From NCBI GenBank assembly GCA_938023075.1, contig CALHDG010000036.1:1-64000 (forward strand): a DNA stretch of 64,000 bases, in the 5' to 3' direction. The notes under the pieces were generated by a model that worked only from the letters and a program-made list of their open reading frames with translations, ran no database searches and had not been told where the DNA came from. Of the stretch, positions 1-64,000 are shown piece after piece. The translations under genes were made by a program, and so were the position numbers. The DNA is from an uncultured Chitinophagales bacterium (GTDB taxonomy: Bacteria; Bacteroidota; Bacteroidia; Chitinophagales; JAHDHT01). The stretch's first letter is position 1. The number at the start of each line of letters is the position of its first letter.

Positions 1-2
1 AA

Positions 3-21
3 CCGCTGCAATCGGGGCTAG
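3..21 (-). repeat. Partial copy of structured repeat R1
   Basis: The first bases of the window read, in reverse, CTAGCCCCGATTGCAGCGG, the 5' arm of the R1 element found in full at 38065, 45211, 47141, 50205 and 51475. The rest of this copy lies outside the window or is lost. Confidence 0.7.
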
Positions 22-59
22 ATCGGTCAGTTCGCTCCTTCGTTAGTTGACTATTTTTT

Positions 60-107
60 GTGCGTTACAAACGCACTTCTCGAACATCCTCGTTGCAAAC
101 GAGGATG
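60..107 (-). repeat. REP-like double hairpin R2, copy 1
   Basis: Two perfect hairpins lie side by side: 60-76 (7 bp stem, 3 nt loop, GTGCGTT/AACGCAC) and 85-107 (10 bp stem, 3 nt loop, CATCCTCGTT/AACGAGGATG). Both recur in the opposite orientation at 46707-46754 and 47055-47102. Each copy lies next to an R1 element. The design resembles REP doublets mobilised by RAYT transposases in other bacteria; no RAYT gene is seen here. Confidence 0.75.
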
Positions 108-130
108 AGCTAAGAGCACTCGAAAACAGG

Positions 131-158
131 AAAGTATCAACCACTTTGATAAACTTGT
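131..158 (+). repeat. Terminal-repeat-like motif R3, copy 1
   Basis: AAAGTATCAACCACTTT followed by GATAAACTTGT. Related sequences occur at 24558, 24817, 37981 and 47275. The motif lies at the outer edge of the R1/R2 cluster here, as an element end would. Confidence 0.55.
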
Positions 159-211
159 CCTGTCGTGCTGTTAAAAATAATTTCATCAAAAATGTAATGC
201 TATATAAAAAT

Positions 212-239
212 AAAAAAGCCAACTACACTGTAGTTGGCT
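212..239 (-). terminator. Rho-independent terminator of the DUF937-OmpA gene
   Basis: The stem AGCCAACTACA (217-227) pairs perfectly with 229-239 around a single central base. On the minus strand it is followed by a run of Ts (complement of the A-run at 212-217). It lies about 40 bp past the stop codon at 281. Confidence 0.8.
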
Positions 240-280
240 CAACATATATTCTTCTTATAAAAGAATTCTAATTAAATATT

Positions 281-1621
281 TTATTTAGTAGTTTTAATGG
301 TGATGCGCTTTTGCTTATCATCAGTTGCTGGCACACCTGCTAAAGGTTCATCATGACCTAAGGTGGTAGATTTTATTCTATTACCTTTAATACCTTTAGT
401 GATTAAATATGCCTGTACTAAGCCGGCTCTAACTTTACTTGCTGCACGGGCAGAACCGTTTTTAACCTTGTTGCCTTGATCTTTGTTATGACCTCTTACA
501 TCAATTTTTAAACCTGGTGTGGTTTTCATAATCTCAGCAATTTGATCTAGGCGGGTTTTTGCTGCCGGACTCAACGCTTTTCCATCTGGGCTTAAACTTC
601 CAAAATTCACAACTGTAGAGGTACCTGCTTTGGCAGCCTCTTGAAACATTTTGGCTTCTCCGGTATAGGTTGCTGTACCGGCACCTTTTGTTGCGTTGTT
701 TTTGTTGTTTATCCCTTTTCTAACCGGTGGTTTTGGGGTTGCCTTGTTTGCAGCCGGCTTTTGAGTAGTGTTGGTATTTTGTTTTATTTGATTTTGGTTA
801 TTTGTATTTTGTTTTACCGGAGGCTTTTGAGTAGCTACCGGCTTTTTGTTTTCGACTGGTTTGGGCTTAGGTTTTGTCGTTTCAGTTTTTACCGGTGCTT
901 TGGCACTTTCCACTTCTTTGTCGCCACAACCGCGCATTACAAGCATACCCAACAAACCTAAAAGCAATAGTGGCAATAACCATTTTAAAAAGCCCATACC
1001 ACCGCCAGCACTTTCTTTGTGCTGATGTTCGGTTGTATGAACATGCTCCTCTCTTCTTACTTCTCTTGAATCATCTTTCCAATCAGCAAAACCCAATGCC
1101 TTTGCCATTTCTGGATGAGCCGCTTCTTTTACATAGCTTCTTTGTCCTTTTAACAAATCTAGTAAGCCCGATTTGCTCATGTTGTTACCACCTCTTAAAC
1201 GCTTACTAATAAAGCTAATTACAAGCGGAGCCAACATACTTAATACCGAACGTTGCCTGCTTGCACCACCACCAAATACTCTTCCGGCTATATCCAATAT
1301 GCCACCCATCCGGTTTTTACCGCCAAGTAACATCGGTAACAAAGCAGCACCTGTTTTTAATAAGCTGCTATTGGTTCCACCGCCAAAAAGGCTACCCAAG
1401 TTATCTAACATGCCACCGCTATAATCATCTTTTTTAACGAGGTCGAACAATTCATCTGCTCCGGCATTTGTTCCTGTTTTGTTAATTAAGCCTCCTAAAA
1501 TAGAAGGTAGTGCACCGTTCATAGATGAACGGGCATCGTTTTCACCGATGCCTAAATTACCGGCAAGGCCTTTTACTATTTGACCACCAAATTGGTCTGT
1601 TAATAATTTTAATAAATTCAT
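281..1621 (-). CDS. DUF937 domain protein with C-terminal OmpA-like domain
   Basis: A 446-residue protein. Residues 1-145 form a Gly/Leu/Met-rich DUF937-like region with repeated GGxL motifs. A His/Glu-rich stretch (around 191-202) precedes one membrane helix (about 211-229). A long Lys/Pro/Asn/Gln linker (about 235-320) leads to an OmpA-like domain (about 330-446), which in this family binds peptidoglycan. The likely topology is a DUF937 part in the cytoplasm, a single inner-membrane anchor, and an OmpA domain reaching the cell wall. DUF937-OmpA fusions are known in Bacteroidota but their role is not. It is transcribed alone and ends at the terminator at 212-239. Confidence 0.85.
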   Translation of the reverse strand: MNLLKLLTDQFGGQIVKGLAGNLGIGENDARSSMNGALPSILGGLINKTGTNAGADELFDLVKKDDYSGGMLDNLGSLFGGGTNSSLLKTGAALLPMLLGGKNRMGGILDIAGRVFGGGASRQRSVLSMLAPLVISFISKRLRGGNNMSKSGLLDLLKGQRSYVKEAAHPEMAKALGFADWKDDSREVRREEHVHTTEHQHKESAGGGMGFLKWLLPLLLLGLLGMLVMRGCGDKEVESAKAPVKTETTKPKPKPVENKKPVATQKPPVKQNTNNQNQIKQNTNTTQKPAANKATPKPPVRKGINNKNNATKGAGTATYTGEAKMFQEAAKAGTSTVVNFGSLSPDGKALSPAAKTRLDQIAEIMKTTPGLKIDVRGHNKDQGNKVKNGSARAASKVRAGLVQAYLITKGIKGNRIKSTTLGHDEPLAGVPATDDKQKRITIKTTK

Positions 1622-1782
1622 GAATTAAGCATTAAGTCTTTGTATAGACTGGTTAATTAAATTAATTTTAGTCATCTAATAGACTAAAAATTGTGATTAA
1701 GATACAATTTATAAGCGGTTTTTACAAATTTCGAATTGTATAGGCAAGTTTATTAGAAAATTTTTATTACAAAAACATTTTT

Positions 1783-2571
1783 TTAAAATCCCCTTTTTCG
1801 TGGGCGGTATTCAATTTGGGTAGGTTTTTCACTCACCAAATCAATTTTTGGAAACCATTTTTTAAACAAAAATCCCATTAAAACACCAAATACAAAACCA
1901 CCTATATGTGCCCAATAGGCAACCCCCGACGTATGAGCTGATGCGGGACCGATCGTCATAAAACCATTAAGTAATTGTTGAGCAATCCATAAACCTAAAA
2001 ACAAAAGAGCTGCCATCCTAAAGGTTCTAAAAAACACTAATACCAAAACTTTTATTTGAGAACCAGGAAACATAACCAAGTATGCACCAAGGCATGCGGC
2101 TATGGCTCCACTGGCACCAACCGTTGGCACACTACCGGCACATGGGTTTAAGTTACCACAAGTATTAACTGGTAAAGCTCCGGCACATATGGTACAACAT
2201 TCTACTAAAGCCTCGCTGCCTCCAATACTGAAAAAGATATGGGCAAAAGATGCTACAATACCACCACCTACATAAAATACAACAAACAGCATATTACCAA
2301 CTACAGCTTCAATGTTATCTCCAAAAACCCATAAAAAAAGCATGTTACCAATTAAATGCATCCAACCACCGTGTAAAAACATACTGGATATTAGGGTGTA
2401 AAAATCTTTTCCATCTGCAATATTTGCTGGTATGGAACCATAGGAACAAATCAGGTTGCCTTCAACACTCATTTGTATTAAAAATATGATTATGTTTAGG
2501 GCAATAAAAGTATAGGTTACTAAAGGCTTATGACCACCTTTTACGTTATCATCACCAATTGGAAAAAACAT
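1783..2571 (-). CDS. Rhomboid family intramembrane serine protease
   Basis: A 262-residue multi-pass membrane protein. The catalytic motif GASGAI places the nucleophile at Ser154, and His222 in AHIGGFVFG is the partner. HLIGNMLFLWVFGDNIE (about 72-88) is the usual rhomboid HxxxN region. Rhomboids cut other membrane proteins inside the bilayer; the substrate here is unknown. Just before the active-site helix, residues 117-150 carry five cysteines (125, 126, 129, 138, 144) in a loop that is normally short and cysteine-poor. Start is the ATG at 2571. Confidence 0.92.
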   Translation of the reverse strand: MFFPIGDDNVKGGHKPLVTYTFIALNIIIFLIQMSVEGNLICSYGSIPANIADGKDFYTLISSMFLHGGWMHLIGNMLFLWVFGDNIEAVVGNMLFVVFYVGGGIVASFAHIFFSIGGSEALVECCTICAGALPVNTCGNLNPCAGSVPTVGASGAIAACLGAYLVMFPGSQIKVLVLVFFRTFRMAALLFLGLWIAQQLLNGFMTIGPASAHTSGVAYWAHIGGFVFGVLMGFLFKKWFPKIDLVSEKPTQIEYRPRKRGF

Positions 2572-2669
2572 TTATATTAAATTTAAAGTCAGTTGGTTAT
2601 ATAATTTTTTTAAAAAAATTAAACAGTCAAGTGTAATATTAATTATTTTTGAGGAATATCAATGTAAAA

Positions 2670-3221
2670 ATGGAAAATAATCAACAATTTGAAATAGCCA
2701 CTTTAGCTGGAGGTTGCTTTTGGTGCCTCGAAGCCGTTTATCAAAATTTGAAAGGTGTTGCACAAGTGGTTTCCGGTTATAGTAATGGGCAAGTTGACAA
2801 CCCTAGCTACGAAGCCGTGTGCACCGGAATGACAGGCCACGCTGAAGTGGTACAAATTACGTTCGATTCTACCCAGGTGAGTTATGCTGAGTTGTTAGAA
2901 ATTTTTTGGAAAATACACGACCCGACCACGCCTAACCGGCAAGGCAACGATGTGGGTACTCAATATCGATCGGGCATCTATTTTCACAACGAAAAACAAC
3001 AAGCAATTGCCAAAAAATCGTTAGAGGCTTTGAACGAATCAGGTATTTGGGAAGTACCGGCTGTCACAGAAATTGAGCCACTAAAAAATTATTTCCCAGC
3101 TGAAAAGTATCATCAGGATTATTACAAGCTCAACCCAAACCAGCCATATTGCAGTGCCATTGTTGGACCTAAGGTTGAAAAATTTAAACAGCTTTTTAGA
3201 GATAAATTGAAAGCAGATTAA
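2670..3221 (+). CDS. msrA: Peptide-methionine (S)-S-oxide reductase MsrA
   Basis: A 183-residue enzyme that reduces the S-form of methionine sulfoxide in proteins. The catalytic motif GGCFWCLE is near the N-terminus, GHAEVV and the YHQDYY-type segment follow, and a Cys in NQPYCSAIVGPK may help recycle the enzyme. I start at the ATG at 2670 because the family begins only about 10 residues before GCFWC; an upstream TTG at 2649 would add seven residues without support. It stands alone between two minus-strand genes. Confidence 0.95.
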   Translation: MENNQQFEIATLAGGCFWCLEAVYQNLKGVAQVVSGYSNGQVDNPSYEAVCTGMTGHAEVVQITFDSTQVSYAELLEIFWKIHDPTTPNRQGNDVGTQYRSGIYFHNEKQQAIAKKSLEALNESGIWEVPAVTEIEPLKNYFPAEKYHQDYYKLNPNQPYCSAIVGPKVEKFKQLFRDKLKAD

Positions 3222-3244
3222 ATAGTGAGTAGTATGCAAATAAT

Positions 3245-3272
3245 AAAAGCCTACCTTTTACAGTAAGCTTTT
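3245..3272. terminator. Probable bidirectional terminator
   Basis: AAAAGCcTAC (3245-3254) pairs with GTAaGCTTTT (3263-3272), with A and T runs on either side. It lies between the convergent msrA and CotH-protein genes. The stem is imperfect. Confidence 0.45.
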
Positions 3273-3310
3273 ACTTTAATATCCAGCGAAGAATATAACT
3301 TTTATTTACA

Positions 3311-6300
3311 TTATTGCTTCTTAATAATCACTTTTGAAGTGAACACCTCATTAGTGGTAATAAAATACATGCCGGGTGTAAAATCAGATACGTTTAAACG
3401 AAGTTGATGTTGATTCAACTGCCGGTATTTCATTATTTCGCGACCCGTTACATCTCTAACCATCACACTGTTTATAGTTGCTTGGTTATTTTTAAACTGT
3501 ATAGTTATGATGTTGTTTGCAGGGTTGGGATATACCAACAAGAAATCGTTGGTTATATTAATATCATTGGTACTTAAAACCCAATCATTATTAGCTTTAA
3601 AAGTTGGATCAGTCAACTGAAAATCGCCAGTACCATTTGGCTTTCGGGCAAAACTCATATCGGTCACTTGATCAGTATAGGTAATTAGATCAAGTATAAC
3701 GGAGCTGTTGTCTGATAAGTAAATGGTTTCTCCTGATTTCGATAATTTAAAATTGGCGTGAAATCCTTCTTGAGAACCATCTTCATCAGCCCAAACAACT
3801 AAATAGTCATTTGCTGGTAATATGGTGTTTTCAGGAAATTTAAACTTAGCCAAGTTTTGGCCATTATCAGATAGATGATAACCAGAAATATCTAAGTCTT
3901 CGGTACCATAATTGTATAACTCTATCCAATCATCAAATTCGCCATTTTGATCTTGGGCAGTACTATCATTAGAAGTCATAAATTCATTAATTACTATAAA
4001 GGCATTTTTCACTTCAGGTTCAAATACTTTGTAGTGCGCAATTAAAGTATCGGGCACCAACATTCTATATGTAATATCGGTACTTGTATCTGATGGAGTT
4101 AGTGAATTGCCCGATCTGCTTTCCCAATGGCTAAATACATATTCGTTTTTATATTCATCAAGCACTTTGGCTTCTGCAAAATTATTCATATTGCCAAAGT
4201 AATCTCCGGTAAAAGGTAGTGTTCTGTGATTGAGTGTGTTGAAATCTATGCGTCCAACACCTGCTGGTTCGGTCATTAAGGTTACGGTATATTGTCCTTC
4301 AACTTCATCGTGGCATTCCATGGCTCTATCATTTAAAAATGCACATCGTTCGTTAATGAAGTTTTGCAGTTCTGCTACATTTTCTTCCCATTCTTGTATG
4401 GTGCCACCCCATCTATCAATTTGCCGGGGCATTTCAGGTTCAATTACTGCTATCATTCTATCATACAAATCATTCATATTGTCACAATTAAAAACCGTAT
4501 TCATTAAATCGGCATATCGCGAATAAAATAACTGCTTAAATTCAGGGCTATCTTCAAAAAGCTTTAATAATATTTTTTCGTGTTTCCCTACATTGCCAAC
4601 TATATCAACAAGGTTGGAATCTTCGGGTTCTTTAAATTGGTCGCCGCCAAGTAAATTATAATCTCTTTCGCAAGAATACCCCCATTCGTCACAACAATCA
4701 GGATTTAAGCCTACCACTAATGAAACCTTTGTTTCATTAAGACCTGTAGGAAGTGTTTCATTTACAACAATAGAGCAATTGGAGATGTCAACTAGACCAT
4801 CATCAGAAAATTCATCATACAATTCCTGACATTCGGTAGTCCATTCATCGCAACATGATTCTATAAAGAATAGAACAGTTTGTACAGCATAATCGCTTGG
4901 TGAATATGGAATGGTTTCATTTATAAAGACAGGGCAATCCTCAAAGTTGAGGTTATATGCTTCATTAGAGTTATCATAAGATTGTTGACATTCAGCCGTC
5001 CATTCATCGCAGCATGAGGATGTAGAATAAATAACACTTTGAAGTACAAAATCATCAGCAGGGTAAGGGCTGGTTCCGTTTAGTATAATTGGACAATCAC
5101 TGACATCAAAGCCAAAATATCCATAAGCAGAAAAAAACTGGTCAGCAGCATCAGAAACTAAAAAAATATCGCACATGCTTGCATCTGCTTTTGTGTTTGG
5201 TATATTCGTATAATTAATGTAGTAATCAAAAGTTGCATCTAAATCCCATAAAATATATCCCCATTTTTTGTGTGATCCATTTTGGTTTAAGCCTCTCCAC
5301 CATCCGGTATTATACACCAACCAATCAGAAGCTACAGTTGCCTGATTTATCGTAAAAAAGTCAATTAAACTAATGAGGTCCATGCTATCTTTAACTATAT
5401 TATAATTATTAACATCGCCCATATCATTATCTAAAATGAAGTCTCTAAGACTGGTCCATTCATCTAATGCTTTTGTTCCACCATATTCTATATCGGTTTC
5501 ACTCCAAGTTGATAAAAATTGTACATCTTTTTTCCCTTGATCGTAATAATAATCGGTAAAATCATGATCAACCACTTTTTCTCGCATACCATACAGTCCC
5601 CAGTATTTTCCATTTAGAAACAGGATTACTCTTTCTACCGTTCTGAGATCTAATTTTAAGTTCCCTTCTTGTGCAAGTTGCTGCACATACTCGTCTCTAA
5701 TATGTGCGCTACCTTCATGGTCTTCATCATCAATAGCCGGGTAATTATCATCGCCAGAATTACGAAACATAAATCGTTGATATTCATCTCTGTCAGAGGT
5801 ACTAAAAATTGGTGCATCAACCGCTTTTGAATAACCCATTTCGTCTCGTGATATCCAATCTATACTTCTGTGCGGTAAAACCCACGAGTCTTGTCCGTGC
5901 CGGTTTAATTCGCCAAATGACCGGGTCACAAATTCGCCGTCTTTGAAATATTCCAATGATCCGATAGGTAATAATTCGCCGATTCCCGCCGCTAAATTAG
6001 TTACCCTGTCTGCCGCAACCGAAAAAACCGGCAGACTAAAAGATTCATCAATAAAGTAGGTGTTAAATTCTAATTTTCCCGGCAGCACATTTTCATCATT
6101 ACTATAAGCCTTAGCTTTTACTACGGTAGTTTCTGAAATGGTGACCGGTTCTTCATAGATTGGAGAATCTGGTAATGGATTGGAACCATCAATTGTATAT
6201 CTAAGTACTGAGTTTTCTTCTTCATTGGTTATAGTAACCGTTTGCGTGCCTTCGTAAAACCCTGCTTTTAAATCCATAGTGGGTGTTGTAGTATATCGCT

Positions 6301-6814
6301 TTGCTTTTGTAATGTTGTTATTGGTTTGTCCAATACTTGGTTTAGTACAAACCATCCACTCTTCGCCACCATCCATATTTCTACAGTTAGCATGTTCCGT
6401 TAAAGTTAAGTTCAATTGAACTAAATCAACTATTTCTCTATCTTTATTAGATAGCACTAATACATCGTCGCCTTTTGTTTGCGTTAGTTTAAAATTGGTG
6501 TGATATTCATCTTCGAACAATCCATCGTTACCAGAACAGAATATTTTAAGAAATCCATTAGCTGCAATTACTGTATTTGAAGGGAAAGTCCATTTCGAGC
6601 GGTCATCTTCTTTATCAGATATAAACCAACCACTAATATCTAAATCTTCATTGGAAGGATTATAGAGTTCTGCCCAATCTTCTGTTTTGTTAAAAAAGTC
6701 TTTAATATTATCCAGGTTTGAGGCTGAATATTCGTTGATTACAATTTGGGCATTGATATGGATGGCAGATGTAAAAGTTAATAGTACTAATAAAGCTAAT
6801 TTTCTTAAAACCAT
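3311..6814 (-). CDS. Secreted CotH-kinase/lamin-tail protein with T9SS sorting domain
   Basis: A 1167-residue exported protein. In order: signal peptide (1-22), a lamin-tail domain (about 23-135), a chitobiase-like beta-sandwich (about 165-255), a CotH kinase-like region (about 265-820), a second lamin-tail domain (about 938-1060) and a T9SS type A sorting domain (about 1090-1167, with LLVYPNPANN). CotH-type proteins in other bacteria phosphorylate spore-coat or surface proteins; activity here is not shown. The CotH region is interrupted at about 590-720 by three repeats centred on CCDEW, each with a later Cys. The gene is monocistronic and probably exported by the T9SS to the cell surface. 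Confidence 0.88.
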   Translation of the reverse strand: MVLRKLALLVLLTFTSAIHINAQIVINEYSASNLDNIKDFFNKTEDWAELYNPSNEDLDISGWFISDKEDDRSKWTFPSNTVIAANGFLKIFCSGNDGLFEDEYHTNFKLTQTKGDDVLVLSNKDREIVDLVQLNLTLTEHANCRNMDGGEEWMVCTKPSIGQTNNNITKAKRYTTTPTMDLKAGFYEGTQTVTITNEEENSVLRYTIDGSNPLPDSPIYEEPVTISETTVVKAKAYSNDENVLPGKLEFNTYFIDESFSLPVFSVAADRVTNLAAGIGELLPIGSLEYFKDGEFVTRSFGELNRHGQDSWVLPHRSIDWISRDEMGYSKAVDAPIFSTSDRDEYQRFMFRNSGDDNYPAIDDEDHEGSAHIRDEYVQQLAQEGNLKLDLRTVERVILFLNGKYWGLYGMREKVVDHDFTDYYYDQGKKDVQFLSTWSETDIEYGGTKALDEWTSLRDFILDNDMGDVNNYNIVKDSMDLISLIDFFTINQATVASDWLVYNTGWWRGLNQNGSHKKWGYILWDLDATFDYYINYTNIPNTKADASMCDIFLVSDAADQFFSAYGYFGFDVSDCPIILNGTSPYPADDFVLQSVIYSTSSCCDEWTAECQQSYDNSNEAYNLNFEDCPVFINETIPYSPSDYAVQTVLFFIESCCDEWTTECQELYDEFSDDGLVDISNCSIVVNETLPTGLNETKVSLVVGLNPDCCDEWGYSCERDYNLLGGDQFKEPEDSNLVDIVGNVGKHEKILLKLFEDSPEFKQLFYSRYADLMNTVFNCDNMNDLYDRMIAVIEPEMPRQIDRWGGTIQEWEENVAELQNFINERCAFLNDRAMECHDEVEGQYTVTLMTEPAGVGRIDFNTLNHRTLPFTGDYFGNMNNFAEAKVLDEYKNEYVFSHWESRSGNSLTPSDTSTDITYRMLVPDTLIAHYKVFEPEVKNAFIVINEFMTSNDSTAQDQNGEFDDWIELYNYGTEDLDISGYHLSDNGQNLAKFKFPENTILPANDYLVVWADEDGSQEGFHANFKLSKSGETIYLSDNSSVILDLITYTDQVTDMSFARKPNGTGDFQLTDPTFKANNDWVLSTNDINITNDFLLVYPNPANNIITIQFKNNQATINSVMVRDVTGREIMKYRQLNQHQLRLNVSDFTPGMYFITTNEVFTSKVIIKKQ

Positions 6815-7143
6815 AATTTAATTTTAGGCTCAATATTAATGATGAGCTAAGTGTAAGTTATTATTAATTAATTCTCTACTAATACTATATTTCGTTTATC
6901 TAAAAAACGTTGCATTTAACTTTATGAATTTTCGATTATTTATCATCTTTAAATCTTCAATAAAACTCATAATGCAATTATTTTGGCAATAATAAAACAA
7001 TTAACAGGTTGAAAAATAGAACTTTATCTGGCAATTAATGCCTTATGTCCAATACCAAAATTAACCATAAAATATAATACAAAATTATATTATAATATTG
7101 GTTCAGCAGCTTTAGGTTTAAACATACATAACATAGCTAACAA
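6815..7143. other. Intergenic region without a gene
   Basis: 329 bp, strongly A/T-rich, between two minus-strand genes. It holds a partial copy of repeat family R4 (7052-7102). No open frame of interest was seen. Confidence 0.6.
7052..7102 (+). repeat. Partial copy of MITE-like repeat R4
   Basis: ATACCAAAATTAACCATAAAAT and the later ATAATATTGG match the left half of the complete element at 12196-12359. The right end is missing. Confidence 0.55.
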
Positions 7144-9606
7144 TTAGGTTGGCGTTTTATAGTTAAACGGCATAAGTTTTTTACTAATGGTAAATTGAAA
7201 GATACTGCCTTTACCAACTTTAGAACTCAATCCAATTTCACCTTGGTGGTACTCAACTATCTTTTTACATAAAGCCAACCCTATACCTGTACTCATATTA
7301 TGAGTTGGATTAACCTGTTCGAAAAAATTAAATATAATTTTATAATGCATTTGTTTTATGCCAATTCCATTATCCTGAACTTTAAAGCTCCAACAATATT
7401 TATTTTCTTCAACTGTTATAATGACTTTTGGCAGTCGCTCAGGAGCTTTATATTTAATAGCATTACTTATCAAATTTTGCAGAAGCTGTTTAAAAAGTGT
7501 TTCATCTGCAAAAATATGTTTGACGGTAGATTCAAATTGTAAACTTGCATTATTGTCTCTTATTAATACATATAATTCTTCTTTCAGCTGAATAAATAGA
7601 TCAGCTAAATCAACTCTGCGAATATTTACTTTTTGGGTATCTAAACGAGCAAACAATAAAAATTTATTGATAATGGTATGCATATTTTTTATTGACTGTT
7701 GAATAGCGTTAACATGTAGAAAAGAGGAAGTGCTATGATTCGTGTTATCAGATTTTTTCAGCAGGCTAAAAAAACCTTTCAGTACATTCAAAGGTTCTTT
7801 CAATTCGTGAGAAACAGAGAAGGCAAATTTTTCTAAAGCATCGTTCGAATCTAATGCTTGTTGAATTTTTTCATTCTTTCGCTCTATTTTTTTTTGGCTT
7901 TTTTGTAATCTTAAATCTGCTTTTTTTTGTTCAGTAATATCTTTGTAAATTGAAGTGATGTAAATTTTTCCTTCAATTTTAAAACGAATTAAAATCATTT
8001 CGGTATCAACTAATTTCTTACCATTACCATATTGCCATTCAAAACTAATTACTTTATTTTTTATAAATTTTGGAGTAAGTTGTTTAATTACTGCTTCCGA
8101 TGCAAGTCCATTTCTTTGATAAGTTGGGCTCATTTTTAAAATGTCGTTAAATGAAAAAGAAGTATTCTTTACATTATCGGAAGCATTGCTTAACAAGTCA
8201 TATAATTTGTTATTTCTTAATATCATCCGATGTGTCCATTTTCCGTTTTCATTTAAAGGAGGTATGGACTCGTGAATTTCAATTCCATCAAAGGCATGGT
8301 TAACCAAAGTTCGGTATATAGCTTCGCTTTCTGCTAAGGCTGCTTCCGTTTTTTTTAGTTTGGAAATATCGGTAAACATGGCAACAAGGTGATGTGAATT
8401 ATCCGGATGTTCCATTGAAAACTTGTGCAGGTTTACAATTGCGACACCTATAGATTCATCTTTTCTAATAAAACGGTATTCAAAAGACTGACCTTTTAAA
8501 TTGCCTGTTGCTGTTTGCTTAACTAAATTTCCGGTAGCTAAGTAATCTTCAATACGTATAATTTTTGAAATTTCGAAACCAATTATCTCATCTTTAGAAT
8601 AACCCGTCATTTTACAAAAAGCACGGTTTACTTGGTCAAATTTTCCATTCTTAGCAGATATAATGCCCAATTGATTGTTTTCAAAAAGTTCTCTGTAATT
8701 CTTCTTACTTCTTTCCAATTTAATTTGCGCAACCCTTTTTTCGGTTACATCTATTGAAACGCCTAAATAACCAATATTTGAACCATTTGAATTTAAAAGG
8801 GGTGTTTCAAATACTTCGTGATAGCGGGTTTCATTAGCATGATTTTTAAAACTGTTTAACTTGTATTTAACATCACTTTTACTATTGGAATGATTGTTTT
8901 TATAAGGCTTCCAAAAGTTTTTAATATTTTCTCCAATAAGTTTTTTTGAATGCTCTTCATCAAAATTGCGCATTGTTTCATTTACAAAAGTGAAATTGTT
9001 TTTTGTATCGGTTGTATAAATAAAGTGTGGATTTAAATCGGTTATTTGTTTTAAAAAAGTAATGTGTTGTTCTAACATGTTTTGATATTTGTTAACATCT
9101 CTTTTAAAATAACAAATAAAAGAAATGATAATCGTAAAACAAATAAAACAAATTGAAATGTGAGTGAAATATTCAGGGTCAAGATCGTAGATTTTTATTG
9201 CAGCACTAAAAAATACGAAAAGTGACATTATTGCTGCAAACAGATTAAATTGCTGATGTGCTTTACTATTATTTAAATAAGTATTAACTACAAATACCGC
9301 CAGAATTACTGGAACACTAAATATTAAAACATTAAAAACATAGGGAACAACGGCAGCAAAGCCATAAAAATAACTACATATAATTGTAGTTGCCGTATAG
9401 GTTTTTTTGAAATAAATTAATATTAAACCAAATATTATAACGATTTCAGTTAACAAGGCAACTAATATATCTAATTTTTCACCAATGGTAATTTCAATAA
9501 AAACCGGAATTTGAATCAGTAGAAACAAAAAAATCACTATTTTTTTTGCTAACTCATTATCATGATGTTCGTTTTTTGTTTTAAATAAAATAAAGTCGCT
9601 TTCCAT
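7144..9606 (-). CDS. Membrane-bound PAS-domain sensor histidine kinase
   Basis: An 820-residue kinase. Residues 1-165 contain about six hydrophobic helices. Three PAS-type sensor segments follow (about 175-300, 305-425, 430-560), each ending in a PAC-like IGYLGVSIDVTEK or YKDITEQKK segment. A short coiled coil leads to HisKA with the phospho-acceptor His600 (SVSHELKEPLN) and an HATPase domain with NLISNAIKYK, DNGIGI and TGIGLALCKK. It lacks a receiver domain and no response regulator gene is adjacent, so it is an orphan kinase. The signal sensed cannot be read from the sequence. Confidence 0.92.
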   Translation of the reverse strand: MESDFILFKTKNEHHDNELAKKIVIFLFLLIQIPVFIEITIGEKLDILVALLTEIVIIFGLILIYFKKTYTATTIICSYFYGFAAVVPYVFNVLIFSVPVILAVFVVNTYLNNSKAHQQFNLFAAIMSLFVFFSAAIKIYDLDPEYFTHISICFICFTIIISFICYFKRDVNKYQNMLEQHITFLKQITDLNPHFIYTTDTKNNFTFVNETMRNFDEEHSKKLIGENIKNFWKPYKNNHSNSKSDVKYKLNSFKNHANETRYHEVFETPLLNSNGSNIGYLGVSIDVTEKRVAQIKLERSKKNYRELFENNQLGIISAKNGKFDQVNRAFCKMTGYSKDEIIGFEISKIIRIEDYLATGNLVKQTATGNLKGQSFEYRFIRKDESIGVAIVNLHKFSMEHPDNSHHLVAMFTDISKLKKTEAALAESEAIYRTLVNHAFDGIEIHESIPPLNENGKWTHRMILRNNKLYDLLSNASDNVKNTSFSFNDILKMSPTYQRNGLASEAVIKQLTPKFIKNKVISFEWQYGNGKKLVDTEMILIRFKIEGKIYITSIYKDITEQKKADLRLQKSQKKIERKNEKIQQALDSNDALEKFAFSVSHELKEPLNVLKGFFSLLKKSDNTNHSTSSFLHVNAIQQSIKNMHTIINKFLLFARLDTQKVNIRRVDLADLFIQLKEELYVLIRDNNASLQFESTVKHIFADETLFKQLLQNLISNAIKYKAPERLPKVIITVEENKYCWSFKVQDNGIGIKQMHYKIIFNFFEQVNPTHNMSTGIGLALCKKIVEYHQGEIGLSSKVGKGSIFQFTISKKLMPFNYKTPT

Positions 9607-9774
9607 TACAAGTTTTTATTGTTATTAACTATTAGGGTGATTAATTTATAAACGTTAGGGTCAACATTTTAATCTAAAATAAGAAAAATTTTGATAATAT
9701 GAAAATGAAATTGTTGCTTACGTAAATAGCATTGAATAGCAGTCTTTTATCAAAATATATTGTTTAAGAATGTT

Positions 9775-9782
9775 TACTTTTG
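9775..9782 (+). promoter_or_regulatory. Candidate -7 box for purL
   Basis: TACTTTTG fits the Bacteroidota -7 consensus TAnnTTTG exactly and lies 18 bp before the purL start. No convincing -33 TTTG was found at the usual spacing. Confidence 0.45.
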
Positions 9783-9800
9783 CAACTTAACGTAAGGTAA

Positions 9801-12029
9801 ATGTCAATAACTGCAAAAGCTGAAATAACTGTAGCAATAGCTGAAAAATTGGGCTTGAACAATGAAGAGTTTAATCAAATTAAAACCATATTAGGTCGTA
9901 CACCTAACTTTACAGAACTCAGTATTTTTTCGGTCATGTGGTCAGAGCATTGTTCTTATAAAAATTCCATTAAATACTTAAAAACCTTGCCTCGCGAAGG
10001 GAAAAGAATGTTGGTAGAAGCCGGTGAAGAAAATGCCGGTTTAATTGACATTGGCGATGGGTTAGCTTGTGCCTTTAAAATTGAATCACACAATCATCCT
10101 TCGGCTTTAGAACCCTATCAAGGAGCAGCAACCGGAGTAGGGGGTATACATAGAGATATTTTTACTATGGGTGCCCGCCCAATTGCGGCACTTAACTCTT
10201 TGCGTTTTGGCAATATCAACACCAAAAGAACCCAACACTTATTAAAAGGCGTAGTAAAAGGTATTGGCGATTATGGAAATTCATTTGGCGTACCTACTGT
10301 TGCAGGAGAAGTATATTTTGAAGATTGTTATCAAATTAATCCTTTAGTAAATGCGATGTCGGTTGGTATTGTAAAAGCAGGAGAGACGGTTTCGGCAATT
10401 TCAAAAGGTGTAGGAAATCCGGTTTATATTGTTGGTTCAGCTACCGGTAAAGATGGTATTGCCGGTGCGGCATTTGCCAGTAAAGACATTGGCGAAAATG
10501 CTATGGATGATTTGCCGGCTGTTCAGGTAGGCGATCCTTTTCAAGAAAAATTATTGTTAGAAGCCAGTTTAGAAGCGATAAAAACCGGTGCTATAGTTGG
10601 GATGCAAGATATGGGTGCTGCGGGCATTACTTGTTCAACTGCTGAAATGTCGGAGAAGGGTAAACATGGCATGCAGATCTATTTAGATCAAGTTCCGTTG
10701 AGACAGGAGCATATGAAAGATTGGGAAATTCTGTTATCCGAATCGCAAGAACGCATGTTGATCGTAATCAAAAAAGGAAGAGAAGCAGCAGTGATTGAGG
10801 TTTTTGAAAAGTGGGATTTAAACTGTACTCAAATTGGTGAAGTTACGGAAGGCAATCAACTTCAATATTTTTTTAATGGCAAAATGGTAGCAGATATTCC
10901 GGCATCCGTTTTATGTTTGGGTGGGGGTGCGCCTATTTATGATCGTTCGTATAAAGAACCCGCTTATTATCAAAACCTAAAAAATTATACCAGCCATGAA
11001 ATTGAAGTTCCTGAAAATTGTATAACTATTGCCGAAGCCTTGATACAACAACCAAACATTGCCTCAAAAAAGTTTGTATATGAACAATACGATTCGATGG
11101 TCGGTATTAAAAATATGAGCACCAACTTTGCTACAGATGCTGCCCTAGTAAGGATACCCGAAACCAATAAAGCATTGGCGGTTACGGTTGATTGTAATGC
11201 CCGTTTTGTATATGCTAATCCTTATGTAGGAGCTATGATTGCCGTTGCAGAAGCGGCTACCAATATTGTTTGTTCAGGTGCTGAACCTTTGGCGATTACC
11301 AATTGCCTGAATTTTGGTAATCCGTATAATGAACATGTGTATTGGCAATTTATAAATGCTATTAAAGGCATGGGCGAAGCCTGTCGAAAATTTGAAACAC
11401 CCGTTACCGGGGGTAATGTAAGTTTCTACAACCAATCTAACGATGAAGGTCCGGTTTATCCAACGCCAACCATAGGTATGGTGGGTTTGTTAGATGATAA
11501 ATCAACGGCACTTGGCTTAAGTTTTAAACAAGCCGGTGATGTTATTTATTTGTTGGGTAAGCAAGTTGATGACCTAAACAACAGCGAATATTTGGTGCGA
11601 TTAAAAAATATTGAGGACAGCAAAGTACCTTATTTTAATTTAGATGAGTCGTATGCCCTTCAACAAACCATCAAACATTTACACCAACAAAAATGGTTAG
11701 AATCTGCTCACGATTTATCGGATGGCGGATTGTTTACTGCTTTGTTAGAAAGTGCTTTTCAAAATGATATTGGTTTTAACATTGATACCGGCAATGTGCT
11801 TAGAGAAGATGTTTGTTTATTCGGAGAAGCCCAAAGCCGGGTGGTGGTTTCGGTTAATCCTCAAAATGCAAAAGCTGTCGAGCAATATTTGACAACTCAA
11901 AATTTTCCTTTTCAACCATTAGGCACTACTGTTAAAAATCATCTAACCATTAATCAGCAAGATTGGAAAGATGTATCATCTTGGAAAGATTTGTATGATG
12001 AAGTGTTGGAGAAGTTACTACAAAATTAA
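9801..12029 (+). CDS. purL: Phosphoribosylformylglycinamidine synthase subunit PurL (small type)
   Basis: A 742-residue enzyme of purine synthesis that makes FGAM from FGAR using ATP and ammonia. It has the duplicated AIR-synthase-like fold, with IESHNHPSALEPYQGAATGVGG-type nucleotide-binding sequence at about 93-115 and GGNVSFYN in the second half. The length matches the Bacillus-type PurL, which works with PurQ and PurS; the ~1200-residue fused form has a C-terminal glutaminase that is absent here. purQ and purS must lie elsewhere, as they are not in this window. Confidence 0.95.
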   Translation: MSITAKAEITVAIAEKLGLNNEEFNQIKTILGRTPNFTELSIFSVMWSEHCSYKNSIKYLKTLPREGKRMLVEAGEENAGLIDIGDGLACAFKIESHNHPSALEPYQGAATGVGGIHRDIFTMGARPIAALNSLRFGNINTKRTQHLLKGVVKGIGDYGNSFGVPTVAGEVYFEDCYQINPLVNAMSVGIVKAGETVSAISKGVGNPVYIVGSATGKDGIAGAAFASKDIGENAMDDLPAVQVGDPFQEKLLLEASLEAIKTGAIVGMQDMGAAGITCSTAEMSEKGKHGMQIYLDQVPLRQEHMKDWEILLSESQERMLIVIKKGREAAVIEVFEKWDLNCTQIGEVTEGNQLQYFFNGKMVADIPASVLCLGGGAPIYDRSYKEPAYYQNLKNYTSHEIEVPENCITIAEALIQQPNIASKKFVYEQYDSMVGIKNMSTNFATDAALVRIPETNKALAVTVDCNARFVYANPYVGAMIAVAEAATNIVCSGAEPLAITNCLNFGNPYNEHVYWQFINAIKGMGEACRKFETPVTGGNVSFYNQSNDEGPVYPTPTIGMVGLLDDKSTALGLSFKQAGDVIYLLGKQVDDLNNSEYLVRLKNIEDSKVPYFNLDESYALQQTIKHLHQQKWLESAHDLSDGGLFTALLESAFQNDIGFNIDTGNVLREDVCLFGEAQSRVVVSVNPQNAKAVEQYLTTQNFPFQPLGTTVKNHLTINQQDWKDVSSWKDLYDEVLEKLLQN

Positions 12030-12392
12030 GATCACTTGAAAGTTGAGATTTGTCTTATTCATGTTTTGGAGATTGAATATTTATATTTGGAATTTCCCTT
12101 CAATTAGTTAATAAATTTTAAATATAAAGCAATCACTTTATATTGTTAAACAGCTAATACTATTTTTTGATACGCTTGCGTTAGCAATGTATCTAATACC
12201 AAATTAACCATAAAATGTCACACAAATTTTGTTTTAATATTGGCAATCTTTTCGTTAAAAATACTCGCCATAGCCTTTGGCTATGCCTGCGTTTTTTGCC
12301 TCAATCTTGTCAAATTAAACTCCAAATTTTAGTGTAACATCTTATAATCAAATTGGTATATATCCGATTTTATAAATAAACTCAATCTTAAT
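12030..12392. other. Intergenic region dominated by repeat R4
   Basis: 363 bp between purL and the macroglobulin gene, both on the plus strand. Positions 12196-12359 are a complete R4 element. No open frame of interest was seen. Confidence 0.6.
12196..12359. repeat. MITE-like element R4, complete copy
   Basis: About 164 bp with imperfect inverted ends: ATACCAAATTAACC...TGTCACAC on the left matches the complement of GTGTAACAT...AATTGGTAT on the right at most positions. It contains an inner palindrome (CCATAGCC TTT GGCTATGC, around 12268-12287). Partial copies are at 39017 and 7052. It encodes nothing. Confidence 0.65.
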
Positions 12393-15300
12393 ATGAAGTG
12401 TGTCTCCAATCAATTTGTTTTCATCTGTTTAAGCCTTGTTATATTTAATAGCTGCATCACCAATAATAAAACTACTGTAAAAGTGGTGTCTACAGATTTT
12501 AAGGAACAGATCGAAGACAAACAAAATCTGACTTTTACTTTTAATCAAGATGTAGTGAAGGAAGAAGCACTGAATAGTTGGAAAAACAAACCCTTGTTGT
12601 TGTTCTCTCCGGTAGTAGAAGGTCGCTTTCGTTGGTCGGGATTGAACCAAGTCGTTTTTTCACCGGATTATGGTTTTAAAAGAAACACCAAATACACAGT
12701 TGTATTAAATAATGAGTTGGTTAAAGATACGAATTTAAATATTGACCAAGATTATAAAGGCACTTTTCATACTGCCAAATTAAAAATAGAAGATGCCACA
12801 GCTTCATGGCAATTAACTAATGCTGAGAAAAACCAAAGTGAGCTCAGCATCAAAGTAAATTTTAATTATCAGGTGAAACCTGCTTCTTTTGCCAATATAC
12901 AGGCAAACATCGATGGTGAAACCTATATACCTGAAATAACGAATAGCGTTTCTTCAAAATACCTTGATTTACGGATTCCTAAAAGCCAAGATATCAAACC
13001 CGATCAAGCCATTGAATTGCGAATTGGGTCTCCATACGAAGTCTATCAATCTGAAAATAATGACAATACTGAACTAAGTAAAAAAATCAACATCCCAAAG
13101 CCAGGAGAATTAATTATTAGTGGACATACAGTTGAGCATAATGGAACTTTAGGCGAAATATACATCAATACGAATCAAAAAATAAAGCATCAAAACCTAA
13201 AGACATTTATTAAACTGTCACCGGAAATTGAGTATAATGTGGAAACCACTGCCAATAGCATTCGCGTTTTTAGTAATGATTTTGACATTAGTAATAGTTA
13301 TAGTGTAACCCTAAAAAAGGGATTAGAAGGTATTCTTTCTGCCGGTTTAGAAAATGAATATACAGCACAATTTAGCTTTGGTCATATAGAACCCAACATT
13401 CGTTTCATCAATAAAAAAAATAGATACTTGAGTTCTGCCGGCAGTAAAAATGTAGCCATTGAAATTATTAATATTGATGAAGTAAAGGTGAAGATCACCA
13501 AAGTTTTTGCCAATAATATTAAAGCCTTATTTAAAAAAGGCAAAGATTATAAGTATTACCGCGACTATGATGCTGAATCCGATAATTATAATTATCATAA
13601 TTACCAGCTTTATAATACCACCGAAATGGGTAAAACAATTTATGAAAAAACGATGCAAACCAATACTTTGGAAACGGTAGGCAAACTTCGTTTATTAAAC
13701 TTAAATTTTGAAGATATTTTACAAGACTATCAGGGAATTTATATAGTAGAGGTCAGTCATCCTGAAAAGCGTTATTTAACTTCCTCACAAGTAGTGTCCC
13801 TATCTGATATTGGGATTATAACAAAAGTGGCCAAAGATGCGATTTATGTATTTCTGAATTCCATCAAAACTACCCAACCTATTAGTGGAGCAAGTGTTAG
13901 CTTGTTTGATCAAACTAACCAAAAGTTAATCAACCGGCCAAGTGACGGAGAAGGCGTAGTAAAATTCAGTTTAACTGAAATGAACATGATCGATCCAACC
14001 GTAAAATTGATTGAAGTCAATACGGCTAACGATTTCAATTTCTTATACTTTAAACAAGCTCAAATGAACAGTTCCCGCTTCGAAATTGGCGGATTACGCA
14101 ACCACGAAAGTACTTATTTAGCCTATATGTATGGAGAGCGCGAATTGTATAGACCCGGTGAAACGATCAATTTAGCAGGTGTGGTTAGAAGCAATGAAAT
14201 CAATCGCGTTAGTGACATACCCGTTTTAATTAAATGCTTGTTACCCAATGGAAAGCTGTTGAAAAGCATCAACAAAAAACTAAATAGTGAAGGGGCTTTT
14301 GAAACTAAAGTAGATATACCAGCAACTGCCACAACCGGTGTTTATACTTTTGAATTGTATACCGGCAACGATATTTTTATAAAAACACATCCGGTAAAAG
14401 TGGAAGCTTTTATGCCCGACCGTATTAAAGTGGAAGCCAACACCAATAAACTTAGCTACAAAAATGGAGAACAAATTAAATTACAAATTCAAGCCAGCAA
14501 TTTTTTTGGACCTCCTGCAAAAAATAGAAATTATGAAACAAGCTTGAACTTTAGCCGGGTAAATTTTACCCCTAAAAACTTTGAAGACTACTACTTTAAT
14601 TTTGATAATGATTCACCATTAAATCAAACCATAAAAGAAGGAAAAACCAATGAAGAAGGATTAGTTGAAATTAATTTTGACATACCGGCACATTACAAAA
14701 CTATAGGTCAACTTAGAGGAAAATTAATCACTACCGTTTTTGATGAAACCGGCAGACCGGTTAACAAAGCCAACTATGTAGATATTTTTACTCAAGAAAT
14801 ATTTTTTGGTTTGAAACGTTTTGATCGCTACAACAAAACCGAACAAAATCTGCCATTGAACTTTGTTGCTTTAGATAAAGAAGGGGAAATGCTGACAGAC
14901 CAACCTATGTTAATTCAAGTAGTACGCAATTATTACAAAACCGTTTTAGAAAAAGATAGTAGAGGAAGATATCGCTATAATTCTTATAAACAAGAAGATA
15001 TTGTTGCCGAGGAGACCTTGGTTATTTCAGATAAAAATACCTTGTTCAATTTTACACCGATGATTTCGGGCAGCTACGAAGTAAAGTTTGGACATCCGGA
15101 TAATATGTGCCGCTATAGTTTTTATGCCTATGGTAGAGATCGTACTGATTTTACTTCCTTTGAAGTAAATAAAGAAGGTAAGATTGATTTTAAAAAAGAC
15201 AAAGGTAGTTATGAAGTAGGGGAGCAGGCAAACCTTGTTTTATCAACGCCTTTTCAAGGTAAGATTTTGGTAACGGTTGAACGCGATAACATCATCAAAC

Positions 15301-17822
15301 ATTATTACACCAAAACAGAAAAACGCACCGCTGAATTATTAATTAATATTACAGAAGAAATGGTTCCAAACGCCTACGTTACCGCAACGCTCATAAAATC
15401 AGTTGATGATAATAACAGCCCTCTAACGGTTGCTTATGGTATTGAAAATCTGGAAGTAAGCAATGCAGAGAAAATTATTCCGATTACTTTTGAAACTGAG
15501 GAGAAAATCAGATCAAATCAATCTTATACCTTTTCTATACAAAGTGAACCAAATACTGAAATGACTATAGCTGTTGTAGATGAAGGTATATTAAATATTA
15601 CGAATTATGAAAGCCCTTCAGCAGCTAATTATTTTTATCAGAAAAGAGCTTTAGAAGTAAAAGCCTATGATTTGTATCCTTATTTATTTCCAGAATTGGC
15701 GGACAGAGGATTGCTAATCGGCGGCGGATCGGTTGAAGAACTGAATAACCGGGCAGTAGGTTTTGGTAAAAAGCGGGTGAAGATATGTTCGTTCTGGAGT
15801 GGCATTGTACAAACCGATGAACAAGGTTTATATCAAATGACAATTGATGTGCCTGAATTTTCCGGCGATTTACGCATCATGGCGATGAACTATAAAGATG
15901 ATCGCTTTGGTGCTGCCGAAGCCAATATGAAAGTAGCCGACCCTATGGTGATGAGTACAGGATTACCTCGATTTTTAACGCCGGGTGATATAGTTGATAT
16001 ACCAGTAATGCTTAGCAATACGACCGAAAATACTATAGAAAATGAGGTGAATATTTCAGTAGAAGGTCCACTAGAAATTATTGCTGAAAATAAAATTAAA
16101 CAGGCTGTTTCGGCTAACAATGAAGCGCAATTATTGTTTAAGGCAAAGGTGTTAAATGCTTTAGGTGATGCTAAAGTTGTAGTAACTACAAATATTGGCT
16201 CAGAATCTTTTACCAACACAACTGAACTAAAAGTTCGCCCGGCAAGTCCTTTGCAAAAACGAAGTGGCAGTGGTATGGTCAAGGCTAATGAAGATAAAGT
16301 TATTGAATTGGAGCACGATTTTTTGGAGAGTTCACTAAACGGCAAAGTGCTGTTAACCAATTCGCCTATTGCGCAGTTTGGCGATAAATTAAGTTACCTT
16401 TTAAACTATCCGCATGGTTGTTTAGAGCAAAAAATATCTCGTGTTTTTCCCTTGGTTCAAGCTGAAAGTTTAATAGAAGATTTTGGTTTGCAGTTTGATG
16501 AAAATAAACATATCAATCCACAAAAATTGGTGCAATCACTTATATATGAAATACAAACCTTACAAACTAGTTTAGGTGGTTTTCGATATTGGCGAGGTAA
16601 TAGCCAACCGCATTGGTGGGGCTCAATATATGCTGCACACTTTTTAACCGAAGCTAAAAAAGCGGGCTACGATGTAAACCCCTATGTTTTAGACCGGTTG
16701 TATGATTATATAAAAGAAAGAAACCGAACCAAAGAAACTGCGTGGTATTACTTTTTTGGAGATGCAAAAAATGAAACAGTTAGACGAGAAATTCCTTACG
16801 GCTTATTTGTGTTAGCCCTTGCCGGTAAACAAGATATTGCTTTAATGAATTACTACAAATCGTATCCCGATCTGTTAACCACCGATGCCAAATATTTAAT
16901 TGGTGCCGCCTATGCCATTTTAGGTGATGTAGATAAATTTAGAGATATGGTTCCGCCTTCGTTTAGCGGGGCAAAAGCAATTAGTGAGTTTGATGGTAGC
17001 TTTAGTTCTTACATTCGTGATATGGCAATATCTTTATATGCTTTGGCAGATGCTGAACCCGATAATCCACAAATACCGCTAATAGCTAAAAAGATTTCAG
17101 AAGAGTTTAAACGGAAGCGGTACTTTAATACGCAAGAAGCAGTATTTACGGTTTTGGCATTATCTAAACTAGCACATTTAAATCGAAATAATAATATTGA
17201 AGCCGAAGTTTATGCCGGCGATGAATTAATTGCCGAATTTACCGGCGAGGAAAATGTGCACTTCGATCTTACAAAAATAAAGAACCGGCAATTGCGCATC
17301 AAAACCAAAGGAGATGGGCAATTACATTATTTTTACGAGTTGAGTGGTTTCACAGAAAAAAATGAAGTAGAAGAAGTTGATCATTTTTTGGAGGTAAGAA
17401 AAACATTTTATGACCGGAATGGTAACCAAATCAACTTAACCGATATACAGCAAAATGATTTGATAGTAGTAAAGTTAGGCTTAAGAAGCAAAGATAAAAG
17501 AGTAGCTAATGTGGTTTTGACAGATGTGTTGCCGGCAGGTTTTGAAATTGAAAATCCGAGGTTAACAGAAACCGCTAACATTCCCTGGCAAAAAAATCAG
17601 GGAACTTATGACCATATTGATTTTAGAGACGACCGGGTTAATATTTATACCACCGCTATTCCAACCTCTAAAAGAGATAATAAATATGCATACAAAAATT
17701 ATTACTATATGGTAAGAGCGGTTTCAAAAGGTAGTTATGTAATGGGTCCTGCTTCTGCTGATGCTATGTATGATGGAGCCTATTATAGTTACCATGGAGG
17801 TGGTGCGGTGGTAATCCAATAA
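12393..17822 (+). CDS. Bacterial alpha-2-macroglobulin family lipoprotein
   Basis: A 1809-residue envelope protein. The N-terminus is a lipoprotein signal with Cys21 as the likely lipidated residue (IFNSC). Macroglobulin beta-domains fill about 30-1000, a bait-like and A2M domain follows, and the thioester motif HGCLEQ is intact with Cys1343, followed by the alpha-helical thioester domain (GGFRYWRG, about 1395) and a C-terminal receptor-like domain. Members trap proteases that reach the periplasm. The partner PbpC gene, often adjacent to this family in other bacteria, is not seen here. Debris and a terminator follow the gene. Confidence 0.93.
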   Translation: MKCVSNQFVFICLSLVIFNSCITNNKTTVKVVSTDFKEQIEDKQNLTFTFNQDVVKEEALNSWKNKPLLLFSPVVEGRFRWSGLNQVVFSPDYGFKRNTKYTVVLNNELVKDTNLNIDQDYKGTFHTAKLKIEDATASWQLTNAEKNQSELSIKVNFNYQVKPASFANIQANIDGETYIPEITNSVSSKYLDLRIPKSQDIKPDQAIELRIGSPYEVYQSENNDNTELSKKINIPKPGELIISGHTVEHNGTLGEIYINTNQKIKHQNLKTFIKLSPEIEYNVETTANSIRVFSNDFDISNSYSVTLKKGLEGILSAGLENEYTAQFSFGHIEPNIRFINKKNRYLSSAGSKNVAIEIINIDEVKVKITKVFANNIKALFKKGKDYKYYRDYDAESDNYNYHNYQLYNTTEMGKTIYEKTMQTNTLETVGKLRLLNLNFEDILQDYQGIYIVEVSHPEKRYLTSSQVVSLSDIGIITKVAKDAIYVFLNSIKTTQPISGASVSLFDQTNQKLINRPSDGEGVVKFSLTEMNMIDPTVKLIEVNTANDFNFLYFKQAQMNSSRFEIGGLRNHESTYLAYMYGERELYRPGETINLAGVVRSNEINRVSDIPVLIKCLLPNGKLLKSINKKLNSEGAFETKVDIPATATTGVYTFELYTGNDIFIKTHPVKVEAFMPDRIKVEANTNKLSYKNGEQIKLQIQASNFFGPPAKNRNYETSLNFSRVNFTPKNFEDYYFNFDNDSPLNQTIKEGKTNEEGLVEINFDIPAHYKTIGQLRGKLITTVFDETGRPVNKANYVDIFTQEIFFGLKRFDRYNKTEQNLPLNFVALDKEGEMLTDQPMLIQVVRNYYKTVLEKDSRGRYRYNSYKQEDIVAEETLVISDKNTLFNFTPMISGSYEVKFGHPDNMCRYSFYAYGRDRTDFTSFEVNKEGKIDFKKDKGSYEVGEQANLVLSTPFQGKILVTVERDNIIKHYYTKTEKRTAELLINITEEMVPNAYVTATLIKSVDDNNSPLTVAYGIENLEVSNAEKIIPITFETEEKIRSNQSYTFSIQSEPNTEMTIAVVDEGILNITNYESPSAANYFYQKRALEVKAYDLYPYLFPELADRGLLIGGGSVEELNNRAVGFGKKRVKICSFWSGIVQTDEQGLYQMTIDVPEFSGDLRIMAMNYKDDRFGAAEANMKVADPMVMSTGLPRFLTPGDIVDIPVMLSNTTENTIENEVNISVEGPLEIIAENKIKQAVSANNEAQLLFKAKVLNALGDAKVVVTTNIGSESFTNTTELKVRPASPLQKRSGSGMVKANEDKVIELEHDFLESSLNGKVLLTNSPIAQFGDKLSYLLNYPHGCLEQKISRVFPLVQAESLIEDFGLQFDENKHINPQKLVQSLIYEIQTLQTSLGGFRYWRGNSQPHWWGSIYAAHFLTEAKKAGYDVNPYVLDRLYDYIKERNRTKETAWYYFFGDAKNETVRREIPYGLFVLALAGKQDIALMNYYKSYPDLLTTDAKYLIGAAYAILGDVDKFRDMVPPSFSGAKAISEFDGSFSSYIRDMAISLYALADAEPDNPQIPLIAKKISEEFKRKRYFNTQEAVFTVLALSKLAHLNRNNNIEAEVYAGDELIAEFTGEENVHFDLTKIKNRQLRIKTKGDGQLHYFYELSGFTEKNEVEEVDHFLEVRKTFYDRNGNQINLTDIQQNDLIVVKLGLRSKDKRVANVVLTDVLPAGFEIENPRLTETANIPWQKNQGTYDHIDFRDDRVNIYTTAIPTSKRDNKYAYKNYYYMVRAVSKGSYVMGPASADAMYDGAYYSYHGGGAVVIQ

Positions 17823-18041
17823 ACTCAACTTTATTCGGATTACGGTCATAGCAAAATCTATACAGAATTTGATTTAGTATCTGGAGCGGAGTAAAATATC
17901 AGTGATCTAGCTTATGGACAACCAAAATCGTTAAAACTAGTATACTTTCATCTAGTGCTTTAAGTATAAAGCTGGCATCCCGCTGGAGTTATTTTTGTAT
18001 AGTAGGTTTATATTTCATCATAAAATAATCGATCCATCTCC

Positions 18042-18074
18042 AAAAAAAAGCCCGGTGTAAAAACCGGGCTTTTT
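18042..18074. terminator. Bidirectional terminator
   Basis: GCCCGGT (18050-18056) pairs perfectly with ACCGGGC (18063-18069), flanked by eight As on the left and five Ts on the right. It ends the plus-strand macroglobulin transcript and the minus-strand gld region. Confidence 0.85.
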
Positions 18075-18096
18075 ATATATCTTCAAACAAAACCTA

Positions 18097-18383
18097 CTAC
18101 TTACCTTTCCCAAACTTCCCCTTACCAACAAACAACCGGCTAAAAACCGAACTCCCCTCAAAATAGGAATTCGTCAAAGCATCTGAAGTAACCACATATT
18201 CGGGTGTTGGACCTTTCTTTTCTTCCCCTTCATCTGTTGCTGCGGCAGGCAAAGCATACACATTAAAAGTAGTACTTTGCCCACTATTGGTTTCCACCAC
18301 TATATTGGCTATGGAATTAAAACCAGACTAATCACCAAATGCACTGCCACTAATGGTTGATACTGTATTTATATATCCACTTA
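18097..18383 (-). pseudogene. Duplicated 3' fragment of the DUF4340 gene
   Basis: The minus strand matches the C-terminal ~95 residues of the intact DUF4340 protein at 19348-20340, from YINTVSTISGS (intact copy YLNMVSTISGS) to FVGKGKFGKGK. The Gln after the first Asp is replaced by an in-frame TAG (about 18328-18332), so it cannot be read through. It starts only a few bases after the stop codon of the EGF-repeat gene, so that gene lies exactly between the two copies. Most of the tail is nearly identical, so the duplication is fairly recent or is being kept similar by recombination. Confidence 0.85.
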
Positions 18384-18387
18384 TTTT

Positions 18388-19293
18388 TTAATTTTCAGGA
18401 TAGCCTGCTTCTTTCCAACACATTAAGATTTGCAATTGCTCTTCTGTTAATTCCTTCGGATTACCTTCAGGAGCATAAGGTGGAGGCATAACGGGGTTGT
18501 CTGCGTCTCCTCCATTTAATACCCGTTTCTCAAAAGAACCATCTTCTAAAAAAGGTTGTAAATTACTAAACACATTGTAGTCTTTTTGACCAAACATGCT
18601 TGCAGCACCGTGACAAGCATCATAGGAACAGGTTACCGAAAGTACTCCAATTACATCGCCATCAAAGGTAGCATCAATATCGGCACAAGCATCTGGCGGG
18701 TCTACCATAGTTTCACAATTTTCGCCTGTAAAACCTTCCGGACAATCGCAAATACCTTCATTGCAAGTACCTCCATTTTCGCAAATTACAGTTTCGCAGG
18801 GGTCTACCACAGTTTCGCAATTCGTACCTGTAAAACCTTCCGGACAATCGCAAGTACCTTCATTGCAAGTACCTCCATTTTCGCAAGTTACATTTTCGCA
18901 GGAGTCTTCTACCACAGTTTCGCAATTCGCACCTGTAAAACCTTCCTGACAATCACAGTTACCATCATTGCAAGTACCTCCATTTTCACAAGTTACATTT
19001 TCGCAGGGGTCTACCACAGTTTCGCAATTCGTACCAGTAAAACCTTCCTGACAATCGCAGTTTCCATCATTGCAAGTACCTCCATTTTCGCAGGTTATAT
19101 TTTCGCAGGGGTCTGGTTGCAGCTCAGTTTGACAGTTTATACCTGTAAAGCCCTCAGGGCATTCACAATCCCCTTCAATACATGTACCACCATTTTGGCA
19201 GTTAACATCTTCGCATTCATCTTTGCAAGATGTAAAACATACTGCACCCGCAAAGAGCAATAGTATAATAAAAAATAGATTATTCTTTTTCAT
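18388..19293 (-). CDS. EGF-repeat lipoprotein with C-terminal cytochrome-like domain
   Basis: A 301-residue protein with a lipoprotein signal (Cys23 in CFTSC). Five EGF-like repeats of about 34 residues follow (27-200), each built on CENxxCENGGTC...CDCxEGFTGxNCE, the six-cysteine EGF pattern. The repeats are nearly identical as DNA (~102 bp units), so they expanded recently. The last ~95 residues resemble the haem-domain-like modules of Bacteroidota surface proteins: C222-x4-C227-H228, then NPVMPPP and LTEEQLQILMCWKEAGYP. CX4CH is an unusual but known haem-attachment spacing; haem binding is not proven. The gene lies between the broken and intact DUF4340 copies. Confidence 0.8.
   Translation of the reverse strand: MKKNNLFFIILLLFAGAVCFTSCKDECEDVNCQNGGTCIEGDCECPEGFTGINCQTELQPDPCENITCENGGTCNDGNCDCQEGFTGTNCETVVDPCENVTCENGGTCNDGNCDCQEGFTGANCETVVEDSCENVTCENGGTCNEGTCDCPEGFTGTNCETVVDPCETVICENGGTCNEGICDCPEGFTGENCETMVDPPDACADIDATFDGDVIGVLSVTCSYDACHGAASMFGQKDYNVFSNLQPFLEDGSFEKRVLNGGDADNPVMPPPYAPEGNPKELTEEQLQILMCWKEAGYPEN
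18700..19210 (-). repeat. Tandem ~102 bp repeats inside the EGF-repeat gene
   Basis: Five in-frame units encode the EGF-like modules. The middle three are nearly identical in DNA, one carrying a 3 bp length difference. Such an array is prone to gain and loss of units. Confidence 0.8.
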
Positions 19294-19347
19294 ATAAAAT
19301 TATTAAACAATATTTATGATAAAAACTATTAAATTTAATAGTTGTAT

Positions 19348-20340
19348 TTATTTAGAAAACTTCCCCTTCCCTACAAACAACCGGCTAAAAACCGAACTCC
19401 CTTCAAAATAAGAATTCGTCAAAGCATCTGAACTCACCACATATTCGGGTGTTGGACCTTTCTTTTCTTCCCCTTCGGCGGGTGCTGAAGCAGGTAAGGC
19501 ATAAGCATTAAAAGTAGTATTCTGCCCACTTTTGGTTTCCACTACAATATTAGCAATAGAGGAAGAATTGGGCTGGTCAACAAATTTACTACCGCTAATG
19601 GTTGATACCATATTTAAATATTGAGCCACTTGGGTTGAATCAGCCTCTGAACCGTTAATCGTCCAAAGAGAATCTGCTAAAACCAATTGATACGCAGAAT
19701 CGGTGTAGTTGAAATTGATTTTGGCAATGTCTGCCCGGTTGGCTTTAAACATGGCTTTATCTCTGTAATTATCTGCGGTTTGACTGTTGAGACCTTCGTA
19801 AAAACCTTTTACGGCAAATACTTCATTTTCACCTTGCAAACGTACATAACTGGTAAACTTAGGGTTGCTTTGTCCGCCAAACTGACCGCCTTGTTGTTGT
19901 AAACTTTGTGGATCAATATCAAACTTACCCAAAATAATATCCAATACTTTATTAGCACCTTCATAAACTTCAACATTAGTGCCTTGATCGTCCACTTTGT
20001 ACTCTGCCCATTTATCGGTAGTGCGAGCAGCCACCTGAGAAGTTTTAATTCCTTCTAATTCTTTAAAGGTACTTTCAATGGCATTTTCCATGGCAGTAAC
20101 TTTGCTGCCATCTTTTAAAGTAACCATCCATTGTTCACCATCTTTATTTAACTCAAGCGGCTGATCGTTTTTGTTGCTCTTTATAACAACCTTAGTAGCT
20201 TTGTCTTTATCAATAGCTACCAACTCCGATTTAAAGTTACGCTCTCCCTTTTTTTTGTCTTGGCTAGTAATAAATAGATACGCCCCAACCAAGGCTAACA
20301 AAGCAATAATTAAAAATAAATTTCCTTTTTTCTTAAACAT
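19348..20340 (-). CDS. DUF4340 domain protein of the gliding ABC operon
   Basis: A 330-residue protein with an N-terminal membrane anchor (about 8-26, LFLIIALLALVGAYLFI) and a large outer part with repeated DUF4340-type beta modules. Its start overlaps the end of gldG by 8 bp, so the two are translationally coupled. DUF4340 proteins accompany auxiliary ABC transport genes in many Bacteroidota, probably as part of the same envelope complex; no enzymatic role is known. The last ~95 codons are duplicated at 18097-18383. Confidence 0.85.
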   Translation of the reverse strand: MFKKKGNLFLIIALLALVGAYLFITSQDKKKGERNFKSELVAIDKDKATKVVIKSNKNDQPLELNKDGEQWMVTLKDGSKVTAMENAIESTFKELEGIKTSQVAARTTDKWAEYKVDDQGTNVEVYEGANKVLDIILGKFDIDPQSLQQQGGQFGGQSNPKFTSYVRLQGENEVFAVKGFYEGLNSQTADNYRDKAMFKANRADIAKINFNYTDSAYQLVLADSLWTINGSEADSTQVAQYLNMVSTISGSKFVDQPNSSSIANIVVETKSGQNTTFNAYALPASAPAEGEEKKGPTPEYVVSSDALTNSYFEGSSVFSRLFVGKGKFSK

Positions 20341-21859
20341 AGCGTGCCTCCCTCCATTTGTTTTTCTTGCGGTTTCTTACTTGCAATCGAATTAAACCAT
20401 ATAACATAATTAAGCCGATGGGCAAAAAGAAGTTCAAGTATTTGATCATCGTTTTTTGACCATCTTCCAACTCTTTACTAATCGGTCTTGAAGTAACTTC
20501 CTTAGTTCGCAATTCACTTAAACCCGTATCATCATTTAACCATTCAATGGCATTTACCATTAAGCTGGCAGAGTTAGGATCTATTTGTCGAGCTTGTTGA
20601 CCACTACCATTGGTAGCAAAATCACCATCACCTATCACCACCATTTTAGCCTCGCCATCTCCTTCAATGCCTTCAACCAAATTACCTGTTAAAGCAGCCG
20701 CAACCGGTAAGGCTTTTTGAGTAAAATCATTGTTGGTCCACTCTTTATTAATATCAAAAAAAGTTGGAGCAGGCACTGTATTGGAACGCTCTGAACTAAA
20801 GGCTAACTTGGTTACCTTCACTCCATCTTTTGCTGGAAAACTTAAAGAGCTTGCAAATTGAAGCACCGCTTGTTCCAATCCTTTGGTTATCGGATGGTCT
20901 GCAAAATTTTGAATAATAGGTAAATACGGAAATTGAACCGGACGATTAAAAGAAAAGAAGCCCGTTTGCTGTTGCACCGAAACGCTTCCGCATTTAATAT
21001 CGGTTACAAAATTATTTTCTACCGTTACGCCTTTATCCGTTAACCAGGTTTCTAAACCGGTGGATAGTGAAGTTCCTCTGCTTTGCTGAATATCCGCATC
21101 AACTCTATTAATGGCAACAAATAAACCTTTACCTGTTTTCAAAAACGAATCTAACATATCGAACTCGGCAGTTACAAAACTATCTTTGGGTGCAATAAGC
21201 ATTAAACCTTTATAGTTTGCCGGTGTAAGCGTATCTAAGGTTACGGGTTGCACATCAAACAAAACACTTAAGGCACTGGCAACTTGATTTAGCTCATTTA
21301 AAGGCGGTTCGCCATGCCCTTGTATCAAACCTAATTTGGGTTTGTTGGTTACCGATATTTTTTTAATAGAAGAAGACAAAGCATATTCCATAGCCGCACC
21401 GGGCTGCATAAAAGGAATCACCTCTTTTTGATTTTGCTGTTTAATAACCGCACCCAAATAAACCCGTTGTTGTTTAACCTGATCACGCTCCCGCATATTC
21501 ACCTGTACCGGTTGTATGCCTTCCTGTTGTGCAGCTTGTTCACTTTCCTGATCGGCATTAGGGTTAATGAATTCATACACCACATTACCATTAGATCTTT
21601 TATTGTATTCTTCTAACAGATCTTTAAAATCGGCTTTGGTTTGTGCAATTTGTGCCGGTACATCTTCTGAAAAATAAGCAGAAACCGTTACCGGATCTTC
21701 TATATTTTTTAAAATATTTTTAGTGGGCGTACTTAATGTGTATCTTTTGTCTCCTGTAAAATCCAAGCGGAAAAACAATCGATTTAATAAAACATTAGCC
21801 GCCAAAATTACTGCCAGAATTAACAGTATTCTTACCCAGCGTTGAGAATTAGTTGTCAT
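20333..21859 (-). CDS. gldG: Gliding motility ABC transporter auxiliary protein GldG
   Basis: A 508-residue protein with a membrane helix at each end (about 10-28 and 475-492) and a large periplasmic part of the ABC-transporter auxiliary type, including a SIKKISVTNKPKLGLIQGHGE segment. In Flavobacterium johnsoniae GldA, GldF and GldG form an ABC transporter needed for gliding. It starts 3 bp after gldF and overlaps the DUF4340 gene, so it sits inside one operon. Confidence 0.93.
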   Translation of the reverse strand: MTTNSQRWVRILLILAVILAANVLLNRLFFRLDFTGDKRYTLSTPTKNILKNIEDPVTVSAYFSEDVPAQIAQTKADFKDLLEEYNKRSNGNVVYEFINPNADQESEQAAQQEGIQPVQVNMRERDQVKQQRVYLGAVIKQQNQKEVIPFMQPGAAMEYALSSSIKKISVTNKPKLGLIQGHGEPPLNELNQVASALSVLFDVQPVTLDTLTPANYKGLMLIAPKDSFVTAEFDMLDSFLKTGKGLFVAINRVDADIQQSRGTSLSTGLETWLTDKGVTVENNFVTDIKCGSVSVQQQTGFFSFNRPVQFPYLPIIQNFADHPITKGLEQAVLQFASSLSFPAKDGVKVTKLAFSSERSNTVPAPTFFDINKEWTNNDFTQKALPVAAALTGNLVEGIEGDGEAKMVVIGDGDFATNGSGQQARQIDPNSASLMVNAIEWLNDDTGLSELRTKEVTSRPISKELEDGQKTMIKYLNFFLPIGLIMLYGLIRLQVRNRKKNKWREARYV

Positions 21860-21862
21860 TAT

Positions 21863-22588
21863 TTAATTAGTTGTATTTCGTTTTGCTAATACAGCTTGAG
21901 CCATAAAAATGCCCAATGCCGATATTGATAAAAAATATAATATGTCACGACTGTCAATTACGCCTCTTGAAATGGATTGATAGTGACCTGACACATCTAA
22001 ATAAGCGAATATTTTACCCAGCACTCCGGTCATATTGCCCGCCAAGGTTCCAAAAATAATTAAGAAAAACATACCAATTAATAAGGCTAATAAAAAGGCA
22101 ACTATTTGATTTTTGGTGATGGAGCTGGTAAACAAACCAATGCCGGCATAAGCTGCACTCATTAGTAAAATACCCAAATAACCACACCAAACGGCACCGT
22201 GATCAATAGGACCCAACCAGGCAATGGTAAAATAATAAGGTAAACTAAATACTAAGGCAATCAAAACCAACAGCATAACAGATAGGAATTTACCCAATAT
22301 AACCTGCATGTCGCTTACATCTTTAGTTAATAAAAGTTCAATGGTCCCGGTGTTGTTTTCTTCTGCCAACATTTTCATGGTTAAGGCAGGGATGAAGAAG
22401 AACATCGTCCAGTAGGCAATGGCAAAAAAGGGTTGCATACTTGCCTGCCCGGTGTAAAATACATCGGCACCATATAGCCACGTAAAAAAGCCACTTAGCC
22501 CAAGAAATACCATGATGAGGATATAAGCGATCAGTGAATCAAAAAAAGCCCTAAATTCCCGGATGGCTATTGTCCAAATTTGTTTCAT
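21863..22588 (-). CDS. gldF: Gliding motility ABC transporter permease GldF
   Basis: A 241-residue inner-membrane permease with six hydrophobic segments and the LTMKMLAEENNTGTIELLLTKDVS cytoplasmic stretch typical of ABC-2 permeases. It lies 58 bp downstream of gldA and 3 bp upstream of gldG. Length is normal for the family. Confidence 0.93.
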   Translation of the reverse strand: MKQIWTIAIREFRAFFDSLIAYILIMVFLGLSGFFTWLYGADVFYTGQASMQPFFAIAYWTMFFFIPALTMKMLAEENNTGTIELLLTKDVSDMQVILGKFLSVMLLVLIALVFSLPYYFTIAWLGPIDHGAVWCGYLGILLMSAAYAGIGLFTSSITKNQIVAFLLALLIGMFFLIIFGTLAGNMTGVLGKIFAYLDVSGHYQSISRGVIDSRDILYFLSISALGIFMAQAVLAKRNTTN

Positions 22589-22646
22589 ATATGTTTATTA
22601 TTTTAGATTTTTTGTTTTAAAAATTGTTTGAATAATTTAAAAGCAA

Positions 22647-23576
22647 TTAATTTAAAGTCAAGTTACGGAAAACATCTTCCATACTTTTTTCTACCGGAAT
22701 CATTTCGGTAATCACCCAATTGTTTTGCACACATAACTGAAATACGCCCCGTTTAGAACTTAGCTCAGAATTACCGGCTATAATAAAATGATTACTTCTT
22801 TTGGGGTCTAAATCAACACTTTTTACCGTAGCCAATTGTTGTAGTTTATTGTAAATGTCTTCTGGTACACCATCTTCTATAGTTACTTTTAAAACTTCGC
22901 TGCCTTGTGCTTGTTTCTGCAAAGTAGAAGGAGCTCCATCGGCTACTAATTTACCTTTGCTGATAATAATAGCTCTGCTACAGGTAGCTTCAACTTCCTG
23001 CATCAGGTGTGTAGATAAAATAACTGTTTTTTCAGAACCGATTTCTTTAATCAAGTTTCTGATCTCTACAATTTGATTTGGATCTAAACCTGTAGTTGGT
23101 TCATCTAAAATTAAAATCTCCGGATCGTGAATTAAGGCTTGAGCTAAACCCACTCTTTGTCGATACCCTTTAGAAAGTTCTCCTATCTTTTTATGCTTCT
23201 CTAAATCTAAGCCGCACAACTGAACCATCTTTTTAATCCGCTGCGGAATTCCTGATTTCGCCAATCCCTGTAATTTGGCTACAAATTCCAGATATTCAAT
23301 AACCGGCATATCTTTATATAGCGGGTTATGCTCCGGTAAATAGCCAATTCGTTTTTTAATTTCGTCTGCATGTTCACCAATGGAATAATCGCCCACTCTT
23401 ACAGAACCTTGCGATGGAGCCATATAACAAGTAATAATTTTCATGGTGGTGGTTTTACCGGCACCATTGGGACCAAGAAAACCCAGAATTTCTCCGGTGT
23501 TTACCGTAAACGAAATATCATCAACGGCATTTTGCGGACCATACGTTTTCGTTAAGTTTTCAACACTAATATTCAT
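22647..23576 (-). CDS. gldA: Gliding motility ABC transporter ATPase GldA
   Basis: A 309-residue ATPase: Walker A GPNGAGKTT, signature LSKGYRQRVGLAQAL, Walker B ILILDEPTTGLDP, switch His in STHLMQEVE, and a C-terminal extension. I start at the ATG at 23576 (MNISVENLTKTYG): homologues begin there, and a good promoter at 23607-23638 lies inside the 69-codon upstream extension that is otherwise open. First gene of gldA-gldF-gldG-DUF4340, energising the transporter. Confidence 0.93.
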   Translation of the reverse strand: MNISVENLTKTYGPQNAVDDISFTVNTGEILGFLGPNGAGKTTTMKIITCYMAPSQGSVRVGDYSIGEHADEIKKRIGYLPEHNPLYKDMPVIEYLEFVAKLQGLAKSGIPQRIKKMVQLCGLDLEKHKKIGELSKGYRQRVGLAQALIHDPEILILDEPTTGLDPNQIVEIRNLIKEIGSEKTVILSTHLMQEVEATCSRAIIISKGKLVADGAPSTLQKQAQGSEVLKVTIEDGVPEDIYNKLQQLATVKSVDLDPKRSNHFIIAGNSELSSKRGVFQLCVQNNWVITEMIPVEKSMEDVFRNLTLN

Positions 23577-23606
23577 ATTTGTATTTATGTGTTTATTAAA
23601 AGAGTG

Positions 23607-23638
23607 CAAAAATAATAAAATATACCTTCTTATTGCAA
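23607..23638 (-). promoter_or_regulatory. Promoter of the gldA operon
   Basis: On the minus strand a TTG (-33 core, 23636-23638) is followed after 21 bp by TATTTTTG (23607-23614), matching TAnnTTTG. This is the Bacteroidota sigma-factor arrangement and fixes the gldA start downstream of it. Confidence 0.6.
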
Positions 23639-23830
23639 CTTGATTTTGTGAAAAAAAGTGAAGGGTTGAGATGTTTGTTTTATTGTGCTTATATTCACAA
23701 ATACTATTTATCTTAAGTTTCTGTAGAAGTATCCATTTTTTATTATGTGAATATAAATTATTTATTGAAATTGAAGTACTCAATTAGGTTAAGTTAACTT
23801 AATTCAACATATAAAGCACAAAATCATCCG

Positions 23831-23898
23831 AGTGAACCTGTTCACTTGATGTAGTAAAGTGGCTATGCTTTTGTTTACACAATGGAACAGGTTCCATT
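23831..23898. repeat. Pair of palindromes with complementary cores
   Basis: AGTGAACCTGTTCACT (23831-23846) and AATGGAACAGGTTCCATT (23881-23898) are each near-perfect palindromes, and their GAACCTGTTC/GAACAGGTTC cores are complementary. They lie in the 590 bp gap upstream of gldA. They could be operator sites or a folded repeat; no regulator is identified. Confidence 0.45.
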
Positions 23899-23958
23899 GG
23901 AACAGCAATTATTTTACTAGCGAAACATAAGTATATAATATATGATGGGTTCTAAAAG

Positions 23959-24096
23959 ATGAAAATAAAATTATGGTCTATACAACATATAGACAGACTG
24001 CGTGAATTGGAAGTGAATAACTGCTTGATTTCAATGGATAATTATTATTTCATTAGAACTAATTTTCATAAACTTTTGTTAACAAGATGTTTATGA
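23959..24096 (+). pseudogene. Short frame resembling the start of a DUF3841 protein
   Basis: A 45-codon open frame beginning MKIKLWSIQHIDRLRELE. DUF3841 proteins start with a similar K-L-W-T-I-Q-x-I pattern, but the frame stops at 24094 and no continuation was found. It is either a 5' remnant or a chance small frame. Confidence 0.3.
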
Positions 24097-24165
24097 TATT
24101 TCGTATATAAGTAGCATAACTTTATTGCCTGCAAAACGTCTAAAATACAGTACTATAAATTTTAT

Positions 24166-24510
24166 ATGGACACAATCAAAATTATTGATAAAGATTCACT
24201 CGAATATTTTAAGGAGAAAAAGCAAGCCTTAGTAAAAATTATGCTGGTTTCGTCAGGTATCGACTTGGCAATGAGTATACCCGAAGCCGCAGCTATGTTA
24301 CCCTCTTTTGGCGGTTCAATTGTTGCCGAAGAAATTGTGGAATATTTTATCTCGAATTACATTGGCAATTTAGAGGAATATGATATCAAAGTTTCTTGGT
24401 TTGACAAAGCCAAAGGTTTTATTCCAATACCTGGTTTTACATCGCTCACTTTAAAATGTTGGAAAGAGTTAAAAAAGGTAAATGCCGAAATTGAACAGAG
24501 AAGTAAATAA
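24166..24510 (+). CDS. Hypothetical protein, 114 residues
   Basis: Not recognised. The protein has no signal peptide. The middle (about 25-65) is hydrophobic and amphipathic (IDLAMSIPEAAAMLPSFGGSIVAEEIVEYF) and the ends are charged. It has a normal ATG and a composition like its neighbours. It stands alone: downstream are only repeats and gene debris. It may be a survivor of a larger lost segment. Confidence 0.55.
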   Translation: MDTIKIIDKDSLEYFKEKKQALVKIMLVSSGIDLAMSIPEAAAMLPSFGGSIVAEEIVEYFISNYIGNLEEYDIKVSWFDKAKGFIPIPGFTSLTLKCWKELKKVNAEIEQRSK

Positions 24511-24557
24511 TGCACAGCTTTGAGCAAGCGAAAAATAACAACTTAAGTCAATTTACG

Positions 24558-24596
24558 ACAAGTTTATCTATACAATAAAGTAGTTGATACTTTAAT
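24558..24596 (-). repeat. Terminal-repeat-like motif R3, copy 2 (left end)
   Basis: ACAAGTTTATC ... AAAGTAGTTGATACTTT. It is the inverted counterpart of the motif at 24817-24843, and the two enclose the palindrome at 24627-24793. Confidence 0.55.
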
Positions 24597-24626
24597 ACCT
24601 CTCCCAAAACTCGAAATACCCTCTGC

Positions 24627-24793
24627 CGTCATTGCAGAAAATGTGGAGAGTAACGGAACATTTATCAGCAATCTCTCCTAAGGTTTCCCCCATATTTCAA
24701 AGTTTTGTAGGATGTTTTTAGGAGAGATGCCGGAAAATCTGTTCCGCAAGCTCAGATACTGGATCGAGTCCTGCACAAGTTTCCCGCATGACG
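24627..24793. repeat. Large imperfect palindrome, dispersed-repeat type
   Basis: Nested inverted repeats: CGTCAT/ATGACG (24627-24632 and 24788-24793), CGGAACA/TGTTCCG, and ATCTCTCCTAA/TTAGGAGAGAT (24671-24681 and 24718-24728). It resembles the degenerate CGTCATGC...GCATCTC dispersed palindromes common in Bacteroidota genomes. Not coding. Confidence 0.55.
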
Positions 24794-24816
24794 TTTATTC
24801 CGCTTACCTTTATCCT

Positions 24817-24843
24817 ATGTCAACTACCTTGATAAACTTGTTC
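24817..24843 (+). repeat. Terminal-repeat-like motif R3, copy 3 (right end)
   Basis: ATGTCAACTACCTTGATAAACTTGTTC. Inverted partner of 24558-24596. Confidence 0.5.
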
Positions 24844-25087
24844 AATTTACTGAATCTTTTCATTATAATATTTAATTAGATATCTAAACATAATTACGTT
24901 TCTCAAAAATAGCTTTATCCAATATAAGCTCATTTTTAATTAGGTTATTTCCAACTTCTCACTGATAGTCGAATCGGATTATCCCTAAGTCTACATAGTT
25001 ACCTTTTCAATTAACACTGTACTTATGTATTATTTGCTTCTTTCACGTTTCTTCCAATTCAAATCAACAAGAAACAATTAAAGTTAA

Positions 25088-25249
25088 AACTTTTTTAATT
25101 CAGTTTTAAGATGTCGACACTTTATCGCAAATCCAGAAATACCAACCTTGTCGCAATGGGGTTTAATAGTTTTGGCTTTGTTAATGATGGTTTTAGGAAC
25201 TCTGCGATTAGGTTTCAGGTATCCATCATATAAAAATTTGTTGAACTAA
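25088..25249 (+). pseudogene. Orphan IPTL-CTERM-like C-terminal tail
   Basis: A 53-codon frame with no usable start ends in NPEIPTLSQWGLIVLALLMM, then a hydrophobic helix and a basic stretch before the stop. PTLSQWGLI followed by a membrane helix and basic residues is the IPTL-CTERM sorting-signal pattern. An in-frame TAA at 25085 cuts it off upstream and no body of the protein is present, so it is the end of a lost secreted-protein gene. Confidence 0.65.
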
Positions 25250-25292
25250 AATAAGATAGTATGTATGGTGCGAGTTGAATTAGTCTGTCGAT

Positions 25293-26222
25293 CTATAACA
25301 ACATTGCACCTTCTTCACTTACTTGAGTAATATAATTAATGCTTGAAATATTAATTTCATTAAATTCTTGTTGAAAGCGTTCAGAAAGTTTTTGTGCAGA
25401 AAATTGGGTTTCAGTAAAGGCGAACATGGTTGGACCTGAGCCAGAAATGCCGCAACCTACTGCTTTCATTTGTTGAGCTGCCATTTTAATAGATTGATAA
25501 CCCGGTATGAGCATAGCCCTTACCGGTTCTGCAATAAAATCGTTTAATGAATCGCGCATCAACTCTAAATCGTTTTCATACAAACTGGCAATAAAGCCAG
25601 CCAAATTGCTAAATTGATTAACCACATTATTTAAAGGAATGTGTTCTTTTAGCAACATCCGGGCTTGCTTGGTTAATACTTCTACATTGGGTTTTACCAA
25701 TACAACCCACAAATCTTTTGGAAAAGGCAACCGCCTCACCTGAATAGGTTGGTTATTTTGAATCATAACTAAACCACCTAATAGAGAGGGGGCAATATTA
25801 TCTCCGTGAGCAGAACCACTGGCAACTGCTTCTGCTTCCATTAAACACGGCAACAATTCTTTTTTACTAAAGGGGTTACCCAACAGTGCATTGGCTCCAA
25901 CTACTGCCGCTACAGCACTTGCCGCACTACTACCCAAACCACTGCCGAGTGGTAATTTTTTGTAGAGCTTAATATCAAAACCTTGTTTAGAATCTAATTT
26001 TCTTAATAAGGATTTTACGGCTATGCCTGCCGTGTTTTTGTCCGTATCTTTGGGCAATCTGCCCCCATCGCCTTCAATCTTAATGATTTTAACTTCTTTG
26101 TGGTCGTTAAGTTGAACAATTACTTCATCACCGGGTTGCTGAACTGCCAAGCCCAACACATCAAAACCAACAATTACATTACCGATAGATGCCGGCGCAA
26201 ATACTTTAACAGATGTCTCCAT
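25293..26222 (-). CDS. thrB: Homoserine kinase
   Basis: A 309-residue GHMP kinase that phosphorylates homoserine in threonine synthesis. The ATP-binding motif PLGSGLGSSAASAVA is at about 88-102, and GCGISGSGPTMFAF near the C-terminus is the GHMP C-terminal motif. I start at the ATG at 26222 (METSVKVFAPASIGN), which lies 4 bp after the thrA stop; a longer frame would overlap thrA. Threonine synthase (thrC), the usual next gene, is not here. Confidence 0.95.
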   Translation of the reverse strand: METSVKVFAPASIGNVIVGFDVLGLAVQQPGDEVIVQLNDHKEVKIIKIEGDGGRLPKDTDKNTAGIAVKSLLRKLDSKQGFDIKLYKKLPLGSGLGSSAASAVAAVVGANALLGNPFSKKELLPCLMEAEAVASGSAHGDNIAPSLLGGLVMIQNNQPIQVRRLPFPKDLWVVLVKPNVEVLTKQARMLLKEHIPLNNVVNQFSNLAGFIASLYENDLELMRDSLNDFIAEPVRAMLIPGYQSIKMAAQQMKAVGCGISGSGPTMFAFTETQFSAQKLSERFQQEFNEINISSINYITQVSEEGAMLL

Positions 26223-26226
26223 GTTT

Positions 26227-28683
26227 TTATGATAAATATTTACCGATGTTAATAATTTCAGCAAAAACGCCACCTGCCGTTACTTCTGCCCCTGCCCCTG
26301 GTCCTTTTACTACTAAAGGGCGTTCGTTATACCGCTTAGTTGTATACACTACCATGTTATCACTACCCGATAAATGATAAAAAGGATTTTCCATATCTAC
26401 CGCCTGTAATTCAACAAAGGCATCTTCTTGAGTAATAGTGGCAATAAACCTTAATTTTTTCTGCTCTCGTTCTGCATTTTCTAACATAGTGTCAAAGTGA
26501 TTATTATGTTCTTTTAGTGCTTTAAAAAAATCCTCAACGGTTTTAGCTTTCAAGCAAGCATCGGGTAAAATATTGGCAATTCTAATATCACTTAACTCAA
26601 TTGATCTACCGGTTTCTCTTGCTAATATTAATACTTTTCTAGCTACGTCTTTACCACTTAAGTCAATCCGTGGGTCCGGTTCGGTAAATCCTTTTTCTTT
26701 AGCTATTTCTACAATTTCATTAAATTGATTTTGGGTAGAAAAGTTGTTAAATATAAAAGATAAAGAACCAGATAACACCGCTTCAATTTTTAATATTTGA
26801 TCGCCACTTTGTATTAAATCTCTTAAAGTAGAAATAATAGGTAAGCCTGCACCTACGTTTGTTTCATACATAAATTGTGCTCCTGATTTTTGAGCAGCCT
26901 CTAACAAACTTTGGTGGCTCTTCATGTTTTGGGTTTTTGCAATTTTGTTTGGCGTAACTATCGAAATACTGTTTTTAATAATATTCAAATAAGCGTCAAT
27001 GGGTAATTCGCTTGCTGTATTATCAACAAAAATACTATTGGATAAATTTAGTTCGATCATTTTCTGTACAAAAGTATTGAAATCTGCACTGCTGCCTTTG
27101 GCATTTAACATTTCATCAACGTTGGTTAAGTTAATACCTTCTTCATTCATAAGCATTTTACGGGTATTGGTTACCCCAATAACTTTCAATTCTAATTTTA
27201 AATCTTGTATCAGCGTTTCGTATTGTTCATTAATTTGTTTAATAAGCGTACCACCAATTAAACCGGTTCCAACAATATACAAATGTAGCGTTTTGTTTGC
27301 TGATAAAAATAAGGCATCGTGTAATACGTTAATGGCTTTTATTTCATCATTGGCAGCTACCACAGTTGAAATGTTTAACTCAGAACTGCCTTGAGCAATC
27401 GCGTTTATGTTAATGCCATTTTTACCTAACGATTGAAACAAACGACCAGAAATACCGGCGGTACTATTCATGTTTTCGCCTACTATAGCCAAAATACTTC
27501 GGTTACTTTCAACCAATACCGGTTCAATATCTCCTCGTTCTAACTCCCGTTCAAACTCAGCTTCAATTACGGTTTTAGCCAATTCATCTTTATCGGGGTT
27601 AATGGCAAAGCAAATAGAATGTTCAGAAGATGCCTGACTGATTAAGATGACGCTAATTTCATTTTTCGCTAAGGTAGAAAACAAACGACCGGCAATACCT
27701 GCCACACCAATCATACCGGCACCTTGCAAAGTTATTAAGGAAATAGATGAAACAGAGCTGATGCCCTTTACCGGATTGGTTTCTTTTACAGGTGGTTCGT
27801 TAGAAATTAGCGTGCCTTCAAAATCAGGATTAAAGGTGTTTTTGATTCGGATCGGTATGTTTTTTAGCAAAACCGGTTTTATGGTAGGCGGATAAATAAC
27901 TTTAGCACCAAAATGTGATAATTCCATTGCCTCATCATAGGATAAATAAGGAATAGAAAATGCTTTAGTTGCTTTACGAGGGTCGGAAGACATCACTCCA
28001 TCTACATCAGTCCATATATGTAAGGCTTTCGCATCGGTGCAAGCGGCAAGAATGGACGCTGAAAAATCGGAGCCGCCTCTGCCCAACGTAGTAGTTTCAT
28101 TTAATTGGTTGGTTGCTACAAAACCGCCCATAACATAAACGCCATTAGTGCGGATGTGTTTGATACAATTTTGTTGGGTCAATTCCATATCAACACGAGC
28201 ATTGCCAAAATTGGCATTCGTTTTTATAATTTCTCTTGCATCAAGATGAATTACCTTTTTCAGTTCCTCTTCAAAATAAGTAGCTATAATTTTTGAAGAC
28301 ATAATTTCTCCAAAACTGCAAATACAATCTTTTGTACGGGCAGACATTTCTCTTAACAAAAAAACACCCTTCAACAAACTTTGCAGGTTCTCTGCTTTTT
28401 GTTTCAGATAAGTTTTTAATTCTGCCTGCTTTTCTCCGGTAACTAATTCGTCAATAGTATCGGCGTGGCGGTTATATATTTCGTTGAAGTTTTCGAGGTA
28501 TTGCTCATCTTGTTGAGCAGCAAGTTGACCGGTTTCAATAAGATGATCGGTAATTCCACCCAGGGCAGAAACGATTACTGCAATCCGCTTATGTTCTTTA
28601 CCATAAAGACTAATAATATTTCGAACAGATTTTATTCTTTCAGCATTTTTTACTGAACTACCGCCAAATTTCAAAACGATCAT
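26227..28683 (-). CDS. thrA: Bifunctional aspartokinase/homoserine dehydrogenase I
   Basis: An 818-residue enzyme. The kinase domain starts with MIVLKFGGSSV and runs to about 290; two ACT regulatory domains follow (about 315-460), consistent with threonine feedback; the homoserine dehydrogenase part (about 465-818) has the NAD(P)-binding YIVGTGLIGGTL and the DLSGKDVARKVLILAR active-site stretch. It catalyses the first and third steps from aspartate to threonine. Cotranscribed with thrB 4 bp downstream. Confidence 0.96.
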   Translation of the reverse strand: MIVLKFGGSSVKNAERIKSVRNIISLYGKEHKRIAVIVSALGGITDHLIETGQLAAQQDEQYLENFNEIYNRHADTIDELVTGEKQAELKTYLKQKAENLQSLLKGVFLLREMSARTKDCICSFGEIMSSKIIATYFEEELKKVIHLDAREIIKTNANFGNARVDMELTQQNCIKHIRTNGVYVMGGFVATNQLNETTTLGRGGSDFSASILAACTDAKALHIWTDVDGVMSSDPRKATKAFSIPYLSYDEAMELSHFGAKVIYPPTIKPVLLKNIPIRIKNTFNPDFEGTLISNEPPVKETNPVKGISSVSSISLITLQGAGMIGVAGIAGRLFSTLAKNEISVILISQASSEHSICFAINPDKDELAKTVIEAEFERELERGDIEPVLVESNRSILAIVGENMNSTAGISGRLFQSLGKNGININAIAQGSSELNISTVVAANDEIKAINVLHDALFLSANKTLHLYIVGTGLIGGTLIKQINEQYETLIQDLKLELKVIGVTNTRKMLMNEEGINLTNVDEMLNAKGSSADFNTFVQKMIELNLSNSIFVDNTASELPIDAYLNIIKNSISIVTPNKIAKTQNMKSHQSLLEAAQKSGAQFMYETNVGAGLPIISTLRDLIQSGDQILKIEAVLSGSLSFIFNNFSTQNQFNEIVEIAKEKGFTEPDPRIDLSGKDVARKVLILARETGRSIELSDIRIANILPDACLKAKTVEDFFKALKEHNNHFDTMLENAEREQKKLRFIATITQEDAFVELQAVDMENPFYHLSGSDNMVVYTTKRYNERPLVVKGPGAGAEVTAGGVFAEIINIGKYLS

Positions 28684-28720
28684 ATACCGGTTTGTGTGAT
28701 ATTTGATTTACAAAAAGATG

Positions 28721-28728
28721 CAAAAGTA
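28721..28728 (-). promoter_or_regulatory. Candidate -7 box for thrA-thrB
   Basis: On the minus strand TACTTTTG matches TAnnTTTG, 37 bp before the thrA start. No clear -33 element. Confidence 0.45.
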
Positions 28729-28802
28729 CTTATTTTTTGGTTCTACTACGAATTTAATGAGCAGTATGGAGTAGTCTTTTGTGAGTTTTAAACTACCCCG
28801 AC

Positions 28803-28863
28803 CTTTTTCTTTCGAAAAAGCCCACCTACCGAAGTATCGGTACAAGCTCTTCAATATTTGAAG
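28803..28863. repeat. Three consecutive small hairpins
   Basis: CTTTTTC/GAAAAAG (28803-28820), TACCGA/TCGGTA (28827-28842) and CTTCAA/TTGAAG (28849-28863), each with a 3-4 nt loop, lie head to tail between secDF and thrA. Function unknown; possibly a dispersed repeat. Confidence 0.4.
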
Positions 28864-28893
28864 GGGAATTAGTCCGGCTTGCCAAATTATAAA

Positions 28894-28929
28894 AATCAAA
28901 AACCCCGATAAAATGAATTATCGGGGTTT
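28894..28929 (-). terminator. Terminator of secDF
   Basis: AAACCCCGATAA (28900-28911) pairs perfectly with 28918-28929 around a 6 nt loop. On the minus strand a T-rich tract follows. It lies about 40 bp after the secDF stop. Confidence 0.85.
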
Positions 28930-28966
28930 GTTTTTATTTTAATTAAGATGTTAACTGCATAAAATT

Positions 28967-31900
28967 TTAAGCAGTAACTCTTTTTTTCTTCTTTTGTCCT
29001 CTTTCTGCCCGTTCATTATGTACAACTCTTTTTCGTTCTGGTGCAGTTAAATCGGTTACAATTGGGGTTGCAATAAATACCGATGATAAGGTACCCACTA
29101 TAATACCAATCAATAATGCAAAAGCAAAGCCTCTAATTACTTCACCACCAAAAATAAATAAGATAGTTACCACAAATAAAGTAGTTAAAGAGGTTATTAA
29201 GGTTCTACTTAAAGTACTGTTGATGGCAGAATTTATTACTTCCTTCATCGGTTGTTTGGTGTATATACCGAGGTACTCCCTAATACGGTCAAAAACCACT
29301 ACCGTATCGTTTATGGAATATCCAATAACCGTTAAGATGGCTGCGATAAACGCCTGATCAATCTCTAAGGTAAATGGTAAAACACCGGCAAAAATAGAGA
29401 AGAAGCCCATAACAATTGCTACGTTAACTGCCAAAGCAATAATGGCTCCGAGACCGTATTGCCATTTTCTAAACCTAAACAATATGTATAAGAAAATTAG
29501 AGTTAAGGCAATTAAAGAAGCCCATATAGAAGAAGTTTTAATGTCATCTGCTATAGTAGGACCAACTTTTTGAGAGCTTAACCGATACTCTGATGTAAAT
29601 TTTTCAAAGCTGGGCTCTTCATCATAAAAGCCTTTAACTCCTGCATGTAATAAACCTTCTATTTCATCATCAATAGCGGCATTCGATTCATCAATTTTGT
29701 AGGAAGTGGTAATTTTTACCTGATTTGCCGTACTAAATGATTTCACTACCGGTGCGTTATTAAATTTATCGGTTAAAGCGGCTCTAATTTCTCCTACTTT
29801 GGCAGGTTTATCAAATTTTACTACGTAAGTTCTTCCGCCACTAAAATCAACACCTAAGTCAAAACCTTTTATTGCCATAGAAGTGATGCCTGCCAATACC
29901 AAAAAACCGGCAACCATATAGGCAATTCTTCTTTTGCTAATAAAATCAAAATTTAAATCTTTAAACGCACCTCTGCTGAAGCCTGTCCAGAATTGTGGTT
30001 CTTTATTTCTATTTAAACGCGAATCGAACACTAAACGAGCCACAAAAATAGCCGTAAATAAAGATGATAAAATACCAATGATTAAAATTACGGCAAAACC
30101 TAATACCGGACCTAAACCAAACAAGGCTAAAATTACAGCTGTAATAAAAGTGGTAAAGTTTGCATCGAGAATGGCACTGTACGATTTTTGATAACCGTCA
30201 GCAATCGCTTTTTTAATGCCACTTCCTTTTAGTAACTCTTCTCTAATCCTTTCAAATATCAGTACGTTTGCATCCACTGCCATACCTACTGTAAGCACAA
30301 TACCTGCCATACCGGGTAGCGTAAGCGTTGCACCTAAGGCAGCCAAAATGCCTATAATAAAAAACAGGTTTAAAATAAGTGCGAGGTTGGCTACCAAACC
30401 ACCATTATTATAATATAGTACCATAAAAATGAGGACCAGCACCAAGCCGATAATTAAAGCGCGCAAACTCTTTTTGATAGAATCAGCACCTAAAGAAGGA
30501 CCAACAACCGCTTCTTCAATTGAGGTAGGGCGTGCCGGCAATGAACCGGCTTTTAAAATATTAGCTAAATCTTTTGTTTCCTTTACGTTAAAGTTTCCAC
30601 TAATTTCGGTATTCCCGCCAGAAATTTTGGCTTGAACGGTCGGAGCAGAATATACTTTATTATCTAACACAACGGCAACTTGTCTTTTAATGTTTTCGCC
30701 CGTCATTTTAGACCACTCTTTCGAACCGATGGAATTCATGCGCATATTAACCACCGGCTTACCGGTTTGTCCAAATTCTCCTGCAGCATCTAAAATCACA
30801 TCGCCTTCCATACGTGGGCGAGGTGGACTAAACCGGCTTTTTAAAGCATATAATGCCAACGGGTTGTCAGCTGATTCAGCTTCAGATTCACCAGGATTAC
30901 TAAATGGCTTAGCAGCCCAAACCAATTTAGTGGTTGCTGGAAATATACTTTTAATCTGACGCATACTTAAGTATTCGTTTACTTTAGCCGTATCTTTTTT
31001 AAAGGCATAACCCACAATAGAACCTGCCGCCGGAACTTGCCTGCCATTTTGCGTACTAAAAGATGGTGTAAAAACAGATAACAGTGGATTACTTAATTCT
31101 GCTCTGGCATTTCGGGCAGCCTCAGTTGTATCAATCGCTGCATCAGCCAGGTTATCTATATTTAAGTCAGAACTAATGCTGTCATTTTCAACACCTGTAG
31201 TATCGTCTGCTAAGGTCGTATCCTCTTCAATGCTTACTTCCTCGCTGTTAGTTGGCTTATTCAATTCTTCTAAACGAGTTATTCTGGTTGGGTCTTGTGC
31301 ATCTAATAACTCTTTTAATTTGGAATCTGCTTCAAAAATACGGTTACCAATACCTTGTGCACCACTATTTTCATCAGTTTCCCAAAATTCTAACTTTGCA
31401 GTCGCTTCCAATAGTTTTCTAACTCTATCCGGGTTATCAACTCCTGGTAATTCTACTATAATTCTGCCCGTATTTTCTTGTAACTGCACATTAGGTGAAG
31501 CTACCCCAAACTGATCAATACGGGTTCGGATAATTTTAAAGGTTGAATTAACTGCCTCGTCTGCCTTTTCTCTAATTACTTCCAGTACTTCCTGGTTCGT
31601 CGAATTGTAATTTACTTTATCTTTTAATTCTGGTGTAGAAAAGATGGCTGCAAGACGGGCACCGGGGGCTATTTGTTCAAACGCCTGCCCAAAAAGAGTT
31701 ACATAATTTTCATCGCTGTTTTTTTGAGCTTCATTCGCCATATCAATAGCCTGATGAAAGTTAGGGTCCGCGGTTTCGCTGGACAAATATTTAATTAAGT
31801 CAACAAGGGAAACTTGTAAAACTGAGCTCATACCACCTTGCAAATCTAAACCGAGGTTTAGTTGCCTTTCTTTACATTCGTTGTAAGTGTACTCCAATGG

Positions 31901-32113
31901 ACCAATATCAACAATATTTTTGTTGGCAATTGAATCGAGGTAGTTGGTACGTGCAGTTGTAAAGTCTTCCGCTTGATTGCTATCTACTAATTCTTTTGCA
32001 TGTTTAGTTGCCTTACTATTTGCCCTTGCCGTAATAAACGTAAAAGACAAATAATATAAACAAACCAATACAAAAAGAATCAGAAAAGTTCTAATAAGAC
32101 CTTTGCCTTGCAT
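28967..32113 (-). CDS. secDF: Protein translocase subunit SecDF (fused)
   Basis: A 1048-residue inner-membrane protein that uses the proton gradient to help pull secreted proteins out of SecYEG. The SecD half (about 1-700) has an N-terminal helix, a long periplasmic part with an inserted Glu/Asp/Ser/Thr-rich stretch (about 268-335), and TM helices with LTVGMAVDANVLIFERIREEL. The SecF half (about 745-1020) has LGVDFSGGRTY and VIGYSINDTVVVFDRIRE. The C-terminus is very basic. SecD-SecF fusions are normal in Bacteroidota. Single gene with its own promoter and terminator. Confidence 0.96.
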   Translation of the reverse strand: MQGKGLIRTFLILFVLVCLYYLSFTFITARANSKATKHAKELVDSNQAEDFTTARTNYLDSIANKNIVDIGPLEYTYNECKERQLNLGLDLQGGMSSVLQVSLVDLIKYLSSETADPNFHQAIDMANEAQKNSDENYVTLFGQAFEQIAPGARLAAIFSTPELKDKVNYNSTNQEVLEVIREKADEAVNSTFKIIRTRIDQFGVASPNVQLQENTGRIIVELPGVDNPDRVRKLLEATAKLEFWETDENSGAQGIGNRIFEADSKLKELLDAQDPTRITRLEELNKPTNSEEVSIEEDTTLADDTTGVENDSISSDLNIDNLADAAIDTTEAARNARAELSNPLLSVFTPSFSTQNGRQVPAAGSIVGYAFKKDTAKVNEYLSMRQIKSIFPATTKLVWAAKPFSNPGESEAESADNPLALYALKSRFSPPRPRMEGDVILDAAGEFGQTGKPVVNMRMNSIGSKEWSKMTGENIKRQVAVVLDNKVYSAPTVQAKISGGNTEISGNFNVKETKDLANILKAGSLPARPTSIEEAVVGPSLGADSIKKSLRALIIGLVLVLIFMVLYYNNGGLVANLALILNLFFIIGILAALGATLTLPGMAGIVLTVGMAVDANVLIFERIREELLKGSGIKKAIADGYQKSYSAILDANFTTFITAVILALFGLGPVLGFAVILIIGILSSLFTAIFVARLVFDSRLNRNKEPQFWTGFSRGAFKDLNFDFISKRRIAYMVAGFLVLAGITSMAIKGFDLGVDFSGGRTYVVKFDKPAKVGEIRAALTDKFNNAPVVKSFSTANQVKITTSYKIDESNAAIDDEIEGLLHAGVKGFYDEEPSFEKFTSEYRLSSQKVGPTIADDIKTSSIWASLIALTLIFLYILFRFRKWQYGLGAIIALAVNVAIVMGFFSIFAGVLPFTLEIDQAFIAAILTVIGYSINDTVVVFDRIREYLGIYTKQPMKEVINSAINSTLSRTLITSLTTLFVVTILFIFGGEVIRGFAFALLIGIIVGTLSSVFIATPIVTDLTAPERKRVVHNERAERGQKKKKRVTA

Positions 32114-32582
32114 TTATGAATTGTTTAATTTTAAAAATGAGTGCAAAGATAAAATAATAATGCTTAGGGCTTGCATTTATTTGGAGGATTTTTTTAGTGG
32201 TAAAAACGAGATGTTCAAGAAAATTTGAAAGAATTTCTTTAAAGTTGGGCAAGCTGCAAACTTGAATAAGTGGTTAGAATTTATAATGTTATTACAATTT
32301 GTATTTGTTTTGTATGATGACATATCTTGATTTTTTTTTAAAAATATCCTATATTCTTTTAATTTCTTTCTTACTTTGCTCTGATTATTAATGATGAGAA
32401 AATAAATGTTCATATTTTTAATGAAGATATTTTTCGAAATATGAGGCAATAAACGCAACTTAGAAGAATTAATCCGAGTGTTTTTAAGAAAGTAGATTGG
32501 AAAATCTCAAAGGAAAAAAATAGACAGTTATTTTTGAATTATCCTATTAATCAAAATTTAAACCAATTTAAAAATTTATAAG
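32114..32582. other. Intergenic region without a gene
   Basis: 469 bp of A/T-rich sequence between divergent secDF and the secreted-protein cluster. It holds the secDF promoter at 32144-32151. A 93-codon minus-strand frame at 32177-32458 has no support. Confidence 0.55.
32144..32151 (-). promoter_or_regulatory. Candidate -7 box for secDF
   Basis: On the minus strand TATCTTTG matches TAnnTTTG, about 30 bp before the ATG at 32113. Confidence 0.45.
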
Positions 32583-32891
32583 ATGAAGACGTCAATACTC
32601 ATTACTTGTTTAATTATAATTTCCACCTTATTAACAGGTCAAATTTATGCACAACAATATTACAAAGTAGTTAAAGGCAATGATAATCCAGCCACTGCAG
32701 AACAAGTTGATGACGATGTAAAAACTATTGATGATATTTTAACCAAATACAAAATCAACACCTCTAAAACTGCAGCTACCAAAGAAAATTATGAATTTTG
32801 GGTTGAATTTATCGGCAACAATAAGCTACCTGCCAAAAGAAAAGAAATCATCTATAATCTACTAGGGCAAATGAAGGCTGAATTGAAGTGA
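32583..32891 (+). CDS. Small secreted protein, unknown function
   Basis: A 102-residue protein with a clear signal peptide (about 1-23, cut after QIYA). The mature part is hydrophilic and helical-looking with many Lys and Asp and no cysteine. It is 41 bp upstream of the 846-residue secreted protein on the same strand, so the two may be cotranscribed. No family recognised. Confidence 0.6.
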   Translation: MKTSILITCLIIISTLLTGQIYAQQYYKVVKGNDNPATAEQVDDDVKTIDDILTKYKINTSKTAATKENYEFWVEFIGNNKLPAKRKEIIYNLLGQMKAELK

Positions 32892-32932
32892 TAAAATAAA
32901 TTATTTAACTACTTATTTAAAATTAACATACG

Positions 32933-35473
32933 ATGAAAAAGGTCTATATTTCAATTGGTATATTAGTTATATTATTAGTTAATAACAAGACTATTACCGC
33001 CCAAAACTCGTGTATTGGTGGTGGAAAAATTTTTGTTGATTTAGTTTGTATAGAAATGTTAGCAGGCGGGGAAGTTGGTGATGAGGAGATAACGGTTTTA
33101 ACTACCATAACTGATAATGCGGGAAATACTTTGTTAAACCAGGATTGTGTTACAGAAGATGCTGATCTTGGAAGTGGAGGCACATCAAGTATGTTAGGTC
33201 CTGGCTTTAGCAATTATATGTTTCCTATACCATACACCCCTGGTGGAAACTATGGTGATAATAATGACTTTCCCAATACAATTGAGATCTGTTTTGATGT
33301 ATGGGAAGATGATAGAGGTGGAAGATGTAATTTAGATATTAATGGTGGATTTTTTGATAACGATGATGATAATGCATGTACAAACAGATGCACACCTGTT
33401 GATATCGCTTCTATATGGGGAGCAGGTGGTTCTTGTCCAGAGGCACTGCCGGCAGATGGTTCTGTAAACGCATGTACCGCAACCGGTCCAAATATTATAA
33501 GAGTAAACTGTAATGGAGATTGGAACCTGACTTACCAAGTCTACTTAGATTTAGAACCTCCTATAGCATTAGATTGCCCGGGCTTTTTATCTCCAACAGA
33601 TGCGCCTGTCACACTTAATGCAAATGAAAGTGGCACAACAGATTTGTTGTCTGGCGGTACATGGAGCATTGTAAGTGGTGGAGGTTCTATTATAGATAAT
33701 GGAGATGGTTCTGCTACTTTTGATCCTGCTGGAACTACACCTGGAACCTCCGTTCAAGTAGTTTATGGTGGAGACAATTGTTGCCGGACTATTGAAACTT
33801 CTTGCTTTATTGCTATTGTAGAATGCCCTGCTTTAGATGTTGTTACCATGAATGGTGATGGCTGTATTGGAGATAATGTGATGTTAACTGCCACAGTAAC
33901 TCCTGCAACAGCTGTTGAAAATCAGGATTTTGTAATTGTATGGCAAGAAGATGGTGTGGACATACCAGGTTCTAGTTCTGCAGGACCGGATGGTGTGCCT
34001 GGCAATGCAGATGATATTTCAACACTTAATTATACACATACGTTACCAGGTACCGGTGTTGATGGATGTACTTCCATTGAACATACATACACCGCACAAT
34101 TATATTGTATCACTAATTTTACATTACAAGAAGGTGATTCCAATCCTGGAAATGCATCAACTGATCCGGCGGATACGGTTATTCCCTACAATGCAGCTGG
34201 TCCCACTTGCGTAGATTTGAATTTATCATCTTTACCTGCTTGTGCACTAGCTGCCAGTTTTGACTACAGTACCATTGTTACTTCTGGTCCTCCCTTTGGA
34301 GCAAGCTGGATATGTGAAGCCATTCTTGAAGTTCAAACACCAGTAGGCAATCAAGGTCCTTTTTGCGATCCTTTTTATGGGGGGGCTTGTCCAACTACAA
34401 ATTCAGGTAATACATGTAATGGCGGTCCAATAGGCGCGGGTACTAATACATTTTCAGGTAATTCTTCTTTCGGTGGTTTAAGCAGTACAACGCCTGCGCA
34501 AGGTGTTTGGTCAGCTTGTTTTTCCGATTCGTTTAATGATACCGGGGGTACAGAAGGTGTAGTAAATTATATTTTGTTAGATATACAGGCATTACTTCCA
34601 CCAGGTTGTAGTCTCAATGGTGCTGGCTCTACGATGGACGCTACCAATACCGGCAGTCCTGCTAATAATCCTGCCGCAGTTACCGTTTGTACGATGCCAG
34701 TTCTTGGAACTGACTTTACTGTGCCAATGGGTTGTGATGCTTTTGCTATAACAGACCTTTGTGGGAGTTTAGAAATTGGTTATGCCGCCTCTGCTGCCGG
34801 ACCATTTGATACGGCTTTGGCGGATGCTTCCTCTCTCGTTACACCAGCCAATGGTGAGATGGTTTTTTACGAAATAAGATTGCCAGGCTGCCCTGATTGT
34901 GCGGTAACTACTGGTTCTTGGACTTTAATGGGTTGTTGTAGTGTTACTGAACCAACCACACTTGGTACAGCCGTTTGTGAAGGTCAACCCGGTAGTTTAA
35001 CGGCAACACCAGGTATGAATTGTACCACCATCAATTGGTTCTCTGATGCAGCAGGTACTACAATGGTTGGTTCTGGAACTTCTTTTCCACCTACTGATAC
35101 CACTCCTGGTACTTATACTTATTATGCACAATGTGTAGATGCTTCCATAGCGGATTGCGAAAGTATGTTGGTGCCAGCTGACTTTATAGTAAATGCATTA
35201 CCTGTAGTTACCCTATCCACCCCAGCTTTAGCTTGTGGTGCCGGACCGCAGTCTTTAAATCCTTCTCCAGCAGGTGGAACCTACAGTGGAACGGGTGCGC
35301 CTTTTGTTGCCAACGATGCTATTGATGGAGAAGACCTTACCACAGGAGTTCCTTATAATTTAACCTACACTTACACTTCACCAGAAGGTTGTACCGATTC
35401 AGCTACTATTACTTTTACCTTTACACCGGATTGTGATGCCAATGGAGGAAGTTTTCCGAGTGGAGGACCATGA
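32933..35473 (+). CDS. Large secreted Cys-rich protein, no sorting domain
   Basis: An 846-residue protein with a signal peptide (about 1-23, then QNSC). The mature part is low in Lys, rich in Gly, Thr, Asp and Cys, and built of beta-sandwich-like segments: an N-terminal Cys-rich part (24-210), SGGTWSIVSGGGSIIDNGDGS (about 240), a P-domain-like segment (about 395-560) and Ig-like repeats. Its last ~80 residues (from ALACGAGPQSL to CDANGGSFPSGGP) match the end of the next protein. No T9SS type A domain is visible. Probably a surface or matrix protein. Confidence 0.72.
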   Translation: MKKVYISIGILVILLVNNKTITAQNSCIGGGKIFVDLVCIEMLAGGEVGDEEITVLTTITDNAGNTLLNQDCVTEDADLGSGGTSSMLGPGFSNYMFPIPYTPGGNYGDNNDFPNTIEICFDVWEDDRGGRCNLDINGGFFDNDDDNACTNRCTPVDIASIWGAGGSCPEALPADGSVNACTATGPNIIRVNCNGDWNLTYQVYLDLEPPIALDCPGFLSPTDAPVTLNANESGTTDLLSGGTWSIVSGGGSIIDNGDGSATFDPAGTTPGTSVQVVYGGDNCCRTIETSCFIAIVECPALDVVTMNGDGCIGDNVMLTATVTPATAVENQDFVIVWQEDGVDIPGSSSAGPDGVPGNADDISTLNYTHTLPGTGVDGCTSIEHTYTAQLYCITNFTLQEGDSNPGNASTDPADTVIPYNAAGPTCVDLNLSSLPACALAASFDYSTIVTSGPPFGASWICEAILEVQTPVGNQGPFCDPFYGGACPTTNSGNTCNGGPIGAGTNTFSGNSSFGGLSSTTPAQGVWSACFSDSFNDTGGTEGVVNYILLDIQALLPPGCSLNGAGSTMDATNTGSPANNPAAVTVCTMPVLGTDFTVPMGCDAFAITDLCGSLEIGYAASAAGPFDTALADASSLVTPANGEMVFYEIRLPGCPDCAVTTGSWTLMGCCSVTEPTTLGTAVCEGQPGSLTATPGMNCTTINWFSDAAGTTMVGSGTSFPPTDTTPGTYTYYAQCVDASIADCESMLVPADFIVNALPVVTLSTPALACGAGPQSLNPSPAGGTYSGTGAPFVANDAIDGEDLTTGVPYNLTYTYTSPEGCTDSATITFTFTPDCDANGGSFPSGGP

Positions 35474-35498
35474 TACTTCATTTGAAAAGATATACAGA

Positions 35499-35530
35499 AA
35501 GCCTGTTCATTTTTTGGATGGGCTTTTTTT
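35499..35530 (+). terminator. Terminator after the 846-residue secreted protein
   Basis: AAGCCTGTTCA (35499-35509) pairs with TGGATGGGCTT (35515-35525) with three G-T pairs, then a T-run. The left arm is identical to that of the terminator at 37205. Confidence 0.75.
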
Positions 35531-35665
35531 AGTACTTTTAGTTTAGGTATTTTCATCGTAATAATGAGTTTATCAAAAAAATGATCGTGCAATTTTTGTG
35601 TAATATATTTTTATTATATTGCGAGTTATTCAGTCGTATATTTTACTTAAAAATTGTATATTTCT

Positions 35666-37180
35666 ATGAAAAAATTTATTACTTTTTTACTAATTCTATT
35701 CGCATTCTTTACTTTAAAAAACAAAGTTTCAGCTCAAGGTGCGACCTGTGCCGAAGCTACACAATTGTGTGATGATCCGGCTTGCGGAGTTTTTGATATT
35801 GGTTCTGGGCAAGGTAACGATCCGATAGCAGGTGAAAGTTCATCTTGTGTTGGCAGTGACCCAAATGCAACATGGTTTTTCTTAATTGATGATCAAGGTG
35901 GGGGAGGTACAATCAATATCACTAATAATCCGGCATTGGATACCGATTTTGTTGCTTGGGGTCCTTTTGACTCACCAGCAGATGCTCTTGCTGCTTGTAA
36001 TGGCGGAATTTCACCTGCAAATGAAGTTGGGTGTGATTTTAGTGCTGCCCCTGGCGGCACAATAAATATGCCGGCGACCTCTCAAGTTGGAGATGTTTAT
36101 CTTATGGTGGTAACCAATTTCTCTAATCAACCAGGTATTCAAGTAAATGTTTCAGCACCGCCTTTGCAATGCTGTCCTGTTGCAACAGGTATGAAAGCTC
36201 CTGTTGAAATTTGTTCGGGTGGAACTGCTACATCTGCCATAACGGACTTTGAAGGTTCAGCCACGGAAATCACCGGAGCTACGCAATTTTTGAGTGATTT
36301 AGGCACCTCAACAAGTGAGACAGCCTTTGTTGCACCTGTTGCAGCAGACTTTACCAATAACACTTGCGCTCCAATTGTATTAACACTGTATCATTTATTT
36401 GATTGTGATTCAAATTGTGATGGTGCTTCAGATGGACCAGCCGTAGCAGGTAGTTTCGATGTAACCATTTATCCCGATGCAACAACCTTTGTGGCAACAG
36501 AAACCCCTGGAGCTTGTGGCACTGCGGCTATGGTGAGTATTGCCACAGCTGATGGTACGGTTTGCTTTACTGATGCTGGTGCAGTACCGGCAGATTTAGG
36601 CTGTAATATGAATGATGACCAAACTTTAAATTATACATTCGATCCTGGTTTTGCACTTGCTGCTTGTAACATGATGTTTTCTGGTTCGGTAGCTGCCTTA
36701 TGTGTAGGCACGGGTTGTGCTTGTACCGACCCTTGTTTTGTGGAGTATGACCCTGCGGCTGCGCCACCCGGTGATGCAACTTTATGTGTTACTCCTGTAC
36801 CACCAATGCCTTGTGATGATGGAGATCCGTGTACTGAAAATGATATGCAAGAAGTAGGTGGTGACGGAGTTACTATTTGTGCTCCTTGTGTTGGTATGGT
36901 AGTTGCCCCACCTGACCCAACTTTTTCAGTTGCCCCCAACCCCATTCCATTTTGTAGTGGACCAGTTGCTATTACTGCAACTACACCAGGAGGTACTTTC
37001 TCCGGTAGCGGTGCTCCATTAGTGGTTAGTACTACTGTTGATCCTTTATTGGGCAATCCTGGTGTACCATATTCCCTAACCTATACTGTTTCAACGCCAG
37101 GTGGTTGTATGGATAGTTCTACTATTATGTTTACAATAGTTAATGATTGTAATGCCAACGGTGGAGAGTTCGGTAATTAA
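35666..37180 (+). CDS. Secreted Cys-rich protein, paralogue of the preceding one
   Basis: A 504-residue protein starting at the ATG at 35666, with a signal peptide (about 1-23, KVSAQG). The N-terminal ~140 residues (CAEATQLCDDPACGVFDIGSG...) form one beta-sandwich-like domain; later segments are Cys-paired. The last ~80 residues (PIPFCSGPVAIT to CNANGGEFGN) match the end of the protein at 32933-35473. Both end in DC-x-ANGG-x-F and neither has a T9SS type A domain. An upstream TTG at 35654 would add four residues and is not needed. Confidence 0.72.
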   Translation: MKKFITFLLILFAFFTLKNKVSAQGATCAEATQLCDDPACGVFDIGSGQGNDPIAGESSSCVGSDPNATWFFLIDDQGGGGTINITNNPALDTDFVAWGPFDSPADALAACNGGISPANEVGCDFSAAPGGTINMPATSQVGDVYLMVVTNFSNQPGIQVNVSAPPLQCCPVATGMKAPVEICSGGTATSAITDFEGSATEITGATQFLSDLGTSTSETAFVAPVAADFTNNTCAPIVLTLYHLFDCDSNCDGASDGPAVAGSFDVTIYPDATTFVATETPGACGTAAMVSIATADGTVCFTDAGAVPADLGCNMNDDQTLNYTFDPGFALAACNMMFSGSVAALCVGTGCACTDPCFVEYDPAAAPPGDATLCVTPVPPMPCDDGDPCTENDMQEVGGDGVTICAPCVGMVVAPPDPTFSVAPNPIPFCSGPVAITATTPGGTFSGSGAPLVVSTTVDPLLGNPGVPYSLTYTVSTPGGCMDSSTIMFTIVNDCNANGGEFGN

Positions 37181-37204
37181 AAATAAGTTTAAGAAGATAT
37201 TAAC

Positions 37205-37236
37205 AAGCCTGTTCAGTTTTTGAATGGGCTTTTTTA
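37205..37236 (+). terminator. Terminator after the 504-residue secreted protein
   Basis: AAGCCTGTTCA (37205-37215) pairs with TGAATGGGCTT (37221-37231), including two G-T pairs, followed by Ts. Its left arm is identical to the one at 35499, so gene end and terminator were duplicated together. Confidence 0.75.
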
Positions 37237-37253
37237 ATGACTACTGGAATTAA

Positions 37254-37916
37254 TTAAAACGGACAATTAGTCGGCAGAGGAGGTTGCTCGCTTAAGGCTT
37301 TAGCAAATTCACCTGATAGCACCGTACATTCAAAACCATTGGCAACCGAACCTTTGAAAACCTTGCCGCCATAACCGGTAGGGTGCATCCATGCTCTTAT
37401 CAGTACTTCTACGTTTTCAGAAATATTTACCCGACCGCCGGTTCGTGTAAAAGGTTGCTCGTTTACGTGGCTATGTCCCAATACACGACGGTAAATTAAT
37501 TGACCATCTAATGAAACAACTTCCCACCAATTGGCATATTGATTGCAGCCGGTATCCGGACTTTCGATAGTAACGGCGAAAGTGTAACTGTTTGGGTTAC
37601 CGGTAACGGTTACATTAGTTACATCAGCTACTATATTGTTACAAGCGATATTTTCTGCCAAAAAAGTACTGTTTGAAGGTACACTAAAGTTAGTTTGTAA
37701 TTGAATCCGGTCGTTTGCCTGAAAAATTACGGTGGCATTGCTTTCAATTATTCCATTTGAAAGAATTTCTTCGTTAGCTTTATATATGCCACTGCTTATG
37801 TTTCCTGTTTCGTATTGAGCGGTTTCGCAAGTTTTGTCATAATTGATTTGCGAAAAAATTAAAATTGGAAAAGCAAACAGAAAAACTTTTATAAAAAATA
37901 CTTCTAGACGAATCAT
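37254..37916 (-). CDS. Secreted protein with a beta-repeat segment
   Basis: A 220-residue protein with a signal peptide (about 1-22). Residues 35-85 (SGIYKANEEILSNGIIESNATVIFQANDRIQL) carry the A-x-x-x-I...F-x-A-x-x-x-I-x-L pattern seen at the ends of many secreted Bacteroidota proteins. The rest has a Cys-paired beta domain with the WWEVVSLDG segment. Function unknown; probably on the cell surface. It faces the preceding gene convergently. Confidence 0.6.
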   Translation of the reverse strand: MIRLEVFFIKVFLFAFPILIFSQINYDKTCETAQYETGNISSGIYKANEEILSNGIIESNATVIFQANDRIQLQTNFSVPSNSTFLAENIACNNIVADVTNVTVTGNPNSYTFAVTIESPDTGCNQYANWWEVVSLDGQLIYRRVLGHSHVNEQPFTRTGGRVNISENVEVLIRAWMHPTGYGGKVFKGSVANGFECTVLSGEFAKALSEQPPLPTNCPF

Positions 37917-37980
37917 AATCTATTTTATTGATAAAGATAAAACTTTTTGTATGAGAGAGGGGGTTTTAGTAGATTAACAC

Positions 37981-38010
37981 AACAAGTTTAGTAAAGTAGT
38001 TGATACTTTA
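37981..38010 (-). repeat. Terminal-repeat-like motif R3, copy 4
   Basis: AACAAGTTTAGTAAAGTAGTTGATACTTT, the same orientation as 24558. It lies 55 bp before the R1 element. Confidence 0.55.
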
Positions 38011-38064
38011 ATGTTTTCGGGTGCCCTCATTTTTTTTTGTCTACGAAGAACCGAAGTTTTTAAA

Positions 38065-38177
38065 CTAGCCCCGATTGCAGCGGTTATGCCATTTTGCGGA
38101 GGTTTTGCAGCGTTGGCAAATGGCATTTGAGCGGAAAGCGGGACTACCTTTGGCAATGAATACCGCACTTTCGCTTC
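38065..38177 (+). repeat. Structured repeat R1, full copy
   Basis: CTAGCCCCGATTGCAGCGGTT, inner stem ATGCCATTT (38086-38094) with AAATGGCAT (38118-38126), TTGAGCGGAAAGCGGG, then a spacer and TTCGCTTC followed by As. Outer and internal-loop positions pair as in the other copies. Confidence 0.85.
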
Positions 38178-38318
38178 AAAAAAAAATTAATGCAAAAGTG
38201 CTATTTAGTATAGTGGTTAGAAAAAACTTGTTAATAATAGCTACTTAATTATTGTTTCGCTTCTAAATTGAGTAAATTTAATTATTTAAAAACCGAATGG
38301 GATAAGTATATTTACCCG

Positions 38319-38933
38319 ATGATGTTAATTGGTATTGCCGGTGGAACGGGATCGGGCAAAACAACAGTAGTCAACAAAATAGCCAATGCCGTACCCAAAG
38401 GTTCTATAGCAAGGGTTTCGCAAGATGCTTACTATAAAGATAATAAGGATTTGCCACCGGAAGAAAGGAAGCAGATAAATTTTGATCATCCTAACTCGAT
38501 TGATTGGGATTTGCTGATTGAACACTTGAAATTATTATTAAATGGGCAATCAATTGATATGCCGGTGTACTCTTTTTTAACTAGTACAAGGGCAAAAGAA
38601 ACCATAACGGTAGTTTCAAAGCCGGTGATAATTGTTGAAGGTATTTTAATTTTAGTGTATAAAGCGATTAGGGATTTATGCACCATGAAAATTTTTGTAG
38701 ATGCCCCGTCGGATGAGCGGTTGATAAGAGTTATTGAACGCGATTTGCGCGAACGGGGAAGAGATGTAAATGAAGTATTAGCACGCTATTTAAAAACCGT
38801 TAAGCCCATGCACGAGCAATTTATTGAGCCTTCTAAACGTCATGCCGATATTATAGTACCTCAAGGGGGCAGTAATAAGGTAGCCATTAATTTGTTGGCT
38901 TCGATGGTGTTGGAAAAATTGGAAAATGATTGA
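38319..38933 (+). CDS. udk: Uridine kinase
   Basis: A 204-residue kinase that phosphorylates uridine and cytidine in pyrimidine salvage. The P-loop GIAGGTGSGKTT is at the N-terminus, with QDAYYKD and NFDHPNSIDW typical of the family, and the RxxRDLRERGRD lid. I start at the ATG pair at 38319/38322 (MMLIGIAGG); the upstream TTG at 38268 would add 17 residues not seen in the family. Stands alone. Confidence 0.93.
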   Translation: MMLIGIAGGTGSGKTTVVNKIANAVPKGSIARVSQDAYYKDNKDLPPEERKQINFDHPNSIDWDLLIEHLKLLLNGQSIDMPVYSFLTSTRAKETITVVSKPVIIVEGILILVYKAIRDLCTMKIFVDAPSDERLIRVIERDLRERGRDVNEVLARYLKTVKPMHEQFIEPSKRHADIIVPQGGSNKVAINLLASMVLEKLEND

Positions 38934-39150
38934 TTTTTTAAGTTTGAATGATAAATGCGATATGTTGAATCATTGAAAATTTGGGTACAACTCCTATAGT
39001 TTCAATTTAATATATGATACCAAATTGACTATATAATGTAACACAAATGTTGGTTTATTGTTGGTGACATTTTCTTTAAAATACTCGCTCTAACTATCCT
39101 AAAAACCAGCTTCATAATTTATTACTCAACCTTTATAATTAAATAACGGA
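38934..39150. other. Intergenic region with partial R4
   Basis: About 215 bp. Contains a truncated R4 copy (39017-39090). Nothing else recognised. Confidence 0.5.
39017..39090 (+). repeat. Partial copy of MITE-like repeat R4
   Basis: ATACCAAATTGAC...AATGTAACACAAAT, then TTGGTGACATTTTC and AAAATACTCGC, matching the left ~90 bp of the element at 12196. Right end lost. Confidence 0.6.
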
Positions 39151-40008
39151 ATGATAAAATTAGTGGAATGCCCAAGAGATGCGATGCAAGGCATCAAAAA
39201 AATGATACCGGCTGAAAATAAGGCAGCATACATTAATGAATTGCTTAAGGTTGGTTTTGATACTATTGACTGCGGCAGCTTTGTTTCGCCAAGGGCGATA
39301 CCCCAAATGGCAGATACGGCATTAGTGTTATCGAAGTTGGATTTAAGCAACACCAACAGCAAACTTTCGGTAATTGTAGCCAATAAAAGAGGTGCCATTG
39401 ATGCCGCTTTTTTTGAGCAGATTGATTATTTGGGTTATCCCTTTTCCATATCAGAGACTTTTCAACAAAGAAATACCAATGCTACTATTGAAGAATCAAT
39501 GAATAGGGTAGAGGCTATTCAAAAAATTTGTCAAACCTATCGCAAACAATTGCTGATTTATATTTCTATGGGCTTTGGCAATCCATACAATAACCCTAAG
39601 GACCCATGGAATACCGAAATAGTTATGAAATGGGTTGATCGATTAGCGGCTTTAGATATTCGCTTATTCGCGCTTTCGGATACGATTGGAATAGCGGATG
39701 CTAAAACGATCAATTACATTTTTTCAGCGTTGATTCCTCAATATCCTGAATTAGAGATTGGGGCACATTTTCATACTACTCCTGATACTTGGAGGGTAAA
39801 AGTAGAAGCAGCATACAAAGCGGGTTGTAGACGGTTTGATGGAGCTTTAAAAGGTTACGGCGGTTGCCCAATGGCAAAAGATGAACTAACCGGTAATATG
39901 CCTACGGAAAATTTAATTCAATATTTTAAAGAACAAGCAGTTGAGTTAAATTTAAACGAAGCACATTTAACGAAAGCCTTACAACAAACGAATTATATAT
40001 TTTTGTAA
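39151..40008 (+). CDS. Hydroxymethylglutaryl-CoA lyase-like protein
   Basis: A 285-residue TIM-barrel of the HMGL family. The N-terminus ECPRDAMQGIKKMI corresponds to the usual E-x-x-x-RDGLQ active-site stretch; GAHFHTT provides the metal-binding histidine pair; GGCPMAKDELTGNMPTENL is the signature with the catalytic Cys. HMG-CoA lyase splits HMG-CoA into acetyl-CoA and acetoacetate in leucine breakdown. Glycine and leucine of RDGLQ are replaced by Ala-Met, so the exact substrate is slightly uncertain. Confidence 0.85.
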   Translation: MIKLVECPRDAMQGIKKMIPAENKAAYINELLKVGFDTIDCGSFVSPRAIPQMADTALVLSKLDLSNTNSKLSVIVANKRGAIDAAFFEQIDYLGYPFSISETFQQRNTNATIEESMNRVEAIQKICQTYRKQLLIYISMGFGNPYNNPKDPWNTEIVMKWVDRLAALDIRLFALSDTIGIADAKTINYIFSALIPQYPELEIGAHFHTTPDTWRVKVEAAYKAGCRRFDGALKGYGGCPMAKDELTGNMPTENLIQYFKEQAVELNLNEAHLTKALQQTNYIFL

Positions 40009-40215
40009 TGTTTAATGGTTGTTATGAATGAACAATTGTTACTCAACACAGAGAATAAAAACCTTAGAACTGATAAGAAAAAACTCAATTTTTTATTTTT
40101 TTTTAATTCTAACTACCTGCACTACAGTTAATTAACACTAATATGTTGAAATAAGGAGTTACTTTCAGCAAAAAAGTACTCTAAATAACATTAACAAAAG
40201 ATAACTTTTTATAAG

Positions 40216-40926
40216 ATGATTCAAGTAACGAAAGGAATTACTAATACAGCCAATGAAACGGGCGCTGCTGTTACAGAAGCTCTATCTACAACCTATAATA
40301 CCATTGCAGGATCTTTACCTACCTTACTTAGTGCTTTAGTACTATTAATTATAGGATGGATTGTGGCACGTATTATTCGTAGTGTGATCTTGAGAATTTT
40401 AAAAGCGATCAATTTTGATGGCTTGGTAGCAAAAACCGGAGCCAACCAATACATTGCCAAAACTGGTATAAAGGGTGGTTTAAGTAGTATTTTTGCCAAA
40501 ATTGTGTATTGGATGATTATGTTGGTAGTATTGAATATTTTCTTCAGTAAATTGGGTATTACTGCGGTTACCGAACTATTTGACAAAGTAGTGGCTTATT
40601 TGCCAAATATTATTGTTGGCATCATATTACTATTAGTTGGCTTATGGTTGTCAGATTTTGTGAAGAATTTAGTTACCGCTCCTTTAGCGGCGAATAATGT
40701 AAAGGCTGCCGATACATTAGGTAATGTAGCAAAAGGTTTTGTATTGTTTTTAGTTGGTTCTATGGTGTTAACACAAGTAGGTATTGGTACTGATATTGTG
40801 AACAGTGTAGTTAGTTCATTTTTTAGTGCGCTTGGTTATGGTGCAGCTTTAGCATTTGCCATTGCATTTGGCTGGGGCGGCAAAGATTGGGCTGCTGAAA
40901 TCATCAACAAAAACTTTAAGAAATAA
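40216..40926 (+). CDS. Mechanosensitive-channel-like TM-helix repeat protein
   Basis: A 236-residue membrane protein with about five hydrophobic helices. The segments LPTLLSALVLLIIGWIVARII and LPNIIVGIILLLVGLWLSDFV are two copies of the conserved TM-helix repeat found in MscS-related proteins. The cytoplasmic beta-domain of a true MscS channel is absent, so gating function is uncertain. The C-terminus (FGWGGKDWAAEIINKNF) is typical of this short subfamily. Followed by a terminator. Confidence 0.8.
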   Translation: MIQVTKGITNTANETGAAVTEALSTTYNTIAGSLPTLLSALVLLIIGWIVARIIRSVILRILKAINFDGLVAKTGANQYIAKTGIKGGLSSIFAKIVYWMIMLVVLNIFFSKLGITAVTELFDKVVAYLPNIIVGIILLLVGLWLSDFVKNLVTAPLAANNVKAADTLGNVAKGFVLFLVGSMVLTQVGIGTDIVNSVVSSFFSALGYGAALAFAIAFGWGGKDWAAEIINKNFKK

Positions 40927-40947
40927 CTCAACAAAAATATTTTTTAA

Positions 40948-40980
40948 AAGCGGATATCATTTTTGGTGTTCGCTTTTTTT
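40948..40980 (+). terminator. Terminator of the MscS-TM-like gene
   Basis: AAGCGGATATCA (40948-40959) pairs with TGGTGTTCGCTT (40964-40975) including three G-T pairs, then a T-run. It lies 22 bp after the stop. Confidence 0.75.
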
Positions 40981-41299
40981 ATGCTTTTTTGAGTTATATT
41001 ATCGATCTAAGCCTATATACAAAGCAGGAATGACTTTATTTCTGCTTTCTAAGATTAGTGTAACTTTTACTATTAAGTTGGCTAACTTTTTTTGCTACCG
41101 AATTAGTCATCTCAATGGAAAAGGAATAAAATAATTTACATCATCATTTCTATGCAATTATTTTTTATATACGATGATCATACAATTAGTAGTTTTAAGT
41201 GAATTTGTAGTTTAATTTTTCGCTTTTTTCATAATTTGTGAATTTTACTTAAAAATATGACATTTTATCAGTTTTTTATCCTTTTCTAAAATAAAACTT

Positions 41300-41307
41300 T
41301 ACTTTTG
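41300..41307 (+). promoter_or_regulatory. Candidate -7 box for the YceI gene
   Basis: TACTTTTG matches TAnnTTTG, 37 bp before the start at 41345. Confidence 0.4.
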
Positions 41308-41344
41308 AAGTAATAATTGATCTAAAATTAAAATTTTTAATTTC

Positions 41345-41929
41345 ATGAAAAAATATATAATTCTACTTGGCGTACTTATGGGAGTTTGGCAGTTAAACGC
41401 CCAAAAATTAGCTACGCGTACCGCTCATATAGAAGTTCAATCATCCAACAATATTCACGATATTGAGGCAGATAATTATCAGGTGGTTAGTACCTTAGAT
41501 ACAGAAACCGGCGCGGTGCAATTCATCGCTTTATTAAAATCATTTGAATTTAAGGTAGGTGCGATAAATCGGGTAATGAATAGTCGTATGTTAGATGTTA
41601 CGCAATATCCTAAAATAAAATTTGACGGTAAAATAACGAATATCGAAAGTATCAATTTTAGTCAACCTGGAGAATACAAAATTGATGTAAATGGAACTCT
41701 CTACATTTGGGATGAAAAAAGAGTAACCAAGGCAACCGGATTGTTAGTTGTTAATGAAGACGGCACGGTAAGCGGAAGTTCAGACTTTAATATTAAAATT
41801 GAAGAGATGAATGTAGATAAGATCAATAGTATTATGAAAGAAAAATTACCGGCAATTCTTGCTATTGATGTAGACAGATTAGGCATTTCACGTGATGTGA
41901 ATATTGAAGTAGATATGTTGTATAAATAG
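41345..41929 (+). CDS. YceI family protein
   Basis: A 194-residue exported protein with a signal peptide (about 1-19, WQLNAQ). The mature part has the YceI pattern: a lipocalin-like barrel with FEFKVGAINRVMNSRMLDVTQYPKIKFDGKI and a central GEYKIDVNGTLYI. YceI proteins bind polyprenoid or other lipids in the periplasm; the ligand here is unknown. The next gene follows 41 bp downstream on the same strand. Confidence 0.9.
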   Translation: MKKYIILLGVLMGVWQLNAQKLATRTAHIEVQSSNNIHDIEADNYQVVSTLDTETGAVQFIALLKSFEFKVGAINRVMNSRMLDVTQYPKIKFDGKITNIESINFSQPGEYKIDVNGTLYIWDEKRVTKATGLLVVNEDGTVSGSSDFNIKIEEMNVDKINSIMKEKLPAILAIDVDRLGISRDVNIEVDMLYK

Positions 41930-41970
41930 ATTTTGGCGTGGTTTAAAGTTAAAGTAGAATTAGTTCGTTA

Positions 41971-42549
41971 ATGGAAAATAGAATTGCAACATCTTGTCCG
42001 TATTGTCATGATACAGATATCCAAAAAAATGGCTTTAGTAATGATGGTATACAACGATGGCTTTGTAAAACTTGTAATAAAAGTTTTCAGCTTGCTTATA
42101 AAGCAAGAAAACAATCAGATTCTAATAAAATATATATCGGGGTAGCTTTATTTTTTTGTTTGTTCGCCGGTATAGCACTACTATCAGGTCTTTATTTCTT
42201 GAACATGCCTGATAAAAATTATAGTAATGTGAAAGCAGATTATACCCTTCAAGCAACCGCTTTGCTAGCTGAATTTGAAAAAAATGAAGCTAAAGCCAAC
42301 CAAAAATATATGGATAAAGTAATTGACGTAAATGGAACAATTGCAGAAATTACCAAAGACCAAAAAGGCGCAACCGTAGTGGCTTTAAGAAACAAAGATG
42401 CCTTTTCTGGCGTACTCTGCACGTTAACAGAAGGTAGCAATAATGATATTAAGTCTTATGCTGTAGGTAAACCCATAAAAATACGGGGCGTTTGCACCGG
42501 TATGCTCATGGATGTAGTGTTGAACAAAGCAGTTGTAGTAAAAGAGTAG
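41971..42549 (+). CDS. Membrane protein with IS1-type zinc ribbon and OB-fold-like domain
   Basis: A 192-residue protein of three parts. Residues 8-40 (CPYCHDTDIQKNGF...CKTCNKSFQ) are a four-cysteine zinc ribbon (Cys9, 12, 32, 35) of the type found in IS1 InsA and DNA-binding proteins. Residues about 53-76 form one membrane helix. Residues about 100-190 (VIDVNGTIAEI...KPIKIRGVCTGML) resemble the OB-fold-like tRNA_anti-like family. No transposase catalytic domain is present, so it is not an IS. The zinc ribbon would be cytoplasmic and the OB-fold part outside. Function unknown. Confidence 0.72.
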   Translation: MENRIATSCPYCHDTDIQKNGFSNDGIQRWLCKTCNKSFQLAYKARKQSDSNKIYIGVALFFCLFAGIALLSGLYFLNMPDKNYSNVKADYTLQATALLAEFEKNEAKANQKYMDKVIDVNGTIAEITKDQKGATVVALRNKDAFSGVLCTLTEGSNNDIKSYAVGKPIKIRGVCTGMLMDVVLNKAVVVKE

Positions 42550-42581
42550 TCAAAAACATTTTATAGTTAACAGGCAATTCG

Positions 42582-43649
42582 GTGTCCAGAAAGATCATAC
42601 ATATTGATATGGATGCTTTCTATGCTTCCGTTGAACAACGGGATAATCCATCCTTGAGAGGCAAAGCCATTGCAGTTGGCGGAGGTAGTAAACGTGGGGT
42701 AATTACTACTGCTAGTTACGAAGCACGTAAATTTGGGGTTCGATCGGCTATGCCGGGTTTTAAAGCTCGTCAATTATGTCCACACTTAATTTTTGTAAAA
42801 ACCCGTTTTGAGGCTTATAAAGAAGCCTCCAAAATGATCCGGTTAGTATTTCAAGAATATACGGATTTAATTGAACCCCTTTCATTAGATGAAGCCTTTT
42901 TAGATGTAAGCCAGAACAAAAAGAAGGAACCTTTAGCAACTAAAGTAGCCGAGCAAATACGTCAACAAGTTTTTGAAACTACACAATTGACATGTTCAGC
43001 CGGTGTTTCCTATTGCAAGTTTTTAGCGAAAGTAGCTTCGGATATGAACAAGCCGAATGGCTTAACGGTTATCAAACCACATCAAGCAGAACAATTTTTA
43101 GAACAGTTGCCGATCGAAAAATTTTTCGGCATTGGAAAAGTAACGGCAAAAAAAATGCAAGCAAAAGGCATTTTTACAGGTGCCGATTTAAAAGCCCTGA
43201 GCGAAATTGAAATGGCACAACAATTTGGTAAAATGGGGCGGTATTATTTTCAGATTGTTCGAGGTATTGATGACAGACCGGTAAATAACCAACGCATTCG
43301 AAAATCAATTGGTATAGAGCGTACCTTATTAAACAATGTATCAGCAATAGAAGAAATTCAATTTATTTTAAAAGAGTTGATCCCCAAATTTTATGAACGC
43401 CTGCAAAAAGCAAACAACTATGGCAGAACTTTAACACTAAAAATAAAAACGGCTGATTTTCAAACGATAACCCGCAGCATCAGCAAAAAATTTTTCATCA
43501 CTGAAGTAGAGGATATTGAAAAGATCGCCAATCAATTATTGTTAGAAAACCAAGATGCCTTTAATGAATTGCGATTAATTGGTTTGTCTGCCAGTAATCT
43601 ACAACAAGAAAACGAAAACCAAAGCGGGCAATTGACTATGGATTTGTAG
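42582..43649 (+). CDS. dinB: DNA polymerase IV
   Basis: A 355-residue Y-family polymerase for error-prone synthesis across damaged DNA. IIHIDMDAFYASVE contains the first catalytic Asp, and PLSLDEAFLDVS the Asp-Glu pair; the little-finger domain follows from about 240. The start is a GTG at 42582; no ATG gives the full N-terminal motif. No beta-clamp motif is obvious at the C-terminus (NQSGQLTMDL may be a weak one). 32 bp after the preceding gene. Confidence 0.94.
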   Translation: MSRKIIHIDMDAFYASVEQRDNPSLRGKAIAVGGGSKRGVITTASYEARKFGVRSAMPGFKARQLCPHLIFVKTRFEAYKEASKMIRLVFQEYTDLIEPLSLDEAFLDVSQNKKKEPLATKVAEQIRQQVFETTQLTCSAGVSYCKFLAKVASDMNKPNGLTVIKPHQAEQFLEQLPIEKFFGIGKVTAKKMQAKGIFTGADLKALSEIEMAQQFGKMGRYYFQIVRGIDDRPVNNQRIRKSIGIERTLLNNVSAIEEIQFILKELIPKFYERLQKANNYGRTLTLKIKTADFQTITRSISKKFFITEVEDIEKIANQLLLENQDAFNELRLIGLSASNLQQENENQSGQLTMDL

Positions 43650-43696
43650 ATGCAATGATTAATACCAAATTGCAATCCAAATCAATAAATCACTAA

Positions 43697-45127
43697 TTAA
43701 TTATCACAATCCTCAATATAAGCTGAAAATCGATGGTCGGCATGAAAACCTTCCAGAATACTAATTCGATTACCAGCATAATAATGCAATGCTCCATTTC
43801 CGTTATCGGTGTTAGCCCGGGTAATCACCTTATTTTGTGCCCGGTATACGCTTGCTAAAATAGAGTTGCTACTATGCACTACATTAAATGGACAAGTTGA
43901 CCCACAATCGGGATTGGCAAATTGTGTATAAAAATTGAATACTTCACTTTCAGTAATTGTTCCATCACTTTGGTGTCCGGTTACTTTCCAACAATAATTT
44001 TTGTTAGCTTTCAACACGCAGTTGGAAACTTGCCATTGACTACCAACAATATTACTTTGAAAAAAAACACGACTCCCTAAAGCTGCTGAAGGATTTGAAT
44101 GATTAACATTTTCAAAAACATAATACTTCGCAGGATTATTAAAATTACCTTCACTGGCAACCCAAATTTTTCCATTGTTGTAAGCAATGCCCTCAGGCTG
44201 AAAAAACCCATTGCTGTAATTAGCAATCGCACCATTTGGGTTTAATGTTTTTTGACTGATCACCGTTCCATTTAAGTCAATTTCAAAAATGGTATGATCT
44301 TCCTGACTTAATAATAACAAATGTTCACCTGCTTTTGTTGCAGACATCTTTTTATTGAGCGACAAATGATATAAGCCTGCCACATCATTGGGAGCCCACG
44401 GCTGATTTTGTAAATTGAACGGTTCATTTATTATAATAGCCTCATTAAAATTAGGAGCGGTTGGAGCAACAATTTCAAAAATCTTTGATGGATTAATTTC
44501 TTTAATCAAAAACAAAACATTGGTTACCGGATTATAGGTAATACCCTCGTAACCATCATTAGAGCCAACAATAAATGGATTATTAGTTGAACGATTGGCA
44601 ATTTGGCTGATGCCTGTTAGGTTTCCATTATTATCATAATTCATCTTTAAAAACAACAATTCGTCTAACCGCTCTTCTACTATCACCAAGTAATCTTCAT
44701 ACAAATAAGTTAAACCTTCATAGTCGTCACCTGGATAGTTTCCTATAGAAAATGGAACATTAGTACTAAAATTATTTTGGTAAGCTATTAGTTGAGTACC
44801 CTCATCATCTACTGTAAAAAATTGATCAAACCGGTTTTCGTTTATGGTCAAAGCCGATGCTTCGTAACCAATTAAACCATTCTTTACCTCAATCAATGCA
44901 TAATCTTCTAAATTAATGGAATTGAAATTGCTGCCAGTTGTATAATCACATTCAAAAACTTCAACACTGTAGTTTATGAAAGAATCGCTTCCATTCCAAT
45001 TTAAAGTTGGGGTATCGTCACTAATAATTTGGGTATTTTCTGGTGTAATTGGATATGGATTATCTTGTGCTTGAATAAGGGTAGCCAATAAACAATAACA
45101 AAAAATGCCAATTAAATTTTTGAACAT
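43697..45127 (-). CDS. Secreted protein with SdiA-regulated beta-propeller-like domain
   Basis: A 476-residue exported protein starting at the ATG at 45127 (a TTG three bases upstream is also open). Signal peptide about 1-20. Residues 55-345 contain the repeated YEGxTY...LxxLxxE...EIDLxG blades of the SdiA-regulated/phytase-like propeller family. A fibronectin-like stretch follows, and the last ~60 residues (SILASVYRAQNKVI...GNRISILEGFHA) carry the same beta-repeat signature as the protein at 37254-37916. Probably cell-surface; enzyme activity not inferred. Confidence 0.72.
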   Translation of the reverse strand: MFKNLIGIFCYCLLATLIQAQDNPYPITPENTQIISDDTPTLNWNGSDSFINYSVEVFECDYTTGSNFNSINLEDYALIEVKNGLIGYEASALTINENRFDQFFTVDDEGTQLIAYQNNFSTNVPFSIGNYPGDDYEGLTYLYEDYLVIVEERLDELLFLKMNYDNNGNLTGISQIANRSTNNPFIVGSNDGYEGITYNPVTNVLFLIKEINPSKIFEIVAPTAPNFNEAIIINEPFNLQNQPWAPNDVAGLYHLSLNKKMSATKAGEHLLLLSQEDHTIFEIDLNGTVISQKTLNPNGAIANYSNGFFQPEGIAYNNGKIWVASEGNFNNPAKYYVFENVNHSNPSAALGSRVFFQSNIVGSQWQVSNCVLKANKNYCWKVTGHQSDGTITESEVFNFYTQFANPDCGSTCPFNVVHSSNSILASVYRAQNKVITRANTDNGNGALHYYAGNRISILEGFHADHRFSAYIEDCDN

Positions 45128-45130
45128 CAA

Positions 45131-45398
45131 ATTTAAATTATAGGTTTAGAAAAATTGTTTGAGGTTGAAAAATAGTAAGCGGTTAATAATGAATGATAAA
45201 AAATTTATTTGAAGCGAAACGACGTTATCTGCATAAAGGTGCAGCCCGCTTTCCGCTCAAATACCATCACTACGTGAATGGTATAACCGCTGCAATCGGG
45301 GCTAGACTTTAAACGGCAGTCCGCCACATAAACGGATGCTTTTTTTCAGCTTGCAATAATACTACTAAAGCCGTACCAAATTGATTAAAATTAACAAG
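45131..45398. other. Intergenic region with an R1 element
   Basis: About 270 bp between divergent genes, with a full R1 copy at 45211-45305 on the minus strand. No gene. Confidence 0.6.
45211..45305 (-). repeat. Structured repeat R1, full copy
   Basis: Reverse orientation. The inner stem here is ATACCAT (45261-45267) with ATGGTAT (45278-45284), different in sequence from the other copies but still paired. Ends in TTCGCTTC (complement of 45211-45218). Confidence 0.85.
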
Positions 45399-46613
45399 AT
45401 GAATTTTGAATATTCCGGAAAATCGAAAGACTTACAAAAACAGTTAAGCACTTTTATGGATGAATATATTTATCCAATAGAAAAAGAAGTGAATACATTT
45501 CATACACAAAACTTATGGCAAGAATTTGCAGGCATGGAAAAGCTAAAAGAAACCGCCAAATCAGCAGGTTTGTGGAATTTATTTTTACCCTTAAACTATG
45601 GTGAGTTAAGTGCGGGTCTAAGTAATTTAGAATATGCCCCGCTCGCCGAAATTATGGGTAAAGTGCGCTTTGCCGCTGAAATATTTAATTGTTCGGCACC
45701 CGATACCGGCAACATGGAAGTGTTGGCAAAATATGGTTCGACTGAACAAAAAGAACAGTGGCTAAAACCCCTGATGGATGGAAAAATCCGCTCGGCTTTT
45801 TTAATGACTGAACCCGAAGTCGCTTCTTCTGACGCCACCAATATTCAAACATCTATTAAAAGAGAAGGCGATGAATATGTGATTAATGGAAGGAAGTGGT
45901 GGTCTTCCGGTGCGATGCATCCACGGTGTGCCGTATATATTGTGATGGGCAAAACCGATGAAACCGCTCAGCGACATCAACAGCAAAGTATGGTATTAGT
46001 GCCTGCGGATACACCGGGTGTTGAAGTGATTCGTCCCTTAACTGTTTTTGGTTCGTCTGATTCGCCTGAAGGACATGCTGAGATTAGACTAAGCAATGTA
46101 AGAGTGCCTGCTGAAAATATAATAGTAGGAGAGGGCAAAGGTTTTGAAATAGCTCAAGGCAGGTTGGGACCCGGAAGAATTCACCATTGTATGCGATTGG
46201 TTGGTGCTGCACAACGTGCTTTAGATTTAATGTGTAAAAGAGTAGCTGAACGAACAACTTTCGGTAAAACTTTAAAAGATTACAGCAGCATCCGACAGGA
46301 TATTGCCTTATCGCGTTGCGAAATTGAACAAGCTCGTTTACTAACTTTATCTGCTGCCGATAAAATTGACAAAGAAGGCATTAAAGGGGCGAAGGATTTA
46401 ATTGCGATGATTAAAATTGTTTGCCCTAAAATGACTTGCCGCGTGGTGGACAGAGCCATTCAAGCATTTGGTGGCATGGGCGTTTGTCAAGATACACCGC
46501 TCGCCGGCTTTTGGATGTACGGACGCATTATTAGAATTGCCGACGGACCGGATGAAGTACACATGTATCAGTTAGGGCGCAATACGGTTAAGCAAGTTTT
46601 GATGAATGCATAG
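45399..46613 (+). CDS. Acyl-CoA dehydrogenase
   Basis: A 404-residue FAD enzyme that oxidises an acyl-CoA thioester. [17 protein letters not shown] and [11 protein letters not shown] are the FAD-binding region; the C-terminal helical domain has [19 protein letters not shown] and [32 protein letters not shown]. It belongs to the ACAD10/11-like group. I start at the ATG at 45399; an upstream TTG at 45381 adds six residues. It stands alone, with repeats on both sides. Confidence 0.92.
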
Positions 46614-46700
46614 ATTTCAACAGAGTCCTCTTTGAGCAACTCTGATGGAGGATTAGAGTGTTTATAATATGTGGGTGAAAATTTTATCCACTAAAAATCC

Positions 46701-46792
46701 CTATCTCATCCTCGTTTGCAACGAGGATGCTCGAGAAGTGCGTTTGTAACGCACAAAAAATAGCCAGCTTACGAATGAACGAATTTACTAAT
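46701..46792 (+). repeat. REP-like double hairpin R2, copy 2
   Basis: Hairpins at 46707-46729 and 46738-46754, followed by a conserved tail (AAAAAATAGCCAGCTTACGAA...) shared with copy 3. Confidence 0.8.
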
Positions 46793-46805
46793 CTAGCCCC
46801 GATTT
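46793..46805 (+). repeat. Truncated R1 element
   Basis: CTAGCCCCGATTT and then unrelated sequence. Only the first bases of R1 remain, directly after R2 copy 2. Confidence 0.6.
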
Positions 46806-46870
46806 CCAAGCCAACAGCACTAAAGTACATTGGGTTATTTAGCAGCTAAGTGTTATTTTTCGAATGGAAA

Positions 46871-46970
46871 AATTCGTCATTCAAAATTCGGTGTTCGATA
46901 TTCGATATTTTTCGGATGACTATCTAATGAACAACGAATATCGATTAACGAATAATGAATGTTGAATTGT
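46871..46970. repeat. Imperfect inverted repeat, ATTCGAT type
   Basis: CATTCAAAATTCGG...CGATATTCGATATT is approximately the complement of AACGAATATCGATTAACGAATAATGAATG. It can fold into a long imperfect hairpin. No coding content. Confidence 0.5.
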
Positions 46971-47048
46971 TTTTAATGTATAAATAAATGACATTCAATA
47001 TGCCGAACGACACTTAAATAGAATGGAGGATTCATCTTTGAGAAGACT

Positions 47049-47140
47049 CTATCTCATCCTCGTTTGCAACGAGGATGCTCGAGAAGTGCGTTTGTAACGC
47101 ACAAAAAATAGCCAGCTTACGAAGGAACGAATTTACTAAT
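47049..47140 (+). repeat. REP-like double hairpin R2, copy 3
   Basis: Near-identical to copy 2, with hairpins CATCCTCGTT/AACGAGGATG (47055-47077) and GTGCGTT/AACGCAC (47086-47102). Confidence 0.8.
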
Positions 47141-47257
47141 CTAGCCCCGATTGTAGCGGTTATGCCATTTTCAATGGGTTGAAAACCCATTGGATAAAAA
47201 ATGGCATTTGAGCGGAAAGCGGGAGGGGTGTTATTATAAAGCTAAATGGTTCGCTTC
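47141..47257 (+). repeat. Structured repeat R1, full copy
   Basis: CTAGCCCCGATTGTAGCGGTT, inner stem ATGCCATTT with AAATGGCAT, capped here by an extra hairpin (CAATGGGTT/AACCCATTG, 47172-47192), then TTGAGCGGAAAGCGGG and TTCGCTTC at 47250-47257. One C to T change turns a C-G pair into U-G. Confidence 0.85.
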
Positions 47258-47274
47258 AAAAAAAAATCAAAAAG

Positions 47275-47310
47275 AAAGTGTCAACTACTTTATGGTTTAG
47301 ATAAACTTGT
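47275..47310 (+). repeat. Terminal-repeat-like motif R3, copy 5
   Basis: AAAGTGTCAACTACTTTATGG...GATAAACTTGT, 17 bp after the R1 element. It ends one base before the stop codon of the next gene. Confidence 0.55.
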
Positions 47311-47311
47311 T

Positions 47312-47905
47312 CTAAAAATCCCTATTTTCTTTTACCCATTTTTTAATGTACTCAACAATTTCAGAAGATTGCGTGCCAGGAGCAAACAATTGACCCACAC
47401 CAATATCTTTTAATTTTTCCATATCAGCTTCTGGTATAATGCCGCCTCCGGTTAGTAACACATCATCTAAACCATTTTCAACCATTAAATTAATTAATTT
47501 AGGAAAAACCGTATTATGCGCTCCTGATAATATACTAACTCCAATTACATCCACATCTTCTTGCAGGGCGGCGTTCACTACCTTTTCCGGCGTTTGCCGC
47601 AAACCGGTATAAATCACTTCCATGCCGGCATCTTTTAAAATTTGTGCAATCACTTTGGCACCTCGGTCGTGCCCATCTAAACCAACTTTGGCTACCAACA
47701 CTCTAATAGGTCTGCCCAATTCAACGGCTTCAGCAGCATCTTTTTCCTGTAACTTTTTATCTTCAACATTTTCATTTAAAAATTGATTGAGATCACTAAC
47801 ATTGATATTGGTATTAATTTCACCAAACTCATTAATTTTAATTTCGAAGCCTTGCAATTCTTCATGAACTTCAGGCTTACCTGTCATTGGTTTTTTCTTT
47901 GGCAC
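47312..47905 (-). CDS. Stand-alone B12-binding domain protein (mutase C-terminal type)
   Basis: A 197-residue protein. Residues 70-195 form the cobalamin-binding domain of the methylmalonyl-CoA mutase family: [15 protein letters not shown] contains the DxHxxG motif whose His ligates cobalt, and LTGGGIIPE is the loop contacting the nucleotide tail. The first ~65 residues are a charged extension with no clear domain. No mutase catalytic subunit is nearby, so it may pair with a large subunit elsewhere. GTG start at 47905; an ATG seven codons in (47887) is an alternative. Confidence 0.85.
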
Positions 47906-47932
47906 TGCGTAATTTTTTGATTTTATACGATT

Positions 47933-47940
47933 GAAAGATA
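47933..47940 (-). promoter_or_regulatory. Candidate -7 box for the B12-binding gene
   Basis: On the minus strand TATCTTTC, close to TAnnTTTG, 28 bp before the GTG start. Confidence 0.35.
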
Positions 47941-47948
47941 CAAAATTA

Positions 47949-49481
47949 TTAAGAAATTAGTGTTTGAAAATACTCCATACCATTTTTCATCCGCTCCAAA
48001 GTAGCTTCTTTTCCAATAAATGCCGCAATATCAAAAATGGAAGGACCGCTCATTGTACCGCTTAAAAGTAAACGAAAACCAGGTAAAACCGCACCAAAAC
48101 CTAATTCATTTGCTTCTAAATAAGCCTTTAAACACTGCTCAATATTGGGCGATTGCCAATCATCCAAACCTTCAAATTGTTGAATTAATTGGGTAAAATG
48201 TTCAACGTTTTGAGCTTTATATCGCTTCCTTACATTTTTCTCATCGTATTGTTCAGGTTTTTTAAACAGGTAAGTAGCTTGTTGGGCAAAATCGGTACTA
48301 AAAGTCATCCGTTCTTTTACCAAATCAATAGCGGACATAATTGATTCATCTGAAGCCTCTTTGACTAATGTAGGAAACTGATCTTTAATTTCAGACAACA
48401 ATTCACGGGCATTCATTTGATGTAGATATTGCTGATTATACCATTTGGCTTTATCCCAATCAAATCGTGCGCCTGCCTTTTGTATTCGCTCTAAACTAAA
48501 CTGTTCAGTTAAATCTCCTTTACTAAATACCTCTTGTTCCGTACCAGGATTCCAACCTAAAAAAGCCAACATATTATTAAAGGCTTCGGGTAAAAAACCG
48601 ATTTCTTTAAAACCCGGTTGCTCAACTTGGGCATCTTCATTAAACCATTTTAACGGAAAAACTGGAAAACCGTGCTGCTCACCATCGCGTTTACTCAATT
48701 TTCCTTTGCCATTGGGTTTTAGAATTAAAGGTAAATGAACAAAAACGGGAGGCTGCCATGCAAAAGCTCTGTACAACATTACATGCAATGGAGTTGAGGA
48801 CAACCATTCCTCTCCTCTAATCACATGACTAATTTTCATTAAATGATCATCTACTATATTTGCCATATGATAGGTTGGCATACTATCGGCTTTCAATAAA
48901 ATCTTATCATCCAATTGATTGGTATTGAACGTAACTGTTCCCCGAACAACATCCTGAAAAGATACTTCTTCGTTTTTCGGCATTTTAAACCGCACCACAT
49001 AGGGGTTGCCACTTTCTATCCAATTTTTAGATTCTTCTTCCGTTAGGGTCAAACTGTTTTTCATACTATTTCTGGAATGCGCATCATATTGCTGATTCGA
49101 ATTTCCTTCAGCTTTTAAACGTTCGCGCATAGCATCTAACTCCACAGGCGTATCAAAAGCATAATAGGCTTTGTCTTCATCCAATAATTGTTGAACATAT
49201 TGTTGATATAACTCTTTTCGTTCCGATTGCCGGTAAGGTCCGTAGTCGCCTCCATAACCTACCCCTTCATCGGGTTCAATACCTGCCCACTTCAAGCTGT
49301 CGGTAATATATTGCTCGGCCGATGCAACGTATCTATTGCGATCGGTATCTTCAATACGCAAAATAAAAACACCGCCTTGTTTTTTTGCGTATAAATAATT
49401 ATACAAAGCAGTTCTTAGTCCACCAATATGTAAATAACCGGTTGGGCTAGGTGCAAAACGAACTCTAACGAAATTACTCAT
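47949..49481 (-). CDS. gltX: Glutamate--tRNA ligase
   Basis: A 510-residue class I synthetase that charges tRNA-Glu. HIGH-type motif [20 protein letters not shown] at about 10-29 and KLSKRDG (KMSKS type) at about 260; the C-terminal alpha-helical anticodon-binding part is complete. Normal length. 43 bp upstream of the B12-binding gene on the same strand; a -7-like box at 49506-49513 precedes it. Confidence 0.96.
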
Positions 49482-49571
49482 TTCCTAATATTTTATTGAT
49501 CTTTGCGAAGATATTTGGATGTGTGGGATATACCAACTTTTAACCTTAATAAAATAATTTGATACATACAT

Positions 49572-50183
49572 ATGTATTTTTATAAGACACCCAGTATATT
49601 AAAAAAAATATTTCCAGACTTAACTTGGGATATTCCGGCACAAAGCAAATCGATCTATCTAACTTTTGATGATGGACCGGTAAATCATATAACAGATTGG
49701 GTTTTAGAGGTGTTAAAAGATTACGATATTAAAGCCACTTTTTTCTGTATTGGAAAAAATGTAGCCGAAAATCCCCATCTTTATGAAAAGATTTTAACTA
49801 ATAAACACCGGGTGGGCAATCATACCTATAATCATATAAAAGGTTGGTACAGTTTAAATAGTACCTATTATCAGGATGTCGAAAGTTGCAGAGAACTAGT
49901 AGATTCTAATTTGTTTAGACCACCATATGGCAAAATTATGTTTCCGCAAAGTAAAGCGATACTGGCAAAAGGCTATGAAATAATTATGTGGGATGTATTA
50001 AGTGGAGATTTTGATGCTAAGGTAAGTCCACAGCAATGCCTGGCAAATGTAATTAAACATACCGAATCCGGTTCAATTGTTGTTTTTCACGATAGCTTAA
50101 AAGCTGCCAACAATATGAAATTTGCCATGCCGCTGTATGTTGAATATTTTTTAAACGAAGGCTATGAGTTTAAAGTATTGTAA
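49572..50183 (+). CDS. Polysaccharide deacetylase family protein
   Basis: A 203-residue NodB-homology protein. LTFDDGP carries the catalytic Asp pair, GNHTYNH the zinc-binding H-x3-H, and RPPYG the third motif; a C-terminal VVFHDS completes the active site. The family removes acetyl groups from chitin-like or peptidoglycan sugars. There is no signal peptide, so it may act in the cytoplasm or leave by another route. Close to the R1 element and the PAP2 gene on the same strand. Confidence 0.88.
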   Translation: MYFYKTPSILKKIFPDLTWDIPAQSKSIYLTFDDGPVNHITDWVLEVLKDYDIKATFFCIGKNVAENPHLYEKILTNKHRVGNHTYNHIKGWYSLNSTYYQDVESCRELVDSNLFRPPYGKIMFPQSKAILAKGYEIIMWDVLSGDFDAKVSPQQCLANVIKHTESGSIVVFHDSLKAANNMKFAMPLYVEYFLNEGYEFKVL

Positions 50184-50204
50184 CATTTGTACTACATTTT
50201 TTTT

Positions 50205-50318
50205 GAAGCGAAACGAAAAAACAACGAGTAAAAGCGCAGCCCGCTATCCGTTCAAATGCTGCGGCAATGCTGCAAGAGCCAACGCTTCAGGCAGCATAAC
50301 CACTGCTATCGGGGCTAG
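50205..50318 (-). repeat. Structured repeat R1, full copy with compensating changes
   Basis: Reverse orientation. The inner stem is ATGCTGC (50256-50262) with GCAGCAT (50291-50297). In the outer part AGCGG is AGTGG and its partner GAGCGG is GAACGG (C-G to U-A), while GATT is GATA and GGAAAG is GGATAG (U-A to A-U). These paired changes keep the fold. Confidence 0.88.
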
Positions 50319-50396
50319 TTTTCTAAGGGCAGTCTGGTATCTTTCGGTCATCAATTATATAATAATTTTCACATCACTTTATTCAATAAAAACAAT

Positions 50397-50855
50397 ATGA
50401 AACCTGGTGAATCGTTTTGGCAATATAAGTTACAAACGTGGATACGTGATTTCACTGCTTTGGCAAATCCGGTAATTTTGCTGTTTGTGCCCTTTGCGGT
50501 TTTAGGTCCATCAAAAATTTATTATGTATTGTTAATAGCTTTACTGGTTAACGAGTTGGTTGGGTCCATCATAAAAATCGTTTTCCCTAAAAAAAGACCA
50601 ACCGGACAAAACTATAAAAACATAATAGAAAAAATTGATGCCGGCAGTTTTCCAAGTTTACATACTTCCAGAATTACCTTGGTCTATCTTACTTTGTTTG
50701 CTACTACTTCTTTTTTGAGCTTGAAAGTAGCCTTTATATTAGTTATTGTATTAGTGGGTTTTTCGCGTGTTTTTTTAAAGAAGCACTATCCAATTGATGT
50801 ATTGGGTGGTTTAATTTGCGGACTGGTTATTTTTTGGTTTAGTCAATATTTTTAG
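50397..50855 (+). CDS. PAP2-family phosphatase
   Basis: A 152-residue membrane phosphatase. All three family motifs are present: KKRPTG (from K-x6-RP), PSLHTSR (PSGH-type) and SRVFLKKHYPIDVLGG (SR-x5-H-x3-D). About four hydrophobic helices. Such enzymes remove phosphate from lipid or polyprenyl phosphates; the short length fits the small bacterial type. The substrate is not predictable. Confidence 0.87.
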   Translation: MKPGESFWQYKLQTWIRDFTALANPVILLFVPFAVLGPSKIYYVLLIALLVNELVGSIIKIVFPKKRPTGQNYKNIIEKIDAGSFPSLHTSRITLVYLTLFATTSFLSLKVAFILVIVLVGFSRVFLKKHYPIDVLGGLICGLVIFWFSQYF

Positions 50856-50899
50856 TAAGATGTTAGTTTCCTAATGCAATAAAATCTTATCTTTAAACA

Positions 50900-51355
50900 A
50901 TGAAGTACGTTTATCTTCTTTTTATTTTAACAAACCTTGCAATGGCACAAACAAATTTGAACGGACAAAATGGGCAGACAGCACATCCAAAAATTGCCAA
51001 AAATGTTTTAGGCAGTCCGTTAACAGCTTGCTGTTTTGAACCTTTAACCGGTTATTTTCGCGATGGGTATTGCAATACGAATGCAAGCGATTATGGAACT
51101 CATACCGTTTGTGCAGTGATGACCAAAGAATTTTTAGCTTACACTTTATCAAAAGGCAATGACCTTTCAACCCCTAAACCAATTTATAATTTCCCTGGCT
51201 TAAAACCGGGCGATAAATGGTGCTTATGTGCCTTACGTTGGTACGAAGCCTACAAAGCCGGTGTAGCACCTAAACTAATTTTAGAAGCGACCCATCAGAA
51301 AACTTTAGCGTATGTTCCTTTAGAGGTGTTGAAAGAATATGATGTTGAAGATTGA
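50900..51355 (+). CDS. DUF2237 family protein with a signal peptide
   Basis: A 151-residue protein. Residues 33-145 match the DUF2237 pattern closely: CCFEPLTGYFRDGYC, GTHTVCAVMTKEFL, GDKWCLCALRWYEA and LEATH. The function of DUF2237 is unknown, but its many Cys and His residues suggest metal binding. The first ~17 residues are a clear signal peptide (LAMAQ), unusual for this mostly cytoplasmic family, so this member is probably periplasmic. Confidence 0.85.
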   Translation: MKYVYLLFILTNLAMAQTNLNGQNGQTAHPKIAKNVLGSPLTACCFEPLTGYFRDGYCNTNASDYGTHTVCAVMTKEFLAYTLSKGNDLSTPKPIYNFPGLKPGDKWCLCALRWYEAYKAGVAPKLILEATHQKTLAYVPLEVLKEYDVED

Positions 51356-51411
51356 TGGTTTACCAAGTTTATTCATATAAACTTCTGGCGGATTTAAAAA
51401 AACAGTATATC

Positions 51412-51444
51412 AGACCTGACAGGTTTTCAAAACCTGTCAGGTCT
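51412..51444. repeat. Perfect 33 bp palindrome
   Basis: A 16 bp perfect stem around a single central C, starting AGACCTGACAGGTTTT. Sequences of this type are common dispersed repeats in Bacteroidota. It lies about 60 bp before an R1 element. Confidence 0.75.
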
Positions 51445-51474
51445 TGCAAATAAATAGGGGAGATGTTGGAAGTT

Positions 51475-51590
51475 TAGCCCCGATTGCAGCGGTTATGCTA
51501 TTTGTCGCGCGGATAATGCAGCCTGAGCAAAAATAGCATTTGAGCGGAAAGCGGGTAGCCCCTTTCTAAATTCTAATATGGTTTCGCTTC
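51475..51590 (+). repeat. Structured repeat R1, full copy
   Basis: TAGCCCCGATTGCAGCGGTT, inner stem ATGCTATTT (51495-51503) with AAATAGCAT (51531-51539), TTGAGCGGAAAGCGGG, and TTCGCTTC at 51583-51590. The inner stem differs from other copies but remains paired. Confidence 0.85.
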
Positions 51591-51619
51591 TAATAAAATT
51601 ATTATACATTAAAATAACA

Positions 51620-52483
51620 CTAAACTGTTTTTTGCTTAGGTCGCATCAAACCTTCTTGAACCACTGAGGCAATTAATTGACCATTTTTTGTATACAAAGA
51701 ACCTCTGGTAAAACCTCTGGTGTTAGATGCACTTGGGCTATCTAAAGCATACAACAACCATTCATCAATTTTAAAGGGGCGATGAAACCACATGGCATGA
51801 TCTAAACTGGCTAATTGTAAATGATGCAGCTTTACTTCTGCCTGATGCGGTAACAGTGCCGTGATTAATAAATTATAATCGCTGGCATAGGCTAACAACC
51901 GTTGATGTACGGTTAAATCATCGGGCACTGCGCCTTTGGCTTTCATCCAAATATAGCGTTTGGGCTCTTGCTTTTGGGGTAAAATAAAACTTAAAGGATT
52001 GACCGGACGAAACTCGATAGGACGCGGACGAAGAAAATTTTTAAAGCGTTTGGGAATCTGATCTTTAAACTGCATCATTAAATCAACATCCGATTGTAAT
52101 TCATCCGGTGGTTTTATTTCCGGCATGTCAATTTGATGATCTAAACCTTCTTGCAACAATTGAAAGGAAGCTGCCAGAATAAAAATGGCTTTCCCATTTT
52201 GAATGCCCGTTACTCTGCGGGTAGTAAAACTGCCGCCATCTCTAATATGAGCGACTTGGTAAATAATAGGTACATCCAATTTGCCGGGAAGAATAAAATA
52301 AGCATGCAAAGAGTGCACAAATCGATCATTCGGAACGGTTAACATGGCGGCATGCAAAGCCTGAGACAATGCCTGTCCACCATACACTTGCGGAGAACCA
52401 ATATCGTGACTAGTACCTCTATAGATATTACTGTCAATCTTTTCTAAATCAATGGATTTTAGCAGGCTGTCCACATCCTTCAT
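51620..52483 (-). CDS. tesB: Acyl-CoA thioesterase II
   Basis: A 287-residue double-hotdog enzyme that hydrolyses acyl-CoA to free fatty acid and CoA. YGGQALSQALHAA and SLHAYFILPG mark the first hotdog, and HAMWFHRPFKIDEWLLYALDSPSASNTRGF the second, with the usual Asp, Ser/Thr and Gln active-site triad region. Normal length. 39 bp downstream of the TraB/GumN gene on the same strand. Confidence 0.92.
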   Translation of the reverse strand: MKDVDSLLKSIDLEKIDSNIYRGTSHDIGSPQVYGGQALSQALHAAMLTVPNDRFVHSLHAYFILPGKLDVPIIYQVAHIRDGGSFTTRRVTGIQNGKAIFILAASFQLLQEGLDHQIDMPEIKPPDELQSDVDLMMQFKDQIPKRFKNFLRPRPIEFRPVNPLSFILPQKQEPKRYIWMKAKGAVPDDLTVHQRLLAYASDYNLLITALLPHQAEVKLHHLQLASLDHAMWFHRPFKIDEWLLYALDSPSASNTRGFTRGSLYTKNGQLIASVVQEGLMRPKQKTV

Positions 52484-52522
52484 ATATTTTTTAAATTTTG
52501 GAATTTGTTATTTGGAATTTGG

Positions 52523-53434
52523 TTACTTGATTGGAGTAACTGTATACCCAGCTTTTCTCAACAAATTGATCACTCCTTTTGGGCCACCCAAATGCCCGGC
52601 ACCAACTCCAAAAAAAGAAGATTTTTCGCTAGCCATTTCTTTTATTTTCGGAATCCAATTTTCGTTTCTCTTATCTACTATATCTGCTGTATTGATATAG
52701 CCTTTAGATTCTGCTTCTGTAAATTTAAGCAAAGCATCAATGTCTTCTGATAAATAAATTGCGGTCATTTTATTAAAGCCATCCACCATTTCATCGGTTT
52801 CGTTTATGTATTCTTCAATAGCTTTTGCTTGATCTTTATAAGGAATAGCATGAAAAAAATTGAGTTGCTCTTCAACCTTTTCCAAGCCTATTATTTCTAT
52901 CTCATTTTTTTGCGCCATATGCATAAACGATTGTTCAAAACTTGCCGGTTGTTCGCCAACTACATCTTTTAATAACAGTGTACTGACAATGATAGGTTGC
53001 CAAGTGTCAAAAATTTGGATGCCAACGCCCATCGTTTCCTGTAATTTGGTGTCTAATGCCTTGTAGGTTTCTTCTTTAAGTAACTGCTTAATGGTCATTC
53101 CATCTTTCATGCCTACATGATTCATCATTTCTACTTGCATCGCCGGATCGTCCATATCAATTTCTAACACCAATTGTTCTACCGCATTAAAGGCGGTTTT
53201 TACGGATTCTTTCAGGTTGAAATCTTCGTGTTTCAACATATGTATCGTACCAAAAACATAAGAGGGCTTTATGCCATTTCCTTCCACTTTCCATAATAGG
53301 GAGGCTTCGTTTTTAGTGTTGACGGCATTGTTCGGCTGATCGGTAGTTTTGGTCAGTACTTTGTTAGTCTTGCATCCAACCAAAAAAGTGATGCCAACAA
53401 AGAAAAAGATGATAGTTTTAAAGATTGATTTCAT
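52523..53434 (-). CDS. TraB/GumN family lipoprotein
   Basis: A 303-residue protein with a lipoprotein signal (FLVGCK). The family motifs are present: YVFGTIHMLKHED near the N-terminus, ETDEMVDGFN in the middle and FFGVGAGHLGGPKGVINLLRKAGY at the end (the two GxxH-type motifs of the TIKI-like fold). TIKI relatives are metalloproteases; activity in bacteria is unproven. I start at the ATG at 53434; a longer frame would add nine non-signal residues. Confidence 0.88.
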   Translation of the reverse strand: MKSIFKTIIFFFVGITFLVGCKTNKVLTKTTDQPNNAVNTKNEASLLWKVEGNGIKPSYVFGTIHMLKHEDFNLKESVKTAFNAVEQLVLEIDMDDPAMQVEMMNHVGMKDGMTIKQLLKEETYKALDTKLQETMGVGIQIFDTWQPIIVSTLLLKDVVGEQPASFEQSFMHMAQKNEIEIIGLEKVEEQLNFFHAIPYKDQAKAIEEYINETDEMVDGFNKMTAIYLSEDIDALLKFTEAESKGYINTADIVDKRNENWIPKIKEMASEKSSFFGVGAGHLGGPKGVINLLRKAGYTVTPIK

Positions 53435-53550
53435 GATTGTTTTGTTTTTACTATTGTACAAAGCGCAAAATAGGGTTAAAAGTTCAAATGCGATGTTTTT
53501 GTTGAAGAGAAAGTGCGTTTGGTGGATGTTTTGGTTGGATTAATTTCAGC

Positions 53551-53634
53551 TTCAACGGCAAAATAGTCGACCTTGCCATTTACAACCGGGCTTTAAACGA
53601 TAAAGAAATTTTGCAATTGAGTGCGGATAAATAA
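53551..53634 (+). pseudogene. Orphan LamG-like C-terminal tail
   Basis: The frame FNGKIVDLAIYNRALNDKEI... then a stop matches the end of LamG/concanavalin-like domains (F-x-GKIDDIRIYNRALSDEEI). No start or protein body is upstream, so this is the remnant of a lost secreted-protein gene. Confidence 0.6.
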
Positions 53635-53672
53635 GCATTTCCATTTAGGTATAGAGAAAGGATAAATTATCA

Positions 53673-53680
53673 TATCTTTA
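53673..53680 (+). promoter_or_regulatory. Candidate -7 box for the toxin-antitoxin operon
   Basis: TATCTTTA lies only 4 bp before the proposed toxin TTG start, so the transcript would be nearly leaderless. The same box is used in the three antitoxin leaders at 54706, 55306 and 55927. Confidence 0.4.
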
Positions 53681-53684
53681 CAAT

Positions 53685-54035
53685 TTGAAAAGAGAAATCA
53701 TTTTTTTTGAAAATCATTTTTTAGATTTTTACGACACCTTAAATACTAAAGTAAAAAGCAAGATTAAATATGTTTTTGAACTGATTGAACAAGTACCACA
53801 AATACCTAAAAAGTTTTTGAAGCAACTAAAAGGAAGCAAAGGTCTTTATGAAATTAGAGTAAAATATCAGACTGATATATTTCGCATTTTTTGTTGTTTA
53901 GATGAAGGTCAGTTAGTAATATTATTCAATGCTTTTCAAAAAAAATCTGCTAAAACACCGAAAACAGAAATTAAAAAAGCAGAGCTATTAATGAAAAAAT
54001 ACTTTAATCAAAAAAATAATAACAAGGATGGATAA
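53685..54035 (+). CDS. RelE/HigB-type toxin
   Basis: A 116-residue Gp49/HigB-like protein: KGLYEIRVKYQTDIFRIFCCLDEGQLVILFNAFQKK is the core of the family, with the usual basic and Phe/Lys residues. Such toxins cut mRNA on the ribosome. The start is a TTG; the antitoxin begins 8 bp before the toxin stop, in the HigB-HigA order. No truncation is seen. Confidence 0.85.
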   Translation: MKREIIFFENHFLDFYDTLNTKVKSKIKYVFELIEQVPQIPKKFLKQLKGSKGLYEIRVKYQTDIFRIFCCLDEGQLVILFNAFQKKSAKTPKTEIKKAELLMKKYFNQKNNNKDG

Positions 54036-54327
54036 ATATAAAAACATAAAAACATTTAGAGAATTAGTTGAATTAGAACATGGTAAAATCGGATCTACAA
54101 GCAGAAACGAATATGAAGAAAAAGCACAAACTTTTATTGTAAGTGAAATGTTGAAGTCTGCCCGTAAAGAAGCTAAACTGACCCAACAACAATTAGCCGT
54201 AAAATCAAACACCAATAAACAATACATTGCCCAATTAGAAAATGGAAAAACTGACATCAATCTTTCTACTTTAATCAGAATATTTGAACAAGGTTTAAAT
54301 AGAAAGATTGGGCTTACGTTTTTGTAA
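54028..54327 (+). CDS. HigA-type XRE antitoxin
   Basis: A 99-residue protein whose residues 40-95 are a helix-turn-helix of the XRE type (MLKSARKEAKLTQQQLAVKSNTNKQYIAQLENG). It would neutralise the preceding toxin and repress the operon. Translation is coupled to the toxin gene by an 8 bp overlap. Its 3' end overlaps a convergent DUF2683 gene by 14 bp. Confidence 0.87.
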   Translation: MDKYKNIKTFRELVELEHGKIGSTSRNEYEEKAQTFIVSEMLKSARKEAKLTQQQLAVKSNTNKQYIAQLENGKTDINLSTLIRIFEQGLNRKIGLTFL

Positions 54328-54529
54328 AGACAGGGCTTTCAAGGTCTATTTGAACCGTTTTACCTTCTTTAGCCTGCTGTTTACTTTCTAATATTTTAGC
54401 CACAAAAGCTTTGTTGTAAGAGCTATTTTCTGCGGTTTTGATTTCATATTCAATTTTAAGTGCTTCCATCACCGCTTTTAGAGCTGCTGCTTGTTCAATG
54501 GTATGAGGTTGTGCTATAAAAATGTCCAC
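54314..54529 (-). CDS. DUF2683-like small protein
   Basis: A 71-residue protein: AALKAVMEALKIEYEI and YNKAFVAKILESKQQAKEGK match the small DUF2683 proteins of Bacteroidota, which often accompany toxin genes and look like antitoxins. Its end overlaps the HigA-type gene by 14 bp on the opposite strand. No toxin partner lies downstream of it. Confidence 0.65.
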   Translation of the reverse strand: MDIFIAQPHTIEQAAALKAVMEALKIEYEIKTAENSSYNKAFVAKILESKQQAKEGKTVQIDLESPVFTKT

Positions 54530-54673
54530 TTTTTGAATTGTATTTTAATCAAATTTACAATAATTAATTGAATCTGTAGAAGGATAGATTTCTTTTAACC
54601 TTAAAAGAACATGAATAACTTTAAATGGTTTGGTGAAAAAAATAACTTAAAAAATCAGGCAATAGTTTATTTA

Positions 54674-54753
54674 GTACAAAAAATAATCATGTTCAAAAAA
54701 TAAAATATCTTTACAAAAAATAGAAATATGGATTTAGCCAGCAGAAAATTAGC
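54674..54753 (+). promoter_or_regulatory. Antitoxin leader repeat, copy 1
   Basis: An 80 bp segment with a TATCTTTA box (54706-54713) and the first eight codons of the antitoxin. Copies at 55284 and 55895 are nearly identical, so a promoter and gene start have been triplicated. Confidence 0.7.
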
Positions 54754-54958
54754 ATTTGTTCAAGCATTTCTAAGCTTAGAAGATGAACAAGTGATCCGTA
54801 GCTTTGAACAATTGCTTTCTGAAAATCAGCAAAACACATTTACACCAATGACAAAAGAACGGATAAACAAAGAAATTGATGTAGCTTTAGAAGATTCAAA
54901 AAACAACCGCTTTATTGAACATCATACTTTAAAAAGCAAAATGAAAAGTTTCAATTGA
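54728..54958 (+). CDS. Small antitoxin, cassette 1
   Basis: A 76-residue acidic protein, MDLASRKLAFVQAFLSLEDEQVI, with a C-terminal half (NKEIDVALEDSKNN) typical of small ParD/RelB-like antitoxins. Its stop overlaps the start of the toxin pseudogene at 54955 by 3-4 bp, the usual antitoxin-toxin arrangement. The same N-terminus begins the antitoxins at 55328 and 55949. Confidence 0.72.
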   Translation: MDLASRKLAFVQAFLSLEDEQVIRSFEQLLSENQQNTFTPMTKERINKEIDVALEDSKNNRFIEHHTLKSKMKSFN

Positions 54959-55252
54959 AGATATTCTGGACATTTTACGCAGAAACCAAGATATTAGAAA
55001 TTGAAGATTACTATACTAAAGTTGCCGGTGAAAACATAACCACAAAACTCATTCAAGGAATTTTTGATGCTGTTTAATATTTAATAGAGTATCCTAAGAT
55101 AGGACCTAATTGAGGAAATGTTGGCTAATAGAAAAGAAAAGTTTCGCTATCTTGTTTACAAAAATTATAAAATTATTTATTGGATAAACGAAACTGAAAA
55201 TCAAATTGAAATAATGAATATTTTTGATTGCCGACAAGATGAACATAAATAA
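54955..55252 (+). pseudogene. Broken ParE/RelE-like toxin, cassette 1
   Basis: Starts at TTG 54955. The first 40 codons read KIFWTFYAETKILEIEDYYTKVAGENI and then stop (TAA at 55075). A second frame from 55106 continues LIEEMLANRKEKFRYLVYKNYKIIYWINETE to IFDCRQDEHK. One nonsense change plus one frameshift separate the parts, so the toxin is dead. Confidence 0.82.
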
Positions 55253-55283
55253 TTAGATATGAATTAAATGGTGGTCAACAATC

Positions 55284-55353
55284 TAATCATGTCCAAAAAA
55301 TAAAATATCTTCACAAAAAATAAAAAAATGGATTTAGCCAGCAGAAAATTAGC
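55284..55353 (+). promoter_or_regulatory. Antitoxin leader repeat, copy 2
   Basis: Same sequence as copy 1 with a few changes (TATCTTCA instead of TATCTTTA at 55306-55313). Confidence 0.7.
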
Positions 55354-55570
55354 TTTGATTAGTACATGCTTGAGTTTAAAAGATAGCAGAATTATGGATG
55401 GACTTGAAATACAGTTGAACCAAAAGTTAGCTACCTACCGTGTTAAGGATGTACAACCAATGAGTCTTGAAAAATTCCATAAAGAGATTGAACAATCTAT
55501 TGAAGATTCAGAAAATGATAACGGTGTAGAAGCAAATGTACTATTAGAAGAAATTAAAAATTGGAAATGA
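55328..55570 (+). CDS. Small antitoxin, cassette 2
   Basis: An 80-residue protein, MDLASRKLALISTCLSLKDSRIM, ending in SLEKFHKEIEQSIEDSENDNG. The N-terminus equals that of cassettes 1 and 3, but the rest has diverged from cassette 1 at more than half of the positions. Its stop overlaps the ATG of the toxin pseudogene at 55567. Confidence 0.72.
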   Translation: MDLASRKLALISTCLSLKDSRIMDGLEIQLNQKLATYRVKDVQPMSLEKFHKEIEQSIEDSENDNGVEANVLLEEIKNWK

Positions 55571-55878
55571 CAATTTTTTGGACAGCATTAGTAAAGCTTA
55601 AGCCTCAGGAAATTTATGATTATTATTTTTACGAAGTGAGTTTTGAAGTTGCCGAAAATATAGCGAGTCAGATAGTAAAAGAAACGCTTATGCTTTTAAA
55701 TTCTCCAAAAATTGGGTAAAAAGAATTATTATTGGAAGAATATCCGAATAATTTCAGATATTTGATTTATAAAAATTACAAGATAATTTACTGGATTAAC
55801 AATAAGAAAAACAGGATAGAAATTGCCAATATTTTTGATTGTAGACAAGACCCTAATTTATTAAGAAGCATGAAATAA
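55567..55878 (+). pseudogene. Broken ParE/RelE-like toxin, cassette 2
   Basis: ATG at 55567. One in-frame TAA at 55717 (after SPKIG) interrupts an otherwise complete toxin: MTIFWTALVKLKPQEIYDYYFYE, then EEYPNNFRYLIYKNYKIIYWINNKKNRIEI and IFDCRQDPNLLRSMK. A single change could restore it. The sequence is about half identical to cassette 1. Confidence 0.82.
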
Positions 55879-55894
55879 TAAACTTTTTGATAAA

Positions 55895-55974
55895 GTACAA
55901 AAAATAATCATGTTCAAAAAATAAAATATCTTTACAAAAAATAAAAAAATGGATTTAGCCAGCAGAAAATTAGC
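55895..55974 (+). promoter_or_regulatory. Antitoxin leader repeat, copy 3
   Basis: Same 80 bp as copy 1 apart from a few bases near the start codon; TATCTTTA at 55927-55934. Confidence 0.7.
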
Positions 55975-56080
55975 TTTAATCAAAATAATTTTGAGTATAG
56001 AAGAGGAGGCAATTCTAATAGAATTGCAAGAATTTTTAGATAAATTACTTGCTGAACAAGAGGAAAATAAAGAGCAGTAA
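55949..56080 (+). CDS. Short antitoxin-like gene, cassette 3
   Basis: A 43-residue protein: MDLASRKLALIKIILSIEEE, then a Glu-rich end (LLAEQEENKEQ). It has the leader and N-terminus of the other two antitoxins but is shorter and has no toxin after it. It may still act as a small antitoxin or be a remnant. Confidence 0.6.
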   Translation: MDLASRKLALIKIILSIEEEAILIELQEFLDKLLAEQEENKEQ

Positions 56081-56119
56081 ACCAATATAAAGGCAAACAT
56101 TCTCATTTTTAATTGCGGT

Positions 56120-57256
56120 CTACAAGTCGTTACTTTTTGGCTCAAATTGCTGATTCAATTTGGTAATATATTGCCATGCAAAAGAATCTAACGTAGCTTC
56201 GGTAGCCATTAAAATGATCACATCGCTGTGTAGTGTTTCTTCTAATATATTTAAATCGGCGACTTTGCCGGATTGCCCATCTGCGGTGTAATAGTCGTTG
56301 TTGTAGAACCAAAATTGCGCTTGCTCAAAAACCGCACTAGTAAAGCTCATATTATGCAAACCCCAATAGTAACTGTCGGCAACAACTAAGCTGTTCAGTT
56401 TGGTTTTGTTTTCATCTATAAAATAATGATTGGGGTAGGCGAGGGATGCTCTATCTAAAGCAAATAGTAAATTCATCCCGTCTTCCAAATCTTTATCGGT
56501 AAATTGTGGTTTGTTTTTTAGTTGTATATTGTTGTAAACAATTTCTGGAATGTCTACTTGTCGCATATATTCAATATAATTAAGTAATGAATCTGCAACC
56601 AAACATTCTCCATACCTGCTCCAATGCGTACCTTGTTTTGGATATAACAAATACCGGCTGGTATCTTTCAACTGTAAAAACCAATGGTTGAAATCAATAA
56701 AATCAACTTGCTGCTCCAAAAACTGTTTTCGGTAAAAGGTATAATTACTTATGGTTTTTTCAATGGTATCATACTGTGCAGGAAAATAGTCCGGGTAAAA
56801 ACTGGCTTTACCGGCTGCCAGAATCACCACTAAGGTTTTATCTAATTGAGCTAAGGCATCTTGCAACAACTTTATTTTTTTGGTTTTGTGTATGATGGCT
56901 TCTTCCCCAATAAAAGTTTTTCCCAGATAAGATTTAATATAGTTTTCTTCATACAAAAACCCGTCTTTTCCCTCAACTACATCTCGTGCATGTATCTCAT
57001 CAAAAAAAGTATAATCTATTTGATTTTTCAAACGTAGAAAAACGCTTCTAAAACCAAATTTGCTTTGTGTTCTTTGGTCCATTTGCTTTTGGTAGCTTCC
57101 GTTTAACCAATCTGCTATGTTCAATTTGGGTCGATTCACTCTTTCAAGGTGTCCTTTAAGAGGCATAATTTCTCCGCTTTTGAACAATGAAAAACCAAGT
57201 ATTGTAATCAACACCAGCATTTGCAAATAAAATAATATATGTTGTGTGGTACGCAT
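56120..57256 (-). CDS. AlgX/AlgJ-like O-acetyltransferase partner (SGNH-like)
   Basis: A 378-residue protein with an N-terminal membrane anchor (about 8-27). The SGNH-like domain holds a GKASFYP and YPKQGTHWSRYG segment, the latter carrying the His motif of AlgX/AlgJ proteins, and a VVADSYYW nucleophile-like Ser. It would transfer acetyl groups to an exported glycan after the AlgI-like protein passes them across the membrane. Its ATG overlaps the AlgI-like stop by one base. Confidence 0.82.
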   Translation of the reverse strand: MRTTQHILFYLQMLVLITILGFSLFKSGEIMPLKGHLERVNRPKLNIADWLNGSYQKQMDQRTQSKFGFRSVFLRLKNQIDYTFFDEIHARDVVEGKDGFLYEENYIKSYLGKTFIGEEAIIHKTKKIKLLQDALAQLDKTLVVILAAGKASFYPDYFPAQYDTIEKTISNYTFYRKQFLEQQVDFIDFNHWFLQLKDTSRYLLYPKQGTHWSRYGECLVADSLLNYIEYMRQVDIPEIVYNNIQLKNKPQFTDKDLEDGMNLLFALDRASLAYPNHYFIDENKTKLNSLVVADSYYWGLHNMSFTSAVFEQAQFWFYNNDYYTADGQSGKVADLNILEETLHSDVIILMATEATLDSFAWQYITKLNQQFEPKSNDL

Positions 57257-58680
57257 TAAAACCTAAAATAAATAAAAGGATTAAAACCAGTACCAGCTAA
57301 ACTACCGAGGCATAAAACAAAAAGAAAGATACTAAGGCAAGTCATAACAATATGTAGTTTGTTAGAATAACTATTGTAAAAAAGGTGTTGATAGATGCTT
57401 TCTCCATACTTTGGAATAAGAGTAAAGAAAGCAAAGAAAATAGCCAAAATCAACACTGCATAAAACTCTTTTTCACTATGCCATTCAATTGGCGAGAATT
57501 GGAAAGCAAACAACTTTTGATAGAAAACTACAGCCATTTTAAAGCTTTCTATTTTAAAGATCACCCATCCCATCATCACTACCAAAAAGGTAAATGGTAT
57601 AGCAATCCAACTTCCCAATTTTTTTAAGAGGCTCCATAAAAATAATCGATCTGCAATTAAAAATAAGCCGTGAAAAGCACCCCACAAAACAAAATTCCAC
57701 GAAGCCCCATGCCACAAACCTGAAATTAGAAAAACGAACCACAAGTTAAAATATAGCCTCTTCTTGCTGACCTGATTTCCACCTAATGGTATGTATAGGT
57801 AATCGCGCATCCATGCACCGAGGGTTATATGCCATCTTCTCCAAAACTCGCTTATGCTTTTTGAAACATAAGGCATATTAAAGTTTTCAGGAAATTTAAA
57901 ACCGATCATTTTGCCTATACCAATCGCCATATCTGAGTATCCGCTAAAATCAAAATATATTTGAAAGGTATAGGCTAATAAACCAATCCATGCAATAGTA
58001 CTATCTAACGTGGAAATGTCGTTATGCAACATAATGGAATCGGCTTGTTCACCGAGTACATTCGCAATTAATACTTTTTTACCTAAACCGATACAAAAAC
58101 GATAAAAGCCAAGCAAACGATCTTCTATGGTAGCTTCGCGATTATTAATTTGATGAGCAATATGATTAAAACGTACAATGGGTCCGGCAATCAACTGCGG
58201 AAACATCATGATATACAACATATAATCACTTACTTTTTGTAAAGGCTTATGTGTTTTTCGGTATATATCTATAGAATAAGTAAGGGTTTGAAAGGTGTAA
58301 AAAGAAATACCGATGGGTAACAGTACTTCAACCCATTTTATTGGAGATGCATGGTTTTGAGATAAAACGGCGTTAACATTATCAATGAAAAAATTTGCAT
58401 ATTTAAAGTAAGCCAATAAACCAACATTTAAACTGATAGAAAGAAATAGCAAGGTTTTTTTTCTTTTTAAAGTGGAGGAATGATGCATCCATTGTACTAC
58501 ATAAAAATCTAAAAAGGTGGAAGCTAATAGGATAAATACAAATTTGGGTGCTCCCCAACAGTAAAAGAAAATACTAAAAGTTAGTACAACGTAATTTTTA
58601 AACCGATTGCCTACTGCATAGTAGCAAATTAAAAACAACGGCAAAAAGTAACACAAAAATGTAATGCTGCTAAAAACCAA
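57256..58680 (-). CDS. MBOAT-family O-acyltransferase (AlgI-like)
   Basis: A 474-residue membrane protein with many helices. FWRRWHITLGAWMRDYLYIPLGG and SGLWHGASWNFVLWGAFHG are the MBOAT signatures; the conserved His lies in LWHGASW. AlgI-like proteins move acetyl groups over the membrane for glycan acetylation. The start is TTG (58680). It overlaps the downstream SGNH-like gene by one base, so they form one unit. Confidence 0.93.
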   Translation of the reverse strand: MVFSSITFLCYFLPLFLICYYAVGNRFKNYVVLTFSIFFYCWGAPKFVFILLASTFLDFYVVQWMHHSSTLKRKKTLLFLSISLNVGLLAYFKYANFFIDNVNAVLSQNHASPIKWVEVLLPIGISFYTFQTLTYSIDIYRKTHKPLQKVSDYMLYIMMFPQLIAGPIVRFNHIAHQINNREATIEDRLLGFYRFCIGLGKKVLIANVLGEQADSIMLHNDISTLDSTIAWIGLLAYTFQIYFDFSGYSDMAIGIGKMIGFKFPENFNMPYVSKSISEFWRRWHITLGAWMRDYLYIPLGGNQVSKKRLYFNLWFVFLISGLWHGASWNFVLWGAFHGLFLIADRLFLWSLLKKLGSWIAIPFTFLVVMMGWVIFKIESFKMAVVFYQKLFAFQFSPIEWHSEKEFYAVLILAIFFAFFTLIPKYGESIYQHLFYNSYSNKLHIVMTCLSIFLFVLCLGSLAGTGFNPFIYFRF

Positions 58681-59031
58681 GCCTCTAAATTAAAGAAGGC
58701 TTCTCTATTATTTATGATTGTTTTACTAAAGTTTCGGTAGTAAAACAAAACATAATACTGTGCTGATGCTTACTGTCTTTTCGAGTAAACCGAGAAACCT
58801 TACTACTAATAACTAGTAAATCAATTTATTAAGCGGGTTCTCTCCCTTTGGGGGAGATGACACGAATTCACTTAGATCAATTCGTTGTATAGAAGCAATT
58901 TCTGAAAAATTGCCTGTAAAAATTTTCTCAAATTGTTACTAATTGAAAATTAATTAGTTAAATAAAATTGCAGCCGAAACTAAAGTAAATTATCTGAAAA
59001 ATCATAACCAGCTACCATTAACAAGTTTCAT
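58681..59031. other. Intergenic region without a gene
   Basis: 351 bp between two minus-strand genes. A/T-rich with a few short hairpins (one at 58895-58913). Nothing else recognised. Confidence 0.5.
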
Positions 59032-59640
59032 TTAGGGAACCTCTAAATACTTATGTGTCTGAAGTGATATTTGCCACATTGGATTTCGCTTCACATAATC
59101 AACAATTAAAGGAATCATTGCTTTTTCTTTGCTCCATTCTGGTTGTAAAAATAGTTTACACGTAGGGTTCATTTTTTCAGCATAAGTTTCTGCCCACTTA
59201 AAATCACTTTTGTTATAAACGATGATTTTGAGTTCGTTAGCTACTTCAAAATAACTTTCTAAAGGAGCTTTAAATTTTTTGGGAGACAGGCAAATCCAAT
59301 CCCACTTGCCGGTTAAAGGATGTGCGCCAGAAGTTTCAACGTGTGTTCTTTTTCCAATTGCTTTAATAGATGTAGTAAGGTATTTCAAATCATACATCAA
59401 CGGTTCACCACCTGTAATTACTACAATATCAGCATTAATTTTATATAAAGGGCTAAGCATATTTTCAATGGATGTTAAGGGATGTTTTTCAGCGTCCCAA
59501 CTTTCTTTTACATCACACCAAACACAACCTACATTGCAACCACCCAAACGAATAAAATATGCGGCTTTTCCTTGAAAGTAGCCTTCGCCTTGTATGGTAT
59601 AAAAAGATTCCATTAAGGGAAGACTGTCGGCGGTTGTCAT
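59032..59640 (-). CDS. queE: 7-carboxy-7-deazaguanine synthase
   Basis: A 202-residue radical SAM enzyme of queuosine/7-deazaguanine synthesis. YTIQGEGYFQGKAAYFIRLGGCNVGCVWCD contains the CxxxCxxC iron-sulfur motif, followed by VITGGEPL. Short length is normal for QueE. No other que gene is adjacent. Confidence 0.93.
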   Translation of the reverse strand: MTTADSLPLMESFYTIQGEGYFQGKAAYFIRLGGCNVGCVWCDVKESWDAEKHPLTSIENMLSPLYKINADIVVITGGEPLMYDLKYLTTSIKAIGKRTHVETSGAHPLTGKWDWICLSPKKFKAPLESYFEVANELKIIVYNKSDFKWAETYAEKMNPTCKLFLQPEWSKEKAMIPLIVDYVKRNPMWQISLQTHKYLEVP

Positions 59641-59668
59641 ATTGTTATTATTTTTTAAATATATACTG

Positions 59669-59676
59669 CAAAGTTA
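59669..59676 (-). promoter_or_regulatory. Candidate -7 box for queE
   Basis: On the minus strand TAACTTTG matches TAnnTTTG, 29 bp before the queE start. Confidence 0.45.
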
Positions 59677-59742
59677 TCGCTATTTTTTAAAATTAATAAT
59701 ATGTTCGCTTCCTTTTATATAACTTTAATAAAACATAGAATA

Positions 59743-60270
59743 ATGAATAAAAATTTTAGAACTTTATTATGCTTAACTGTATCTGTTCTCTTTATGTTTA
59801 GTGCCTGTAAAGATAAGCCTTCCGCAAGTGCAACCATAAGCGCAAAAAATAACAGCGGGGTAACTGGCACCGTTACTTTTATTGATAATGATGGAGTAAT
59901 TGAAATGAAGGCAGAGATTGAAGGGGCTACAGAAGGTGATCATGCTATTCACATTCACGCCATTGGCGATTGTAGTGCCGATGATGGCAGTTCTGCTGGC
60001 GGGCATTGGAATCCAACTGGAGAAGATCATGGCGTTTGGGGTACTGCTCCATTTCACAGAGGTGATATTGGAAACATTAATGTTGGTAGTAATGGGAAAG
60101 GTTCTATTTCGAGAGAAACTGACCTATGGTGTTTAGGTTGTGCCGATGAAACTAAAAATGTAATTGGTAAAGCAATTATTATCCACGAAGGAATAGATGA
60201 CTTTTCAACTCAACCCACTGGTGCTGCAGGAGGTAGAATAGGTTGCGGAGAAATTTTTATGGATGAATAA
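59743..60270 (+). CDS. sodC: Cu/Zn superoxide dismutase lipoprotein
   Basis: A 175-residue protein with a lipoprotein signal (MFSACK). HAIHIHAIGDC, GGHWNP, FHRGDIGN and IIIHEGIDDF carry the copper and zinc ligands, and GGRIGCGEI the conserved Arg and second disulfide Cys. It destroys superoxide in the periplasm. I start at the ATG at 59743 because it gives a proper lipoprotein signal; an upstream ATG at 59701 is open but lies before a likely promoter (TAACTTTA at 59720). Confidence 0.93.
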   Translation: MNKNFRTLLCLTVSVLFMFSACKDKPSASATISAKNNSGVTGTVTFIDNDGVIEMKAEIEGATEGDHAIHIHAIGDCSADDGSSAGGHWNPTGEDHGVWGTAPFHRGDIGNINVGSNGKGSISRETDLWCLGCADETKNVIGKAIIIHEGIDDFSTQPTGAAGGRIGCGEIFMDE

Positions 60271-60277
60271 AATTATT

Positions 60278-60314
60278 TTCAATATATCCGGTAAAACTTA
60301 CCGGATATATTGAA
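60278..60314. terminator. Strong bidirectional terminator
   Basis: A 17 bp perfect stem (60278-60294 with 60298-60314) around a 3 nt loop, flanked by T- and A-rich sequence. It lies between the convergent sodC and metalloprotease genes. Confidence 0.85.
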
Positions 60315-60323
60315 TTTTTACTT

Positions 60324-62459
60324 TTAAAGCTTAAACAATTTTTTAGAAAAACGCAGCTTATCAGATTGACCTTCTATAAAATAAACACCTGATTGTAAAT
60401 GTTCAATATTAATTTTGTTAGTTGGATTGTTTTGTTCAAAAACAATTTTACCATCTACACTTCTAACTGTTAATTTCCAATCAGTTATATTTTTCCATTG
60501 TATATTAAATTCGTCAATTACCGGATTAGGATATAGCAAAACATTTAAAGCATTCAATTGATAGTTGTTTACTGAAATCATATCATCACCAAAAACCTTA
60601 ATGTCGTCAATATATAAATTTTGTTCTTGACTATTGATACATCTAAATTTTATCGATACCTCACTTTCCCCTTCAAAATCTTTTAAATCAACTACTCGCT
60701 GTCGCCATTGATTCGATGAAGTAGGTTCAAAATATTCTTGCCGGTTACCGACTGTAGCAATAAAAACACCTTCTTGTTTGTATATAGAAGTAAAGTTTTG
60801 GCCACAATCTTTTGATACCAGAATTTCTAAAGTATCAGAGTCATCACTATCATATCTAGCATAGGCATTATAAAATTCTAACATTGGGTTAAGGGTTGAA
60901 CTTAGGTCAATTAAAGGCAAAACAAATTCATCAATGGCACCACTAAAACCAGCATCAAAGCAGTTGATTAACATACAATTATCGCCAGTATTTGCAACAC
61001 CACTTTTCAGTTCAAAACCCTCGTCATCATTATCAACATCAATTATATTGGTATATGCTGGAGGAAAATTATCTTCTTCAAAACTTTCTTGAAATGGTAA
61101 ACTTCTGCCTAGTGACTGTATTTTTAAAGTAATTTCGTTATCCTCTGGTTGTTCATCTGGTTGCGTATTTACATCGGTTATCACCACTTTAAAATCTTGC
61201 ACACCTTGAGGTAGTTCAATTGGGTTTAAATTAGTTTCTGCAAATTCACCAGTAGCCACACTGCCCGTCCATTCAAAGGTATCTACCAACTCGTTGTTAA
61301 TATAAGTTTCAATTATTAGCCGGTTTATCGTTTTGTTGCCAAAATTTCTAAACTGAATAGCCGGTGTAAAAGAGGCTGTGCATAAATTTTCATTGGCTAT
61401 TAAATTGGTAAATTTCGTAAAACGAGCGTTATCATCTTTTAAAACTGGAGGCATACACCCCTGGCTACTTAATATATTTTCACGATTACCTCCAGGTTCA
61501 AATAGTGCTCTGGCTCTTTCTTTTTGTCCATTGGTAAAAAGAGTCAAACATTTATCGTCTGTATAATCCATGTAATTTTGAACCATATCCGGCTCATCAT
61601 CATAGGAACATGAATTAGTATTAAGGTTACTACAAGAGGTGTGAGAAGTAGCTGAGAGCGGCGTATCTTCCACATCATCGTCCATACTGCAATCGCCATC
61701 ACCCCAAATATGTCGCAGGTTAACCCAATGACCTACTTCATGGGTCGCTGTTCGCCCGGTAATACTTGATTGAGTTCCCACTCTTCCAACGTGAACGTAA
61801 TTTAAAACAACGCCATCTGTATTTTTATCCATTCCAGGAAACTGCGCATACCCTAATAAGCCTGGTTCTAAATCTCCCACCCAAATATTTAAATATTCAT
61901 CGGAGGGCCAAGCATCTGCCCCGCCCAATCTGGTAAATTTAATGGGTTCTTGAAGGCTCAACAAAAATGTATCAACTGAGGTAGTAATATATTGAATACC
62001 TGTTGTAGGTAATCCATCCGGATCTCGTTGTGCAAAGCAAAATTCAATTTCCATATCGGCAGCGCGATCTTTAAAAACGCTTAAAGTTTCATCAGCATTG
62101 GCATTTAGCTTTCTAAAATCTTCATTTAGTACCTCTAATTGGGATAATATTGTTTCTTCCGACAATTTTTCTTCATTCGTTTTATATAATATATGAAAAA
62201 CTACCGGAATAGTAATTACCTCTTTTACCTTATTTCTTTTTTGAGATGGGTTATTTAATATCCATTGAGTGTGTTCTTCAATGGCTTGCATGTTTTGCTC
62301 AATTTCAGTATTGTTGTTTTTCTGATTTTCCAAAGCCTCCATCGTTCCACACTTTTCATTAAAAACGTTGGTAGAGGTTTTATTCGGCAAGTTGTTTTGT
62401 CCTAATACGGATAACGTAATTAAGCACAAAAAAAATATACTTACATGTATTTTAAACAT
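60324..62459 (-). CDS. Secreted M43-family zinc metalloprotease with T9SS domain
   Basis: A 711-residue protein with a signal peptide (about 1-20, SVLGQ). The catalytic domain holds HEVGHWVNLRHIWGD (HExxHxxxxxH zinc motif) and the Met-turn MVQNYMDYTDD of the pappalysin-like M43 group. Beta-sandwich domains follow (CARDB-like and MAM-like, about 350-620) and a T9SS type A sorting domain ends it (VLLYPNPVIDEF...). Probably a surface or secreted protease. It starts 4 bp after the stop of the second protease gene, so the two form an operon. Confidence 0.92.
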   Translation of the reverse strand: MFKIHVSIFFLCLITLSVLGQNNLPNKTSTNVFNEKCGTMEALENQKNNNTEIEQNMQAIEEHTQWILNNPSQKRNKVKEVITIPVVFHILYKTNEEKLSEETILSQLEVLNEDFRKLNANADETLSVFKDRAADMEIEFCFAQRDPDGLPTTGIQYITTSVDTFLLSLQEPIKFTRLGGADAWPSDEYLNIWVGDLEPGLLGYAQFPGMDKNTDGVVLNYVHVGRVGTQSSITGRTATHEVGHWVNLRHIWGDGDCSMDDDVEDTPLSATSHTSCSNLNTNSCSYDDEPDMVQNYMDYTDDKCLTLFTNGQKERARALFEPGGNRENILSSQGCMPPVLKDDNARFTKFTNLIANENLCTASFTPAIQFRNFGNKTINRLIIETYINNELVDTFEWTGSVATGEFAETNLNPIELPQGVQDFKVVITDVNTQPDEQPEDNEITLKIQSLGRSLPFQESFEEDNFPPAYTNIIDVDNDDEGFELKSGVANTGDNCMLINCFDAGFSGAIDEFVLPLIDLSSTLNPMLEFYNAYARYDSDDSDTLEILVSKDCGQNFTSIYKQEGVFIATVGNRQEYFEPTSSNQWRQRVVDLKDFEGESEVSIKFRCINSQEQNLYIDDIKVFGDDMISVNNYQLNALNVLLYPNPVIDEFNIQWKNITDWKLTVRSVDGKIVFEQNNPTNKINIEHLQSGVYFIEGQSDKLRFSKKLFKL

Positions 62460-62462
62460 ATT

Positions 62463-64000
62463 TTATAGTTTAATCATTTTTTGAATTAGATGAACGTCTC
62501 GATCTATTTGAAGATGAAGGTAATAAATACCTGAAGGAATGTCTGCTACCTCAATTGTTATTTGGGTTGATGGCTTATTGATGGATGTATTTTTCAATTG
62601 TCTGCCCAACGGATCATAAATTATTGTATGTATTCTTTTACTTAGATATTCATTAGGTATAGCTAAATAAATTTGTTGTTGAAATGGATTAGGGGAAATT
62701 TGAATATTGAAATCGGCTGGAGAATCAAAAATACTACTGAAGGTTGGATCTTTACCCGTAACCGTAATATCATCAAGAAAAAAGTTATTCCCTAAACCAC
62801 TGATAAATTTGAAATGAATATTGGCAAAAGCTTCATCTTTATAAGCATCTAAATCAATTGTTACTCGTTTCCATTGACTGTTTACCGGTTTAAAGGCATC
62901 GTCGGTTTTGGCAGTAGTTGCCAAATCGTCACCAATTGCATGGAATAAGGTGTCAAAATGAACCCCACAATCATTGGTAAATAAAACTTGCAGTTCATCA
63001 AAGCCCGGTTCTGTTCTTCTATTAGCAGAGGCATAATAAAATTTCAATACCGGTTCTGTATAAGATGCAATGTCTAAATTTTGACTGATCAGTTCATCTA
63101 TCCGTCCACTTTCTCTAATGGTAAAGTTATTTAACTCTAAGCATTGCTCTCCAAAATGAGCTATTTCATTGGTTACGATAAAACCTTCATCACTATCTTC
63201 GTTGGTGGCTGTCCATTTATTTTCATCAAATGCCTGAGGTTTTCCATTCCCAAATTCTCCCTCAAAATCTTCCCGAAAGGGTAAGCGTTCAGCCTCTAAA
63301 ATTTTAACTTGAAAATTATGTTCTACCAAATCATTATTGGTATTCAAATCTTCTTCACCATTTACGCTTTGTACCTGTATAGTAATTTTTTGACTACCAA
63401 TATTACCAGTTATTTCACTAAGTTTAATAGTTGCATAATCAGCAAAAAGCAATTCGCCACTCCAATCTGTAGTAAATTCTCTGTTGTCGTTTATTAAAAT
63501 TTTAAAAGTGGCTTGTTTTAAAGTATCGCTACCATTGTTAGCAAATTCAATAACCGGTGAAAAATCTTGCACACAAACTACTTCATTTTTTGCCGGAAAT
63601 TCAATATCAACGAGCGCAACATCATTCGTTATTAGTTCAGCACAACCACTAGAATTTACTAATCCACTTCTAAAGCCTCCCGACTCTAAATAGGAACGCA
63701 TCACATCTACCTGACCTTGCGTAAAAAAATCTGAACAGCTCGAATAATCCATATAATTTTGAATCATATCTGCCGAGCCACAGCTTCGCATTTGCTTTGT
63801 GCAACCAAATGCCGGACCTTTGGCGGTATTGGTATCAGCAATGCCATCATCACCATCACATCTACAAATTTCAACTCCATTGTTATCCGTTGAACAATCA
63901 TCACCCCAAATATGAAATAAACCCAACCAATGCCCTATTTCATGAGTTGTTGTTCCGTCGTCGTTAACATTACCAGAACCTCCTACGCGGCCAAATGAGC
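62463..64000 (-). CDS. Second M43-family metalloprotease with T9SS domain, 5' end outside the window
   Basis: Partial gene reading in from the right edge. The frame continues to base 64000: SFGRVGG...GTTTHEIGHWLGLFHIWGDDC, so the zinc motif HEIGHWLGLFH is complete, and QNYMDYSSCSDFF provides the Met-turn. Beta-sandwich domains and a T9SS type A tail (QISPNPFQQQIYL) follow. The signal peptide and first part of the catalytic domain lie beyond the window. Same architecture as the downstream gene, so a tandem duplication is likely. Confidence 0.9.
   Translation of the reverse strand, partial: SFGRVGGSGNVNDDGTTTHEIGHWLGLFHIWGDDCSTDNNGVEICRCDGDDGIADTNTAKGPAFGCTKQMRSCGSADMIQNYMDYSSCSDFFTQGQVDVMRSYLESGGFRSGLVNSSGCAELITNDVALVDIEFPAKNEVVCVQDFSPVIEFANNGSDTLKQATFKILINDNREFTTDWSGELLFADYATIKLSEITGNIGSQKITIQVQSVNGEEDLNTNNDLVEHNFQVKILEAERLPFREDFEGEFGNGKPQAFDENKWTATNEDSDEGFIVTNEIAHFGEQCLELNNFTIRESGRIDELISQNLDIASYTEPVLKFYYASANRRTEPGFDELQVLFTNDCGVHFDTLFHAIGDDLATTAKTDDAFKPVNSQWKRVTIDLDAYKDEAFANIHFKFISGLGNNFFLDDITVTGKDPTFSSIFDSPADFNIQISPNPFQQQIYLAIPNEYLSKRIHTIIYDPLGRQLKNTSINKPSTQITIEVADIPSGIYYLHLQIDRDVHLIQKMIKL

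Follow-up and report, generated by a model that had tools for sequence, protein, structure and literature searches.

The window, a stretch of 64,000 nucleotides from a draft genome of an uncultured Chitinophagales bacterium, contains an ABC-transporter operon on its minus strand that is followed by an arrangement of repeated gene ends. Reading along that strand, the genes for GldA-like, GldF-like and GldG-like proteins precede a gene of the DUF4340 family, an EGF-repeat lipoprotein gene and a decayed tail of the DUF4340 gene. We observed directly that the 3' end of the DUF4340 gene is present twice, once within the intact gene and once in a copy broken by a TAG codon, with the EGF gene between the two and a terminator-like hairpin after the second. 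The features, in coordinates of the window, are as follows.

18045 to 18074, not assigned to a strand: strong hairpin with 12 base pairs, flanked by T runs on each side and resembling a bidirectional terminator; it lies just past the displaced copy.
18097 to 18099, minus strand: TAG closing the displaced copy (sequence and translation).
18112 to 18376, minus strand: decayed, displaced copy of the DUF4340 3' end, without an ORF (direct repeat; tblastn E 2.5e-41).
18328 to 18330, minus strand: in-frame TAG that cuts the displaced copy short; the intact gene has CAG here (codon comparison).
18388 to 19293, minus strand: EGF-repeat lipoprotein gene, 301 aa (ORF; Pfam EGF_2 and EGF; alignment of the C-terminal domain with eight relatives).
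19294 to 19347, minus strand: AT-rich spacer from the intact DUF4340 stop to the EGF start (sequence).
19348 to 20340, minus strand: intact DUF4340 gene, 330 aa, last in the gldAFG-like ABC operon (ORF; Pfam DUF4340, PF14238, 58 bits, cut-off 25).
19357 to 19621, minus strand: duplicated 3' end, intact copy, codons 241–328 (direct repeat, 84%; codon comparison).
20333 to 21859, minus strand: GldG-like ABC auxiliary protein, 508 aa (TIGR03521, 261.5 bits, cut-off 389.85).
21863 to 22588, minus strand: GldF-like permease (TIGR03518, 217.6 bits, cut-off 288.5).
22647 to 23573, minus strand: GldA-like ATPase, just below the cut-off (TIGR03522, 393.8 bits, cut-off 402.6).

The sequence-only reading had taken this operon for the gliding operon. 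The gene order and protein families are indeed those of the gldA-gldF-gldG gliding ABC transporter, but we rejected this assignment because all three proteins miss the NCBIfam equivalog cut-offs. A separate gldA-F-G set lies on contig C131 of the same genome (L095, 2576–5960); there, GldA (420.9 bits, cut-off 402.6) and GldG (601.9 bits, cut-off 389.85) both pass, and a 243-aa ORF of GldF size sits between their genes. Some relative of GldG was found in all 30 genomes searched, and the window type (46–55% identical) in 6 of the 29 other genomes. The window operon is a gldA-gldF-gldG paralogue accompanied by DUF4340 and should not be called a gliding operon.

The duplication is a two-copy direct repeat of 265 nt, ungapped, in which 18112–18376 matches 19357–19621 at 84% identity and an offset of 1245. 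It corresponds to codons 241–328 of the 330 in the intact gene, so that the duplication described earlier holds but its extent shrinks from about 95 codons to 88. The whole DUF4340 protein finds the displaced copy in tblastn at E 2.5e-41, indicating that it is not a chance match. Two further observations of the sequence-only reading were borne out: the second tail is interrupted by an in-frame TAG, at 18330–18328, and the EGF gene lies between the copies with its stop only a few bases from the tail, the distance being 11 bp. The EGF stop codon, TAA, shares the frame of the tail. The final codons of the two tails differ (SK-stop versus GKGK-stop), and the TAG at 18099–18097 is probably the former gene end.

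The protein encoded between the two copies comprises a signal peptide, in which we read an FTSC lipobox by eye, as well as five EGF stretches and a C-terminal region of ~100 aa to which no Pfam name could be given. This last region, a CX4CH...MPP domain encoded at 18388–18705 on the minus strand, aligns with eight proteins from the same genome and its relatives, seven of them short whole ORFs (117–142 aa) and one the end of a 174-aa ORF. Nine residues are invariant across the nine sequences (C7, C26, C31, H32, M73, P74, L86, W97 and G101), and among them C26, C31, H32 and M73 make up a CXnCH heme-site motif with a distal Met. The combination of CX4CH, a later MPP and a W-x3-G ending resembles that of small c-type cytochromes. 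Supporting this, the best PDB match was the one-heme cytochrome c 4rlr, a marginal hit (E 0.013) and the one search result in its favor; a single-sequence structure model (pLDDT 39.9) was too poor for a structure search. The alignment, with CX4CH and MP invariant, links the domain to small cytochrome-like lipoproteins of Bacteroidota, from which the present protein differs in the five EGF repeats that precede the domain; heme binding is putative. The product is probably an outer-membrane or surface lipoprotein with a predicted small cytochrome-like C-terminal domain.

To characterize the divergence of the two tails, we compared 92 codons. The copies agree in 56 of these; among the others, 17 carry synonymous and 19 non-synonymous differences. 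Counted by codon position (1, 2 and 3), the mismatches number 11, 13 and 26, and this third-position excess indicates that the copies diverged in part while coding constraint still acted on them. Such a bias is expected for alleles from two lineages or for older paralogues. Within the tails, both copies share an acidic-lysine insert around EGEEKKGPT (19440–19500, minus strand) that is largely absent in eight aligned relatives. The copies therefore parted after the insert arose.

These features bear on what we regard as the main rival to an insertion, namely a tandem duplication of the whole DUF4340 gene, after which both copies diverged under selection and the EGF gene took the place of the first two thirds of the downstream one. 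The excess of third-position mismatches, which would reflect coding constraint on both copies for a time, the shared EGEEKK-region insert and the terminator after the downstream copy all speak for such a history. Yet nothing was seen of codons 1–240 of a second copy, and two copies occur in none of the eight other genomes with a match (59 searched). We consider this course of events possible, though on the unlikely side.

A third route would be template switching during replication, in which a single event copied the 265-bp tail twice and captured the EGF gene between the copies. Both edges of the repeat lie at or near gene ends, and the inverted repeats of a transposon are missing, as this route would have it. 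But copies made in a single recent event should be nearly identical, and to reach 84% identity and a premature stop they must have decayed for a long time; neutral decay, moreover, has no preference for third positions. Furthermore, the best paralogue of the EGF gene in its own genome is 55% identical, indicating that the gene is not a recent copy from that genome and leaving template switching with no local EGF donor. We judge this route improbable.

The terminator-like hairpin provides an orientation for the locus. It is the strongest of its kind in the whole window and follows the displaced tail, not the intact one, which places the displaced tail where an original operon end would lie; the intact tail is followed by the spacer and the EGF start instead of a terminator. 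Our preferred reading, to which we assign an even chance, is that homology-facilitated illegitimate recombination (HFIR) left the 3' end of the ABC-transporter operon with an insertion scar. Incoming DNA consisting of a DUF4340 3' end and the EGF-lipoprotein gene would have joined the resident DUF4340 gene. At one boundary a crossover would have taken place between homologous DUF4340 sequences, and at the other, immediately past the EGF stop, the ends would have been joined illegitimately. The incoming end would have restored an intact reading frame. What had been the end of the resident gene, including its stop codon and the terminator of the operon, would have come to lie downstream of the EGF gene and to decay there. 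We infer the direction of the event, the mechanism of joining and that the intact tail is foreign. A homologous tract is present on one side of the insert, as HFIR would have it, in the form of the 265-bp repeat (84%); on the other side, where the join would be non-homologous, the displaced copy begins 11 bp after the EGF stop, and AAGTGG is common to both copies upstream of the repeat start and across a gap. The anatomy fits an illegitimate insertion with a homologous anchor, tandem duplication with replacement and template switching alike, and HFIR is the most specific mechanism that yields exactly this gene order. The earlier proposal of an insertion or recombination that kept the operon intact best accounts for the order seen here, in which an intact tail and the EGF gene are followed by a decayed tail, an old stop and a terminator; its further statement that a new gene was added is unproven, as a second, tandem DUF4340 copy that was replaced in part would fit equally.

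Identity between the tails is stepped, at 75% across the first 145 bp and 95% across the last 120 bp. Mismatches divide into 36 and 6 between these parts, a split matched in unevenness by 1 of 2000 shuffles. The same holds for third positions alone (19/49 versus 5/40 mismatched, Fisher P 0.008) and for positions 1 and 2 together (17/96 versus 1/80). Gene conversion acting later on the final 120 bp would account for this pattern, and uneven constraint might do so. The step counts against a single import by itself, which needs gene conversion or uneven decay as well. Of 14 differing sites that could be scored against 28 relatives, 9 place the intact tail nearer the family and 4 the displaced tail, with one tie; this is a weak sign that also fits a displaced copy simply decaying. 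Nothing in the base composition points to a foreign origin: GC and GC3 were 0.399/0.33 and 0.408/0.326 for the two tails and 0.375/0.329 for the head of the gene, with no useful difference.

The same anatomy, a restored intact gene and a displaced remnant, would result if a mobile element had integrated by a site-specific or Campbell-type event and had brought along a 3' end of the gene; some islands do carry such a copy of their target. Here, however, the insert is the EGF gene alone: between the copies we found the EGF ORF and an overlapping antisense ORF but no integrase ORF, and the repeat search returned no inverted repeats at the insert. Integration of this kind is very improbable. As for the assembly, the genome is a draft in 288 contigs, which leaves an artefact conceivable in principle, but identity of 84% is unlike collapsed or chimeric reads and both copies lie well inside a 107-kb contig; we give an artefact next to no weight.

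We then turned to relatives. DUF4340 scores above its cut-off in 161 of the 396 genomes of the order. The tail as a query matched its own genome only among all 396. The whole DUF4340 protein found a match in 9 of 59 genomes, its own included, and a second DUF4340 place in its own genome only, with no second tail in any of the eight others. At eight distant DUF4340 loci (25–30% identical by tblastn; L043 and L045 excluded as partial or unmatched), no EGF gene was present within the 379–3000 bp examined downstream. These distant relatives accord, weakly, with the insertion reading. Searches for a donor carrying the order DUF4340–EGF, in which this genome alone represented its genus, found none. 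In a scan of genome contigs, the DUF4340 protein found no relative and the GldG-like protein two distant loci.

We also asked how often comparable structures occur elsewhere. In a survey of the same genome covering 371 kb and 258 ORFs, there were five ORFs, DUF4340 included, whose end recurs nearby in sequence that belongs to no called ORF. This sample is non-random, as 6 of its 27 sources were chosen for EGF or cytochrome-like genes and the rest are the window, its contig, the gliding locus and contig starts. The other four ORFs (window 55861, L049, L104 and L109) encode 90–370 aa, and that at window 55861 belongs to a group of repeated antitoxin-like genes. This group, at 54660–56010 of the window, consists of three related copies of a ~121-bp leader with short ORFs starting MDLASRKLA; judged by eye, they look like antitoxin genes of toxin-antitoxin pairs. 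Around EGF or cytochrome-like genes, 12 stretches were checked for direct repeats. In those read through (L048, L050, L051 and L056), the anatomy of a gene end with its remnant was absent; L049, L053, L055, L057 and L059 contain repeats as well. In L056 (genome G011, contig C210), adjacent EGF-lipoprotein genes carry a 621-bp direct repeat at 92% (3586–4206 and 4935–5555), a recent gene-end duplication in another genus. In L049 (contig C8 of the same genome as the window), ~3 kb of dense internal direct repeats adjoin an EGF gene (6360–9680).

Displaced gene ends are familiar from Rhs/CDI loci, where they are non-homologous toxin tips; the present locus differs in that its two ends are 84% identical. 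Like this locus, Rhs/CDI loci have old gene ends downstream of the new end, according to PMC5361080. The same paper proposes HFIR, as defined in PMC3240628, for old 3' ends shifted downstream of Vibrio effector genes. The locus shares with HFIR a homologous anchor on one side and an added gene, with a putative non-homologous join on the other. It differs from the Vibrio case described there in that the recipient is a transporter-associated gene, neither toxin nor effector, and the added gene encodes a lipoprotein; moreover, we infer the event from the locus, and its donor was not found.

A broader notion is that EGF-cytochrome lipoprotein genes are small mobile cassettes that join operon 3' ends and bring a replacement end for the last gene. 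We hold this to be highly unlikely; if true, a transporter operon could act as a landing site without damage. The locus reflects ordinary genome evolution: it looks like a commonplace recombination scar, nothing in it points to a new kind of system, and the scar itself is probably without function. Its value is as a clear fossil of how a bacterial operon can gain a gene at its end and remain unbroken.
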